From Marinoscillum sp. (GTDB lineage Bacteria > Bacteroidota > Bacteroidia > Cytophagales > Cyclobacteriaceae), in the NCBI GenBank assembly GCA_024305105.1, contig JAMWZA010000021.1:1-51007 (forward strand): a stretch of DNA of 51,007 nucleotides, written 5' to 3'. Shown in pieces: positions 1 through 51,007 of this stretch. The first letter of the stretch is position 1; each line of letters opens with the position of its first letter. A program made the position numbers and the translations under genes. The notes beneath the pieces are model-generated. The model was not told the DNA's origin, ran no database searches, and was given only the letters and a program-made list of their open reading frames with translations.

Positions 1-1341
1 GCTCTCAAAAGGTACCTGATAAAAAATGCACAAATCGTCAATGAAGGAAAAATCATCGTCGGAGATGTTCTGATAGCTGATGGCTTAATCGAGAAGATCG
101 GAGCCTCACTTTCTGACCCTTCAGCAGAGGAGATTAATGCTGAAGGCAAGCACCTGCTTCCAGGGCTAATCGATGATCAGGTGCATTTTAGAGAACCCGG
201 CCTAACCCACAAAGCAGAGATCTATACCGAAGCAAAAGCGGCGGTTGCTGGTGGAGTGACCTCCTTTATGGAAATGCCAAATGTAGTTCCCCAAACGGTC
301 ACCCAGAAGTTGTTGGAAGACAAATACGAGATTGGAAAAAACCGATCACTTGCCAACTACAGCTTCTTTATGGGAGCAACCAATGACAACCTGGATGAAG
401 TGCTAAAAACTAATCCAAAGGACGTTTGTGGCATCAAGGTCTTCATGGGATCTTCTACTGGAAACATGCTCGTCGATGATAAGGACACATTGGACAAGCT
501 CTACAGAAATGCGCCTATCCTATTGGCAACACACTGCGAAGATGAGGACACCATTCGCAAAAACATGGCGATATACACCGAAAAGTACGGGGATGATATT
601 CCATTTGAAATGCATCCGGTCATTCGAAACGAGGAAGCCTGTTACTTATCCTCGTCTATGGCTGTGGAATTGGCTAAAAAACACAACACCAGATTGCACA
701 TCTTACACATATCGACTGCTAAGGAAACGAACCTTTTTACCAACGATATTCCATTAGAGCAGAAACGCATTACTTCCGAGGCATGCATTCACCATCTCTG
801 GTTTAGCGATGTGGATTACACAGAGAAACAGCAATGGATCAAGTGGAACCCAGCAGTGAAATCTACCGAAGACCGATCGGGAATTTGGAAAGCACTACTC
901 GATGATCGCATCGATGTGATCGCTACGGATCATGCGCCACATACCATCGAGGAAAAGAAAAACCCCTATACCAAGGCCCCTTCAGGAGGACCTTTGGTTC
1001 AGCATTCACTCACAGCGTTACTGGATTTTTACCATGAAGGTAAGATTTCATTGGAGCGAATCGTAGAAAAAGCGTGTCATGCAGTGGCTCGGTGTTTTGA
1101 AATCGAAAAAAGAGGATACATCCGTGAAGGTTATTTTGCCGATTTAGTACTGGTAGACCTCAACAAACCCTGGACGGTAAGTGAACAAAACATCTTATCT
1201 AAATGCGGTTGGTCGCCATTCGAAGGCCACGAATTCAAGTCTTCCATTGACACCGTTTGGGTATCAGGACATCTGGCTTATCAGGATGGTACATTTGACG
1301 AATCAAAAAAAGGCGAAAGACTTACTTTTGATCGCAATTAA
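1..1341 (+). CDS. pyrC: Dihydroorotase, 5' end outside the window
   Basis: This enzyme interconverts carbamoyl-aspartate and dihydroorotate, the third step of pyrimidine synthesis, in the cytosol. The reading frame is open to base 1, so the start lies upstream; 446 residues are visible. An N-terminal amidohydrolase beta part is followed by the metal site at codons 58-66 (DDQVHFREPG), a lysine in the GIKVFMGSS segment, later histidines in THCED and HILHIS, and the C-terminal metal aspartate in ATDHAPH. The first metal histidine of the usual HxH pair is a glutamine here (QVH); I recall this as common in Bacteroidota members of the family, but have not checked it. A GTG at 181 would cut away the metal site and is not a credible start. 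The other metal ligands argue for an active enzyme. Confidence 0.93.
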   Translation, partial: ALKRYLIKNAQIVNEGKIIVGDVLIADGLIEKIGASLSDPSAEEINAEGKHLLPGLIDDQVHFREPGLTHKAEIYTEAKAAVAGGVTSFMEMPNVVPQTVTQKLLEDKYEIGKNRSLANYSFFMGATNDNLDEVLKTNPKDVCGIKVFMGSSTGNMLVDDKDTLDKLYRNAPILLATHCEDEDTIRKNMAIYTEKYGDDIPFEMHPVIRNEEACYLSSSMAVELAKKHNTRLHILHISTAKETNLFTNDIPLEQKRITSEACIHHLWFSDVDYTEKQQWIKWNPAVKSTEDRSGIWKALLDDRIDVIATDHAPHTIEEKKNPYTKAPSGGPLVQHSLTALLDFYHEGKISLERIVEKACHAVARCFEIEKRGYIREGYFADLVLVDLNKPWTVSEQNILSKCGWSPFEGHEFKSSIDTVWVSGHLAYQDGTFDESKKGERLTFDRN

Positions 1342-1344
1342 TTA

Positions 1345-1375
1345 TTTGTAAAATTCACGAATGCAATTAACTTTG
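1345..1375 (+). promoter_or_regulatory. Bacteroidota-type promoter ahead of the tRNA-His locus
   Basis: TTTG at 1345-1348 and TAACTTTG at 1368-1375 match the -33 and -7 elements of the Bacteroidota housekeeping sigma factor, with a 19-base spacer. Transcription would start near 1380 and cross the tRNA-His fragments before reaching the intact tRNA-His, giving a long 5' leader on the precursor. Confidence 0.65.
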
Positions 1376-1429
1376 CATTCCCAAATCAGAACCCTGTGTT
1401 CTGGCGCGGGAAACAGTGATTGTCGCCGC

Positions 1430-1535
1430 TGATTATCGGGGACAGTTGGTGAACGCACCAACCCACTGATTATGGTGGTTGTTCCCGATAGCTATCGGGA
1501 CAGTTGGTTAGATAACCAACTTCATCAAACAACAT
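1430..1535 (+). pseudogene. Tandem 5' fragments of tRNA-His, one interrupted by a palindrome
   Basis: Just upstream of the intact tRNA-His are pieces of its 5' half. GGTGGTTGT at 1474-1482 equals the tRNA start (1536-1544), and CAGTTGGTTAGA at 1501-1512 equals its D-arm; between them lies an 18-base perfect palindrome, TCCCGATAGCTATCGGGA (1483-1500). A second D-arm-like piece, CAGTTGGTGAACGC, is at 1443-1456, preceded by TCGGGGA, a half-palindrome. Both D-arm pieces are followed by a short complement (ACCAAC or AACCAAC), so each can fold into its own hairpin. None of these can form a whole tRNA. Confidence 0.6.
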
Positions 1536-1610
1536 GGTGGTTGTAGTTCAGTTGGTTAGAACGCCTGATTGTGGTTCAGGAGGTCGCCGGTTCGAGTCCG
1601 GTCTTCCACC
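1536..1610 (+). tRNA. tRNA-His (anticodon GTG)
   Basis: The cloverleaf has a D-arm GTTC/GAAC, an anticodon stem CCTGA/TCAGG with GTG at 1571-1573, and a T-loop TTCGAGT at 1591-1597. G at 1536 can serve as the extra G-1 opposite C73 at 1610, as expected for tRNA-His. The full 3' CCA is not encoded. The acceptor stem GTGGTTG/CTTCCAC has two adjacent U-U oppositions (1541-1542 with 1604-1605), which is odd but sits in an otherwise sound fold. Confidence 0.93.
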
Positions 1611-1620
1611 CAGAGATAAC

Positions 1621-1655
1621 AAAAGCAGTTGCAGAAATGTGACTGCTTTTCTTGT
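1621..1655 (+). terminator. Hairpin terminator after tRNA-His
   Basis: AAAAGCAGT (1621-1629) pairs with ACTGCTTTT (1642-1650), followed by CTTGTTT. It sits ten bases after the tRNA and is the likely end of its transcript. Confidence 0.6.
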
Positions 1656-1683
1656 TTAAGACCTGCTGCGTTGCATTAATGTA

Positions 1684-2095
1684 TGGTTCAGGAGGTCGCC
1701 GAACTAGGCGTTCCCACCAAAGGTTGGTCCCATCATCAGGGCTTTTTATTTTATCAGTATTCTGATATCTTCATCACAGGATGCCATTCTTCGTTTATAT
1801 TCTATATTCCCCTTCTGCTGATAAATATTACAAAGGCCAAACCAATAACGTTGAAGACAGACTGAAGCGACATAATGCAGGACACGAAAAGGCCACTTCA
1901 AATGGCAGACCTTGGAGACTTATTTGGTTCACAGAAAAAGATTCCAGGAGTGAAGCTGTTAATCTGGAGAGAAAACTGAAAAACATGAATAGGGAAAAGC
2001 TAAAATCATTTATTGCTAAATACTCCTAATTTCGAGTCAAGACGAAAGCTTTGCTTGTCTTGATGCTGACCAAGGCGTCAGCATCCGGTCTTCCA
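1684..2095 (+). pseudogene. 3' half of a second tRNA-His, split by two insertions
   Basis: Three blocks, in order, match the intact tRNA-His. TGGTTCAGGAGGTCGCCG at 1684-1701 is the anticodon-stem 3' strand, variable loop and 5' T-stem. TTCGAGTC at 2031-2038 is the T-loop. CCGGTCTTCCA at 2085-2095 is the 3' T-stem and acceptor strand. The gap between blocks 1 and 2 holds the GIY-YIG gene, whose stop codon ends one base before block 2. The gap between blocks 2 and 3 holds two hairpins. With the 5' fragments upstream, a nearly complete second tRNA-His is present but torn apart around the intact copy. Confidence 0.7.
1781..2029 (+). CDS. GIY-YIG nuclease-family protein nested in a broken tRNA-His
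   Basis: This 82-residue protein is a single GIY-YIG domain of the small UPF0213/YhbQ-like type. The motif reads VYIL at residues 5-8 and YYKGQT at 16-21, followed by the conserved Arg (RLKRHN, about 27) and the metal-binding Glu (NLERKL, about 62). No DNA-binding domain is attached. Family members are predicted to cut DNA through one metal ion; the cellular role of these tiny versions is not settled. The ATG at 1781 puts the VYI motif at the usual distance. An overlapping frame at 1683-1865 has no family signal. The gene lies inside a split tRNA-His copy, and its stop codon abuts the tRNA T-loop sequence, so it may be a mobile or homing-like element targeted to the tRNA. Activity is unproved. 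Confidence 0.85.
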   Translation: MPFFVYILYSPSADKYYKGQTNNVEDRLKRHNAGHEKATSNGRPWRLIWFTEKDSRSEAVNLERKLKNMNREKLKSFIAKYS

Positions 2096-2176
2096 TCAAG
2101 ACGTTAAAGTCTTGACAGGCCCAAAAATGACAAAGTCATTTTGCCCTGACATCCGCCGGTTGGCGGATCGTCAGGG
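2038..2176. repeat. Cluster of five hairpins after the GIY-YIG gene
   Basis: Five inverted repeats follow one another: CAAGAC/GTCTTG (2038-2062), ATGCTGAC/GTCAGCAT (2063-2084), TCAAGAC/GTCTTGA (2096-2115), AAAATGAC/GTCATTTT (2124-2142) and a two-part stem CCCTGAC..CCGCC/GGCGG..GTCAGGG (2144-2176). The first and third share the same arms. The first two lie inside the broken tRNA-His copy. None is followed by a clear T-run, so they are not ordinary terminators. From 2177 to 2274 I see nothing further. Confidence 0.7.
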
Positions 2177-2274
2177 CCTCACACTTCAACTATATGCTAA
2201 TATCTCCCACAATAAAGACGTCAGAACTCAGACGAGCCAATGATTGAAATCAAAACTTGATCTTTTTGAATCAT

Positions 2275-2706
2275 TTAGAAAAAGTAAGCTATTAAAACAG
2301 AACCGATTATTCCCGACACGGAAATAGCGGTAATCAAGGCCATCCATTTATTATAGTATTTCCTCTCCGTCTTAATTACCTCGATATTATTACCTTCATA
2401 AAAAGCTCCGATGTTATCAAGGATTACTTTGCTCTTAATAAACCTGGCAATTAGAAAATATACGGTGAATCCAATAACTAACACTAAGAACATATCAATA
2501 AATGAGCGCTTACGCTCTACTCCTCCTAAGATCACGACATTGTAAAAGACTCCAATAAGTACAGTATGCCCTATAAGTACTCCGAGAAACAATCCCGCTA
2601 CTTGCTGAACACATTGGTTTATAGCTATGTCATGGGTATAACTTTTATTCTTCCTTAAAAAGCAATAGGCAGCTCTTACAAGTCTTTGAAGATCAAAACG
2701 CTCCAT
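2275..2706 (-). CDS. Hypothetical membrane protein
   Basis: I do not recognise this 143-residue protein. It has a soluble N-terminus of about 35 residues with RLVRAAYCFLRKNKSY, then hydrophobic stretches at about 36-62 and 70-90, a polar segment with the charged run IKTERKYYNKW, and a last membrane helix at about 119-142. Three membrane helices are likely. The ATG at 2706 is the only good start. It lies 31 bases downstream of the secreted-protein gene at 2738-3550 and probably shares its transcript. Confidence 0.65.
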   Translation of the reverse strand: MERFDLQRLVRAAYCFLRKNKSYTHDIAINQCVQQVAGLFLGVLIGHTVLIGVFYNVVILGGVERKRSFIDMFLVLVIGFTVYFLIARFIKSKVILDNIGAFYEGNNIEVIKTERKYYNKWMALITAISVSGIIGSVLIAYFF

Positions 2707-2737
2707 AATGTCATTAACATTTAAGGCAATTCAATAA

Positions 2738-3550
2738 TTAATCATTCTCAATAATCGCCTTAGGCAAATAAAATGACGCTTCCAGCATTACCGTAGAGGC
2801 TTTTCCAGTGCATTTAACTGGAGGGTTAAACAAATCTATGTTTAATAAAGCTCCATAAATTATTTCTGATACCTCAATCGTCATGAATGGTTCATCTCCA
2901 CCAAAAAGCTTTATTAATCTTGGTTCTACATATCCATCTGTCGTTTGATAATCCTCAAATGTAAATACCCATGGGGTCATGGTAGATTTAGTCACAAATG
3001 ATCTCCTCTGTATCAAGAAAGTCTCTTTATCAATGTAGAGACTTTGAACACCACCCTCTTGCCGATCGTCAATAAAGTCTACCCGATACATATTGTCCTC
3101 CTCTGTAACCTTCTGCACGGCTTTGAGATTTAGTGGCTCCATCAAATAGGTTCTTGGAAAATTATAGCTAAATGTGATTGGCTCAGACTCTAAAAAAATG
3201 ATCGAGTTTATATCGGAATGGTAATACCATGGACACTTTCTGGATTTAAAGAGAACAGATTCAGAATGACTATTCTTTTTGGTAGTAAAGGTGTGTTCCA
3301 GGTATTGATCAGGTGATTGATAATAGCTGGCTTGAGCTTGAAGAGCATTGTCTAGTTGAAAATTCTGCGATTTGTCATATCTGATAATTTGGGATCGCTC
3401 TATTCGGCTATCAAGATTGAGCCATCTTTCTTTGCGACCTGTATTTTCAATAAACTTTTCGATTACTTCTTTTGCAGTCAAACTGCCCTGTGCATTCAAC
3501 GTGGCATATATGGCAATTACTCCAAGACTTGCAATCAAGAATTTTTTCAT
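2738..3550 (-). CDS. Secreted LolA-like outer-membrane lipoprotein-sorting family protein
   Basis: The start is the ATG at 3550, giving a signal peptide (MKKFLIASLGVIAIYATLNA, cut before QGS); the longer frame from 3583 adds an unlikely Cys-rich leader. The mature part of about 250 residues begins with a helix typical of the LolA/LolB fold (TAKEVIEKFIENTGRKERW) and continues as beta-rich sequence with DDRQEGGVQSLYIDKETFLI, which fits the sorting-protein-like families common in Bacteroidota. Those proteins bind lipids or lipoproteins in the periplasm, but the substrate here is unknown. It is divergent from the MscS gene and followed by a small membrane-protein gene. Confidence 0.6.
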   Translation of the reverse strand: MKKFLIASLGVIAIYATLNAQGSLTAKEVIEKFIENTGRKERWLNLDSRIERSQIIRYDKSQNFQLDNALQAQASYYQSPDQYLEHTFTTKKNSHSESVLFKSRKCPWYYHSDINSIIFLESEPITFSYNFPRTYLMEPLNLKAVQKVTEEDNMYRVDFIDDRQEGGVQSLYIDKETFLIQRRSFVTKSTMTPWVFTFEDYQTTDGYVEPRLIKLFGGDEPFMTIEVSEIIYGALLNIDLFNPPVKCTGKASTVMLEASFYLPKAIIEND

Positions 3551-3635
3551 GACCATAAACATAGGTAATCGACATTTGCACACAACTTTTGTTCCGGATA
3601 ATAATCAACCATTCGATGGATAAAGTGTGCGTTGT

Positions 3636-3666
3636 TTTGACGGGAATGTGATCCTTTCCATTTTTG
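3636..3666 (+). promoter_or_regulatory. Promoter of the mscS-family gene
   Basis: TTTG at 3636-3639 and CATTTTTG at 3659-3666 resemble the -33 and -7 elements of Bacteroidota, with a 19-base spacer. The start codon follows 17 bases after the -7 element. The first base of the -7 element is C rather than T. Confidence 0.5.
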
Positions 3667-3683
3667 TAGATTAATTCAAGACT

Positions 3684-4739
3684 ATGCTCCAAGACTGGAT
3701 CGACAAATTACTGAACCTTCCTTTCCCTGCAATAAACCTGATTGTTGGATTAATCACTGGACTAGCCGTCAACTGGATCGTTCATATCAGTCTAACCATC
3801 ACAGTACGTAAATCAAAGTCCAGCGACCTCCTGATGATACGCAGGCGATGCAAGTCTGCATTCAATTTTATGATGCCCGTCCTCACTATCTTCATCGCAT
3901 TGACCTATGCTGAGGATTCCGATTGGCGATCTCTTCTAATCACGACTGATCGGGTCATCTTGATTGTTGCAGTCATCAATCTGCTGGCTCGAATGGTTTA
4001 TGCTTTGGAAGACATCTTTTTGGACCGGTATAACATCAATAAGGAAGACAACCGGAAAGAACGTAAAATCATCACGCAGCTCAATTTCCTGAAGCGGGTA
4101 ATAATCGTATCGTTGGTCATGATCGGCATAGCGATCATCTTACTTAGCTTCGAAGAAGGAAGGCGATATGGGCAAACCCTCCTCACATCCGCTGGAGTGG
4201 CGAGTATTATCATTGGTTTAGCTGCTCAAAAATCCATAGCCAACTTTTTTGCAGGTATTCAGATTGCTTTTACCCAACCAATCAAAATCGATGATGCAGT
4301 GGTAGTAGAAAATGAGTGGGGATGGATTGAGGAAATCAACCTCACCTATGTGGTTGTTAGAATTTGGGATTGGCGACGTTTGATTTTGCCCATCACCTAC
4401 TTTGTGGAAAAGCCTTTTCAAAACTGGACCCGAAACAAGGGTGAGATCATTGGGACGGTTATCCTCCATTTAGATTACAGAACACCGATAGAGCCTCTCC
4501 GCGCTAAACTAACCGAACTTCTAAAAGCTGAAGCGAGGTGGGATGGAGCTGTGAATTCATTACAAGTGGTGGATACGAAGGAGTACACCATTTTGGTGAG
4601 AGCCCTCATGTCTGCAAAAAACTCACCTACTGCCTGGGATCTTAGGTGTAGTATTCGTGAAAAATTGATCACTTTCCTGCAAGAAGAATACCCTCATAGC
4701 CTCCCAGTTCAACGTATACAGATGCAGGACAACAAATAA
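3684..4739 (+). CDS. MscS-family mechanosensitive channel
   Basis: This 351-residue inner-membrane protein releases solutes when membrane tension rises, if it acts like its family. It has membrane helices at about 13-36, 55-75, 88-105 and 133-153, then the pore-lining TM3 and gate region rich in Gly/Ala (GVASIIIGLAAQKSIANFFAG, about 170-190). The beta domain follows with FTQPIKIDDAVVV and the motif WGWIEEINLTYVVVRIWDWRRLILPITYFVEKPFQNW. It ends with an alpha/beta C-terminal domain. The size is that of a small MscS-like channel with one additional helix. It is not in an obvious operon with the next gene (24 bases apart, same strand), though co-transcription is possible. Confidence 0.9.
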   Translation: MLQDWIDKLLNLPFPAINLIVGLITGLAVNWIVHISLTITVRKSKSSDLLMIRRRCKSAFNFMMPVLTIFIALTYAEDSDWRSLLITTDRVILIVAVINLLARMVYALEDIFLDRYNINKEDNRKERKIITQLNFLKRVIIVSLVMIGIAIILLSFEEGRRYGQTLLTSAGVASIIIGLAAQKSIANFFAGIQIAFTQPIKIDDAVVVENEWGWIEEINLTYVVVRIWDWRRLILPITYFVEKPFQNWTRNKGEIIGTVILHLDYRTPIEPLRAKLTELLKAEARWDGAVNSLQVVDTKEYTILVRALMSAKNSPTAWDLRCSIREKLITFLQEEYPHSLPVQRIQMQDNK

Positions 4740-4763
4740 GCGGGTTTTAACTAGTTTTAATCC

Positions 4764-5543
4764 ATGGCTGATCAACCACCTAACCATTGCATTAATTGCA
4801 GAGCCACAGGAATTGGAAACTACTGCTCTAACTGTGGTCAAAAACTTCATACACAAAAAATCACCTGGAAATACGCCTTCTCGGATTTTATAGATAGATG
4901 GCTGGGCATGGACACCAAGTATGGTAGAACGGTAGTAGGACTGTTCAAAAACCCAGATAACCTCATCACGACTTATCTGCATGGTAACAATGTCAAATAT
5001 ATCGGCCCACTCGGATACTATGTAGTCATGACGGCATTGATGTTGTTGTTGCTTGAGTTCCTCGGCATTTCTATGGCTGAGTTTATGGAAGCAAGTAATG
5101 AATCAATGGGAATGACACCCGAACAAACATCAGAAGAGCAAAAAGCCTTTCAATCTGGTGTGATGGGCTGGATCTCAGATCACTTCAGGCTATTTAGTGG
5201 ACTGATGATTCCTTTCACAGCATTAGCAGGTAAAATGTACTACCGTAAAAGCAGCTACTTACACCACATTATTCGCTTTACTTACATCCAAGCCCATACG
5301 ATTTGGGTCACTATTACCATAATTATTGTTTATTCCATTACTGGAGAACTCTACTCATTGATCATGCTCTCGACCTCATCAGTTTATATCAGCTGGGCAT
5401 TGATGAAGTGTTATCCACAAAAGTATAAGGCATGGGGATTTGTAAAAGGACTTATAGCGTGGGTAACGGGTTATGTGATTTTCTTTCTATTTGTAGCAAT
5501 AATAATGTTGATTGGCTTGTTTATTATGGCATATATTGGCTAG
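4764..5543 (+). CDS. DUF3667 membrane protein with an N-terminal zinc ribbon
   Basis: The 259-residue protein begins with two CxxC pairs (CINC at residues 9-12 and CSNC at 20-23), a zinc ribbon typical of the Bacteroidota family DUF3667. Next comes a conserved amphipathic stretch (ITWKYAFSDFIDRWLGMDTKYGRTVVGLFKNP) and then about five membrane helices (about 77-96, 140-160, 178-197, 202-218, 232-256). The family has no assigned biochemical function. The ATG at 4764 puts the ribbon right at the N-terminus, as in relatives. It follows the MscS gene closely and may share its transcript. Confidence 0.8.
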   Translation: MADQPPNHCINCRATGIGNYCSNCGQKLHTQKITWKYAFSDFIDRWLGMDTKYGRTVVGLFKNPDNLITTYLHGNNVKYIGPLGYYVVMTALMLLLLEFLGISMAEFMEASNESMGMTPEQTSEEQKAFQSGVMGWISDHFRLFSGLMIPFTALAGKMYYRKSSYLHHIIRFTYIQAHTIWVTITIIIVYSITGELYSLIMLSTSSVYISWALMKCYPQKYKAWGFVKGLIAWVTGYVIFFLFVAIIMLIGLFIMAYIG

Positions 5544-5649
5544 CCTCATTAGCGGCTCAGATGCAATCCGTTATCAGTAGGTACATATTTAAAAAAAAAT
5601 AAACCTTTAACTATCTTTTTCGTTACTTTTACGGAAACCCTTAAATTCT

Positions 5650-6021
5650 CTGAGAACTCTTTTCACGATATCATTTACCCTCATTGGACTATTGCTGCTA
5701 TCGAGCACTGCTTCAGCTAGCAATACTGAAAACAAAGACAACAACGGAGAAAAAACCACTCTTTCCACAGAATCTACAAACAATAATACGGAAGAGAACA
5801 CTGAAGAAGCCAAGCCTGAAGAAAACCTGGAAGAGGAAGCTGTAGAAAGTCCAGATGGTGAAACGGAAGTAGCGAATGACGGAGCTATTTTTATTGGTCA
5901 GAAACCGGATAGCACCAACGTCAATTCAGTAAGCAAATTCAATTTTATTTTTTACTTCATTTATAAATTGAAGTACGAAGAAGACCCTAACTCCATTGGG
6001 CACCTCAACTACGAGTTTTAA
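5650..6021 (+). CDS. Small secreted acidic protein without an ATG start
   Basis: The frame opens after a stop at 5608 and holds no ATG. Reading from CTG at 5650 gives a convincing signal peptide (RTLFTISFTLIGLLLLSSTASA) followed by a mature region of about 100 residues, the first 60 very rich in Glu, Asn and Thr. Starting at the TTG at 5692 would destroy the signal peptide. A non-ATG start or a sequence error at the start is possible, so the coordinate is tentative. The C-terminus (KFNFIFYFIYKLKYEEDPN) is hydrophobic then charged. I recognise no family. The stop overlaps the convergent HisA-like gene by four bases. Confidence 0.45.
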   Translation: MRTLFTISFTLIGLLLLSSTASASNTENKDNNGEKTTLSTESTNNNTEENTEEAKPEENLEEEAVESPDGETEVANDGAIFIGQKPDSTNVNSVSKFNFIFYFIYKLKYEEDPNSIGHLNYEF

Positions 6022-6743
6022 GATTGCTGATTGAACTGAGAAAGTTCCTGAAGTGTGATGTGCCCTTCATAAAAGGCCTTTCCGAAAATTACACCGTATA
6101 CACCAATATCCTGCAATCTTTTGATATCATCCATATTTCTTACTCCTCCACTCGCAAAAATGCAAAGCTCAGGAAACTTCTTTGTTAGCTGCTCATAAAG
6201 TTCGAATGAGGGTCCCTCCAAAACGCCATCCTTTGAAATGTCAGTTGTCTTGAGGTATTTAAGCCCACGGTCATAGAAAAACTCTACATGTTCTTCCAGC
6301 TTGATTTTAGTTTCTTTTTGCCAGCCCCCTACTTTGATTACTCCGTCCAAAGCGTCTGCACTTAAGGAAATTTTTTCTCTACCGTAAGACATGATCCAAT
6401 TGGCAAACAACTCCTTATTATAAACGGCGATTGTTGCTGCAGCAACACTTTCAGCACCAAACTCCAACGCTTTCAAAATATCGCCATCAGTATGCAGGCC
6501 ACCCGCAAAATTCACCTTTAGATTGGTATGACCAGCAATCATTTCCAATGTCGGGTAGTTTACCGGAGTTCCTTTCTTAGCCCCCTCTAGATCAATCAGG
6601 TGTATTCGGGTAATTCCATGATCTGCAAACTGCTCTGCTACATCAAGCGGACTCTTATCATAAACTTTCTCTTTGGTATAGTCACCTTGCGATAGACGAG
6701 TGGTCCTGCCCTTAATTACAGAAATAGAGGGTACTAATAGCAT
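6018..6743 (-). CDS. HisA-like TIM-barrel protein with altered catalytic site
   Basis: The protein aligns over its full 241 residues with HisA, the ProFAR isomerase of histidine synthesis. It keeps the beta-strand motifs RLSQGDY, HLIDLEGA, NFAGG (phosphate site), LSADALDG with the second catalytic Asp at about 130, TTDISKDG, ASGGV and FGKAFYEG. However, the first strand reads VPSISVIKG where HisA has VPAIDLxxG, so the general-base Asp at position 8 is Ser. No other his gene is nearby. I therefore call it a divergent paralogue, possibly with another substrate, rather than the histidine enzyme itself. The start ATG at 6743 fits the family. A -7 element lies at 6810-6817. Confidence 0.8.
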   Translation of the reverse strand: MLLVPSISVIKGRTTRLSQGDYTKEKVYDKSPLDVAEQFADHGITRIHLIDLEGAKKGTPVNYPTLEMIAGHTNLKVNFAGGLHTDGDILKALEFGAESVAAATIAVYNKELFANWIMSYGREKISLSADALDGVIKVGGWQKETKIKLEEHVEFFYDRGLKYLKTTDISKDGVLEGPSFELYEQLTKKFPELCIFASGGVRNMDDIKRLQDIGVYGVIFGKAFYEGHITLQELSQFNQQS

Positions 6744-6809
6744 AAAAGCGTGTTGTTAAAGGTCTAATATTGTTTGTGGCTTCTAATAAATATAGGGGAT
6801 GAAGCCGAG

Positions 6810-6817
6810 CAAAGATA
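6810..6817 (-). promoter_or_regulatory. -7 element of the HisA-like gene
   Basis: On the minus strand this reads TATCTTTG, an exact TAnnTTTG. No good TTTG is seen 19 bases upstream. It lies 66 bases ahead of the start codon, between that gene and the end of the response-regulator gene. Confidence 0.4.
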
Positions 6818-6831
6818 TAAGAAGGACTAAT

Positions 6832-7527
6832 TTAATTTAAATGGACCAGCTTAAAACCTTCCCCATGAACTGTGAGAAGCTGAAGTGAAGGTTCTTCCTT
6901 TAGATACTTCCGTAGTTTAGCAATATAGACATCCATACTCCTTGCATTAAAATACGAGTCGTCTCGCCAGATCTTCTTTAGCGCAATGCTTCGTGTCACG
7001 GTCTGGTTTAGGTTCTCTACAAAAAGCTTAAGTAATTCATTTTCTTTGGTGGTCAGTTTTACTTTGCCTGAAGGAAGCTCCAGCATATTGGATGCATGCT
7101 GGTATGTAATCGCTCCTATGATGATCTCTTCGGGAAGTAACTTATCCGACTCGGATTTCATGGTCCGCTTCAGTACCGCCTTGATACGCATCAACAAAAC
7201 CTCCATACTAAAGGGCTTGGTGATGTAGTCATCTGCACCGATTTTAAATCCCTTGAGAACATCTTCCTTAAGCGATTTGGCCGTAAGGAAAATGATCGGA
7301 ATATCAGGTTCTATTTCTTTGATCTCTGTTGCCAATTGGAATCCGTCCTTTTTCGGCATCATAAGATCCAGAATACACAAATCGAATTTCCCGGGTTTAA
7401 AAGTGTCGGAGCCTTGCTCTCCGTCACGGCACAGCACGGTATCAAACCCCTTTAAACCAAGGTATTCATTTAAGATTTGACCGAGGTTTTCATCATCTTC
7501 AGCAACTAGTATTTTAGGCTTCTCCAT
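6832..7527 (-). CDS. OmpR-family response regulator (pair 1)
   Basis: The 231-residue regulator has an N-terminal receiver with the acidic pair AEDDE, the phosphorylated Asp in LCILDLMMPKKDG, the Thr in FLTAKS and the Lys in ITKPF. The C-terminus is a winged helix (LTTKENELLKLFVENLNQTVTRS to RSMDVYIAKLRKYLK). I take ATG 7527 (MEKPKILVAEDD) rather than 7575, because it puts the receiver at the N-terminus; it then overlaps the kinase gene by 14 bases. It is the partner of the kinase at 7514-9088. It resembles RprY-like regulators of Bacteroidota and probably binds the TTAAC boxes upstream of its own operon (inference). Confidence 0.92.
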   Translation of the reverse strand: MEKPKILVAEDDENLGQILNEYLGLKGFDTVLCRDGEQGSDTFKPGKFDLCILDLMMPKKDGFQLATEIKEIEPDIPIIFLTAKSLKEDVLKGFKIGADDYITKPFSMEVLLMRIKAVLKRTMKSESDKLLPEEIIIGAITYQHASNMLELPSGKVKLTTKENELLKLFVENLNQTVTRSIALKKIWRDDSYFNARSMDVYIAKLRKYLKEEPSLQLLTVHGEGFKLVHLN

Positions 7528-9088
7528 TTCTAAGGGGTAAAGTGATTGTAAATTTACTTCCATTTCCGGGTTCACTTGTCACATGGATATTGCCGCTATG
7601 CAGTTCCACCATGTTCTTCACATAAGCAAGCCCTAAGCCGAACCCCTTCACATTGTGAACATTCCCTGTAGGTACTCGGTAAAATTTCTGAAATATGTGG
7701 CTCATCGCCTCCTTCGTCATCCCAATTCCCCGATCCTGCACACTTACATTAACCTTTTTATTGCGATTAAATATCCGTAGGGTAATGTCTGGTGATTCCT
7801 CAGAGTACTTATTGGCATTGTCAAGCAGGTTCGTCAGAATATTCACCAAATGCGTTCGATCTCCATAAATGGCTGTATTGGTAGAGTTGTCAATGATTTT
7901 AATGGACCCGTGTCTTGATTCTACTTGCAAACTAGTCTTATCAACTGCACGCTCCACGAGCTCACTCATTTCGAGTGGCTCTTCTTTCAGCTCTATATCC
8001 TTTCGATCTATGGCAGCCATTTGCAATACGCGCTCCACCTGCTCCCCCAGTCTCGAGTTTTCTTCTCCGATCATTTTCAGGTAGCGTTCGCGCATTCCCT
8101 CCATCTGCTTAATTTCTTTGTCACTCAAAGCCTCACAAGCCAGAGAAATCGTAGCTATGGGAGTCTTCAGCTCATGTGTCATGTTGTTGATGAAATCATT
8201 TTTCATCTCTGACAATTTTTTTTGTCGCAAAATGGTGTGAATGGAATAACCAAACGATCCTACTATCACCAATACCAGCAAACCAGAACTGGCCATGGTC
8301 AACCATATCTTTCGGAGTAAAAACTGCTGCTTGTTAGGGAAATTGACCACCAACCAGTTTTGATCTCCCACCAGATCATTGGGAAATAGACTTGCTTTGA
8401 GTTCGCTTTGCTCAAGGGTTGTTTTGGATTGCTGATCATTGATTAGCTCAAACCGCTGACGCATGGGTGAAATGACTCCATAATCGAAAGCAATATCGAT
8501 CCCGCGTTCGGTAAATTCGTTGGACAATAAGGAATCCAATTGTGCCGGATTGAAACGAGCAGTAATGGATCTCTCCGGAGATAAAACATTCTCAAGAACC
8601 TGAACGACCATCTCTGATTTTTTGGTTGCCTTTTTCATCCGTTCTTCCAGCAAGTCCATTTCCTTTTGCGGATTTTTCTGCGAAGTGGGAGGGTATTCAT
8701 GTATTTGAGATTCGGCGACCAACTCCATGTATCCATTCGATGATGCCACCTGGAAATCAAAGATGATATTAAACCCCATTTGATCACTGCGGACTGTATC
8801 CTTAAAAACCATATTCTGCTGATTCTTCGCGTCTAGTTGACGTAATTGCAGAGACCTGGGCGGACCAAATGGCTGGTTATAAACCCAGGACGACTGGTTG
8901 AAAGCATAAAGGGCTTCTTGCCGTTCCAATTTATCAGAAACGGTATGTAGTGCTTCAATAACGTCCTTTTTAAAACGCTCCTCATTGGCTCTTATGACCG
9001 AATCAATCCAATACCACTGGAAGCCGATAAGGCCTAAAAGGGCGGTACTCATCATCCCCACTACCCAGAAAATTACAGATTGTTTCAT
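7514..9088 (-). CDS. Sensor histidine kinase (pair 1)
   Basis: The 524-residue kinase has one membrane helix at about 5-27, a periplasmic sensor of about 235 residues with no recognised fold, a second helix at about 263-285, then a HisKA domain with the H-box MTHELKTPIATIS and a catalytic domain with LLDNANKY (N), DRGIGM (G1) and GFGLGLAYV (G2). There is no HAMP domain. It is the first gene of a kinase/regulator operon and is divergent from the type IX-secreted protein gene at 9269. The closest family I recognise is the RprX-like group. The signal sensed is unknown. Confidence 0.93.
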   Translation of the reverse strand: MKQSVIFWVVGMMSTALLGLIGFQWYWIDSVIRANEERFKKDVIEALHTVSDKLERQEALYAFNQSSWVYNQPFGPPRSLQLRQLDAKNQQNMVFKDTVRSDQMGFNIIFDFQVASSNGYMELVAESQIHEYPPTSQKNPQKEMDLLEERMKKATKKSEMVVQVLENVLSPERSITARFNPAQLDSLLSNEFTERGIDIAFDYGVISPMRQRFELINDQQSKTTLEQSELKASLFPNDLVGDQNWLVVNFPNKQQFLLRKIWLTMASSGLLVLVIVGSFGYSIHTILRQKKLSEMKNDFINNMTHELKTPIATISLACEALSDKEIKQMEGMRERYLKMIGEENSRLGEQVERVLQMAAIDRKDIELKEEPLEMSELVERAVDKTSLQVESRHGSIKIIDNSTNTAIYGDRTHLVNILTNLLDNANKYSEESPDITLRIFNRNKKVNVSVQDRGIGMTKEAMSHIFQKFYRVPTGNVHNVKGFGLGLAYVKNMVELHSGNIHVTSEPGNGSKFTITLPLRNGEA

Positions 9089-9169
9089 GACATTTCTTCC
9101 ATTGAAAAGCTTCAGAAAGGTTCAGCTTACGTCTCAAATTTACGCTAAAAGTGGCCTTAGAGTTCCTGA

Positions 9170-9205
9170 TTAACCTTTTTTAACATTGATTAACCAGCTT
9201 TTAAC
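9170..9205. promoter_or_regulatory. Four phased TTAAC boxes between kinase 1 and the secreted-protein gene
   Basis: TTAAC occurs at 9170, 9180, 9190 and 9201, that is at 10, 10 and 11 base steps, so all four face the same side of the helix. OmpR-family regulators bind direct repeats with this spacing. A similar array lies ahead of the second kinase gene (12106-12161). The array lies 82 bases upstream of the kinase start and 64 bases upstream of the divergent gene, so it could control both. Confidence 0.6.
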
Positions 9206-9268
9206 AGCGTCACTTTTCGAGATAGCGTACTACTCCACAACACCAATTTCAAACTAAACGAACGAATC

Positions 9269-10168
9269 ATGAAAAAGAACTTTATCCTATTATCAACCTT
9301 AATGCTTCTTTTCGGTGTACCAATACTGGCACAAGAAAAGGGACAAATCAAAGTGGAAATCACTAAAGAAGTGGACGGAAAACCACAGACTTTTCTAAGA
9401 GTTTACGATTCCGAAAAATCGCTACAAGCCGATGAAGAACTTCAGCAGTTTATGGGAGAAGACAAGCAGCTGAGCCTATGGTTTAGGAATTCAGATGGCT
9501 TTTCTTCTAATTTTGACAGCTTAAGCGAAGAGCGGAGCAATTTCTACTTTCACTTCAATGGAGATCGGCAAAATTCCCATAACTTCTCTTTTTTCAACTC
9601 TGGAGATTCTGCAATTGCCAAAGATTCTACTAGTCAGCTAACTGATCACCTTAAGAAACTGGAAGTAAAGGTCGGCACAAACATGGAAGATTTTCATGAC
9701 CAGATTCAACTCCATTTTGATCAAGACGGACAATTCAATTACGCAATTAGTGATTCGCTGGGTGAGGCGATCATCTTGAAGCTAGACCACACTTCCAAAG
9801 GTGATAAAGTCCACAAGCAGTTTGAGGTAGTAATTAAAAAGCGTTTGAAAATCACTGAAGACACCAATGATTTTGGAAAGAAGAGCACCGTCAATACAAA
9901 GAAGCTTCTTGAATTAGAAAACCTTACATTCTTTCCGAATCCCGCACCTGATGGAAGATTTCGCCTACGTTTTGATTTGCCAGACGAAGGGGAACTATCC
10001 ATCAACGTTTACAACCTTGATGGGAAAGCTGTTTTTAACCGCTACTTTGAGCGCTATAGTGGCCAGTACTCAGATATGATTGATTTGTCCAATCAATCCA
10101 GGGGGATTTATCTCCTGGAAATAGAACTGGAGGGAAAGCGGCTAACCAGAAAAATCGCTATCGATTAG
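9269..10168 (+). CDS. Secreted protein with type IX secretion C-terminal domain
   Basis: The 299-residue protein has a signal peptide (residues 1-21, cut after ILAQ) and a C-terminal sorting domain of about 80 residues (NLTFFPNPAPDGRF, SINVYNLDGKAVF, GIYLLEIELEGKRLTRKI), the hallmark of type IX secretion cargo. The middle is hydrophilic, with repeated phrases rich in Phe, Asn and Ser (SNFYFHFNGDRQNSHNFSFFNS) and no recognised domain. It is probably exported to the surface or medium. It is transcribed divergently from kinase 1 behind the TTAAC array, and so may be the target or the sensor partner of that system. Its last 27 bases overlap the convergent regulator gene. Confidence 0.85.
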   Translation: MKKNFILLSTLMLLFGVPILAQEKGQIKVEITKEVDGKPQTFLRVYDSEKSLQADEELQQFMGEDKQLSLWFRNSDGFSSNFDSLSEERSNFYFHFNGDRQNSHNFSFFNSGDSAIAKDSTSQLTDHLKKLEVKVGTNMEDFHDQIQLHFDQDGQFNYAISDSLGEAIILKLDHTSKGDKVHKQFEVVIKKRLKITEDTNDFGKKSTVNTKKLLELENLTFFPNPAPDGRFRLRFDLPDEGELSINVYNLDGKAVFNRYFERYSGQYSDMIDLSNQSRGIYLLEIELEGKRLTRKIAID

Positions 10169-10849
10169 AGAAAACCCGACACCATGATGGTTTCTCAACT
10201 CCAAAGCAGGATCATCCTTTAGATACTTACGAAGCCTGGAGATAAAGACATCCAGGCTTCTACCTTTAAAGTAGTCATTTTCGCCCCAGATTTCCACCAG
10301 TATGTCTTCACGCCGAACCAACTTATTCCGTTTGTTGAGTAGCATTTTCAGTAGATCAGCCTCCATTTGAGTGAGTGGAGTGATTTTCTCACCACAGTGT
10401 ATCTCCAGATTCGAAGGATAAAAGGACAACGCACCAATTGGGATTGAGGTGGAAGGTCTATTGATATCACCCAATGACCGACTCCTTCGGATAAATACAT
10501 TGATGCGGTGCGTCAATTCGGCAATAGAAAAGGGCTTGCCAATGTAATCATCCCCGCCTATTTCAAACCCTTTCAAGCGGTCCTCCTCCATAGAGCGCGC
10601 TGTTAAAAACAAAATGGGTACAAACTCATTTCGCTTACGAATTTCACGTGCAAGCGTAAACCCATCCATTTTAGGCATCATCACATCTACAAGACAAAGA
10701 TTGATATCGTATAACAGAAACTTCTGAAGCCCGTCTTCGCCATTTGTAGCAGTGATCACTTCAAATCCCTCGTGACTCAAGTGATCAGAAATCACAAATG
10801 ACAGATTGGGGTCATCCTCGATCAAAAGTAGTTTTACAGTATTCTTCAT
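10142..10849 (-). CDS. OmpR-family response regulator (pair 2)
   Basis: The 235-residue protein has a receiver with acidic IEDDP, the phosphorylated Asp in LCLVDVMMPKMDG, FLTARS and the Lys in IGKPF, then a winged helix ending in RSLDVFISRLRKYLK. It is clearly paralogous to the regulator at 6832-7527. The ATG at 10849 overlaps the kinase stop as ATGA, so the two are translationally coupled. The C-terminal 27 bases overlap the convergent secreted-protein gene. It probably acts with the TTAAC boxes at 12106-12161 (inference). Confidence 0.93.
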   Translation of the reverse strand: MKNTVKLLLIEDDPNLSFVISDHLSHEGFEVITATNGEDGLQKFLLYDINLCLVDVMMPKMDGFTLAREIRKRNEFVPILFLTARSMEEDRLKGFEIGGDDYIGKPFSIAELTHRINVFIRRSRSLGDINRPSTSIPIGALSFYPSNLEIHCGEKITPLTQMEADLLKMLLNKRNKLVRREDILVEIWGENDYFKGRSLDVFISRLRKYLKDDPALELRNHHGVGFSLIDSDFSG

Positions 10850-12084
10850 GCCACAGGGAGTTTAATAGCAAATGTGGTTCGTCCAACCTGGCTGTCCAGA
10901 TGTAGTTTGCCTTTCATAGACTTTACACCTTGCTTCACAAAATAAAGCCCTAGTCCAAATCCCTTTACATCGTGCAGATCGCCCTGGTTAATGCGGTAAA
11001 ACTTGTTGAAAATTTTCTTTCGCTCAGATAGTGGAATGGTTTTTCCTCGATTGGAAACCTGAATTTGAATGGACCTCCCTTGTTGCCTTGCCGATAATTC
11101 CACCTGTCCATCTCCATACTTAAAGGCATTGTCAAGAAGGTTGTAAAGGATGGTTTCAAAAATGACCGTATCTCCCATAATGCGCACTCCGGGGTTTATT
11201 TCTAAGGAAGACGAGAGCATGTTTGGATTTCTGGTGGTGAATTTTTCCTGAAGCGTCTCCAACTTCTCCGCTACTGCTATAGCCTCATCTTTGAGCTGAT
11301 GGTGATCAAGCATCGATGTTTTCAACAGCTGGTGGACATGTTGCTCCAGTCTGCCAAGCTCAGACCGAATGATCTCAGTATATCGCTTTTGTCTGGGTTC
11401 TTTGACTTCATTGCCAAGCACCTCAGCAGAAACCTGCAAAGTGGCCAGTGGCGTTTTAAATTCATGCGTCATGTTGTTGATGAAGTCCCTTTGAATTTCA
11501 CTGAGACGCTTTTGTTTCAATATGACGAACAGCGCATAAGAAAAAACGACCAGAATAATCATGATTAGCAGGGAAGTGATCTTCCAGATGCCGAGCATAT
11601 TGACCAGGCCGGCTGTTTTTCCTGGAAAAAAGATCCCGAAGTAATACTCATCATTCACAAGTTTAGGAAGTTTCCCGGTTGGATTCACCTTACCCTGTTG
11701 GCTATTGAGTTCCACAAAATCGCCGTAAACCATTCGATCGGTCTGGCAGTCATAAACTCCATATTCATAGTCCAGATCGATGCTTCGCTTCTGCAATTCA
11801 GCCTTCAATAGGTAATCCAGTGAATTAAGATCGATCTTATAGTTCGTTCTGGCGATGAAATAGTTTTTTGTCAATTGGTCAATCGGATCATTACTCGGAA
11901 TATCATTGCCATTGATTTCACAGAGTGACTCCACCACATTGCGCAGAGCCATTTGTACGGAGCGATCAAACATCTCTTCCTGCCGGTCCATTACCTGCGT
12001 GATCCAAAAAATCTGTACTACCACGATGGCAGCCATGGATAGTGCCCCAACAATCACCAATATCCGGATCGGCATATTTTTCAT
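10846..12084 (-). CDS. Sensor histidine kinase (pair 2)
   Basis: The 412-residue kinase has a membrane helix at about 7-28, a periplasmic part of about 140 residues including CEINGNDIP and YDCQTDRMVYGD, a second helix at about 168-190, the H-box MTHEFKTPLATLQ, and a catalytic domain with LLDNAFKY, SNRGKTIP and GFGLGLYFV. It is a shorter paralogue of kinase 1, with a smaller sensor. ATG at 12084 or 12075 are both possible starts. It is divergent from the DUF1573 gene, with the TTAAC array between them. Confidence 0.93.
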   Translation of the reverse strand: MKNMPIRILVIVGALSMAAIVVVQIFWITQVMDRQEEMFDRSVQMALRNVVESLCEINGNDIPSNDPIDQLTKNYFIARTNYKIDLNSLDYLLKAELQKRSIDLDYEYGVYDCQTDRMVYGDFVELNSQQGKVNPTGKLPKLVNDEYYFGIFFPGKTAGLVNMLGIWKITSLLIMIILVVFSYALFVILKQKRLSEIQRDFINNMTHEFKTPLATLQVSAEVLGNEVKEPRQKRYTEIIRSELGRLEQHVHQLLKTSMLDHHQLKDEAIAVAEKLETLQEKFTTRNPNMLSSSLEINPGVRIMGDTVIFETILYNLLDNAFKYGDGQVELSARQQGRSIQIQVSNRGKTIPLSERKKIFNKFYRINQGDLHDVKGFGLGLYFVKQGVKSMKGKLHLDSQVGRTTFAIKLPVA

Positions 12085-12105
12085 GGGCCTAAAATAAGGA
12101 GATAA

Positions 12106-12161
12106 TTAACCGATTCCAGAATCTTTAACATCTCATTAACATTCATTTGAGAGTCATTAAC
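12106..12161. promoter_or_regulatory. TTAAC boxes between kinase 2 and the DUF1573 gene
   Basis: TTAAC occurs at 12106, 12125, 12136 and 12157, steps of 19, 11 and 21 bases, close to two, one and two helical turns. The sequence and phasing match the array ahead of kinase 1, which suggests the two paralogous regulators see the same box. The array is 22 bases from the kinase start and 53 from the DUF1573 start. Confidence 0.55.
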
Positions 12162-12213
12162 ACAGATTCTAGTACCATATAAACAGCTTTGGACTCAACT
12201 AAATTTTAACAAA

Positions 12214-12579
12214 ATGAAAAAAGTAACATTTATTATCCTGCTTGGAATAGCGGTAGCCGCTGTTGCTGCAGTCAGTCCCATCTCCTGGAAAGCCACTTCT
12301 GTAGATCTTGGAGAAGTTCTGGCCGGTGAAAGTACTCCGGTCGAGTTTGAGTTTACCAATGATAGCAATGAGTCCGTTACCATCTTAGAAGCAAAAGGTT
12401 CTTGTGGATGCACCAATGTTAAATACCCAACAGAAACGATTGCTCCAGGAGAGTCCGCTTCGATCTCTGCAACGTTCACTTCTAAGAAAGCTGGAGTTTT
12501 TAAGAAAAACATCAAAATCAAAACATCCGCTTCAGAAGAGTACACTTATCTCTATTTTAATGGTGAAGTAGTGCTCTAA
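12214..12579 (+). CDS. Secreted DUF1573 protein
   Basis: The 121-residue protein has a signal peptide (residues 1-20) and one immunoglobulin-like DUF1573 domain, recognised by WKATSVDLGEVLAGESTPVEFEFTN, the Cys pair motif KGSCGCTNVKYP (about 64-75) and the closing KIKTSASEEYTYLYFNG. The family is abundant in Bacteroidota, but its biochemical role is not known. It lies behind the TTAAC array and is divergent from kinase 2, so it is a plausible member of that regulon. A strong terminator follows at 12603. Confidence 0.88.
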   Translation: MKKVTFIILLGIAVAAVAAVSPISWKATSVDLGEVLAGESTPVEFEFTNDSNESVTILEAKGSCGCTNVKYPTETIAPGESASISATFTSKKAGVFKKNIKIKTSASEEYTYLYFNGEVVL

Positions 12580-12602
12580 TTACAGAAGAATTAGATTTTT
12601 TC

Positions 12603-12629
12603 AGTCCGGTTAATTACCGGACTTTTTTA
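12603..12629 (+). terminator. Intrinsic terminator of the DUF1573 gene
   Basis: AGTCCGGT (12603-12610) pairs perfectly with ACCGGACT (12616-12623) and is followed by a T-run. Confidence 0.85.
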
Positions 12630-12674
12630 TTGCATTCAGTTGATTTACTTTTGGCCCTCGTGAATTCGATAAAT

Positions 12675-12781
12675 GGAGTGTTAGCTCAGTTGCCTGCCTG
12701 GCAGGCAAAGGCAGGGTTTATAGCACCGCCTTGACAAGGCGTCCCCGACAATCCGCCGCTGCAACGAATCCAGCACATCCC
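12675..12781 (+). pseudogene. tRNA-Val copy broken by hairpin insertions
   Basis: The stretch follows a tRNA outline: acceptor-like GGAGTGT, TTAGCTCAGTT, then 24 extra bases forming a hairpin inside the D-loop, then TAGCACCGCC, anticodon loop TTGACAA with GAC as in the intact tRNA-Val, GGCG, about 22 unrelated bases, and ACGAATCCAG with CACATCCC at the end. The T-stem is lost and the acceptor strands pair poorly, so it should not work as a tRNA. A -7 like TACTTTTG is at 12646-12653. From 12782 to 12912 I see nothing but A/T-rich spacer. Confidence 0.65.
12690..12714. repeat. Palindromic hairpin inserted in the tRNA-Val copy
   Basis: TTGCCTGCC (12690-12698) and GGCAGGCAA (12700-12708) are perfect complements around one base, followed by AGGCAGG. 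A related hairpin lies at 15955-15979 in the opposite sense, so this looks like a dispersed repeat. Confidence 0.65.
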
Positions 12782-12912
12782 TGTTTGCTTTTTTATTTCA
12801 AATCAAGTAATTAACACTCTTGAACTTCTCTAATCGAACTGAATTTTCAAGGCCACGAAAAAATAAGAACGAGCTTTTACTGACCCCTCTTTTAATTTGT
12901 AATCGCTTAACC

Positions 12913-12920
12913 TATTTTTG
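12913..12920 (+). promoter_or_regulatory. -7 element of tRNA-Val
   Basis: TATTTTTG is an exact TAnnTTTG, ten bases ahead of the tRNA. No clear TTTG is found at the proper -33 distance. Confidence 0.5.
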
Positions 12921-12930
12921 ACCTCTTTTA

Positions 12931-13005
12931 GGGATATTAGCTCAGTTGGTTTAGAGCGCTGCCTTGACAGGGCAGAGGTCACTGGTTCGAATCCAGTATA
13001 TCCCA
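12931..13005 (+). tRNA. tRNA-Val (anticodon GAC)
   Basis: The acceptor GGGATAT pairs perfectly with ATATCCC (12998-13004), with discriminator A. The D-stem is GCTC/GAGC, the anticodon stem CTGCC/GGCAG carries GAC at 12966-12968, and the T-arm is ACTGG TTCGAAT CCAGT. CCA is not encoded. Confidence 0.97.
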
Positions 13006-13110
13006 CTTTTCACTTCACCATTCTTTTCTCCCTTTTCTCGTAATCCAATGACATCTCTCGTGACCGTCTGGAAAAAGCAAACAAATGGTAGCTGGAAGTT
13101 TGTCTTTGAT

Positions 13111-13118
13111 TAATTTTG
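13111..13118 (+). promoter_or_regulatory. -7 element of the DoxX-family gene
   Basis: TAATTTTG is an exact TAnnTTTG, 21 bases ahead of the ATG at 13140. Its position shows that the TTG at 13116 cannot be the start codon. Confidence 0.5.
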
Positions 13119-13139
13119 CAGAATACCCATACCAATAAC

Positions 13140-13562
13140 ATGATTCACAACTTTCTTGCTCCTTATACCAAATCAGCAAAAATCAACTGGGCCTCCTTAA
13201 TACTAAGAATTGGGTTCGGTGTGCTAATGATCCCTCACGGATACGGCAAGCTGACCCGATTCGATAGTCTAAGTGAACGTTTTATGGATTTCATGGGACT
13301 GGGAAGCTATACCTCCCTGGTGTTGGCCATTTCAGCCGAGTTTGCTTGCTCCGTGCTATTGATCCTTGGCATGACTACCCGAGCCATTTTGATACCGCTG
13401 ATGATCACCATGCTTACTGCAGCATTTATTGCCCATGCCGGCGATCCTCTTGGTGATAAAGAGCATTCCCTGATGTACTTGATTGGTTACCTGGCCATCT
13501 TTATTATGGGAGCTGGCAAATACTCAATAGATGCCGTGTTATTCAAGAAAAGGGCTTATTGA
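13140..13562 (+). CDS. DoxX-family membrane protein
   Basis: The protein of 140 residues has four predicted membrane helices and the family signature at the first one (INWASLILRIGFGVLMIPHGYGKLTRF, residues 13-39), followed by ISAEFACSVLLILGMTTR and LMYLIGYLAIFIMGAGKYSID. DoxX-like proteins sit in the cytoplasmic membrane and have been linked to redox or thiol stress, but many members, including this one, have no proven role. The ATG at 13140 is chosen because the upstream TTG lies within the -7 element. The gene is convergent with the MaoC gene, three bases apart. Confidence 0.85.
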   Translation: MIHNFLAPYTKSAKINWASLILRIGFGVLMIPHGYGKLTRFDSLSERFMDFMGLGSYTSLVLAISAEFACSVLLILGMTTRAILIPLMITMLTAAFIAHAGDPLGDKEHSLMYLIGYLAIFIMGAGKYSIDAVLFKKRAY

Positions 13563-13565
13563 CAT

Positions 13566-14027
13566 TTAAGAATCGAAATGGTAAAGTAAAATCATGGTAG
13601 CTGTGAAGGCTGGCTTTTTCATGCCTTCCACTTCCATCCTGGCACCTATCTCCGCCTTACAGATTCCTCTAAGGTTCGTTACATTTTCGAGATGAGCGGA
13701 TAAGACCAGTTTACTTCCGACCGGAACAGGTTGTTGGAACTTTAAGTTGTTCATTCCATAGTTTACCATCATCTTCAGATTCTTAGCAATCATGATCTGC
13801 TCCCACATGTGTGGCACCAAGGACAAGGTGAGGTAACCATGTGCTATAGGCTGACCGAACGGACCTTCTTTAGCCTTCTCTAAATCTACATGAATCCACT
13901 GGTGATCATTAGTGGCATCTGCAAACTGGTTGATTTGCTCCTGGGTAATTTCAAGCGGGTCAGAAGTCCCCAAATCTTTACCGATATACTGTGAGAACTC
14001 TTCGAAACTTCCTATCTCGATTGGCAT
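13566..14027 (-). CDS. MaoC-like hydratase
   Basis: This 153-residue single hot-dog domain protein matches the (R)-specific enoyl-CoA hydratase type. The hydratase-2 motif has catalytic Asp and His in FADATNDHQWIHVDLEKAKEGPFGQPIAHGYLTLSLVP (about 31-67). The substrate is probably an enoyl-CoA in the cytosol, with a role in fatty-acid or polyester metabolism by family analogy. There is no polyhydroxyalkanoate gene nearby. It is monocistronic as far as can be seen; the upstream 186 bases hold no other gene. Confidence 0.88.
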   Translation of the reverse strand: MPIEIGSFEEFSQYIGKDLGTSDPLEITQEQINQFADATNDHQWIHVDLEKAKEGPFGQPIAHGYLTLSLVPHMWEQIMIAKNLKMMVNYGMNNLKFQQPVPVGSKLVLSAHLENVTNLRGICKAEIGARMEVEGMKKPAFTATMILLYHFDS

Positions 14028-14213
14028 AACTAAGTATTTTCAATTCAGGGGGTGAAGATAATAGGTTTCTTATGAATTAGAAACTAGAAAAAAGATCTTG
14101 TAGAACCGAAACATCTTTTCACCTGAAAAAAGTCATAAATATGATCATCCCATTTAGTTGGGAATTTGCTTTAAGCACTTTACTTTTATTCTGAACACAA
14201 GAAGCCTGGAAAG

Positions 14214-15047
14214 ATGAACATTAAAAATATACTCGTACCAATTGACTTTTCTGCTTGCTCTAAAAATGCGCTGAAGGCAGCCATTAAGCTAGCTAAATCG
14301 TTAGACGCCAAAATTCACATGGTTAATGCAGTACACGTTCATCATCCCCACCCGGATTTTGTGGGTGGAAGCCTGATCGATTCGATTATGGTGGATTATG
14401 AAAATCAGGTAAAGCAGAGTTTCGCTGAGCTGGAATCCGAAATTATCGAACTGAAAGATGTGCCTCATGAAGCTGATCGGTTCATCTCTTACTTAACAGA
14501 CGCGATTTATTCAGAGTCTGAGCAGAAAAACATCGATCTTATCGTCATGGGAACTCGATCTGAGCATGGCGCTATTGAGCACCTTATCGGAACCCGAGCA
14601 ACGGATATCATAGAGACTTCCAAAGTTCCCGTGGTGGTTATTCCTGAAAACGTTAAAACTTTTGCTCCTAAGAATATCGGTTTTGCCTCGGATTTATCAG
14701 CCATCAAAAACACTAAAAGACTGGATTTAATTGGCGTATTTGCCAAACTATTCGATGCAAAAATCTATGTCTTTTCTATTGTGGATGACCCTACCAAATT
14801 AAGTGCTCAAGACCAAAAGCTCTTAAAAGACATTGCTAGTCGGTTCAAAGATTACGACTGTTCTGCCCGAACTGTTGAAGCAGACTCTATAACCAAAGGA
14901 ATCGTTGACTTTACAAAAGCTCACGAGTTGGATATGCTCGCTATGATCCCTCGGGAATATTCATTCTTCGAGAAGCTGTTTCGAAAGTCCGTGACCAAAA
15001 ACATCGCTATTGATCTTGATATTCCATTGTTAAGTTTTCACGAATAA
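14214..15047 (+). CDS. Universal stress protein, two UspA domains
   Basis: The 277-residue cytosolic protein holds two UspA domains. The first (residues 1-144) starts with NILVPIDFSACSKNALKAA and keeps the ATP-binding segment IVMGTRSEHGAIEHLIGTRATDIIETSKVPVVVIP. The second (about 150-277) is degenerate: MLAMIPREYSFFEKLFRKSVTKNIAIDLDIPLL takes the place of a normal G-2x-G-9x-G loop. Tandem UspA proteins of this size are common in Bacteroidota. The exact stress is not evident. The GNAT gene follows six bases later. Confidence 0.9.
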   Translation: MNIKNILVPIDFSACSKNALKAAIKLAKSLDAKIHMVNAVHVHHPHPDFVGGSLIDSIMVDYENQVKQSFAELESEIIELKDVPHEADRFISYLTDAIYSESEQKNIDLIVMGTRSEHGAIEHLIGTRATDIIETSKVPVVVIPENVKTFAPKNIGFASDLSAIKNTKRLDLIGVFAKLFDAKIYVFSIVDDPTKLSAQDQKLLKDIASRFKDYDCSARTVEADSITKGIVDFTKAHELDMLAMIPREYSFFEKLFRKSVTKNIAIDLDIPLLSFHE

Positions 15048-15053
15048 AAGGGA

Positions 15054-15899
15054 ATGGACATTAAGTTCTGTTCCTATCAAGACCACCATTTCGATGAGTT
15101 ACACAATGCATTCATCGATGCATTTTCAAGCTATTTTGTTTCTTTTAGTCCTGATAAAGAAACTTTTCACGAGCGCATTTACTCTAAACTGAACATTGCG
15201 AACGAGTTGAGCGGAGTTGTAATGGGCAATGCCCGTGTGGTTTCGTTCATCCTTCATGCACTAAATACTTATCAAGGAAAAAAAACGGTTTATAATGGTG
15301 GAACAGGCACCCGAATAAACCACAGGGGTTCCAGATTAGGGTTTCAACTATACGAGTTCCTGTTTGGCAGAATTAAGGAATCTGGCGCGGAGCGAATATT
15401 GCTGGAAGTCATCGATAAAAACAAAAAAGCCCTAAATCTCTATGAGTCCCTTGGGTTTCAATTCACCCGAGTTTTGAAATGTTATAAACTGAAGCAAGAA
15501 ATAACGAGTGATCAGGCTATTTCAATACGTACGGCAGACTCGTGGCTACCAGAACTCTCGGCTAATATAAGTTTTGAGCCTTGTTTCATGGATAGTACGG
15601 AGCAGTTAAAACATAACCTCAAAAATGAGACAATCCTGATCGCGGAAAAAAATAATCAGACCGTCGGTCATCTAATTTTCCAACCCAAACTTGGTCGAAT
15701 TTCACAGCTGGCAATTCACCCAAACCACAGATCTCAGGGAATAGGGCGTTCGCTTCTTGCCGAATGTCAAAGACTATCAGCCAACTCCGATCTGACATTA
15801 CTTAATATTCCAGAAGCAGAGATTGAGACAATTGGAGCCTTAGAAACTTTAGGATTTGCAAACGAAATTGATCAGTTTGAATTGGAATTGGTAATTTGA
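15054..15899 (+). CDS. Tandem GNAT N-acetyltransferase
   Basis: The 281-residue protein contains two GNAT folds. The first (about 1-150) has the acetyl-CoA loop region TGTRINHRGSRLGFQLYEFLF and EVIDKNKKALNLYESLGFQF. The second (about 160-281) has QLAIHPNHRSQGIGRSLLAECQRL with the classic Q/RxxGxG/A pattern (SQGIGR). Substrate unknown. The ATG at 15054 follows an AGGGA ribosome site and lies six bases after the universal stress gene, so the two are probably co-transcribed. Confidence 0.85.
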   Translation: MDIKFCSYQDHHFDELHNAFIDAFSSYFVSFSPDKETFHERIYSKLNIANELSGVVMGNARVVSFILHALNTYQGKKTVYNGGTGTRINHRGSRLGFQLYEFLFGRIKESGAERILLEVIDKNKKALNLYESLGFQFTRVLKCYKLKQEITSDQAISIRTADSWLPELSANISFEPCFMDSTEQLKHNLKNETILIAEKNNQTVGHLIFQPKLGRISQLAIHPNHRSQGIGRSLLAECQRLSANSDLTLLNIPEAEIETIGALETLGFANEIDQFELELVI

Positions 15900-15954
15900 T
15901 GAGAAATAAAAATTCCTAAACTGTTATCGTGACCCGGTCATATCATAAGAAAAT

Positions 15955-15979
15955 CTGTCTTTGCCGGTAGGCAAGGCAG
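15955..15979. repeat. Dispersed hairpin related to the one in the tRNA-Val copy
   Basis: CTGTCTTTGCC (15955-15965), a GGTA loop, and GGCAAGGCAG (15970-15979) pair with one bulge. The reverse complement of the 12690-12714 repeat reads CCTGCCTTTGCCTGCC, which is clearly related. Confidence 0.5.
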
Positions 15980-16020
15980 AGGAGACCAGCCCGTAATATC
16001 TTTTGGTTTATTTTTCAATT

Positions 16021-16036
16021 GGAGAATGGATTCTCC
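16021..16036. repeat. Inverted repeat before murF-alr
   Basis: GGAGAAT (16021-16027) and ATTCTCC (16030-16036) form a perfect seven-base stem with a two-base loop, extended imperfectly by TTTTTCAA on the left and TTGGAAAA on the right. There is no T-run on the plus strand. It may be a terminator remnant or a protein site. Confidence 0.35.
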
Positions 16037-16113
16037 TTAGTTGGAAAAGGCAGATTTATGAGTTCTTAAGGTTTTGCTAATCTCGTATAGCCAAATCAGG
16101 TTAATTTAGTGCC

Positions 16114-18528
16114 ATGCACATCAGCAGAATTGCTTCAATTATAAATGCTTCTGTTATCCACCATTATCAGGATGTGGATATCCAAACCTATGTGTATGAT
16201 TCTCGGAAAGCAACTGGCGCCTCTAATGAGTTGTTCATTGCATTGCCAGGAGCACACCATGATGGGCACGATTACATCCCAGCACTACTGGAGAAAGGCA
16301 CTAAAAATTTTCTGGTTAGCAGAGATGTTACTCTTCGAAATGCTGACATCAATCTCGTTCATGTCCCCAATGTGTTATCTGCTTTACAAAAGCTTGCAAC
16401 ATATCACCGGGAACAATTCCAACTACCCGTAGTGGGAATCACTGGAAGCAATGGTAAAACCATTGTTAAAGAATGGGTGAGTACACTCCTCAGTCATCAG
16501 TTTCAGGTAATTAAAAGTCCAAAGAGCTACAACTCACAATTGGGCGTTCCTCTTTCGGTACTAGGTCTTCAAGACTTTCATGAAGTAGGTGTTTTCGAAG
16601 CTGGAATTTCGAAGGAAAGTGAGATGGGTTCACTCAAAGAAATCATCCAGCCTACTATCGGTCTCTTTACCAACATTGGGGAAGCACACTCGGAAGGATT
16701 TTCAAGTCTTGAAGCCAAACTCCATGAAAAGGCTGCTCTATTTAAGAAATGTGACATGGTCATTTGTCGATATAATCATGAGCTGGTCAGAAAGGCACTC
16801 GTAAGAGGTTCTTTCAAGCTGGTTACTTGGGACATAGACCAACAAGAAGCGGTATTAAACTTTCAGTCAGTGGAAGGAAAGTTTGTCCTGAAATATCATG
16901 ACACCACCTACTCTTTCAAAACCGCATGGACCAACCCATTGGATTTAGAAAACCTGTTTCATGGAATTTCCCTTGCTTTGATCTTAGGAGAGTCAGAAGC
17001 CAATATACAGCAGGGAATTGATGAGTTAAAACCAGTCCCCATGAGACTGGAACTCAAGAGAGGCCAGAACAATACCTATATCCTGGATGACTCCTACAAC
17101 AATGACATTTTGGGTCTGCAGGTGGCACTGGATTACCTAAAACAACAACCACACAAGCAGGAAAAGACAGTGATTCTATCAGACATTTTACAATCTGGTA
17201 AGTCCACAGACGAACTATATAGTGAAGTAAACACACTACTCACTAACCATAGAATAGACAGATTGATAGGTATTGGGAACGAAATCCAAACGGCTAAAAA
17301 GCAATTCAATATCCCTTTTGAGGCGTTTGAAAATGTTTCCTCATTTTTAAAAGAAGCACCAAAGTTCGTTGATGAAACCATACTAGTAAAAGGAGCTCGA
17401 AGTTTCGGCCTGGAGAAAATCGTGGCATATCTGGAGGAGAAAAGCCACGGTACCGTATTGGAAGTAAATTTTGAAGCGCTCACGCACAACTTGAATAGCT
17501 ATCGTAAAAAGCTGAAACCGAACACCAAACTCATGGTGATGGTGAAAGCTTTTGCCTATGGTGTAGGTGTAGACGAGATCGCTCATTTACTGCAATACCA
17601 CCAGGTAGATTACCTGGGAGTTGCCTATCTCGATGAAGCCATCAACCTCCGCCGTAAAGGCATTAAGATACCCATCATGATTATGAATGTTGGTTGGGAT
17701 AGCTTTTCCCTATTATCCGCTTTTGACCTGGAACCCGAGATTTATAGCCTGGCCATGTTGGAGCATTTGATAGCGACTACCGAATCTATTCCGCCTATTC
17801 ACCTCAAAATAGAAACAGGGATGAACCGGTTAGGCTTTGATCAATCGGAAATAGGCACACTCATCACTTTATTGAGTCAAAATCCTCACATAAAAATAGG
17901 TGGTATTTTCACCCATTTCAGCAGCTCAGATAGCAAAGAGGAAGATGCTTTTACGAAAAATCAGGCGGCACTATTTGATCAAGCCTATGACAAAATATCT
18001 TCAGCTATCGGATACCGACCGCTAAAGCACGCCGTAAATTCTGCGGGAATTGCCCGATGGCCACAGTTTCATTATGATATGGTACGATTAGGCATTGGCC
18101 TCTACGGATTTGATAGTTCGCAGGAGGTATCGGGTCTTCGCCCAATCAGCCAACTGAAAACCAAAATCTCCCAGATCAAAGCTGTAAAAGCAGGTGAATC
18201 CATTGGTTACTCCAGAAAAGGTCTCGCAGAAAAAGACTCACTGATAGCCACCATTGCCTTAGGCTATGCTGATGGCTACACGCGCCTTTTTGGCAATGGC
18301 AATGCCTATGTCATGATGAATGGAAAAAAAGCGCGAACCATCGGCAATGTATGCATGGACATGACGATGATCGATGTTACGGGTATGGATGCCAAAGTTG
18401 GTGACGAAGTAATTGTCTTTGGGGTCAACCCAAGTATAGTAGACCTGGCCTATTGGAGCCAGACCATACCTTATGAAATACTGACCAACGTGAGTCAGCG
18501 TGTAAAGCGTGTTTTTGTAAGTGAGTAG
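16114..18528 (+). CDS. murF-alr: MurF-alanine racemase fusion
   Basis: This 804-residue protein joins two cell-wall enzymes. The N-terminal half (about 1-445) is MurF, which adds D-Ala-D-Ala to UDP-MurNAc-tripeptide: P-loop GITGSNGKTIVKEW (about 109-122), NIGEAHSEGF, and DDSYNNDILGLQVALDYL. The C-terminal half (about 450-804) is alanine racemase, which makes D-Ala: PLP lysine in MVMVKAFAYGVGVDE (about 476), ETGMNRLGF, and HAVNSAGIARWP, IGYSRKG and GNVCMDMTMIDVT. The fusion is typical for Bacteroidota. The ATG at 16114 gives the full MurF N-terminal domain. It probably functions in the cytosol. The kinase gene follows 74 bases later. Confidence 0.96.
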   Translation: MHISRIASIINASVIHHYQDVDIQTYVYDSRKATGASNELFIALPGAHHDGHDYIPALLEKGTKNFLVSRDVTLRNADINLVHVPNVLSALQKLATYHREQFQLPVVGITGSNGKTIVKEWVSTLLSHQFQVIKSPKSYNSQLGVPLSVLGLQDFHEVGVFEAGISKESEMGSLKEIIQPTIGLFTNIGEAHSEGFSSLEAKLHEKAALFKKCDMVICRYNHELVRKALVRGSFKLVTWDIDQQEAVLNFQSVEGKFVLKYHDTTYSFKTAWTNPLDLENLFHGISLALILGESEANIQQGIDELKPVPMRLELKRGQNNTYILDDSYNNDILGLQVALDYLKQQPHKQEKTVILSDILQSGKSTDELYSEVNTLLTNHRIDRLIGIGNEIQTAKKQFNIPFEAFENVSSFLKEAPKFVDETILVKGARSFGLEKIVAYLEEKSHGTVLEVNFEALTHNLNSYRKKLKPNTKLMVMVKAFAYGVGVDEIAHLLQYHQVDYLGVAYLDEAINLRRKGIKIPIMIMNVGWDSFSLLSAFDLEPEIYSLAMLEHLIATTESIPPIHLKIETGMNRLGFDQSEIGTLITLLSQNPHIKIGGIFTHFSSSDSKEEDAFTKNQAALFDQAYDKISSAIGYRPLKHAVNSAGIARWPQFHYDMVRLGIGLYGFDSSQEVSGLRPISQLKTKISQIKAVKAGESIGYSRKGLAEKDSLIATIALGYADGYTRLFGNGNAYVMMNGKKARTIGNVCMDMTMIDVTGMDAKVGDEVIVFGVNPSIVDLAYWSQTIPYEILTNVSQRVKRVFVSE

Positions 18529-18602
18529 GTTTTTGGTGATTCTCTTGAAGGGATCAATCCAGTTTGCTATTTTTCAGCATCGCCTCCTTTTTCAACTGCT
18601 TT

Positions 18603-20468
18603 ATGAATCGTTACTTCATTATTCTATTAGGTGTACTGTGTGTCTCTACTGGTCTACGACAGGACCTTGCAGATTCCGTTTTCAACAACATAGCCGATGT
18701 AAAGACGTACAACACTGACTCGGCCTACACGCTACTGAAAAACTTATCCATTACAACAAGAAAGGACTCACTCCGCTACATACGAGTGTGGGCCGCCATC
18801 CTAGAAGATCAGGGAAAACTTGAAGAAGCAAAAAACCTTCTTCTGGAGAACATTTCCAGATGTACTTCTCAGGACACAGCCGAGCTCTCAGAGAGCACAA
18901 ACAACCTTGGCCTTTTATACAGCAATCAAGGGGAAAATGACTCTGCGGGAATCTATTTAATCAAATCTCTCGAATATAGAAACCAACTTGGAGATTCATT
19001 AAAGATTGCTGCCTCACTAGGTAACCTTGGACTGCTTTTTAGCAATCAAAGCAACTATCAAAAAGCAGAAGAATACCTAAGAAAGGCTTTAAATCTTAAG
19101 CTAAAAAGCAGCGCATCAACACGCAGCCTTGGTATAGGATACCTCAATCTTGGACTGGCTATTGGCAATCAAGGTCGCTATGAAGAAGAGCTGGGGCTAT
19201 ATCGCTTATCATTGAAGTATTTTCAAGAAATTAATGATCTGCGCGGTGTCAGCATGCTCTATAATAATTTTGGTTGGAATTATCATCATGCCATCTACAA
19301 CCCGGACTCTGCCATTTTCTATTACAAAAAAGCCATTGCAATAAGGAAAGACCTTAAGAATATTTTAGGCACAGCTCAAAGCATGACCAACCTTGCAGAG
19401 CTTTACATAAAATTGGGTAATCAAACAGAAGCACTTAAACTACTGGAAGAGTCTGAAGATTTGGCGTTTGAAGCAGATTCTAAGCGTGAAATCTATCTGG
19501 TTGAATTGAACTACGCTCGATTCCTGGAAAGTATAGGTGATTATCAAGCCGCGTTGGAAAAATTGAAAGTTGCTGAGGCCTATGAAGATTCAGTTATCAA
19601 CTTAGAGTCTCGAACCAAGGTTCTCGAACTGGAAACAAAATATGCTACAGCCCAAAAAGAACAACAAATTGCCAATCAAAAGCTACAACTAAGTGAAAAA
19701 GAAGCCAGTCTCAGAACTCAACAGCTTCAAATAGCCGGGCTGATTGGGGGACTGGTGATTCTTATTTTATTCGGCCTGGTCTTTTACAATCAGTATCGCG
19801 CCAAACAAAACCAAAAACTTCAAGCCGCCATTCTATCCGAAAAGGAACGTGGTTTTGAGAGTATCATCATTGCTACAGAGGAAGAACGAAAACGAATTAG
19901 TAAAGACCTGCATGACGGTATCGGTCAGCAACTCAGCGCATTGAAAATGGCTCTCAATAACATGGTCGGTAAAGTGAACGACGATGAACAGCGGGAAGAT
20001 TTGGAGTTAATATCCGAGCAGTTTTCCAAATCCGCTGAAGAAGTACGCCAGGTATCTCATCAGATGATGCCCCGCACCTTAATGGACTATGGTCTGATAG
20101 GTGCCATTGAAGACCTGCTACAAAACAGCTTCAAATTTTCAGATATCCAATACGACTTTGAACATCACAATGTCGACCAACGATTCGAGGAGCGGGTAGA
20201 AATTAGTCTCTACCGAGTGCTCCAAGAATTGATCAACAACGTAATCAAGCACTCTGGAGCATCCGAGGTTTCTGTACAGCTACTCAAGAACAAGGATAAG
20301 TTAGTCCTCTTTGTAGAAGACAATGGAAAGGGTCTCGACGGAGCTAAAACAGATGGCCAAGGCTTTTTAAACATCAAAAGCAGACTGGATATGGTCAAAG
20401 GTTCTGTAAATTACACTCCGAGCCTCGAAAGTGGCACGTCAGCAACTGTCAGTATTCCCATTGCATGA
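18603..20468 (+). CDS. TPR-containing sensor histidine kinase (HisKA_3 type)
   Basis: From ATG 18603 the protein has a signal peptide (MNRYFIILLGVLCVSTGL), then about six tetratricopeptide repeats in the periplasm (SLGNLGLLFSNQSNYQKAEEYLRKAL and similar), a coiled coil (about 340-375), one membrane helix (LIGGLVILILFGLVFYNQY), and a cytoplasmic kinase with the HisKA_3 H-box EEERKRISKDLHDGIGQQLSALK and a catalytic part with LQELINNVIKHSGA, EDNGKGL and GFLNIKSRL. It is 621 residues long. The TTG at 18564 would add a poor leader. It is coupled to the LuxR-type regulator by an ATGA overlap; together they form a NarL-type two-component system. The TPR input domain suggests binding of a protein or peptide signal. 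Confidence 0.92.
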   Translation: MNRYFIILLGVLCVSTGLRQDLADSVFNNIADVKTYNTDSAYTLLKNLSITTRKDSLRYIRVWAAILEDQGKLEEAKNLLLENISRCTSQDTAELSESTNNLGLLYSNQGENDSAGIYLIKSLEYRNQLGDSLKIAASLGNLGLLFSNQSNYQKAEEYLRKALNLKLKSSASTRSLGIGYLNLGLAIGNQGRYEEELGLYRLSLKYFQEINDLRGVSMLYNNFGWNYHHAIYNPDSAIFYYKKAIAIRKDLKNILGTAQSMTNLAELYIKLGNQTEALKLLEESEDLAFEADSKREIYLVELNYARFLESIGDYQAALEKLKVAEAYEDSVINLESRTKVLELETKYATAQKEQQIANQKLQLSEKEASLRTQQLQIAGLIGGLVILILFGLVFYNQYRAKQNQKLQAAILSEKERGFESIIIATEEERKRISKDLHDGIGQQLSALKMALNNMVGKVNDDEQREDLELISEQFSKSAEEVRQVSHQMMPRTLMDYGLIGAIEDLLQNSFKFSDIQYDFEHHNVDQRFEERVEISLYRVLQELINNVIKHSGASEVSVQLLKNKDKLVLFVEDNGKGLDGAKTDGQGFLNIKSRLDMVKGSVNYTPSLESGTSATVSIPIA

Positions 20469-21103
20469 AAAAAAACATAGCCATAGTAGACGATCATGAA
20501 CTTGTCGCTAAAGGTGTAAGCCAGTTTTTTACAGATCATCCCAGATTTGAGGTAATCACTATACTCAACGATCCCTTGGAAGCTTTAGAGAGAATACCAA
20601 TTCTCAAGCCACAAATTGTCCTGATGGACCTGGACATGCCAAAACTAAATGGCCTGGAATTGATGGAGAAGGTTAGAGCCAGACTTCCCGAGACGCATTT
20701 CGTGATACTCACGATGCACGTGGATAAAAACACCGTGAAGAAAGCTATGGATCTAGGTGCTATGGGATACGTTTCCAAGAATGCCGATGAAACGGAGTTC
20801 ATCGCTTGTGTGGAAAAAGTAGCGAAGGGAGACAAGTTTTACTCGCAAGACGCCATGCAAGCATTACTTCATAATTCCAGCAAAATAGGGAAATCAAATG
20901 TGGCTAAACTCAGTGCACTCACCCCAAGAGAAACAGAAATCCTGAAGCACGTGGCAGAGGGCCTATCCAATAAAGAAATAGCAGAAGAATTATTTATTGC
21001 TGTAAGGACCGTTGAAACCCACCGGAAAACAGTCATGGAGAAACTACAAGTGAATAAAGTGGCCGGATTAGTGAGAATTGCCGTTCAGGAAGGGTTAATC
21101 TGA
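20465..21103 (+). CDS. NarL/LuxR-family response regulator
   Basis: The 212-residue protein has a receiver with VDDHE, the phosphorylated Asp in IVLMDLDMPKLNG, LTMHVD and the Lys in YVSKNADE, and a C-terminal LuxR helix-turn-helix (LTPRETEILKHVAEGLSNKEIAEELFIAVRTVETHRKTVMEKL). It is the partner of the TPR kinase, overlapping it by four bases. Just after the stop, CTGATCC/GGATCAG (21100-21124) forms a stem without a T-run. Confidence 0.95.
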   Translation: MKKNIAIVDDHELVAKGVSQFFTDHPRFEVITILNDPLEALERIPILKPQIVLMDLDMPKLNGLELMEKVRARLPETHFVILTMHVDKNTVKKAMDLGAMGYVSKNADETEFIACVEKVAKGDKFYSQDAMQALLHNSSKIGKSNVAKLSALTPRETEILKHVAEGLSNKEIAEELFIAVRTVETHRKTVMEKLQVNKVAGLVRIAVQEGLI

Positions 21104-21152
21104 TCCTAAAAATAGTCGGATCAGGCCATACAACTACCGAAAATAAATAGAC

Positions 21153-21160
21153 TAACTTTG
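21153..21160 (+). promoter_or_regulatory. -7 element of the DEAD-box helicase gene
   Basis: TAACTTTG is an exact TAnnTTTG, 55 bases ahead of the ATG, so the transcript has a leader of about 50 bases. Such leaders are common ahead of cold-induced helicases, but no structure is evident here. Confidence 0.5.
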
Positions 21161-21215
21161 CCTCGTAAACGAAATGGCACTAGAACAATAGATTGTCATC
21201 TCAAAAACAATTTAT

Positions 21216-22451
21216 ATGTCATTTGAAAAACTTGGATTAAATCAATCCATCCTATCAGCCGTTCGCAAGAAAGGCTACGAAAATCCCTCCACCATTCAAG
21301 CCAAGGCCATTCCTCAGATTTTAGCAGGACGAGATTTATTGGCCTCTTCACAAACTGGAACCGGTAAAACGGCAGGTTTTACGTTACCTATGCTTCAATT
21401 GCTCAGCAGTAGAACTCTGGGTAAAAAACGACCAATCAGAGCCCTGGTGCTTACTCCAACAAGGGAACTGGCAGCGCAGGTTTTTGATAATGTGAAAACA
21501 TATGGAGAAAATCTAGACCTGCGATCAACTGTTATTTTCGGTGGAGTCAATCAAAATCCACAAGTAAAAGCCATCAGAAATGGTGTGGATATTTTGGTCG
21601 CTACTCCGGGGAGGTTACTGGATCTTCACAATCAACGCCTTCTTTCATTATCTCAGATTGAACTCTTGGTATTGGATGAGGCAGATCGAATGCTCGACAT
21701 GGGGTTCGTACGGGATATCCGCAAAATACTGGCTCTGCTTCCTAATAAGCGCCAAACCCTATTGTTCTCAGCCACTTTCTCGGATGAGATTAAGAAATTG
21801 ACCAAAGAGTTTCTGAATAACCCTGCAGTGGTTGAAGCAACTCCCGAGAGCACGACGGTTGAAAAAATCAACCAGCGAGCTTATCAGGTAGACAAAAAGC
21901 AAAAGTCAGATGCCATTATTGATTTGATCGCTGGAGGCAAGTGGCAGCAAGTATTGGTGTTTACCAGAACGAAACACGCAGCAAACAGACTGACTCAAAA
22001 AATGGTAAAGTGCGATGTGTCGGCCATGGCCATTCATGGAAACAAAAGTCAATCAGCCAGAACGAAAGCACTTGCGGCACTACATAGCAATGAAATTCGA
22101 GTATTAGTTGCTACAGATATCGCGGCTCGTGGACTAGACATCCCGCTTCTTCCTCATGTGATCAATTACGAATTACCCAACGTCCCTGAAGATTATGTTC
22201 ACAGAATTGGACGTACAGGACGTGCTGGTGCCAGTGGAGAGGCCATTTCTTTGGTGAGTGTAGATGAAATAGCTTATTTAAAAAGTATTGAAAAGCTGAT
22301 TGGCATAGACCTGCCTTTAGAAGTGATTGCGGGCTATGAACCAACTGAAAAGCCTGGAGACATTCAAAAACCAAAAGGAAACAAACCAAATTTCAATAAG
22401 CGAAAGCCGAAAAGCAACAACAGAAACTTCCGGAGAAAACCTAGAAATTAA
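21216..22451 (+). CDS. DEAD-box RNA helicase
   Basis: The 411-residue protein carries all family motifs in order: the Q motif region ([31 protein letters not shown]), motif [23 protein letters not shown], motif II DEAD ([12 protein letters not shown]), SAT, then [19 protein letters not shown] and [10 protein letters not shown]. The C-terminal 45 residues are a basic tail ([27 protein letters not shown]) likely to hold RNA. It resembles the RhlE type, which works on ribosome assembly and RNA turnover. It is apparently monocistronic, with its own promoter. Confidence 0.95.
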
Positions 22452-22510
22452 TTTTCATTCGTCAGACGCATTGGTGTCATTTTTGTGGTGACAATCGAAA
22501 ACTACCGACT

Positions 22511-22894
22511 ATGAAAATCATCACCACACTATCTCTGATTGTGTTGTTATCGACTACTGCCTATTCACAAATCGGGATTAGTTATCATCAATCGTATCTC
22601 TCTTTTGCTGGAGTAAGCTACCAACTAGGTGAGCGATTCAATCCCGAATTTAGAGTTGGGGCGAATACATTGCTATATAATATCTCTCCTGAACTAGTTG
22701 TTAACTATCAGTTCATAAAAAAGACAGAATATCAGGTTTATGCAGGTTTAGGGGAAAGGTTACAAATTGATGAAGGACTTGTCATTCCAGTCGGGGTTAA
22801 CATATATCCATTTGAAAACAGGCGATTTGGATTCCATTCTGAACTGGCTGCAGTCCTAAATGAAAACAACGAGATACTACGTGGTTCATGGTGA
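22511..22894 (+). CDS. Small secreted beta-rich protein
   Basis: This 127-residue protein has a signal peptide (residues 1-19, cut after AYS) and a mature part of about 108 residues that alternates polar and aromatic/aliphatic positions (FRVGANTLLYNISPELVVNYQF, YQVYAGLGERLQI), as in small outer-membrane beta barrels. It ends in the typical terminal Trp. I recognise no named family. It lies 59 bases after the helicase on the same strand. Confidence 0.6.
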   Translation: MKIITTLSLIVLLSTTAYSQIGISYHQSYLSFAGVSYQLGERFNPEFRVGANTLLYNISPELVVNYQFIKKTEYQVYAGLGERLQIDEGLVIPVGVNIYPFENRRFGFHSELAAVLNENNEILRGSW

Positions 22895-22926
22895 ATACGC
22901 TATCAGTTTAAGTAACTGAGATATAA

Positions 22927-23079
22927 TTACCCACCACAGCCCAGATTCTTTCGGAATGCTTCACGAGGTATTTCTTGGTTGGGTTCTCGGGAATCCCTTT
23001 GGTCTTCATCGTCTTGTTGTGCTTTTTTCTTCATTTCTTCAAGTCGCTTCTTCGCTTTTTCTTCCTTTTTCTTATCCAT
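22927..23079 (-). CDS. 50-residue charged peptide ending LGCGG
   Basis: The minus strand codes for a 50-residue peptide from ATG 23079 to TAA 22927. It opens with a highly charged helix (MDKKKEEKAKKRLEEMKKK), passes through an acidic linker (DDEDQRDSREPNQE), and ends in IPREAFRKNLGCGG. It has no signal peptide or membrane helix. The ordered charge pattern and the defined end make it more than a chance frame. It is divergent from purK, with 78 bases between starts. I do not know its function; the cysteine next to the terminal Gly-Gly invites thought of metal or thiol chemistry. Confidence 0.5.
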   Translation of the reverse strand: MDKKKEEKAKKRLEEMKKKAQQDDEDQRDSREPNQEIPREAFRKNLGCGG

Positions 23080-23157
23080 ATTTAGTGAAACACAATTTTT
23101 CCCGGATCGGTTTACTATTCCAAATTCAATTAATCGAAAACTTCACATCTTTGCGAC

Positions 23158-24297
23158 ATGAAGAAAGACGTGACAGATCTAAAAATAGGCGTTCTCGGTG
23201 GTGGTCAGCTAGGAAGGATGATGTTGCAGTCGGCAACTGACTTTAACCTGGATATTCACATGATCGACCCAGACCCCAATGCCCCATGCAGTAAAATGGC
23301 CAACTCCTTCACTGTAGGAGCGTTAACTGACTATGACACTATCATGGCATTTGGTGCGGATAAAGATGTGCTGACCATAGAAATAGAAGCTGTCAATACC
23401 CAGGCTCTCAAAGAACTAGAGTCACAAGGAAAAAAAGTGTTTCCACAACCCAATATCGTGGAATTGATCCAGGATAAACGAAAACAAAAGACTTTTTATA
23501 AGGCCAACCGAATCCCAACGGCCGATTTCGTACTAACTGAAAACAAAGCTGACGTGATCCGTCAGAAATCCTTTTTACCAGCTGTCAACAAACTTGGAAA
23601 AGGAGGTTACGATGGTCAGGGAGTACAAGTACTGAAAACGGAAGAAGATCTGGAGAAAGCGTTTGATGCGCCTTCACTTTTAGAAGATCTCGTAGATTTT
23701 CAGAAAGAACTAAGTGTCATTGTCGCCAGAAACGAATCTGGAGAGGTGAAGTGCTTCCCGTTGGTAGAGATGGTCTTTCACCCTGTTGCCAATTTAGTAG
23801 AATTCCTTTTTGCGCCAGCAGAAGTAACAAAGGCGATAGAAGAAAAAGCCTACAAACTGGCCGAAGATGTAATCACCAAGCTGGACATGGTGGGCTTACT
23901 GGCAGTAGAAATGTTTTTGACACAAGACAATGACATTCTCGTCAACGAAGTTGCTCCTCGTACCCATAATTCGGGACACCAAACCATAGAAGCTAACATC
24001 ACTTCACAATTTGAGCAACATCTACGAGCTATACTTGACTTGCCATTGGGTTCCACAGAATTAATCAAGCCAGCCGCCATGGTAAATGTACTGGGAGAAG
24101 ATGGTTTTAAAGGAAATGCCCGCTATGAGGGACTAAATGAATTGCTATCCATACCAGGAGTGCACCTGCACCTCTATGGTAAGAAGGTAACCAAACCATT
24201 TCGCAAGATGGGTCATATCACCATTACGGATGAAAACACCGTATCTTTGAAAGAGAAGGCACTAAAAGTAAAAGAAATCTTAAAAGTAAAAGCATGA
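23158..24297 (+). CDS. purK: N5-carboxyaminoimidazole ribonucleotide synthase
   Basis: PurK uses ATP to carboxylate AIR to N5-CAIR in purine synthesis. The 379-residue ATP-grasp protein starts with LGGGQLGRMM, then QDKRKQKTFYKANRIPT, NKLGKGGYDGQGV, SVIVARNESGEV, and closes the active site with VEMFLTQDNDILVNEVAPRTHNSGHQTIEA. It is of usual family length. It is coupled to purE by an ATGA overlap. A -7-like element (CATCTTTG, 23146-23153) ends only four bases before the start codon, which suggests a very short or absent leader. Confidence 0.96.
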   Translation: MKKDVTDLKIGVLGGGQLGRMMLQSATDFNLDIHMIDPDPNAPCSKMANSFTVGALTDYDTIMAFGADKDVLTIEIEAVNTQALKELESQGKKVFPQPNIVELIQDKRKQKTFYKANRIPTADFVLTENKADVIRQKSFLPAVNKLGKGGYDGQGVQVLKTEEDLEKAFDAPSLLEDLVDFQKELSVIVARNESGEVKCFPLVEMVFHPVANLVEFLFAPAEVTKAIEEKAYKLAEDVITKLDMVGLLAVEMFLTQDNDILVNEVAPRTHNSGHQTIEANITSQFEQHLRAILDLPLGSTELIKPAAMVNVLGEDGFKGNARYEGLNELLSIPGVHLHLYGKKVTKPFRKMGHITITDENTVSLKEKALKVKEILKVKA

Positions 24298-24821
24298 GTA
24301 AGCCACAAGTAGGAATCATTATGGGAAGTCAGTCAGACCTATCCGTAATGGCGGAAGCCGCAGATATCCTGGAAGAACTCGGTGTAGCGATAGAAGTAAC
24401 TGTAGTGTCAGCTCACCGCACGCCATATAGGATGGTGGAGTATGCGGAAAGCGCTGCTGGTCGTGACATCAAAGTAATCATCGCAGGAGCAGGTGGAGCG
24501 GCTCACTTGCCGGGCATGGTGGCTTCACTTACTACATTACCTGTTATTGGCGTGCCAGTTAAGTCTCGAAACTCCATAGATGGGTGGGACTCTATTTTGT
24601 CGATTCTTCAAATGCCTGGTGGCATCCCAGTCGCCACAGTGGCCCTGGACGGAGCTAAGAATGCTGGAATTCTAGCTGCTGAGATGATTGGCGCTTTCGA
24701 TAAAGCAATTTCAAAAAACCTTCAGGAATACAAAGACTCTCTCAAGGAAAAGGTTCTTGATTCTGCCAAATCTATAGAAGAGAATGGCTGGAAAGGAAAT
24801 AAAATAGGATTTAAGAAGTAG
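24294..24821 (+). CDS. purE: N5-CAIR mutase
   Basis: PurE converts N5-CAIR to CAIR, the step after PurK. The 175-residue protein has the class I signature: GSQSDLSVM, VVSAHRTPYRM, IAGAGGAAHLPGMVAS, PVIGVPV, and SILQMPGGIPVATVAL. It is slightly longer than average because of a Lys-rich C-terminal tail. It is translated with purK (four-base overlap) and ends four bases from the convergent TerC gene. Confidence 0.97.
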   Translation: MSKPQVGIIMGSQSDLSVMAEAADILEELGVAIEVTVVSAHRTPYRMVEYAESAAGRDIKVIIAGAGGAAHLPGMVASLTTLPVIGVPVKSRNSIDGWDSILSILQMPGGIPVATVALDGAKNAGILAAEMIGAFDKAISKNLQEYKDSLKEKVLDSAKSIEENGWKGNKIGFKK

Positions 24822-24825
24822 TCGC

Positions 24826-25836
24826 TTAAGCGTCTACTTCTGCTTCTACCATTTCTGGTTTCTTAGGGAAGATCAGCGAGAAGATAATTGACCCTGCAAG
24901 CACAACCATGATCACTCCAAACGAAAGGAATATTGGTATGTGGATATGATCCGTACCGAATACCCAGCCAAGCCCTTGCTGTATAATGTCCATCTCCAGC
25001 ATCATTTTAGCTCCAATGAATATGAGCACGAGCGATAAGCCTTTCTGTAACAGGTAAAACTTATCCAAAACATTCGCAAGGAGAAAGAACATTGCTCTTA
25101 AGCCCATTACAGCGAAGATATTGGACGTATAAATCACAAATTCATTTTGCGATATCGCAAATGCAGCTGGAATAGAATCAACAGCGAAAATCAAATCGGT
25201 AGATTCGATCAATATAATTACGAGGAAAAGCGAAGTGAATAATCTTTTGCCATTTTCCTTAATCCAAAACTTACCTTCGGCTGGTTTATCAGTAAAAGGG
25301 AAAATCTTCTTAGACCATTTCATGATTGGGTTCTTTTCAGGTTCCAATTCAGGGTCTCCTTCTTCTCCGAAAATCTTAATTCCAGAGTAAATAAGAAATG
25401 CGCCGAAAATGTAAAGTATCCAGTGAAATTGTGCAATCAGGAATGCCCCAACAAAGATGAAAATCGCTCTAAAGACGATTGCTCCCAGTATACCCCAAAA
25501 CAGGATATTGTGATAATACTCTTCTTTCACGTTGAAGTATCTCAAAATGAGAAGAATCACAAAAATGTTATCAATGGATAACGCCTTTTCCGTTACATAA
25601 GCAGAGAAAAACTCGAATGATGCCGTTGGGCCATCACCAAAAAAGTAGATGACCATTCCATAAACTACAGAAACGGCAACCCAAAACAAGGTCTGTAAAA
25701 GGGCTTCACGCTGGGTGACTTTGTGGTGTGCTTTGTGAAAAACTCCCAAGTCAACCAATAGAAAGGCGATAATTACTACTCCGAAGACTCCAAACAAGAG
25801 TCCTTCATTTTCACCGGAGAACAAGGTTAACAACAT
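24826..25836 (-). CDS. TerC/Alx-family membrane protein
   Basis: This 336-residue protein has about eight membrane helices and the family sequences FLLVDLGVFHKAHHKVT, ALSIDNIFVILLILRYF and IESTDLIFAVDSIPAAFAIS; the conserved Asp residues within the membrane are thought to bind metal. Family members (Alx, TerC) handle manganese or calcium during alkaline or metal stress and metal loading of exported proteins. In many bacteria a manganese riboswitch precedes alx; I searched 25837-26018 by eye and found no such element. The central loop (GEEGDPELEPEKNPIMKWSKKI) is typical. Confidence 0.9.
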   Translation of the reverse strand: MLLTLFSGENEGLLFGVFGVVIIAFLLVDLGVFHKAHHKVTQREALLQTLFWVAVSVVYGMVIYFFGDGPTASFEFFSAYVTEKALSIDNIFVILLILRYFNVKEEYYHNILFWGILGAIVFRAIFIFVGAFLIAQFHWILYIFGAFLIYSGIKIFGEEGDPELEPEKNPIMKWSKKIFPFTDKPAEGKFWIKENGKRLFTSLFLVIILIESTDLIFAVDSIPAAFAISQNEFVIYTSNIFAVMGLRAMFFLLANVLDKFYLLQKGLSLVLIFIGAKMMLEMDIIQQGLGWVFGTDHIHIPIFLSFGVIMVVLAGSIIFSLIFPKKPEMVEAEVDA

Positions 25837-26018
25837 ACGTTACGAATAAATTTAGGGCGCTCCCAAAAGCTGGCAATTTTCGGAAGCACAAAGTAAGTAA
25901 ATATATAGCAATAAGAAAACTAGCCTAGAAAATCAATTCATTTCTGTTAAACAAAGCAGTAAAATGGACGTTTTTTGATTAACTTTTATCGAAATCACGG
26001 TTTTCTTGAAGTCGTCAT

Positions 26019-26240
26019 ATGCTTGTAGATGTCATACTTTGTGGAATACTTTACACCATTTTGATCGTATTTGTCTTTTTAAGAAATAATAAAAACAAAG
26101 GCAACAACGACACAGACAGTGATGATGAAGGAGGTTTGCCTGTATCTTTACCGCCGGATATTGATCTTCCACCAGGGATATGCCTGCCAGATGATGCACC
26201 CAAAAACAGACAACCAGAAACCGAAGAGGTCTTTGCATGA
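26019..26240 (+). CDS. Small membrane protein upstream of corA
   Basis: This 73-residue protein has one N-terminal membrane helix (residues 3-21), a short basic stretch (RNNKNKG), an acidic run (DTDSDDEGG), and a proline-rich segment (LPVSLPPDIDLPPGICLPDD). The helix begins too close to the N-terminus for a cleavable signal with a clear site. The stop overlaps the corA start as ATGA, so the two proteins are made together. I recognise no family; a role as partner of the channel is a guess from context. Confidence 0.6.
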   Translation: MLVDVILCGILYTILIVFVFLRNNKNKGNNDTDSDDEGGLPVSLPPDIDLPPGICLPDDAPKNRQPETEEVFA

Positions 26241-27364
26241 ACAATCCACTTAGCGAACTCAAAAAGCTAAACAAGCTTAATCCAATAAAATACGTACCAT
26301 TATCTGTTAGCCGAAAACGCCCTCGAACGGGACAGGCGCCAGGTAGCCTTATTTATACAGGTAAAGTCTACACCGATCAAATCAAAATCCAGGTGATCGA
26401 TTACACAGACGACTTTATCAATGAAGTAGTAATAAAGGATGTGGATGAGTTAGAACAATTCAACCACCCGAATTCCATCACATGGATTAACATTCAGGGA
26501 CTGCACGACATAGAGATCATTTCATCCATTGGTAAACTCATGGGTCTGCACCCGCTCACTTTAGAGGATATTCTAGATACCAACCAACGTCCAAAGGTGG
26601 AAGAGTTTGATGAGCACCTTTACATTTCCATGAAGATGATCAACCACATCGAAAAAGTCAATATGATTGATATCGAGCAGGTGAGTATCATTGCTCACAA
26701 GCATTATGTCATCTGCTTTCAGGAAAAACCCGGAGACGTCTTTGATGACATTCGAAATCGCCTGAGAAATGGTAAAGGCCGAGCCAGAAAACGTGGTTCT
26801 GATTATTTGGCATACATGCTAATGGATGTGGTCATTGATTTTTACTACGAAACACTGGATCAGGTATGGAACAAAATAGAACGACTCGATGATCTGGTAG
26901 TCAGAAAACCACAGCGAATACAACTGGCAGACATTCAGGTGATCAGACGTGACCTTATCCAACTCAGGAGATACATGTATCCGGTTCGTGACGTAGTACA
27001 CACCATTTCCAAAAACTCCAGCGATCACTTCTTTGCCGATCAAACCCTGATGTTCGTAAGGGACTCATATGATCATGCAGTGCAAGTGGTTGAAAACCTG
27101 GATACCTACCGGGAAATCCTCAATAGTGTCATGGATCTTTACCTTTCTCAGCTTAGCAATAAAATGAATGAGGTAATGAAAGTGCTGACAGTGATGTCTT
27201 CTATTTTTATACCGCTCACATTCATTGCGGGTATCTATGGAATGAACTTTGAAAACATGCCCGAGCTTACTTGGGAATGGGCCTACCCAAAGGGGTTTTA
27301 TACGCTCCTCGGCACGGTAGCTTTAGCCATGATTATTATTATGAAAAGCCGTAAATGGCTCTGA
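26237..27364 (+). CDS. corA: CorA-family magnesium/cobalt transporter
   Basis: The 375-residue protein is a pentameric channel subunit by family. The long cytoplasmic domain is followed by two C-terminal membrane helices, with the pore signature GMN in IYGMNFENMPELTWEWAYP (about 332-350) and a closing basic KSRKWL. Motifs of the stalk helix (QLSNKMNEVMKVLTVMSSIFIPLTFIAG) are intact. It is coupled to the 73-residue membrane protein upstream by a four-base overlap. It is convergent with the ABC exporter gene. Confidence 0.95.
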   Translation: MNNPLSELKKLNKLNPIKYVPLSVSRKRPRTGQAPGSLIYTGKVYTDQIKIQVIDYTDDFINEVVIKDVDELEQFNHPNSITWINIQGLHDIEIISSIGKLMGLHPLTLEDILDTNQRPKVEEFDEHLYISMKMINHIEKVNMIDIEQVSIIAHKHYVICFQEKPGDVFDDIRNRLRNGKGRARKRGSDYLAYMLMDVVIDFYYETLDQVWNKIERLDDLVVRKPQRIQLADIQVIRRDLIQLRRYMYPVRDVVHTISKNSSDHFFADQTLMFVRDSYDHAVQVVENLDTYREILNSVMDLYLSQLSNKMNEVMKVLTVMSSIFIPLTFIAGIYGMNFENMPELTWEWAYPKGFYTLLGTVALAMIIIMKSRKWL

Positions 27365-27374
27365 CCAAGCGTCT

Positions 27375-29147
27375 TTAATCCTGAAGCTGAAGCTCAATAA
27401 AACTTTTGTAAGATCCTTGCTCCCGAGCCAACAGCTCTTCATGGCTTCCTGACTCAACAATCTCCCCCTGATCCAACACATAAATCTGATCTACTGTGCG
27501 AATAGTCGCTAATCGATGCGCAATGATGATGGTTGTACGCCCTTTCATCAGTTCGTTCAATGCTTGCTGTACCAGATGTTCCGACTCTGCATCGAGAGAG
27601 CTGGTTGCTTCATCCAAAATCAGGATGTCGGGATCTTTAAGTACCGCTCTTGCTATGGCAATACGTTGACGCTGACCACCACTAAGCTTTACACCACGCT
27701 CACCTACGGTCGTTTCAAAAGCCTCTGGAAATTTTTCAATAAAGTCCAGGGCATTCGCTTTTTTCGCTGCATCAATGACCTCCTCATGAGTTGCTTCGGG
27801 CTTTCCATACTTGATGTTTTCTTCGATGGTACCTCCAAATAATATAACCTCTTGGGGTACGATACCAACATGAGAACGTAAAGACTGCACATCCAAATCT
27901 GAGATGTCTTGTCCGCCAATAGTGATCTTACCTCCATTTAATGGATAAAATTTCATCAATAGCTGTACGATCGTCGATTTACCAGCTCCACTATGACCAA
28001 CTAATGCTACTTTTTGGCCTTTTTTAATCTGAAGATTAATATCGTTCAGAACGCTTACCTCTGGTCTGGTTGGATAAGTGAATTGGATATTTTCGAACGA
28101 AATGTCACCTTTTAGATCAAGCGCTTTTGGCGCCTGACCAGCCTTCCATTCGAGCACTTCGTCCTGAATCTCCAAAATACGCTCCGCTGCGCCCACGGCT
28201 TTTGCTACCTGACCAAAAAGATCACCTAAACCAGCGATGGAAGCACCAATAAACGTGGTATAAAGAATAAACTGAAGTAAATCTCCTACAGTCATTTCAC
28301 CCGACTGAACCAACTTGGCTCCATACCACATGATGGCTACAATACCACCAAAAAGCATAAATATGATAAAGGAGATAAATGCTCCACGCCAGTTTGCCAC
28401 TCGCAGTGCGGTCTTCACAACCGAGCTCATTGACTTACCATAACGGGCAATTTCAAATATTTCAGAAGTGTACGACTTCACTGCGTGGATGCTCTGAACC
28501 GTTTCTTCCACAATGACATTGGCTGTTGCCAACTCTTCCTGTGTTTGCTTAGATAACTTTCGGATAAATCGACCAAAAAAGATCGCCACAAGGATAATTA
28601 CTGGAAAGGTGGCAAGCATGAATACACTCAGTGCAGGAGTGAGGTAAAAAATCAATCCGATACCCGTAATCAAAATGATGAACTGACGAATAAGCTCAGC
28701 GAGTGTCGTAGAAAACGTGCCTTGTAAAATAGTGACATCATTGGAAATGCGGCTGATCAAATCTCCAGCTCTGTTCTTATCATAAAAAGTAATGGGCAAA
28801 GCCATCAATCGCTCATATAGCTCCACACGAATACCAGCCATGGCATTTTCGGTTACCCGAGCAAAAAGGACCACCCTAAAAAAGGACACTACACTCTGAA
28901 AGAACAGAACACCCAATAGGACAAGGGCAGCCGTTCCAACGTTATCAATAATCCAGGTCTGATCTCCTGAAGCCAGGTCAATTAATTTTCCCGATATGTA
29001 TGGGAAAACCATGAAAATAGAACTCGATACAATTAACAATACCAGCCCTACGATGAATGAGGCTTTGTATGGCCACATGTATTTAAATATCCCGAGAAGG
29101 TTTTTAAAGCCATCTCTACTAATCCGCTTCTTCTGCTCTTTGCTCAT
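27375..29147 (-). CDS. ABC exporter, fused permease and ATPase (MsbA-like)
   Basis: The 590-residue half-transporter has six membrane helices in residues 25-315, and then a nucleotide-binding domain with Walker A GHSGAGKST (about 385), Q-loop IVPQEV, signature LSGGQRQRIAIARA, Walker B DILILDEATSSLD and the switch His in IIAHRLATI. It should act as a homodimer. Type IV exporters of this kind move lipids, lipid A or drugs; the sequence does not decide which. It overlaps the upstream lipoprotein gene by four bases and so is likely made with it and with gpmI. Confidence 0.95.
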   Translation of the reverse strand: MSKEQKKRISRDGFKNLLGIFKYMWPYKASFIVGLVLLIVSSSIFMVFPYISGKLIDLASGDQTWIIDNVGTAALVLLGVLFFQSVVSFFRVVLFARVTENAMAGIRVELYERLMALPITFYDKNRAGDLISRISNDVTILQGTFSTTLAELIRQFIILITGIGLIFYLTPALSVFMLATFPVIILVAIFFGRFIRKLSKQTQEELATANVIVEETVQSIHAVKSYTSEIFEIARYGKSMSSVVKTALRVANWRGAFISFIIFMLFGGIVAIMWYGAKLVQSGEMTVGDLLQFILYTTFIGASIAGLGDLFGQVAKAVGAAERILEIQDEVLEWKAGQAPKALDLKGDISFENIQFTYPTRPEVSVLNDINLQIKKGQKVALVGHSGAGKSTIVQLLMKFYPLNGGKITIGGQDISDLDVQSLRSHVGIVPQEVILFGGTIEENIKYGKPEATHEEVIDAAKKANALDFIEKFPEAFETTVGERGVKLSGGQRQRIAIARAVLKDPDILILDEATSSLDAESEHLVQQALNELMKGRTTIIIAHRLATIRTVDQIYVLDQGEIVESGSHEELLAREQGSYKSFIELQLQD

Positions 29148-29695
29148 TTTACACTGATTGATCCCGAAATCTCGTAATCGACTTCCTCTTGTAGGATCAT
29201 TTTCTGATAGCCAACTATTTGATACGAACTTAAAAGTCCACTTTCAAATGTCAGGGTTAGTTTTCTTTTATTGCTATAGATGTACTTCTCTTCATCCAGA
29301 AAGGACTCGATACGCACCAACGCGTCTCCTTCATAAAATAGCTCAAATCGGGTGATGTCCACATTCTCGGAGGTCGCCTCATGCTTTAGCACGTCTCCTT
29401 CCCGAACCAGTTTAAAGGAGCCCACAAAATATGGCTTGTTGATATTGAAGTCACGAATGATCGCTAACTCCGACTTCCACTCTGCGGTGTCTGGTACAAA
29501 GGTGCGTTGCTCTGTTTCGCCATCCATAACAACCTTTTTTTGTACCTGAGCTCCACGGTCGTAGAGCACGGCAGCCTGCTCGTCCAACAAAGAATCCAGG
29601 TCAAAATAAGCATTCAATTCTTTGACTGAACGCTCATTTTGTTGACAACCAACAGCCAAAAAAGCCGCTAAAATCACCAATAAGGGAATCCTCAT
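29144..29695 (-). CDS. Hypothetical lipoprotein before the ABC exporter
   Basis: From ATG 29695 the 183-residue product has a lipoprotein signal (MRIPLLVILAAFLAVGC) with the acylated Cys at residue 17, then a mature part of about 165 residues with helical start (NAYFDLDSLLDEQAAVLYDRGAQVQKKVVMDG) and beta-rich remainder. I do not recognise the family. The start is one base beyond the gpmI stop, and the stop overlaps the exporter start (ATGA). The exporter-lipoprotein link suggests a shared envelope task, but that is inference. An upstream ATG at 29713 lies within gpmI and weakens the signal peptide. Confidence 0.7.
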   Translation of the reverse strand: MRIPLLVILAAFLAVGCQQNERSVKELNAYFDLDSLLDEQAAVLYDRGAQVQKKVVMDGETEQRTFVPDTAEWKSELAIIRDFNINKPYFVGSFKLVREGDVLKHEATSENVDITRFELFYEGDALVRIESFLDEEKYIYSNKRKLTLTFESGLLSSYQIVGYQKMILQEEVDYEISGSISVK

Positions 29696-29696
29696 T

Positions 29697-31208
29697 TTAC
29701 AGCAATTCATCACCGGTCATTTCTTCCGGTTTTGGTACACCGATCATTTTCAAAATAGTCGGTGCCAGATCGCCTAGTTTACCATCTTTCAAAGGCCCGG
29801 TATAGTCCTTATCCACTAAGATGCAGGGAACCAGATTGGTTGTATGCGCCGTATTCGGGGAACCATCTGCATTGATCATGATGTCTGAGTTTCCATGATC
29901 CGCAATAATGATACTGCTGTACCCATGTTCCAGAGCGGTTTCTACAACTGCTTTTGCACAAGCATCTACCGTCTCGCAGGCTTTTACGGCAGCTTCAAAC
30001 ACACCCGTATGGCCTACCATATCAGGGTTGGCAAAGTTTAAACAAACAAAGTCAACTTCTTCTTTCTCCAATTCTGGAATGATCTTGTCTCGAATATCAC
30101 CGGCACTCATTTCAGGCTGTAAGTCATAGGTAGCCACTTTTGGTGATGGACACATCAGACGCGTCTCTCCATCAAATTCAGTTTCTTGTCCTCCTGAAAA
30201 GAAGAATGTTACGTGTGGGTATTTCTCCGTCTCCGCTATACGGATTTGCTTCTTGCCGTGATTCGCCAGCACCTCACCCAAAGTCATTTTTAAATTGTCC
30301 TTGTCAAACACGACTTTTACTCCCTTAAAAGTGTCATCGTAATTGGTCATAGTCAGATAATAAAGATCCAACTTCTTCATGCCGTGATCGGCAAAGTCTT
30401 CCTGAGTCAGCACTTGAGTAATTTCTCTACCGCGATCGGTTCTGAAATTGAAACACATCACTACATCGCCTGCTTCTATTTTCGCTCCGTTGCTTTTGTT
30501 GATAATTGGTTTGATGAACTCGTCAGTAATGTCATTGTCATACGACAACTGCATCGCTCCCTGTAGGTCATCTGTTTCCACTTCGCCCGCACCATTCACC
30601 ATGGCATCATATGCAAGTTTTACCCGCTCCCATCGCTTATCGCGATCCATGGCATAGTACCTTCCGGTAATGGAAGCCAGCTGGCCAGTTGTCTTAGCCA
30701 TGTGTTCTTCGAGTTCCTTGACAAACCCTTTACCACTTCTTGGATCACAGTCTCTGCCATCTGTAAAGGCATGAACGTACACTTGATTGCAATCATTAGC
30801 TTTAGCCGCTGAAAGCAGACCTTTTAAGTGTTTGATGTGAGAATGCACTCCGCCATCGGAAACCAGTCCGATGAAATGTACTTTTTTGTTATTGCTTTTG
30901 GCATAATCAAATGCCGCTACTAATTCTTTTTCCTTAGCCAGTGACCCATCTTCTGCTGCATTGTTGATTTTTACTAAATCCTGATACACAATCCTTCCTG
31001 CACCAATGTTCATGTGTCCAACTTCTGAATTACCCATTTGACCTTCAGGTAATCCCACGGCCAAACCAGAAGCTTCCAACTTACTGTTTGGGTATTTGCC
31101 ATAAAGGCTATCTACAAATGGTGTGTTTGCTTTATCTATGGCAGAGACGGTTTTGTCCTGGGCTATTCCCCAACCGTCTAGGATCATCAAAATTACTTTC
31201 TTATTCAT
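29697..31208 (-). CDS. gpmI: 2,3-bisphosphoglycerate-independent phosphoglycerate mutase
   Basis: GpmI interconverts 3- and 2-phosphoglycerate in glycolysis, using two manganese ions. The 503-residue protein has the alkaline-phosphatase-like core with DGWG (residues 11-14), the phosphorylated Ser in GQMGNSEVGHMNIGAGR (about 61), FTDGRDCDPRSG, GRYYAMDRDKRWER, and the metal sites NFANPDMVGHTG and IIADHGNSD. Length is normal for the family. A -7 element (TATATTTG on the minus strand) ends only four bases ahead of the start codon. Confidence 0.97.
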   Translation of the reverse strand: MNKKVILMILDGWGIAQDKTVSAIDKANTPFVDSLYGKYPNSKLEASGLAVGLPEGQMGNSEVGHMNIGAGRIVYQDLVKINNAAEDGSLAKEKELVAAFDYAKSNNKKVHFIGLVSDGGVHSHIKHLKGLLSAAKANDCNQVYVHAFTDGRDCDPRSGKGFVKELEEHMAKTTGQLASITGRYYAMDRDKRWERVKLAYDAMVNGAGEVETDDLQGAMQLSYDNDITDEFIKPIINKSNGAKIEAGDVVMCFNFRTDRGREITQVLTQEDFADHGMKKLDLYYLTMTNYDDTFKGVKVVFDKDNLKMTLGEVLANHGKKQIRIAETEKYPHVTFFFSGGQETEFDGETRLMCPSPKVATYDLQPEMSAGDIRDKIIPELEKEEVDFVCLNFANPDMVGHTGVFEAAVKACETVDACAKAVVETALEHGYSSIIIADHGNSDIMINADGSPNTAHTTNLVPCILVDKDYTGPLKDGKLGDLAPTILKMIGVPKPEEMTGDELL

Positions 31209-31212
31209 GAGG

Positions 31213-31220
31213 CAAATATA
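31213..31220 (-). promoter_or_regulatory. -7 element of gpmI
   Basis: Read on the minus strand this is TATATTTG, an exact TAnnTTTG, with TTG 23 bases upstream. It leaves four bases before the ATG at 31208, implying a near-leaderless transcript. Confidence 0.45.
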
Positions 31221-31307
31221 ATATTCATCATCTAAGGGATTTACAAGAAAATCGGTTAATACTGATCAGAAATTCAATTGTGGCATAATTTTCGATAACT
31301 TTATACC

Positions 31308-31694
31308 ATGATCAATGCGTCACTACTGTGGGTAACCATCCTCTTGAACCTGTCAACCATTCAGCAGGATGAGATATTAAGCAATATCAGCACGGCCATG
31401 AAGGCAGGTAGTTCCAAGGAGCTCATCAAATACTGTAATGCCAACATGGAAATAAAAATGGATGGTAAAACATCCAACTACAGTGTGTCACAGGCTGAGG
31501 TGATTCTAAAAGATTTTTTTCTCAAAAACCCACCCAAAGGGTTTCAATACATTCACCAGGGTGCATCGCCCGAAGGCCTAAAATACACCATAGGAACCTA
31601 TACGGTTGATGGAGGTAAATACCGTGTGGTAATGGTGATCAAAAAGGTGAAAGATCAATTCAAAATTGACACCATCAATTTCAGCAAAGAATAA
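31308..31694 (+). CDS. DUF4783 secreted protein
   Basis: The 128-residue protein has a short signal peptide (MINASLLWVTILLNLSTIQQ) and then an NTF2-like fold typical of DUF4783: helix DEILSNISTAMKAGSSKELIKYC, then NMEIKMDGKTSNYSVSQAEVILKDFFLKNPPKGFQYIHQG and GTYTVDGGKYRVVMVIKK. Family function is unknown. It precedes nadC at a distance of 50 bases, with a nadC promoter between, and I recall the same order in other Bacteroidota genomes. Confidence 0.8.
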   Translation: MINASLLWVTILLNLSTIQQDEILSNISTAMKAGSSKELIKYCNANMEIKMDGKTSNYSVSQAEVILKDFFLKNPPKGFQYIHQGASPEGLKYTIGTYTVDGGKYRVVMVIKKVKDQFKIDTINFSKE

Positions 31695-31729
31695 ACGGTT
31701 TAAATGAACCGGAAAATGGGTTTCTTTCC

Positions 31730-31737
31730 TAATTTTG
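31730..31737 (+). promoter_or_regulatory. -7 element of nadC
   Basis: TAATTTTG is an exact TAnnTTTG, seven bases ahead of the nadC ATG. The transcript leader would be only a few bases. Confidence 0.45.
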
Positions 31738-31744
31738 CGGTCTT

Positions 31745-32605
31745 ATGACAGGTCCATACCTAACAGAGCAAAACATTCGCTACTTCATCAAGACCGCCTT
31801 GTCAGAAGACATAGGTGATGGAGACCATAGTTCGCTTGGCAGCATTCCGGCTGATCAGGTTAGCGAGGCACAGCTTTTAATCAAAGATGAAGGCATCATC
31901 GCTGGACTGACCCTAGCCGAACGCATCTTTCACTATGTTGATAAGAACATTGAAATCGAGTTTTTCAAACAAGATGGAAATTATGTCACCAATGGTGATA
32001 TTGGGTTTATCGTCAAAGGAAATGCACAGGCAATTCTAAGTGCAGAACGACTAGTCCTGAACTGTCTGCAAAGAATGAGTGCAATTGCCACGTATACGCG
32101 AAGGATGACCCAGCTGATCAAAGGATCCAAATCCCGACTTTTGGACACTCGGAAAACGACTCCCAACTTCAGACTTCCTGAAAAATGGGCGGTAGTCATC
32201 GGTGGAGGTGTAAATCACCGCTTTGGGTTGTATGACATGGTGATGCTAAAGGACAACCATGTAGATTACGCTGGTGGAATCAAAAATGCGATTCTGTCCA
32301 CGGTAAATTATCTGAAAGAAAATAGCCTGAATTTGAAAATAGAAGTGGAAGTTCGGAACCTTCAGGAGCTTCAGCAAGTAATAGATACCGGACATGTGGA
32401 TCGAGTAATGCTCGACAACATGCTGCCTTCTGATATCCGCGAGGCAATACGACTGATCGGTGGACGAATGGAAACTGAAGCCAGCGGTGGTATCAACGAA
32501 AAAAACATAAGTGAGATCGCAGAAACTGGTGTGGATTACATCTCAGTGGGGGCACTCACGCATTCCTATACAAGTTTAGACATTAGCTTAAAAGCAATTC
32601 GATAA
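31745..32605 (+). CDS. nadC: Quinolinate phosphoribosyltransferase
   Basis: NadC makes nicotinate mononucleotide from quinolinate and PRPP in NAD synthesis. The 286-residue protein has LSEDIGDGDHSS at its start, LNCLQRMSAIATYTRRM, DTRKTTPNFRLPEKWAVVIGGGVNHRFGLYDMVMLKDNH with the PRPP/quinolinate residues, and EVEVRNL, MLDNM and EASGGI in the barrel. The length is typical. nadA and nadB are not in this window. A YcxB-like gene follows after one base. Confidence 0.97.
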   Translation: MTGPYLTEQNIRYFIKTALSEDIGDGDHSSLGSIPADQVSEAQLLIKDEGIIAGLTLAERIFHYVDKNIEIEFFKQDGNYVTNGDIGFIVKGNAQAILSAERLVLNCLQRMSAIATYTRRMTQLIKGSKSRLLDTRKTTPNFRLPEKWAVVIGGGVNHRFGLYDMVMLKDNHVDYAGGIKNAILSTVNYLKENSLNLKIEVEVRNLQELQQVIDTGHVDRVMLDNMLPSDIREAIRLIGGRMETEASGGINEKNISEIAETGVDYISVGALTHSYTSLDISLKAIR

Positions 32606-32606
32606 A

Positions 32607-33083
32607 ATGATTGTAAGAACTAAAAAGTATCAACTACCAACCAATACCTACATCAAAACGGCTCTGGGCTCTGTGCTCAGACAACAATGGTACGTAGGAT
32701 TAATTTTTCTCGCTATTTGTGCGGGCTATTTATGGATCCCCAATTGGTGGTGGATTATTGGTGCTACGATAGCTTTGGTATTATACCTACTATTCTGGTT
32801 AATCCAGTTTGCTGGAGTAACTCAACTAGAGCAGGGTAAATTCATGTTTCAGAAGATGAGCTTTGAAATCACCAGCCAGCAGATTTTGCTTAAACTAAAT
32901 CCTAAGCAAGGAATGCCCATGAAATGGGACCAAATAAAGCGAGCAAAAAAAGGCAAGGACCACTTTGTGCTTTTCGCAAGTAAGGCGCAGTTGTTGTATT
33001 TTCCATTCCGGATTTTCAATAGTGAAAACGAGATTCGCTTTGTAGAAACCGTACTGAAAAGAAAAGGCTACATCAAAGAATGA
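32607..33083 (+). CDS. YcxB-like membrane protein
   Basis: The 158-residue protein has two membrane helices (about 29-45 and 49-70) preceded by a short cytoplasmic segment, and a C-terminal beta-rich domain (FEITSQQILLKLNPKQGMPMKWDQIKRAKKGKDHFVLFASKAQLLYFPFRIFNSENEIRFVETVL) that matches the YcxB-like C-terminal domain. Function is unknown. It lies one base after nadC and overlaps recX by four bases, so all three are probably one transcript. Confidence 0.7.
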   Translation: MIVRTKKYQLPTNTYIKTALGSVLRQQWYVGLIFLAICAGYLWIPNWWWIIGATIALVLYLLFWLIQFAGVTQLEQGKFMFQKMSFEITSQQILLKLNPKQGMPMKWDQIKRAKKGKDHFVLFASKAQLLYFPFRIFNSENEIRFVETVLKRKGYIKE

Positions 33084-33559
33084 GCAATGAGCGGTTTATA
33101 AAACAGGCCAAAGCCAAAGCCGCCAAATACTGCTCCTTAAAAGAAAGAGCACCTTTTCAGGTGATGGAAAAACTAATGGGCTGGGATCTGGATGAAGATC
33201 TCGCCCAGTCGATTTTGGCAGAACTTACTGTTGAAAACTATGTGAATGAAGAGCGGTTCGTCCGTGCGTACTGTCACGACAAGTTTGAATTCAACAAATG
33301 GGGAAAGCAACGAATCCGTCAGGAACTCGGCAGATTGCGCGTCTCAGATGATATGATTCAGGTCGGATTAAATTATCTGGATCCAGAGCGCTATGAAGGT
33401 ATTCTGATAGGTCTTGCTGCTAAAAAGTTAGATTCACTTCGTACCGAACAAGACCCCTGGAAACGTAAACAAAAAACCACCGCCTATTTATTACGTAAAG
33501 GTTTTGAAATGGACCTGAGCATAGAAATAGTGAACCAATTGTCTGAGAGACAACAATAA
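33080..33559 (+). CDS. recX: RecX-family regulatory protein
   Basis: RecX binds RecA filaments and modulates recombination. The 159-residue helical protein has three-helix repeats typical of RecX: AAKYCSLKERAPFQVMEKLMGWDLDEDLAQSILAELTVENYVNEERFVRAYCHDKFEFNKWGKQRIRQELGRLRVSDDMIQVGL, then YLLRKGFEMDLSIEIV. recA is not adjacent in this window. It is coupled to the YcxB-like gene by ATGA. Confidence 0.85.
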   Translation: MSNERFIKQAKAKAAKYCSLKERAPFQVMEKLMGWDLDEDLAQSILAELTVENYVNEERFVRAYCHDKFEFNKWGKQRIRQELGRLRVSDDMIQVGLNYLDPERYEGILIGLAAKKLDSLRTEQDPWKRKQKTTAYLLRKGFEMDLSIEIVNQLSERQQ

Positions 33560-33615
33560 TTGGAACGCTTTCAGGGAATATTTTATAAATTAAGCGATTA
33601 AATACCTTTACAACT

Positions 33616-34047
33616 ATGCTAAAATTAATCTGGATTGTGGCTATTCTTTTCGTGCAGGACTCGAATTGGAATACGAATAAAAACGGAGTAGTAGCTGATG
33701 GCTATGATGTGGTGAGCTATTTTGATGGCATTCCAAAAGAAGGAAAAGAGCAGTTTGTCAGCGAATATCTAGGCGCAAAGTTTTATTTCCAGAATCAGAA
33801 TAATCTCAAAAAATTCGAAGAAAAGCCAGAAAAGTATGCGCCCGCATATGGTGGTTGGTGTGCATATGCCATGGCTGAATCAGGCGAGAAGGTATCCATA
33901 GATGCAGAAAGCTATACCATTACAGACGGCAAATTATACCTTTTTTACAACCGCTTTGGAAAAAACACCCTGAAGTCCTGGCAAGAAAACGAGTCAGAGC
34001 TTCTTAAAAAATCTGAAATCAATTGGCAAACGAAGTATCAACACTAG
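33616..34047 (+). CDS. YHS-domain protein
   Basis: This 143-residue protein starts with a short hydrophobic segment (MLKLIWIVAILFVQ) that may be a signal peptide, then carries a YHS-like domain (VADGYDVVSYFDGIPKEGKEQFVSEYLGAKFYFQNQNNLKKFEEKPEKYAPAYGGWCAYAMAESGEKV). The domain is often found with metal binding; the single Cys and nearby His residues are few here. Such exported YHS proteins are common in Bacteroidota and have no assigned role. It is 56 bases after recX. Confidence 0.8.
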   Translation: MLKLIWIVAILFVQDSNWNTNKNGVVADGYDVVSYFDGIPKEGKEQFVSEYLGAKFYFQNQNNLKKFEEKPEKYAPAYGGWCAYAMAESGEKVSIDAESYTITDGKLYLFYNRFGKNTLKSWQENESELLKKSEINWQTKYQH

Positions 34048-34065
34048 CAGCAGTAATCAGATTAT

Positions 34066-34575
34066 ATGTCAATCAATCAATCTGCCATTAACTTGTTGGA
34101 TCAGCTACAGCAGGTAGTTAATCAGTTCACCAAGTCATCATTTACCCAACCAATACCATCTTTGAATGATAGTAGTATTGGTCAGCACGTGCGTCATACG
34201 TTGGAGTTTTTTATCTGTCTGATGGATGCTAAAAGTGATGGCGTGATCAACTATGATATGCGCAAACACGATCCGTTCATCGAAAGCGATCCAAAACTAG
34301 CGAGTGACATCATCTCATCATTAAAGAGTTTCCTAAATAATGATTTGCCTGATTTCCCCTTGATCATGGAAGCCAATTATGAGATCGACAAAGAAGAAAT
34401 CTCTCGAATTCCCTCCAGCTACTTAAGAGAGCTTGCCTACAATATCGAACATGCCATTCACCACATGGCACTCATTAAAGTAGGTATCAAAGCTTGTTTC
34501 AATGGAATCAAAATCCCCGATCATTTCGGTGTAGCCAGTTCTACAGTGCGCTATCAAAAATCACAAAATGCCTGA
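34066..34575 (+). CDS. DinB-family protein
   Basis: This 169-residue four-helix protein belongs to the DinB/YfiT-like group. The metal-binding His positions can be seen in IGQHVRHTLEFFICLMDA (about 38-55) and NIEHAIHHMALIKVGIKA (about 125-142). The family includes thiol-dependent transferases, but the substrate here is unknown. The stop TGA overlaps by one base the ATG of the ATP-grasp gene (TGATG), so the two are coupled. Confidence 0.82.
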   Translation: MSINQSAINLLDQLQQVVNQFTKSSFTQPIPSLNDSSIGQHVRHTLEFFICLMDAKSDGVINYDMRKHDPFIESDPKLASDIISSLKSFLNNDLPDFPLIMEANYEIDKEEISRIPSSYLRELAYNIEHAIHHMALIKVGIKACFNGIKIPDHFGVASSTVRYQKSQNA

Positions 34576-35612
34576 TGAACTCAGGTCTTAGCAAGTTTTG
34601 GTATAAACTCACTCATTGGGAATACTGGCCGTTTGGTGTCCTGTATTTTCCGGTGTACTTCTACTTTACCTGGCTGATCATCAGGTGTCGATCGTTTTTC
34701 TTTTTTACAGCTGCCAACCCAAAAATCGATTTTGGAGGCATGCTTGGTGAACGTAAAAAGGAGATATTCGATCTCATCCCTCAGCACTATCTACCCCAAT
34801 TCTCTTTGATCTCTGCAGGTGACCTTGGAGCTGCTGATAAAGCTGCCAAAACCCTGAAGTTTCCCCTAATCTGTAAACCAGACATAGGAGAGCGTGGCAA
34901 CCTGGTAGAAGTCATTGACTCGACCGATGCTCTAAACAATTATGTTAGCAAATGTCCTGTTCCTTTTCTTATGCAGGAATTCGTTGAATATCCGATAGAG
35001 CTGGGTGTTTTTTACATAAAAATACCAGGTCAGGAAAAGGGCAGAATAACCTCAATCGTCCAAAAGGACTTTTTACATGTGATTGGAGATGGGACTTCAT
35101 GCATCAAAAAATTACTCGAACAAAGTACCAGAGCAATCCTTCAGCTTGATTTTGATCATCCGCGATTTACAGAAAAGCTCAAAACCGTTCCTCAAAAGGG
35201 AGAAAAAGTCGTAGTAGAGCCAATAGGTAACCACTGCCGTGGCACCCAATTTATGGACCAGACAAGGCAGATTACACCTGCTCTGAATGAAGCATTCAAT
35301 ACTTTGGCTGATGAAATTGAAGGATTTTATTTTGGGCGCTTCGATTTGCGGTGTGCAAGCTTTGCCGATTTAGAACGGTTGGAGAATTTCAAAATACTGG
35401 AACTAAATGGCGCTGGTGCCGAGCCAGGCCATATTTATCAGCCTGGTTTTTCGCTTTGGAAGGGTTACCAATCGATTCTATGGCATCTGAACCAGCTGGC
35501 AAAGGTTAGCCGAGCAAATCACAAAAAAGGGGTCAAATACTGGACCTTTCGAGAGGGAATCACTAAAATGCAAGCGATCAAAGCGTACAATAGAATCGCG
35601 CAAAAGAAATGA
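34575..35612 (+). CDS. Membrane-attached ATP-grasp ligase
   Basis: From ATG 34575 the product has 345 residues. A hydrophobic hairpin at the start (WPFGVLYFPVYFYFTWLIIRC, about 16-36) should anchor it to the membrane. The rest is an ATP-grasp fold: FPLICKPDIGERGNLVEVID holds the ATP lysine, MQEFVEYPIELGVFY the hinge, and FDLRCASFADLERLENFKILELNGAGAEP the metal ligands (ELNG). It resembles D-Ala-D-Ala ligases in fold but lacks their N-terminal domain, so the substrate is probably another amino acid or peptide. It overlaps the LysE exporter gene by four bases, which suggests a made-and-exported small molecule (inference). Confidence 0.78.
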   Translation: MNSGLSKFWYKLTHWEYWPFGVLYFPVYFYFTWLIIRCRSFFFFTAANPKIDFGGMLGERKKEIFDLIPQHYLPQFSLISAGDLGAADKAAKTLKFPLICKPDIGERGNLVEVIDSTDALNNYVSKCPVPFLMQEFVEYPIELGVFYIKIPGQEKGRITSIVQKDFLHVIGDGTSCIKKLLEQSTRAILQLDFDHPRFTEKLKTVPQKGEKVVVEPIGNHCRGTQFMDQTRQITPALNEAFNTLADEIEGFYFGRFDLRCASFADLERLENFKILELNGAGAEPGHIYQPGFSLWKGYQSILWHLNQLAKVSRANHKKGVKYWTFREGITKMQAIKAYNRIAQKK

Positions 35613-36229
35613 GCATTCAGGTATTAATCGTGGCGTTTATCGTGAGCTATCTCGGTTCTATCCCACCTGGGACGATCAACATAACCAGCATGCAACTCTC
35701 GGTACAAGGACTGAAGCGACCTGCCTTTTTCTTTGCACTGGCAGCCTCATCGACTGAGTTTATCTATGCCGGAGTTACGGTCAGATTTCAAATCTTCTTG
35801 AGTGAGCGACCCGGATTTACCGAAAACTTCACCATCATTACTGCCATCGCCATGATCGTGCTAGGTGTTATAAATCTGTTTAGCAAAACCGATACCGACA
35901 AACTCATCCACAAGGCTTCAGAAATGAAAGGTCGAAATGGCTTTACCAGAGGAGTGTTATTAGGGATTCTGAACCCACTAACCATTCCATTTTGGCTCAC
36001 AGTTACCGCCTACCTTCAAGCCAATAATTGGATTTCACTACAAGGAGTTCATTTCTGGTATTACCTGATAGGGATTTCTACAGGCACTTTTTGCCTGTTG
36101 CTTACAGTCAACAGACTCGGCCAACGATTTACCGGCATTGCCAGCAATCGGCTCCTAATTCACAAAATACCAGGATTTGTATTTATTGGTTTGGGACTCT
36201 ACAATCTCTACCAATGGATTAGTTTTTAG
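35609..36229 (+). CDS. LysE-family exporter
   Basis: The 206-residue protein has six predicted membrane helices and the family signature at the N-terminus (FIVSYLGSIPPGTINITSMQLSVQGLKRPAFFFALAASSTEFIYAGVTV), then GRNGFTRGVLLGILNPLTIPFWLTVTAYL. LysE/RhtB proteins export amino acids. It is translationally coupled to the ATP-grasp ligase (ATGA) and overlaps the convergent DUF4105 gene by 11 bases. Confidence 0.88.
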   Translation: MSIQVLIVAFIVSYLGSIPPGTINITSMQLSVQGLKRPAFFFALAASSTEFIYAGVTVRFQIFLSERPGFTENFTIITAIAMIVLGVINLFSKTDTDKLIHKASEMKGRNGFTRGVLLGILNPLTIPFWLTVTAYLQANNWISLQGVHFWYYLIGISTGTFCLLLTVNRLGQRFTGIASNRLLIHKIPGFVFIGLGLYNLYQWISF

Positions 36230-37436
36230 GCAAAGCCGCAGCCTTTTCTCTTTTTTCGATTTTCTTCTTCAGGTCAAAATAAATGTAGAACCCACGCAAG
36301 ACCATGGTCAGCACTAAAGGAATGAGTGCCTGATGCAATGGCTGTGGCAATGCGGTCCACAGCAAGAGCAGTAACAAAAACCAGGTGCTGGTAATTAGGA
36401 AAAAGACACTCAGGAACTTCTGCAGTTTCTGCACTCCCAGCATGTAGGCAAATGGAATGAACAAAGGGATTGCCCAGAGAACATTCATGTTTTCCTTTGA
36501 CAGGTGTTCCGTTCCAGCCCAAAGAAATATCAACCACCAACCCAGAAGTCCGGGAAGTGTGAAGACAATCGGGTCGATCCATTTGGTTCGTTTTTCCTTT
36601 TTGAAATCACGGTTCGTGAAAAACCCGACCACAAAAAAGAACATGACAAATACATTAAATGGCGTAAAAACGCCATTGGAAGCTTCCTCAGTGGTGGGTT
36701 TATAAACTTCAATGGTCTCAGCAATCAAGGGAACTGTAGTGGAATCTCGATCCAAAGTAGTCTCTTCAAACCCTCTGGCGATATAATCTGGTAAAAACAT
36801 GTAGTCAAGTGGCTCAGCGACTTTGTCGATTTGCATTCCCAACCCAATATCAATAATCCAATCTCCCCAGGGCTGATAGGCCAAATAATCGTCCATCAGG
36901 TCACGAATGGTCTTACCATCCGCTACATAACTGGTATCAAACTGGACTCGGCCTGGAAAATTCTGCTGAATGACATCCCGGATTTTGGTGGCACAATTGT
37001 CATACACATAGTTGTAGTAATACTCCCGGTTTTCAGGCTTGTAGTTTTCAGTCAGGAAATCCACAAATTCCTGCTTCTCCTTAGCTGTTAGGTTAAGTCG
37101 CTGCTCAATGATGTACCGGTTATCTTCTACGTAGTGTTTTGTGAACCCCGAATAGCGAGATAGACCGAGTTTGTAAAGCATCTTCCCTCGAGCGAAATTC
37201 CAATAGAAGTTTTCCTGTTCAAAATCGAAAACGCCGTAGTTATACACCCAATCCACATTGCGCTTCGGATCGTTCAAATGAATGGCGCTATGACCAAATG
37301 CCGAATAAAGTTCTCCCTGATAAGGCCCTAAAGTCATGATGTAGATCTCAGCACTATCAGAAAGCGTCATATTTTGAGCCTTCACGAAAGAGGCACCGAT
37401 AAGAAATAATGAAAAAAGGAGTGCTTTCCAGTTCAT
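36219..37436 (-). CDS. DUF4105 (Lnb-like) membrane protein
   Basis: The 405-residue protein has a signal peptide (residues 1-20), a periplasmic DUF4105 domain (about 25-235) with the candidate catalytic residues in SAFGHSAIHLND (His) and YVYDNCATKIRDVI (Cys), and then four to five C-terminal membrane helices. From memory, this domain has recently been tied to lipoprotein N-acylation in Bacteroides (Lnb), with a Cys/His active site; I cannot verify that this member acts so. It is divergent from the radical SAM gene by only 29 bases, and its tail overlaps the LysE gene. Confidence 0.8.
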   Translation of the reverse strand: MNWKALLFSLFLIGASFVKAQNMTLSDSAEIYIMTLGPYQGELYSAFGHSAIHLNDPKRNVDWVYNYGVFDFEQENFYWNFARGKMLYKLGLSRYSGFTKHYVEDNRYIIEQRLNLTAKEKQEFVDFLTENYKPENREYYYNYVYDNCATKIRDVIQQNFPGRVQFDTSYVADGKTIRDLMDDYLAYQPWGDWIIDIGLGMQIDKVAEPLDYMFLPDYIARGFEETTLDRDSTTVPLIAETIEVYKPTTEEASNGVFTPFNVFVMFFFVVGFFTNRDFKKEKRTKWIDPIVFTLPGLLGWWLIFLWAGTEHLSKENMNVLWAIPLFIPFAYMLGVQKLQKFLSVFFLITSTWFLLLLLLWTALPQPLHQALIPLVLTMVLRGFYIYFDLKKKIEKREKAAALPKN

Positions 37437-37465
37437 ATCCGGGCAATGGTTTATAAGTTTATCCT

Positions 37466-38488
37466 ATGTATATCAATCTCAGCGATAGTTACCGATTGGC
37501 CTCAAAGCTAACCCTTAAACGGCTAAATAACGCATGGCAGGTATACAGCTCCTTTCAAAAAGCACGGAAAACAGGCATCTCCGAAATCAAGGGATTGCCT
37601 ATTAGTATTTCCGTAGAACCTACCACGGCGTGTAACCTTCGGTGTCCTGAATGTCCCAGTGGATTGCGATCTTTCACACGTCCTACCGGCAACCTGGACC
37701 CACACCTTTTCTATAACCTGATCGATGAGATTGGCGATCGGTTATCGTATTTGATTTTCTACTTCCAGGGCGAGCCCTACTTGCACCAGCAACTACATGA
37801 CATGATCCAATATGCCAGTGATCGTGGCATATACACAGCTACCTCTACCAATGCCCATTTCCTGGATGAAGAAACGGCCATGAAAACGGTAGCGTCAGGA
37901 CTTGACCGTTTGATCATATCCATTGATGGTGCAACACAAGCGACCTATGAATCTTATCGGAAAACTGGAAAACTGGATAAAGTATTGGAAGGCACCCGAA
38001 ATGTAGTCAATGCCAGAAAAGCGCTCGGGAAAAAGCATCCACACATTGTCTGGCAGTTTCTGGTCGTAAGACCCAATGAGCATGAAATTCCAGCCATCGA
38101 AGAAATGGCCAACGAATATGGGGTAGATCAGCTGGGCTTTAAGACTGCCCAGATTTATGACTACCAGTATGGCAATGACCTGATTCCTACAATCGAGAAA
38201 TATGCTAGATATCATCAGCTAGATAATGGCGAATACGCGATTAAAAACCCCATGAACAACGAATGCTGGAAAATGTGGCACTCTTGTGTCATCACATGGG
38301 ATGGAAGAGTGGTTCCTTGTTGCTTTGACAAGGATGCACATCATGTGCTTGGCAAAACGACGGAAAATTCATTCGCTGATATCTGGCAATCTAGTGCCTA
38401 TCAAAAATTCAGAGGAACGCTTCTTCAGTCTAGAGACCAAATAGAGATGTGCAAAAACTGCACGGAGGGAACGAAGGTGTGGGTTTAA
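37466..38488 (+). CDS. Radical SAM/SPASM-domain protein
   Basis: The 340-residue protein has the cluster motif CNLRCPECPSG (CxxxCxxC, residues about 57-64), the SAM-binding segment YFQGEPYL, and SIDGATQATYESYRKTG. A C-terminal SPASM region holds further cysteines: ECWKMWHSCVITWDGRVVPCCFDKD, and MCKNCTEG near the end. SPASM enzymes modify peptides or proteins, or act in cofactor synthesis, using auxiliary iron-sulfur clusters. No precursor peptide is seen next to it. The substrate is unknown. Confidence 0.92.
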   Translation: MYINLSDSYRLASKLTLKRLNNAWQVYSSFQKARKTGISEIKGLPISISVEPTTACNLRCPECPSGLRSFTRPTGNLDPHLFYNLIDEIGDRLSYLIFYFQGEPYLHQQLHDMIQYASDRGIYTATSTNAHFLDEETAMKTVASGLDRLIISIDGATQATYESYRKTGKLDKVLEGTRNVVNARKALGKKHPHIVWQFLVVRPNEHEIPAIEEMANEYGVDQLGFKTAQIYDYQYGNDLIPTIEKYARYHQLDNGEYAIKNPMNNECWKMWHSCVITWDGRVVPCCFDKDAHHVLGKTTENSFADIWQSSAYQKFRGTLLQSRDQIEMCKNCTEGTKVWV

Positions 38489-38496
38489 TGGTTTCA

Positions 38497-38535
38497 ATAG
38501 TATCTCATTGTGATAGTATCACATAATAATACTAT
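38497..38535. promoter_or_regulatory. Nested palindromic operator of higBA
   Basis: GTGATAGTATCAC (38510-38522) is a perfect palindrome around a central G. Flanking arms ATAGTAT (38497-38503) and ATACTAT (38529-38535) are complementary and lie six bases away on each side, sharing the same centre (38516). The site ends nine bases before the toxin start. It is probably where the HigA-type antitoxin binds. Confidence 0.6.
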
Positions 38536-38544
38536 CTTTAAATA

Positions 38545-38826
38545 ATGATACAAAGTTTCGGTTGTAAGCATACCGAGAAAGTATGGTTGGGAGAACCAAG
38601 TAAAAAATGGAGTGACGAAGTAGCTAATAGAGCTCTACGAAAACTGACGATGCTTAACGCTGCGACTGACATACAGGATTTGAAAATTCCACCTTCAAAC
38701 CGATTACACAAGCTGAAGGGAAATTTGAAGGATTATTGGTCCATATCGGTAAACAACCAATGGAGAATCATCTTCATATGGGAGGATAAAAATGCCTTTG
38801 AAGTACAAATAATAGATTATCACTAA
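38545..38826 (+). CDS. higB: HigB-family toxin
   Basis: The 93-residue protein is a RelE-fold mRNA interferase of the HigB type, the toxin of a type II pair. Visible features are MIQSFGCKHTEKVWLGEPSKKWSDEVANRALRKLTMLNAA, the basic region PPSNRLHKLKGNLKDYWSISVNNQWRIIFIWEDK and the closing VQIIDYH, all as in the family. It precedes its antitoxin, the order typical for higBA, and its stop overlaps the antitoxin start as TAATG. Confidence 0.93.
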   Translation: MIQSFGCKHTEKVWLGEPSKKWSDEVANRALRKLTMLNAATDIQDLKIPPSNRLHKLKGNLKDYWSISVNNQWRIIFIWEDKNAFEVQIIDYH

Positions 38827-39122
38827 TGCTCAAGAAGAGAATACACCCAGGTGAAATATTGGATGAGGAGTTTTTGAAACCAATGAATGTATCAGCCTAC
38901 AGGCTTGCAAAAGAAATTGGTGTGCAGCAAACTCGTATTAGTCAGATAATTAAAGCCAAACGGTCAATTACTGCTGATACAGCTATCCGACTTGCCAAAT
39001 TTTTCGGAACAACAGAGGAGTTTTGGATGAACCTTCAACGGGAATATGATTTAAGGATGGCTCATTCTGAAAAAGACCAAGAATTTGACAAAATTCAACG
39101 CATCCAAGTCTCCGTGCATTAA
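38826..39122 (+). CDS. higA: HigA-family antitoxin
   Basis: The 98-residue protein has the HigA N-terminus (MLKKRIHPGEILDEEFLKPMNVSAYRLAKEIGVQQTRISQIIKAKRSITADTAIRLAKFFGTTEEFWMNLQREYDL), an XRE-type helix-turn-helix at about residues 20-60. It neutralises HigB and represses the pair, presumably at 38497-38535. The C-terminal residues after 85 vary in this family. Confidence 0.94.
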   Translation: MLKKRIHPGEILDEEFLKPMNVSAYRLAKEIGVQQTRISQIIKAKRSITADTAIRLAKFFGTTEEFWMNLQREYDLRMAHSEKDQEFDKIQRIQVSVH

Positions 39123-39211
39123 AATGTAGTACATCTTGTGTGAGGCTGTAGTTGATACCTGCTTGTTCGTGACAACAGCAAAGGCTGGAAATGGGTAGAG
39201 AAACTGAATTA

Positions 39212-40006
39212 TTATTTAAACCAATACTTCTTAACCACCTCAAGTAGTTCGGCATGGACAGGACCAGCGGCCACCATCTCCTGTCCAAAGAGGAAGTCAT
39301 CACCTCCTTTGAAGTCTGTGACAGTTCCTCCAGCCTCCTGAACGATGATCACTCCTGCAGCCACGTCCCACGGCTTTAAGTTGTACTCAAAAAAAGCTTC
39401 GTAACGGCCACAAGCGACATAAGCCATGTCTGTCGCCGCACTGCCCACACGCCTGAGTCCATGAGCATCTTTCATCAGTTCGTTTAATATGCCCAGGTAA
39501 TCATCCAGTTTTTCGAAATTGTGTACTGGAAATCCCGTAGCAAAAAGGCTTTCATCAATTGTTGTTGCTGGTGTCACATGAATGGGCTTGTCATTCATAT
39601 ACGCTCCTCCGTCTTTCCACGCGTAAAAGCATTCATCACGCGTAACTTCATAAACCACTCCAGCCACTATTACTTCACCTTCCATGAGTCCTACACTTAC
39701 CGCATAAGTAGGTAGGCCATGAACGAAGTTGGTCGTACCATCCAATGGGTCGATCACCCACGTGTACGCTTTTTTATCTTGTGCAATGGTATTTTCCTCG
39801 GTAATAAACCCTGCCTCCGGTAGGATGTCTTTCAGTGAGCTAACGAGTTTCTTCTCGGTTTCTTTGTCCACATACGAAACTAGATCGCTCTTGCCTTTGA
39901 GCTCGACCTGATCCAAAGAGAACTTTTCCGCTTCCGTACGAATAAACCCACCTGCCTCACGAGCCAGAGCAGCTATAGACAATGTGATTTTCTGAAGGTC
40001 AATCAT
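39212..40006 (-). CDS. Inositol monophosphatase-family protein
   Basis: The 264-residue lithium-sensitive phosphatase-type protein has the metal sites FITEENT (about 68), the core WVIDPLDGTTNFVHGLP (about 84-100) and the C-terminal WDVAAGVIIVQEAGG (about 212-226). The fold hydrolyses inositol phosphate or related sugar or nucleotide phosphates (such as PAP). The substrate cannot be decided here. Coupled to rsmI by an ATGA overlap. The 89 bases between higA and this gene hold nothing I can name. Confidence 0.92.
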   Translation of the reverse strand: MIDLQKITLSIAALAREAGGFIRTEAEKFSLDQVELKGKSDLVSYVDKETEKKLVSSLKDILPEAGFITEENTIAQDKKAYTWVIDPLDGTTNFVHGLPTYAVSVGLMEGEVIVAGVVYEVTRDECFYAWKDGGAYMNDKPIHVTPATTIDESLFATGFPVHNFEKLDDYLGILNELMKDAHGLRRVGSAATDMAYVACGRYEAFFEYNLKPWDVAAGVIIVQEAGGTVTDFKGGDDFLFGQEMVAAGPVHAELLEVVKKYWFK

Positions 40007-40680
40007 TTCCCTTCTAAGATAACCACAAACTCCCCTTTTACCGTATGATTTTGGAAATGATCCAATACTTCGGCGATGGAACCAGTAACTGTTTCTTCAA
40101 ACTTTTTCGTGAGCTCACGCGACACAGAAACCTTGCGTTCTTCTCCCATAAACTCAATAAACTGAGTGAGTGTCTTGATCAAGCGGTGCGGAGACTCATA
40201 GAAAACGATGGTGCGTTCTTCCTCTGCGAGGAGTTTCAATCTTGTTTGGCGGCCTTTTTTATGAGGCAAGAATCCCTCAAATACAAACTTATCAGATGGA
40301 AGCCCCGACTTAACAAGCGCAGGCACAAAAGCCGTTGCTCCTGGCAAACTTTCGATTTTGATTCCTGCCGCTGCAGCAGCTCGTGCCAGCATAAAACCCG
40401 GATCAGAAATGCCCGGAGTTCCTGCATCAGTAATTAATGCCAGCGTTTCACCATGCTGTAATCGTTCGATGATCGCCTCGGTCCGCTTATGTTCATTAAA
40501 CGCATGGAAACTTTCTGTGGGAGTTGAAATCTCGTAGTGTTTTAGCAAAACCCCAGAGGTGCGCGTATCTTCTGCCAGTATCTTATCCACTGACTTCAGC
40601 ACATTCACCGCCCGGTAAGTTATATCTCCAAGGTTTCCGATGGGCGTGGGTACGAGATATAGTCTGGTGTCTCCTTCCAT
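40003..40680 (-). CDS. rsmI: 16S rRNA cytidine-1402 2'-O-methyltransferase
   Basis: RsmI methylates C1402 in the decoding centre of 16S rRNA. From ATG 40680 the protein has 225 residues: LVPTPIGNLGDITYRAVNVL, AEDTRTSGVLLKHY, LALITDAGTPGISDPG, FEGFLPHKKGRQTRLK, FYESPHRLIKTL and SVSRELTKKFEE, all family motifs. The upstream TTG at 40686 is a poorer start. The gene overlaps the IMPase gene downstream. Confidence 0.96.
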   Translation of the reverse strand: MEGDTRLYLVPTPIGNLGDITYRAVNVLKSVDKILAEDTRTSGVLLKHYEISTPTESFHAFNEHKRTEAIIERLQHGETLALITDAGTPGISDPGFMLARAAAAAGIKIESLPGATAFVPALVKSGLPSDKFVFEGFLPHKKGRQTRLKLLAEEERTIVFYESPHRLIKTLTQFIEFMGEERKVSVSRELTKKFEETVTGSIAEVLDHFQNHTVKGEFVVILEGK

Positions 40681-40711
40681 GATCAATAAATCAGGTTATT
40701 TGCACACAGGC

Positions 40712-40945
40712 TTAACCGACTAGTTCATCAATAGCAGCAGCTAATTTATGGTCCTTGTCTGTAACCACATCACCTGCATCGTGTGTATTCAATTCAAAAG
40801 TCACCGTATTGTACACATTGCTCCAATTTGGGTGATGTCCCATCTTTTCTGCCACGATCGCCACAGAGCTCATAAACCCAAATGCTTCAATGAAATTACC
40901 GAATTCGAATGTCTTCTTAAGCTTATTGTCTTCTTCTTTCCACAT
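40712..40945 (-). CDS. phhB: Pterin-4a-carbinolamine dehydratase
   Basis: This 77-residue protein matches the dehydratase that recycles tetrahydrobiopterin after aromatic hydroxylation. The motif [33 protein letters not shown] (about 34-66) holds the active His residues and the THD segment. The protein lacks the extended N-terminus of longer versions (about 95-110). The partner hydroxylase is not in this window. Confidence 0.93.
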
Positions 40946-40957
40946 AGTATTGTTTGT

Positions 40958-41218
40958 TTAAAGTGCTATACAGCCTTCTATCTTGTTGGCTGCTATGTAA
41001 ACATCCAACACCCCCTGACTTGTTTTCATTTTTCCAGATGCAGTCACACTAACGTATTTTCCATTGGAGCTTTCACGGAAGCGAACGTCATCTACAGGTA
41101 ATACCTTCAGAATGGCTTCTCTCTGCTCATTTGGTACGATAAACTTAAATTTATAGGTACCAGGAAAAGTGTGTTGATCTTCTAATTTCTGACGAAATGA
41201 TTCAATGTCCCAACTCAT
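40958..41218 (-). CDS. DUF493-family protein
   Basis: The 86-residue protein is of the YbeD/DUF493 family, with an ACT-like fold: FRQKLEDQHTFPGTYKFKFIVPNEQREAILKVLP, then the closing SVTASGKMKTSQGVLDVYIAANKIEGCIAL. The function in most bacteria is unknown. It lies 12 bases upstream of the pterin dehydratase gene on the same strand, so the two are probably one transcript. Confidence 0.88.
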   Translation of the reverse strand: MSWDIESFRQKLEDQHTFPGTYKFKFIVPNEQREAILKVLPVDDVRFRESSNGKYVSVTASGKMKTSQGVLDVYIAANKIEGCIAL

Positions 41219-41235
41219 ATCTCTGAAAATAAAAA

Positions 41236-41259
41236 AAGCCAGTGAAAATCACCGGCTTT
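41236..41259 (-). terminator. Intrinsic terminator after ppiD
   Basis: On the minus strand AAAGCCGGTGA pairs with TCACTGGCTTT (one A-C mismatch), followed by a run of T. It is positioned directly after the foldase gene, between it and DUF493. Confidence 0.75.
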
Positions 41260-41280
41260 TCAATTTGAATTCTTTAATTC

Positions 41281-43431
41281 TTAAAAGAATTTGTATCTCT
41301 TGTCTTCAATTTCAGCAAACTCTTTCACGGCGTTATCCAGTGATTGTGGCACAAACAGTGGTGTAAAGCTCAATGGGAAGTTAGCGATAACCGTTTGTCT
41401 TGATCTGCGTTCGTTCGCTACAGTCGTTTTGTACGAATCATAGTTTTCCTGATCTGCGGTCATGCTCTTTGTCGTAGCTTTTAACACCAATACGCCATTG
41501 GCAATGTCAAATGGAGCTGTTTTCTCACCTTCGTCAAGTGAAAATGCTACACCTACTGCTTCCGGAGCAAAGCCAACATTCGGGAATGAATTGCTACCCA
41601 AGGTAAGATCCGCTGAACCAGTTCTTGCCTCAGATCCATACGCTTCTTTCATAGCATCGGTATCCTCAGCGCTGATTCCTGCCAACTTATCTTTGATGTG
41701 TTTTGCTTTCTTCTCGTTTAGTACGCGGCTTTCCACTTCTGCACGAACCTGGCTTAATTTAGCAGTACCTTTCATTTGTCTGCCAGTCATCACAGCAACC
41801 ACGTAGCTGCTTTCCAATTCAAACACATCAGAAACCTTGTCTACAGAAGCATCATTGTACAACCACAGTGCTACTGCACGTCCATCTGTGATCACTCCTA
41901 CTCTCGAATCATTTTTACCAATGCTGCTCGCATTTCTTACTTGCATTCCGCTCTCTTTTGCAGTAGCTACGAAAGACTCCGTGTCTTCACTGTTAGCAGC
42001 AAGCAGATCTGCTTGTCGGTAAATTTCGTTCATTGTCGCATCGCTTTCGAAAAGTTCTTTTTCTATCACTGCCACCTTATGGGTAGTGTAGGTCTTAGGC
42101 TCATCAATTCGGATAATGTGATACCCAAAAGAAGTCTCTACCGGCTCAGCCAATAGTCCTGTTCCACGATGGGCGAATACTGCATCTTTGAAAGGCTGAA
42201 CGAAATTGCCATTTTCGCCAAACCATCCCAGGTCTCCACCATTGTTGGCGTTTGACTGATCGGAGCTATTAGCTGCCGCTAATTCAGCAAAATCAGCACC
42301 TCTTCTCAGTTGTCTCAAAATATCGTTGGCTTGAGTTCTGGCTGCTGCTTTCGCAGATTCAGAGTTTCCATCCATCTCTATAAGGATGTGTCTCGCTTTA
42401 ACGAAAGCCTCATCACCTTCTGACACAGCTGAAAGTTTTTGAACAGTGTACTTTCCTGCTGCAAGAACAGGCTCAGATACTGTACCTGGTTCCGCCCCAA
42501 CAAGTTCTGTTGGCACTAAGCTTGGATCACCAATCGTACGGAAGTAGTTCGTTCCATCAGAATTTCTTCTGGCGAAGATAGAATCGTTCTCAGCTTCGGC
42601 AAGACCTTTGGCAAGTTCCGCAATTTCTTCTTTTACAAATGCACTGTCATCGGCAGAAGGCTCTATTGGAATAGACACATAACTTAAACTTCTAGACTCT
42701 TCCCGCTGATATTCCTCACTGTGCTCTGACAGGTAAGACTCCATTTCGGATTCAGAAACAGAAAAGAGGCTATCGCTCACACTAAAGAACGGCACGTAAA
42801 AATAGTCAACAGACATGTTGCTACTTTGAGCCAGATACTTCGCCTTGGCTTCTGCGGTAGTTACATAATCAGTCATGCCCATTAAGTTGCTGTACTTATT
42901 TGTCAGTCTGCTTTGGATTAAGCTCTGCTCAAATGACAACCAAGAAGCTCTTTGCTGAGCAGGTGCAGAATTCAATGAACTTAAAAACTGAGTCACATTG
43001 GCTCTTGCAAACTGACCGGTGTTTGGATCAGAGAAGAACTGTTTGATCTGAGGATCAATGTTATTTCCTTGCACCATGTCCACTTGCTCTGCGCTTGTTA
43101 CCTCGATACCAAGCTCAGCGTACTGTGGGTAATATGCCTTGTCTAGAATCAATGCGTTCCACGCCTGATCTCTGATGGTGCGTTGTTCTGCAGCCTGTGG
43201 CTCTCTACCATTGTTGATAGCGAAAACATAAGACAGCTCATCGACTTTGGCCTGAAATTCCTCATAGGAAACATCAGTACCTGCGATTTCTGCAATATTT
43301 CTATCATTTCCACCTAGTAGGGTTGAATTGGATTGGAAAAGATCCGTTAGAATGAATGCAAACATGGAGAATGCGACGAAAGCCACCACGATCTTGCCCA
43401 TTCTCTTCCTTAATGTGTTTATCAGCGCCAT
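41281..43431 (-). CDS. PpiD-like periplasmic peptidyl-prolyl isomerase
   Basis: The 716-residue protein starts with a membrane helix (MGKIVVAFVAFSMFAFILTDLF, about 11-32) that anchors it in the inner membrane, then a SurA-N-like chaperone domain (about 40-250), a parvulin domain (ARHILIEMDGNSESAKAAARTQANDILRQLRRGADFAELAAANSSDQSNANNGGDLGWFGENGNFVQPFKDAVF, about 345-420), and a long C-terminal chaperone part. PpiD-type proteins assist folding of secreted and outer-membrane proteins near the translocon. It lies at the end of the envelope gene group and has its own promoter. Confidence 0.92.
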   Translation of the reverse strand: MALINTLRKRMGKIVVAFVAFSMFAFILTDLFQSNSTLLGGNDRNIAEIAGTDVSYEEFQAKVDELSYVFAINNGREPQAAEQRTIRDQAWNALILDKAYYPQYAELGIEVTSAEQVDMVQGNNIDPQIKQFFSDPNTGQFARANVTQFLSSLNSAPAQQRASWLSFEQSLIQSRLTNKYSNLMGMTDYVTTAEAKAKYLAQSSNMSVDYFYVPFFSVSDSLFSVSESEMESYLSEHSEEYQREESRSLSYVSIPIEPSADDSAFVKEEIAELAKGLAEAENDSIFARRNSDGTNYFRTIGDPSLVPTELVGAEPGTVSEPVLAAGKYTVQKLSAVSEGDEAFVKARHILIEMDGNSESAKAAARTQANDILRQLRRGADFAELAAANSSDQSNANNGGDLGWFGENGNFVQPFKDAVFAHRGTGLLAEPVETSFGYHIIRIDEPKTYTTHKVAVIEKELFESDATMNEIYRQADLLAANSEDTESFVATAKESGMQVRNASSIGKNDSRVGVITDGRAVALWLYNDASVDKVSDVFELESSYVVAVMTGRQMKGTAKLSQVRAEVESRVLNEKKAKHIKDKLAGISAEDTDAMKEAYGSEARTGSADLTLGSNSFPNVGFAPEAVGVAFSLDEGEKTAPFDIANGVLVLKATTKSMTADQENYDSYKTTVANERRSRQTVIANFPLSFTPLFVPQSLDNAVKEFAEIEDKRYKFF

Positions 43432-43463
43432 ATTTTCTTACTGCGTAGTTTTTTTGAAGACGG

Positions 43464-43471
43464 CAAAAATA
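43464..43471 (-). promoter_or_regulatory. -7 element of the ppiD-like gene
   Basis: On the minus strand this reads TATTTTTG, an exact TAnnTTTG, 32 bases ahead of the start codon. Confidence 0.45.
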
Positions 43472-43513
43472 ACCACATGTACACGAATTAAAAAATGATT
43501 CTAAACCTTTGAT

Positions 43514-44800
43514 TTACAAGGCTTCTTCCTTATCCAGAATAGTCAGTTTTACCTTGTCGATGCGATTCTCCTCCATTGTGAAAATAGTGAAGTGAAAAGG
43601 CGGAATAAGAATGGCCTCATTTACTGTAGGAATGTCTTCGTGAAATGCCAAAATCAAGCCCCCTAACGTATCATATTCGCCCACAGGAAGCTCCCAGGAG
43701 TATTTATCGTTGAGGTAATCCACCTCGTGTCGAGCACTCAAAATAAAATTGTGTTCGTCTATCTGCTCTTCTTCCAGGTACTCATCATCATGCTCATCCC
43801 GGATTTCACCAAAGATCTCTTCGATAACATCTTCCATAGTCACAATCCCTGAAGTTCCGCCATATTCATCTACCACGAGGGCGATACTTTTACGTTCTGT
43901 AATGAATTGAATCAGTAATTCATTGGCCAGCATCGTTTCCGGCACAATCAAGATGGGAGTTAAAATGTCCTTGATTTTTTCCGGTTTCTTGAACATCTCT
44001 AGTGAATGACAATAGCCAATCACCTCATCAATAGAGTCCTTATATACCAGAATTTTGGAGTGACCACTCTCAATAAACTCTTCCTTGAGTTCAGCAATTT
44101 CATCATTGACATCTACAGCGATAATTTCCGTTCGCGGAATCATGCATTCCCTAACCCGGATGGTTTTAAACTCAATGGCATTGTTAAATATCTTCGCATC
44201 AATCTCTGCCTCCTCTTCCTGCTCAATGTTCAGTATGTTCTTTTTGATGTAATTGTTCAGGTCGGTCAAACCATAAACCGGTTTGTCTTCAGAATAATCA
44301 AAGCGTAAACCTTTGGTAATCATGAATCGAGAAATCGCGGTAATTAACCAAACGACTGGGTAAAGCAGAAAATAGATGGTCGCCATCGGCAATGCAAACA
44401 CCGTCAGCATGGTATCCGGGTTTAGCATGAATAAACTCTTGGGCAGAAACTCGGCGGTTATCAATACCACGATGGTTGACAATAAGGACTGCAGCACCAA
44501 AATAACCACATCCGTAGATAGCGTTGGGGGAAGTACCTGGTATAAAAGCGGCTCCAACAACTTCGCCATCAAAATACCATACAGTACAATGCTAAGATTA
44601 TTCCCAACCAACATGGTAGCCAGAAAATGAGATTTTTTGGTAACGAATTCTGCGAGTATTTTGCCTGTGAACGTTCCTTTCTTACTCATCACCTCGATAT
44701 GCAGCTTATCAGCCGAAATGAAGGCGATCTCTATTCCTGAAAAGAACGCTGAAAACAATAAACAAACAAGAATGCCGATGTAGAGGGAAGGGTCTTCCAT
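43514..44800 (-). CDS. CBS-domain membrane protein (HlyC/CorC, CNNM-like)
   Basis: The 428-residue protein has four membrane helices in a CNNM domain (about 1-180), two CBS domains (IRVRECMIPRTEIIAVDV and IKDILTPILIVPETMLANELLIQFI, with VDEYGGTSGIVTMEDVIEEIFGEIRDEHD) and a C-terminal HlyC/CorC transporter-associated domain. Members handle magnesium or cobalt or influence membrane function; the gliding protein GldE is of the same architecture, but no other gld gene is near, so I do not use that name. It is the sixth gene of the envelope operon. Confidence 0.9.
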   Translation of the reverse strand: MEDPSLYIGILVCLLFSAFFSGIEIAFISADKLHIEVMSKKGTFTGKILAEFVTKKSHFLATMLVGNNLSIVLYGILMAKLLEPLLYQVLPPTLSTDVVILVLQSLLSTIVVLITAEFLPKSLFMLNPDTMLTVFALPMATIYFLLYPVVWLITAISRFMITKGLRFDYSEDKPVYGLTDLNNYIKKNILNIEQEEEAEIDAKIFNNAIEFKTIRVRECMIPRTEIIAVDVNDEIAELKEEFIESGHSKILVYKDSIDEVIGYCHSLEMFKKPEKIKDILTPILIVPETMLANELLIQFITERKSIALVVDEYGGTSGIVTMEDVIEEIFGEIRDEHDDEYLEEEQIDEHNFILSARHEVDYLNDKYSWELPVGEYDTLGGLILAFHEDIPTVNEAILIPPFHFTIFTMEENRIDKVKLTILDKEEAL

Positions 44801-44815
44801 GAATGACTAAAAATA

Positions 44816-44986
44816 CTATTTATTACGCTCTCTTTGACTTTTTCTATACCAAAATACAAAAAGTAGCCCAAGTGATACCATGAAAATTCCATAAGCAGCC
44901 TCCACACCTAATACCATAACCTCATAGATGCCTATGACCAAAAACGCTGCAGAAAGTGAAAACAAGATGTAGTCCAGAAGTTTCAT
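44816..44986 (-). CDS. 56-residue membrane protein between lptC and the CBS-domain gene
   Basis: From ATG 44986 to TAG 44816 the minus strand codes for 56 residues with two hydrophobic helices (YILFSLSAAFLVIGIYEVMV and AYGIFMVSLGLLFVFWY) and a basic tail (RKSQRERNK). The start overlaps the lptC stop as ATGA and 15 bases separate its stop from the next start. Those couplings make it a real gene despite its size. The sequence resembles no family I know. It probably sits in the inner membrane with LptC and the CBS protein. Confidence 0.65.
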   Translation of the reverse strand: MKLLDYILFSLSAAFLVIGIYEVMVLGVEAAYGIFMVSLGLLFVFWYRKSQRERNK

Positions 44987-45531
44987 AAATCTTCGACGTA
45001 CAGTGTTCCCTGTGGCTTCAGTATTCTATAAGAAGAAAAGTCCTGATCTGCACGGAGTCCTTCACCAGTATGAATTTCATCTTCAGTCTGGATGGTTACA
45101 AAACGTTCGGTAAAAAACTCCTCGTCTGCTGGGCTCCAGAAAAGTTCTTCAGTATTTAATTCGTCGCCAGTTTCTGTATTGATGACTACTACGTTACCCT
45201 CAGATTTATATAGTTGATCATCTGCAGTATAGTAAACAAAGTCAGCTCTAAAGGTAGAGGCGACCGTTCCATCATCATTGAGATATTCCAGATATAGGCC
45301 TTTAGGCCATTCTCGGTCCCCAGACTCTAAATTATTCTGCTTAGGCGCCTTCAATATGACTTTCACCTTGGCCGAATCACTCATTTTTGTATGAATGCTA
45401 TCCATGGTAACCAAAGGTCCTTCGTATAGCTCGTCATTCATGAGTTCTTTACGGTCATCACACGAGACAGCAGCCCATATCACCAAACTGGCAGCAGCCC
45501 AAACAAAAAAACGGTCATGAACCATCGTCAT
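44983..45531 (-). CDS. lptC: LptC-like LPS-export lipoprotein
   Basis: The protein of about 182 residues has a lipoprotein signal ending in WAAVSC and a periplasmic beta-jellyroll, with LKAPKQNNLESGDREWPKGLYLEYLNDDGTVASTFRADFVYYTADDQLYKSEGNVVVINTETGDELNTEELFWSPADEEFFTERFVTIQTEDEIHTGEGL, a clear match to LptC, which bridges the LptB2FG exporter to LptA. The start is most likely ATG 45531 or 45525; the longer frame from 45597 runs into the preceding gene. Both candidate ATGs lie within a strong hairpin (45509-45539). It couples to the small membrane protein by ATGA. Confidence 0.88.
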   Translation of the reverse strand: MTMVHDRFFVWAAASLVIWAAVSCDDRKELMNDELYEGPLVTMDSIHTKMSDSAKVKVILKAPKQNNLESGDREWPKGLYLEYLNDDGTVASTFRADFVYYTADDQLYKSEGNVVVINTETGDELNTEELFWSPADEEFFTERFVTIQTEDEIHTGEGLRADQDFSSYRILKPQGTLYVEDL

Positions 45532-45539
45532 GACCGTTT
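45501..45539 (-). terminator. Terminator-like hairpin across the lptC start
   Basis: On the minus strand AAACGGTCATGA (45539-45528) pairs perfectly with TCATGACCGTTT (45520-45509) around a seven-base loop, followed by a T-run of about seven. It has all the marks of an intrinsic terminator, yet the lptC start codons (45531, 45525) lie within it. Confidence 0.7.
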
Positions 45540-45559
45540 GAATGTATGTTTTAATGCTA

Positions 45560-46867
45560 TTAATTAGCAGGTCTTCTCTCAAGTTTAACTGTTTCATTGA
45601 TCCAGCATCCTACGGTTAGACTTTGACCTTCTTCTAAATTTTCATTGAAAATCTCTTCGATGGATGGAAACTGTGCTTTTGCTGATGCCATTCTTTCCGA
45701 ATCTCCACCCTTTTGGTACATTTCATAAGCGGCTAAGAAAACACCTCTGTCTTTTACACGGCTCTCACCTGCCTGACATTCCTTGTAGCTATTCATGTAA
45801 AGGTCACCAATGAAGACATAAGCCTCACGATTCGATGGGTCGAATGCCAGCGCTCTTCTGGCTGATGAACGAGCCACTGATTTACCAGATGTTGATTGTA
45901 TTCTTGCCAAACTTAAGTAAATCTCAGACTTTTTAGAATTATCATCCGTCAGATCAATTGCTTGTTCAAAGTATTTTTGAGCTTTTTCTGTATCTCCATC
46001 TGCAGCCGCTTTTTGTGCAATGAATTTAGCGATACCATAGTCTGGCGCTTCAACGATGACCAACTCAGCCACTTCCATAGCTAAAGGATCACTGGTGCAT
46101 TTTTGCTGAATCATCAGTGCAAAAATTTTCTTGGCCAATTTAGGATCTTTGGTGTCTCTAAACTTTGGCCCGAGTTTCTCAACAATGAAGGCACAATCCA
46201 CATCTACCGTTGCGGTAAGCAGTTTGTCCACATATTCAGAAATCTTGTCCAATCGATCCGCATTACCACCCGTAGCTTTTTGCTCAATGATGATATCGGT
46301 GATGACCGTATACTTTTCAAAAACCTCTTCATCAGTGATGGCGCCACCAGTCAGTTTGTATCGTCTGATCACATCCATGAAAGCGGTCAGGTTATTTGAG
46401 AAAACGTCTGCTCCATTTAACTCAAATGTTCTGTTAAACAAATCATACAGCTCTTTGTACTTAGGCTTATCATCCTTGTAGTATTTGTAAGCCGTATAGG
46501 CTTTTCTGTTTAGAACCTCTGGCTCGTTGTTGAAATATTTGATTCGTAGATCATACATTTCCAATGCCTTAGCCTGATAATCCAGGGTTTGCTGCTTGTC
46601 ATCAGTTGACTCAGCTAGACCCTCATAAATCTTTGCTCCATTGATGTAAATGGATGCATTCAAATCAGGAGTATTCTTTAGCAACCAAGTATGTGGCCCA
46701 ATTGCTGCCTTCCAGTTTTCTGCTTTGACAAAATCCGCATAAAGTGCGTTTTTCTCCTTAGCCTTATCTACAGAGTCTCCCCAGTTCCAACCAGGCTGTG
46801 CAGTCACTGCTGCAGCAGCTGAGATCATCAACACAAGACTTAAAAGATGCTTAGTTATTGAATTCAT
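45560..46867 (-). CDS. Periplasmic TPR protein
   Basis: The 435-residue protein has a signal peptide (residues 1-23, cut after VTAQ), an N-terminal helical region and TPR-like repeats (GDTEKAQKYFEQAIDLTDDNSKKSEIYLSLARIQSTSGKSVARSSARRALAFDPSNREAYVFIGDLYM) in the second half. TPR proteins serve as scaffolds. It lies between the outer-membrane protein gene and lptC, 11 bases from the former and in the same operon, which suggests a role in outer-membrane assembly or LPS transport. No specific function is known to me. Confidence 0.8.
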   Translation of the reverse strand: MNSITKHLLSLVLMISAAAAVTAQPGWNWGDSVDKAKEKNALYADFVKAENWKAAIGPHTWLLKNTPDLNASIYINGAKIYEGLAESTDDKQQTLDYQAKALEMYDLRIKYFNNEPEVLNRKAYTAYKYYKDDKPKYKELYDLFNRTFELNGADVFSNNLTAFMDVIRRYKLTGGAITDEEVFEKYTVITDIIIEQKATGGNADRLDKISEYVDKLLTATVDVDCAFIVEKLGPKFRDTKDPKLAKKIFALMIQQKCTSDPLAMEVAELVIVEAPDYGIAKFIAQKAAADGDTEKAQKYFEQAIDLTDDNSKKSEIYLSLARIQSTSGKSVARSSARRALAFDPSNREAYVFIGDLYMNSYKECQAGESRVKDRGVFLAAYEMYQKGGDSERMASAKAQFPSIEEIFNENLEEGQSLTVGCWINETVKLERRPAN

Positions 46868-46878
46868 AAGCTTGCTTT

Positions 46879-48132
46879 TTAATCGTATCTTCTTTTAATA
46901 AACCACCTGTCATTAATCGTTGCACCGATAACAACCTGGAAGTAATTCTCCCTGATTAAGTTATTATTTGTCGTGCCTCTAAACCCATATTTGAAAGCAG
47001 CATCCAAACTGGAGAAACCACTTACAGGAAAAGAAGCACCAAAATTAATACCAAAATCATTAATTTCAGTATTATTCTCCAGATAAGGTAGTTGCTTTAG
47101 GTTCATTCCTAGCCTATAAGTCACCCGTTTGAGGTAACTGTTTACACTTTGGTAATCTGGTGTAAATTCTGCCCCACCTGCCAAATCCAGTGTATTTCTT
47201 ACCTCTGTTCCTTCTGCATTATTGGTTCCTGACCAATTCCTGTAAGAAATATCTACTCCCGCTCGGAATTTGTTCAACTTTTCAAAAGAAATTCCCGTGC
47301 CGTAATAGGTAGGAAGGGTAAAACTGGTAGTAGCTCCTTCTTCTAAAAACTGCTGTTGAATAACAGCCCCTGTAAAACTCAACCTTCTAAAGCTGATGTC
47401 CTGCGTTCCGTCTATTCCTCGTGATAGTCCGTGAACAGCTCCTATCGTTGCAATGTTTCCCTCACCAAACTTAAACTGGTAGGATAGTCCAAGAGAAAGA
47501 TTGACATCAGAATAACGAGCAGTTTCGTAATAAGAAATAATGTAGTTGGAACTGAAATTTGGTCCTGCCATTTGGATTTTTGCATCACTGTTTACAGACC
47601 CAAAGATGTAAACAGCCTTTACACCTACAGTTAAGCGATCAAACAAGCGAATACCATTTGCCCAAACAACTTGAGTCAACCCGCCATCACCCTGATTCTG
47701 AACAACTCGGTCAACTTGATCTATACTATCCCGCGCAAACGTATTGTATTTAACTACTGTGAGTGGAAGTATGGCAAGTGAAGTGGTCCAGCGATTGTTT
47801 ACTACTGGGAAACTCATAGCCATATATCGAAGGCTGATAGATTGACTCTTGGAAGAAGTCTCCTCAGTGGAATAATTTCTAAAGTCTGTTTGAAGTCCTA
47901 CCTGAAACGAACTGAAGTTGTTATAAAAAAGTAATGCTGGATTCTGAAGGTTAATGTGCCACGGCGTAGGTGTGCCAATCCCAACCTGCCCCATTGCATA
48001 ATTGTGTGGTAAACCTTGGTATAAGAATTCTCCCAAACCATGATTGGAGTATGGAGAACTGATGGACTGAGCGCTTAAAACTCCAGATAATGAAAGAGTT
48101 AGTCCCAGAATGCCAAGTTTGATGATCTTCAT
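46879..48132 (-). CDS. Outer-membrane beta-barrel protein
   Basis: The 417-residue protein has a signal peptide (residues 1-21, cut after LSAQ), then a section typical of Bacteroidota barrel proteins (SSPYSNHGLGEFLYQGLPHNYAMGQVGIGTPTPWHINLQNPALLFYNNFSSFQVGL), with alternating strands throughout (SISLRYMAMSFPVV, LTVGVKAVYIFG, NLSLGLSYQFKFG). It resembles FadL/TodX-like transporter barrels in arrangement but I would not assign a substrate. The start overlaps the coaX stop as ATGA. Confidence 0.8.
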   Translation of the reverse strand: MKIIKLGILGLTLSLSGVLSAQSISSPYSNHGLGEFLYQGLPHNYAMGQVGIGTPTPWHINLQNPALLFYNNFSSFQVGLQTDFRNYSTEETSSKSQSISLRYMAMSFPVVNNRWTTSLAILPLTVVKYNTFARDSIDQVDRVVQNQGDGGLTQVVWANGIRLFDRLTVGVKAVYIFGSVNSDAKIQMAGPNFSSNYIISYYETARYSDVNLSLGLSYQFKFGEGNIATIGAVHGLSRGIDGTQDISFRRLSFTGAVIQQQFLEEGATTSFTLPTYYGTGISFEKLNKFRAGVDISYRNWSGTNNAEGTEVRNTLDLAGGAEFTPDYQSVNSYLKRVTYRLGMNLKQLPYLENNTEINDFGINFGASFPVSGFSSLDAAFKYGFRGTTNNNLIRENYFQVVIGATINDRWFIKRRYD

Positions 48133-48848
48133 TGATTTTTTATCAAAATTCTATTTAAGCCGGTCAGCACCAAATCAAAGTCCGCAAAGATGGGTGCTTT
48201 TAATTTGGATTCAAAGTAGTTCGTGTCTCCGCCGGTCATCATAACGACCAAATCCCCATATTCTTTCAGAAAATGATCAATAAAACCATTCATCTCATGA
48301 ACGATAGCAGATAATGAGCCCGCTAACAAACATTCTCTGGTAGACTTGCCCAAATTTTTTAACATTATTTGTGACATTTCTTCCGAGATATCAGGAAGTT
48401 GCCTGGTGAACTGGCTCATGGCCTTTGTTCTCATTTTCAATCCCGGCGCTATTGCCCCACCCTGATAGACACCAGTATTATCAATAAAGTCATATGTAAT
48501 GCAGGTGCCACAGTCAATTACCAACACATTCTGATCAGGGTGATGAATAGCTGCACCAACAGCTGCAGCTATCCGATCGACACCCAGCGTCTCGGGAGTG
48601 TCATAATTTAAGGAAATAGGTAAAGGTGTCATGTGAGATAAATACAATGCCTGTTCTCCATTAAATATAGATCGAACGTTCGCATTATTCCCCTGCACAG
48701 AACCGAAGATCCATTGATGATTACTTGCACCATAATGGTTGATGAGGTCCTCTGGACGATCACAACTGAAAGAAGATTTTTTTTCCAATCCCTCAAAAAG
48801 GGCGGATTTAATTCGGGAATTTCCAATATCTACGGCTACATTCGACAT
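48129..48848 (-). CDS. coaX: Type III pantothenate kinase
   Basis: CoaX phosphorylates pantothenate, the first step to coenzyme A. From ATG 48848 the protein has 239 residues: VDIGNSRIKSALFEG at the N-terminus (phosphate loop), DTPETLGVDRIAAAVGA, VLVIDCGTCITYDFID, GGAIAPGLKMRTKAM and VMMTGGDTNYF. The track beyond 48848 would extend into the divergent anmK start. The first gene of the envelope operon; a -7 element lies upstream at 48882-48889. Confidence 0.95.
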   Translation of the reverse strand: MSNVAVDIGNSRIKSALFEGLEKKSSFSCDRPEDLINHYGASNHQWIFGSVQGNNANVRSIFNGEQALYLSHMTPLPISLNYDTPETLGVDRIAAAVGAAIHHPDQNVLVIDCGTCITYDFIDNTGVYQGGAIAPGLKMRTKAMSQFTRQLPDISEEMSQIMLKNLGKSTRECLLAGSLSAIVHEMNGFIDHFLKEYGDLVVMMTGGDTNYFESKLKAPIFADFDLVLTGLNRILIKNQ

Positions 48849-48881
48849 AATCCTTTTAGCAACGGATGTTTGATGCAATGA

Positions 48882-48889
48882 CAAAAGTA
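48882..48889 (-). promoter_or_regulatory. -7 element of the coaX operon
   Basis: On the minus strand this reads TACTTTTG, an exact TAnnTTTG, 33 bases ahead of the coaX start. Because the divergent anmK start is at 48898, its -33 region would fall inside anmK. Confidence 0.45.
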
Positions 48890-48897
48890 AGGATAGC

Positions 48898-49965
48898 ATG
48901 AGTCAATACCATGTTATAGGGGTGATGTCAGGTTCTTCTCTGGATGGACTAGACGTATGTTGGTGTGAATTTGAGGATGTGAAGAGCAATTGGTCTCACA
49001 AAGTCCTTCATTCCAGTACCATCACCCTTCCTGACACTCTCAAAAAAGAACTTGCAAATTCCGACAAACTACAGCCAAAAGAGCTATCACATCTGGATCT
49101 AAAATATGGTAAGTGGATTGGGCGGGAGTTAAATCAATTCATTTGTTCTTCTGGTCACAAGCCAGATTTGATTGGAATCCATGGTCACACAGTCTTTCAT
49201 GAACCCAAAACAAAAGGAATCTCCCTGCAAATAGGCAGTGGTAAGGTAATTCGCGATATCAGCGGAGTAGAAGTGGTCGACAATTTCCGAATGAAGGACA
49301 TAGCACTCGGCGGACAAGGTGCTCCTCTGGTGCCTGTGGGAGAGCATTTCCTATATCCAGAGTATGACACTTTTTTGAACCTGGGCGGAATATGCAACAT
49401 ATCCATTCATACACAAAACAACATTCAAGCATGGGATATCGCTCCTTGTAATCAGGTCTTAAACCACTTTGCACAGCTCAAGAGCTTGCCATATGACCAT
49501 GGCGGTCAACTAGCCAAATCAGGTAACGTTGATGCCAATTGGTTAAAAGCGCTCCATTCACTGGATTACTTCAAGCTTCATCCTCCGAAATCACTGAGCA
49601 ATCAATGGACAAAAAAAGTCCTAGAAGGCAGTCCAGCGAAAGTGGAAAATGCATTGTGTACTTACACCCAATTCTTAGCAGAAGTGATTTCCGAGCCAGT
49701 AATAGCTGCAGAAAGCACATCAAAAAGCATGCTCATTAGCGGTGGTGGAGCATTTAACAACACGCTGATCGAAGCTTTGGCAAAAGAGCTGAATACTCAA
49801 GTGTCCTTAACCATTCCAGATGAGCAGGTAGTGGCCTTCAAAGAGGCCATCATCTTTGCTTTTTTAGGGTTATTAAGAAAACTTAATATACCCAATGTAT
49901 ATGCGTCAGTGACTGGAGCACAACGAGATAGTGTCTCCGGTGATCTTCATACCTTGGATAACTGA
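48898..49965 (+). CDS. anmK: Anhydro-N-acetylmuramic acid kinase
   Basis: AnmK recycles cell-wall fragments by cleaving and phosphorylating 1,6-anhydroMurNAc to MurNAc-6-phosphate. The 355-residue protein has GVMSGSSLDGLDV (residues 7-19) for phosphate binding, GIHGHTVFHEP, VDNFRMKDIALGGQGAPLVPVGE, FLNLGGICNIS, and LISGGGAFN and EAIIFAFLG at the C-terminus. It is divergent from coaX, 49 bases apart. Confidence 0.95.
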   Translation: MSQYHVIGVMSGSSLDGLDVCWCEFEDVKSNWSHKVLHSSTITLPDTLKKELANSDKLQPKELSHLDLKYGKWIGRELNQFICSSGHKPDLIGIHGHTVFHEPKTKGISLQIGSGKVIRDISGVEVVDNFRMKDIALGGQGAPLVPVGEHFLYPEYDTFLNLGGICNISIHTQNNIQAWDIAPCNQVLNHFAQLKSLPYDHGGQLAKSGNVDANWLKALHSLDYFKLHPPKSLSNQWTKKVLEGSPAKVENALCTYTQFLAEVISEPVIAAESTSKSMLISGGGAFNNTLIEALAKELNTQVSLTIPDEQVVAFKEAIIFAFLGLLRKLNIPNVYASVTGAQRDSVSGDLHTLDN

Positions 49966-49985
49966 GGAGAAGACCTTTATTTGAT

Positions 49986-49993
49986 TAAATTTG
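49986..49993 (+). promoter_or_regulatory. -7 element of the dehydrogenase gene
   Basis: TAAATTTG is an exact TAnnTTTG, 33 bases ahead of the ATG at 50027. No TTTG is seen 19 bases upstream. Confidence 0.45.
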
Positions 49994-50026
49994 CGGGCGA
50001 TTCATGTATAAACATCAATTCCCCGA

Positions 50027-51007
50027 ATGAAAGAATTATTAAAAAAGTTTGAAGACAAAACCCCTGAAATTGTTTTCGAATGGTCTGATTCAGAAACCGA
50101 AGCTGAAGGCTGGGCAGTGATCAATTCGCTGAGAAATGGAGCCGCTGGTGGAGGAACCCGGATGAGAAAAGGATTGGACCGAAGAGAAGTGGAGTCTCTT
50201 GCTAAAACCATGGAGATTAAGTTCACGGTCTCTGGACCCCAGATTGGTGGGGCCAAATCAGGAATTAATTTCGATCCCAATGATCCTAGAAAAAAAGACG
50301 TTCTGAAACGCTGGTACAAAGCAGTATTTCCCTTATTGAAATCATATTACGGCACTGGCGGAGACTTGAATGTAGATGAAATTCACGAAGTGATCCCAAT
50401 TACTGAAGGTTTTGGTTTGTGGCACCCACAAGAAGGGGTGGTGAATGGTCATTACCATCCTCCAAAGCCTCAGAAGATTCACATGATCGGTAGATTAAGA
50501 CAAGGTGTTTCCAAAATACTGGAAGACCAAAACTATGTGCCTACTTCTGAGACCAAGTACACGGTATCCGATATGATCACGGGATTTGGAGTAGCCGAGT
50601 CCGTTCGACATTACTATGAAATTTGGGGTGGTGACCTTTCTTCTAAACGTGCGATTATCCAGGGTTGGGGCAATGTAGGGGCCACCGCGGCACTATATCT
50701 GGCTAAGTATGGTGTGAAAATCGTTGGGATTATCGATAGAGAAGGTGGCATCATCGATACTTCAGGGTTGGATCTGGAAGGAGTGAAAAAACTTTTTTTT
50801 GACAGAAACGGAAATCAACTGGTTTCTCAACAAGCCATTCCTTTCGATGAATGTAATGAGAAAATATGGTCATTAGGAGCAGAGATTTTCATTCCTGCGG
50901 CTGCTTCCCGATTGGTTTCCAAAGATCAGGCTCATCGACTAATTGAAAATAAGTTAGAGGTAATTGCGTGTGGAGCAAACGTGCCTTTCAAGGATCAGGA
51001 AATATTC
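50027..51007 (+). CDS. Glu/Leu/Phe/Val dehydrogenase, 3' end outside the window
   Basis: The frame from ATG 50027 is open to the last base and gives 327 residues. It matches the amino-acid dehydrogenase family that deaminates glutamate, leucine, phenylalanine or valine with NAD(P). Visible are VINSLRNGAAGGGTRMRKG, the substrate-lysine motif in PQIGGAKSGINFDP (family GGAKGGI, with Ser for one Gly), a nucleotide-binding loop GWGNVGATAALYLAKYG, and CGANVPF near the end. Which amino acid is used cannot be told. The start follows a CCCCGA stretch rather than a purine-rich site. Confidence 0.88.
   Translation, partial: MKELLKKFEDKTPEIVFEWSDSETEAEGWAVINSLRNGAAGGGTRMRKGLDRREVESLAKTMEIKFTVSGPQIGGAKSGINFDPNDPRKKDVLKRWYKAVFPLLKSYYGTGGDLNVDEIHEVIPITEGFGLWHPQEGVVNGHYHPPKPQKIHMIGRLRQGVSKILEDQNYVPTSETKYTVSDMITGFGVAESVRHYYEIWGGDLSSKRAIIQGWGNVGATAALYLAKYGVKIVGIIDREGGIIDTSGLDLEGVKKLFFDRNGNQLVSQQAIPFDECNEKIWSLGAEIFIPAAASRLVSKDQAHRLIENKLEVIACGANVPFKDQEIF

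Follow-up and report, generated by a model that had tools for sequence, protein, structure and literature searches.

A small GIY-YIG nuclease gene within a split tRNA-His copy and its tRNA-linked family in Bacteroidota

The tRNA-His locus of the window and its gene-free alleles

The DNA analysed here, referred to as the window throughout, is a stretch of 51,007 nucleotides of contig JAMWZA010000021.1 from the draft genome of a Marinoscillum sp. (assembly GCA_024305105.1), in which an intact tRNA-His gene is followed by a second, broken copy of the same gene that encloses a small gene of the GIY-YIG nuclease type. The features of this locus are as follows:

1416..1533, + strand: decayed, incomplete copies of the tRNA-His 5' part (direct repeats 1472-1482 = 1534-1544 and 1501-1512 = 1549-1560)
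1537..1611, + strand: intact tRNA-His (ARAGORN; tRNA search of the window's own genome)
1618..1657, + strand: terminator-like hairpin and T run 3' of tRNA-His (inverted repeat 1618-1629/1642-1653; T-rich end)
1684..1701, + strand: left part of the second tRNA-His copy, tRNA positions 36-53 (exact 18-base repeat)
1702..1734, + strand: additional T-loop sequence of the second copy, present in congener G002 as well (alignment with L038)
1735..2033, + strand: 299-bp insert relative to the ORF-less G002 allele (ends ambiguous by a few bases)
1781..2029, + strand: putative GIY-YIG nuclease gene, 82 residues (ORF; Pfam; AlphaFold2)
2031..2038, + strand: T-loop block TTCGAGTC of the second tRNA-His copy (exact 8-base repeat of 1591-1598)
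2039..2083, + strand: hairpin-bearing insert in the T-loop of the second copy, absent from G002 (inverted repeats)
2084..2095, + strand: 3' block TCCGGTCTTCCA of the second tRNA-His copy, tRNA positions 61-72 (exact 12-base repeat)
2096..2117, + strand: hairpin after the second copy, present in the window and in G002 (inverted repeat 2096-2105/2106-2115)

The intact gene (anticodon gtg) is the sole tRNA-His among the 28 tRNAs found in the draft genome, and the D arm of one of the decayed 5' copies upstream of it contains the palindrome CCCGATAGCTATCGGG (1484-1499). The left part of the second copy, TGGTTCAGGAGGTCGCCG, exactly repeats tRNA-His positions 1572-1589. It had been proposed in an earlier note on this DNA that three blocks of tRNA-His lie in the right order at 1684-1701, 2031-2038 and 2085-2095, and this is borne out, with the third block really 12 bases long and starting at 2084; the 82-residue gene occupies the first gap, as the note had described, and its stop codon ends one base short of the T-loop block. 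A collinear match of tRNA-His to positions 1612-2260 scored 30, a value reached by none of 1000 dinucleotide shuffles (mean 7.4, maximum 20), and elsewhere in the window 649-bp pieces taken from both strands at 148 places, 296 in all, scored at most 22. When the blocks past the start of the ORF are taken alone they score 19, and since this is equalled in 2 of 1000 shuffles, the right-hand blocks are the weaker half of the match.

The same locus, downstream of a dihydroorotase-like gene, was compared in five congeners (G001 to G005). G002 possesses the tRNA-His, the terminator and the same partial tRNA-His copy with no ORF, and the presence of this pseudo-tRNA in a gene-free state supports the observation of a split copy independently. 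In G002 the copy reads through CCCATC into GAGACCGATCTTCCATCAAGACG, whereas in the window CCCATC is followed by the 299 bp that include the ORF and then by GAGTC; by local alignment the two genomes are identical at 47 of 51 positions on the left (1684-1734) and at 27 of 31 on the right of the insert, where the match resumes past the further hairpin insert of about 45 bases in the window. The site taken by the ORF is thus C^GAG, in the T-loop of a pseudo-tRNA also present in congeners. Partial tRNA-His copies that lack the ORF and carry extra hairpin sequence in the T-loop were also found in G003 and G005, while G004 shows one tRNA and a terminator as far as its contig end, and no tRNA-His was found at the corresponding locus of G001. 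The difference between the window and G002 is compatible with a gain in the window genome or a loss elsewhere, two histories that cannot be told apart with certainty. As a partial copy without the gene exists in G002, G003 and G005, the duplication seen in the window need not have come with the ORF, and the earlier suggestion that the intact tRNA-His is a regenerated copy is for this reason only half right.

The protein encoded at 1781-2029 contains a GIY-YIG domain (Pfam E 1.3e-16) that spans residues 3-72, and its active-site residues Y6, Y17, G19, R27 and E63 are conserved in 203 to 209 of 210 proteins. AlphaFold2 (pLDDT 95.1) predicts a bare GIY-YIG domain, and the protein has no region past the catalytic part. 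Its nearest solved structures are UPF0213, then SLX1, a cutter of branched DNA, and then I-TevI; homing-endonuclease models matched weakly or under the cut-off, and a PHROG endonuclease matched weakly (E 1.1e-4). Purifying selection on the family is indicated by a median dN/dS of 0.27 in 48 pairs, many of which are interdependent, with 41 pairs under 0.5 and three over 1. A phage origin was rejected, as 50,697 phage records gave five weak matches with no T-even phage among them, and none of the 62 pattern matches from an IMG/VR scan that used three close proteins (A3) was confirmed as a relative.

Distribution, array layout and targets of the family

Six places in the window genome match PF01541, and one frame of 601 residues that does so is taken to be UvrC. 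The tRNA-linked members are the window gene (His), L001 (Leu), which lies between a decayed 5' tRNA-Leu copy and an intact tRNA-Leu, and L005 (Met), in which 3' pieces of tRNA-Met come after the gene. A run of N at L005:1245-1343, between two repeat units of the tRNA-Met type, perhaps represents a further tandem copy that was lost in assembly or masked. Two further loci, L002 and L004, group with other GIY-YIG groups on the tree; they belong to another small GIY-YIG group with no tRNA close by, and L004 sits among dispersed CTTCGCTCGCAATGAC-type repeats, with the CATTGCGAGC motif occurring in only 3 of 30 control loci of its type.

Beyond this genome, the window protein has matches in 36 of 59 relatives, and of 198 Bacteroidota genomes 126 are matched at E 1e-8 by a profile built from 26 members (A2). 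For the survey, loci were gathered as the best matches of several searches together with 80 picked from the A2 matches listed; window repeats, dihydroorotase loci and tRNA loci of the window's own genome were excluded (L003, which is the window, L007, L037-L047 and L078-L105), and arrays with identical protein and tRNA were counted once. This gave 184 distinct arrays (250 ORFs), of which four fall into other GIY-YIG groups (L002, L004, L034 and L036) and 180, almost all from Bacteroidota, constitute the family. In this strong-match and non-random sample, an intact tRNA lies within 150 bp of 145 of the 180 family arrays and within 500 bp of 156, always on the same strand as the array (156 of 156), a strongly positive outcome for the check suggested in the note, which was to look for small GIY-YIG genes near tRNA genes; in an earlier, smaller set made up of each relative's best match, weak ones included (L008-L036), a tRNA was within 500 bp in 24 of 29 cases. 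The linked tRNAs cover 17 amino acids by ARAGORN label, with Ser (26), Met (22), Pro (17) and Asn (15) as the commonest and one call that has no assigned amino acid. The 24 arrays with no tRNA within 500 bp include eight at contig edges. Tight linkage to tRNA genes as a general trait of all small GIY-YIG genes was ruled out by a control of 30 sister loci of the L004 type from the same genome set, in which a tRNA was found within 150 bp in none and within 500 bp in one (at about 435 bp). The observation is far more general than one genome. Three members come from contigs with the labels Desulfobulbaceae (L131), Beckwithbacteria (L133) and Verrucomicrobia (L136) and reflect either real spread or mislabelled bins, and L113 (PBTY01000113.1, from a MAG titled Rickettsiales) agrees in position and match with G004:C94 of a window congener in a Bacteroidota set, so that its label seems wrong.

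Layouts could be classed in 154 arrays. The commoner type I (128 arrays) consists of an intact tRNA, a short spacer that often holds a terminator-like hairpin, the ORF and a 3' partial copy of the tRNA, and type II (26 arrays) of a 5' partial copy, the ORF and the intact tRNA; a partial copy with a chain score of at least 15 is present in 103 of the type I and 22 of the type II arrays. At least a short partial copy emerged from the flank alignments in 144 of the 154 arrays, in keeping with what the note had predicted for related loci, and none was seen in the remaining 10, among them the tRNA-His member L108. The point at which the copy starts just after the ORF is typical of the target: position 55, in the T-loop, for His (the window and L111), 52-57 for Leu, mostly 19-31 for Met, mostly 13-22 for Pro, and 17 in three of four Ala cases; copies in type II often stop at tRNA positions 29-44, within the anticodon arm. 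A T-loop break, in line with the T-arm cut site proposed in the note, is seen in the window and in part of the other tRNA-His members, but lineages such as Met, Pro and Leu break elsewhere. Units often measure about 320-440 bp and hold one gene with no integrase of their own. Two to five ORFs per array occur in 42 of 184 arrays, a few of which (for example L144 and L155) are a single frame-broken ORF, and the tandem ORFs of some arrays (such as L064, L065 and L175) encode identical or near-identical proteins.

The partial copies are themselves interrupted, and 100 such interruptions fall in the T arm (41), the anticodon arm (22), the D arm (19) and elsewhere (18). A perfect stem of at least 6 bp is present in 64 of them, against 5 of 100 after shuffling each insert, and 39 are insertions that lose at most one base. 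Hairpins resembling CCCGATAGCTATCGGG replace or extend arms of partial tRNA copies; the palindrome itself occurs at eight places in the 5.76-Mb genome, five of which adjoin tRNA genes (one each for His, Cys and Thr, two for Met), with no tRNA within the stretch read at the other three, and a reversed control sequence occurs nowhere in the genome. Same-strand partial copies (at least 11 exact bases within 500 bp) accompany 13 of the 28 tRNA genes of the window genome, and a nuclease gene is present at only three. The partial tRNA copies may be what cutting at tRNA loops, time and again followed by repair, has left behind, and they are the least explained part of the pattern. Of 239 ORFs, 31 have exact inverted repeats of at least 10 bases at their ends (control: 2 of 239), several being terminator-like or repeated units; they are clear for the rnpB and integrase members described below, and the window is not among the best 25 of the 31. 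Terminal inverted repeats were consequently rejected as a general feature of the family, as only a minority of ORFs has them.

On a weakly resolved tree of 176 proteins (86 columns), the tRNA isotype changes 52 times, against 110.1 times with shuffled labels. Among the 122 rows for which both labels are available, the count is 38 changes for isotype (88.6 on average after shuffling, and never under 82) and 66 for host family (81.5 on average, and never under 76), and sister pairs have the isotype in common in 31 of 38 cases, 13 of which join the same isotype in different families; one pair has the same family and different isotypes. A nuclease lineage thus tends, as far as this tree indicates, to keep its tRNA across host families, a pattern that suits homing; isotype is kept better than host family. 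Such fidelity could also come from the homology of the carried tRNA fragment alone, or from old vertical descent.

Loci without a tRNA were scanned with Rfam, which revealed rnpB and tmRNA sites. Three genomes of one genus, G123 (L298; L213:885-1544), G112 (L300; L166, on the reverse strand) and G219 (L299), carry the ORF within the P3 hairpin of the sole RNase P RNA gene found. L213 starts this hairpin with the 5' strand GGAAAGCCGGGTAATCGC, after which come a 24-base arm, the ORF, the complement of the arm and GAGGAAAGTCCGG, and the two arms pair in a ViennaRNA fold; the exact arm of L166 is 19 bases long. The P1 ends of these rnpB genes still pair and covary by eye (GGAAAGCC/GGCTTTCC and GGAAAGTC/GACTTTCC), and five other congeners of the same genus have a short P3 hairpin with the ORF absent (5 of 8 rnpB genes). 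Alleles with and without the gene at one site are thereby available for the tRNA-His pseudo-copy (G002 without) and for rnpB P3 (three with and five without, in one genus). A further member (L128) lies about 60 bp upstream of a tmRNA, with no partial copy seen. Four others (L029, L199, L212 and L225) sit inside interrupted frames at four different places, flanked by inverted repeats; Pfam integrase domains lie beside three of them, the tested piece of L029 gave no match, and by our reading the frame at L029 is an integrase gene too. In L029, L212 and L225 the ATG of the ORF overlaps the TGA stop of the interrupted integrase-like frame.

A homing-type explanation and its alternatives

Available evidence suggests that the window gene is probably a member of a free-standing, homing-type selfish family of Bacteroidota that targets structured RNA genes, chiefly those of tRNAs. 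The small GIY-YIG enzyme would cut a tRNA gene at a loop, which for the window lineage would be the T-loop, and the break would be mended by homologous recombination from a locus already bearing the gene, in which the ORF stands between an intact tRNA and a partial copy of that tRNA. Because these two flank the ORF, such a donor would offer homology for both broken ends, so that the ORF would be copied in and an intact tRNA left; the same cuts, when repaired between adjacent copies, could generate tandem arrays and strings of partial tRNA copies. The homing-like character proposed in the earlier note fits this pattern, by which the reading appears well supported, and it is the cutting, the recombination step and the movement of the gene that we infer from sequence comparison.

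Several observations count against homing. The three tRNA-linked proteins of the window genome are only about 34% identical to that of the window, so that no recent spread within the genome is seen; the predicted bare catalytic domain, with no DNA-binding part, leaves specificity unexplained; and simple homing does not explain the hairpins in the partial copies. The arrays with no tRNA within 500 bp, those with no partial copy, and the ORF-less copies of the congeners, by which duplication is possible without the gene, also weigh on this side. The family likely has its place among free-standing homing genes, and there is a real chance that it forms a class of its own. Such a class, which we advance tentatively, would consist of minimal mobile genes of about 300 bp in the loops of structured RNA genes, each nuclease lineage keeping to a single RNA. 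A DNA hairpin that the RNA gene can form may guide the bare SLX1-like domain to its target, the carried fragment would supply homology for repair, and partial tRNA copies and palindromic hairpins would be scars of the enzyme's action. The tRNA members would then persist beside a rescued intact copy and the rnpB member in the only copy found of an essential ribozyme.

The hairpins could alternatively be what the enzyme recognizes. A structure-specific nuclease of the SLX1 kind might act on branched or cruciform DNA formed by tRNA genes, RNase P RNA genes and palindromes, the linkage then resulting from cutting and faulty repair at hairpins. This is in line with the bare domain and its proximity to SLX1, the nearest solved fold after UPF0213, with the excess of stems in the interruptions, which fall mostly in tRNA arms, and with the long inverted repeats at rnpB P3 and in some integrase inserts. 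However, each lineage keeps to one tRNA species. A purely structural enzyme would not need this, even if carried homology could bring it about as well, and we consider the explanation unlikely.

Purifying selection, tandem arrays and the precedent of SegB speak for a further reading, in which the host keeps the nuclease as a useful gene that amplifies or repairs tRNA genes, for instance in order to withstand defences that cut tRNAs, much as SegB serves phage T6. Nearly all arrays, however, multiply partial tRNA copies and not intact tRNAs, presence among congeners is patchy, and sites in rnpB and integrase genes make no sense for tRNA dosage, which renders such a function rather improbable.

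The tRNA 3' ends are classic attachment sites, and the type I layouts duplicate just this part, as would be seen in remnants of integrating elements such as islands or prophages. Against this stand the small one-gene units with no integrase of their own, the breaks in D and anticodon arms, the duplication of the 5' part in type II and the rnpB P3 site, and the reading was rejected as very improbable. Chance, or an ordinary tRNA neighbourhood, finds some room in the two right-hand blocks, which taken alone are equalled in 2 of 1000 shuffles, but it scarcely accounts for a whole match that no shuffle reaches, nor for 145 of 180 arrays close to a tRNA when the zones up to 150 bp from its 28 tRNAs make up only about 0.18% of the window genome, with no opposite-strand array among 156, and it too was rejected.

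Two further candidates were tried. A group I intron was rejected, as Rfam detected no intron family at 33 loci (17, including the window, L003, at gathering scores and 16 at E 0.01), and an rRNA intervening sequence was rejected, as the window locus is a tRNA-His and the Rfam-scanned loci gave no rRNA match.

Significance and comparison with known systems

If the homing-type explanation is correct, a common and apparently unnoticed selfish family attacks highly conserved genes across a bacterial phylum and survives by means of spare pieces of its target. This would help to account for the rows of partial tRNA copies that surround tRNA genes in Bacteroidota and would extend attack of the SegB type on tRNA genes from phages to chromosomes, and the family would provide a bare GIY-YIG domain with defined sites on which its targeting could be tested. 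In the rnpB members a protein gene lies inside the gene of an essential ribozyme RNA. In the open PMC literature, as represented by titles and abstract openings with few subscription papers, the matches listed held no recognisable description of tRNA-embedded GIY-YIG genes in bacterial chromosomes, nor of an ORF in RNase P RNA.

Partial resemblances are found in several systems. The rtT repeats are tandem repeats behind E. coli tyrT in which each unit has a tRNA 3' end; like the window family they form tandem units downstream of a tRNA, but to our knowledge they hold no nuclease gene. Free-standing homing genes of mitochondria carry a replacement gene end and likewise restore the interrupted gene with a spare end, although they do so in organelle protein genes and not in bacterial tRNA genes.

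The closest known case, likened by description and not by sequence, appears to be SegB, a phage protein that is longer and has a further region beyond its catalytic domain, unlike the bare domain of the window protein. The available parts of two papers describe SegB as a free-standing GIY-YIG homing endonuclease of T-even phages whose gene lies within a tRNA cluster (PMC13096335; PMC2988022). It cuts inside tRNA genes, with the motif RAWTSGAAC, and segB and tRNA-Tyr are amplified together in tandem by recombination in a SegB-dependent manner, according to the available part of one of these (PMC13096335). By our reading, the motif would be the complement of a T-loop-like GTTCSAWTY. As far as those sources extend, SegB and the window family have in common a GIY-YIG gene among tRNA genes, tandem amplification and many isotypes; they differ in that SegB is phage-borne and the window family chromosomal, and in that the available part of the SegB paper describes no flanking partial tRNA copy and no rnpB or integrase site (PMC13096335), all three of which the window family has.

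For the rnpB members, the nearest parallel would seem to be rRNA inserts that carry an ORF, such as the 23S intervening sequence of Coxiella with S23p (PMC4990558) and the rRNA inserts of CPR bacteria, which carry LAGLIDADG genes and are often group-I-intron-like (PMC11270868), both as given in the available parts of these papers. On this partial view of the sources, such inserts differ from the window family in their RNA genes and their proteins (S23p and LAGLIDADG), and from its 33 Rfam-scanned loci in their often intron-like nature; what they have in common with the rnpB members is a protein gene within a structured RNA gene, which in rnpB occupies a hairpin loop whose ends pair as a stem.
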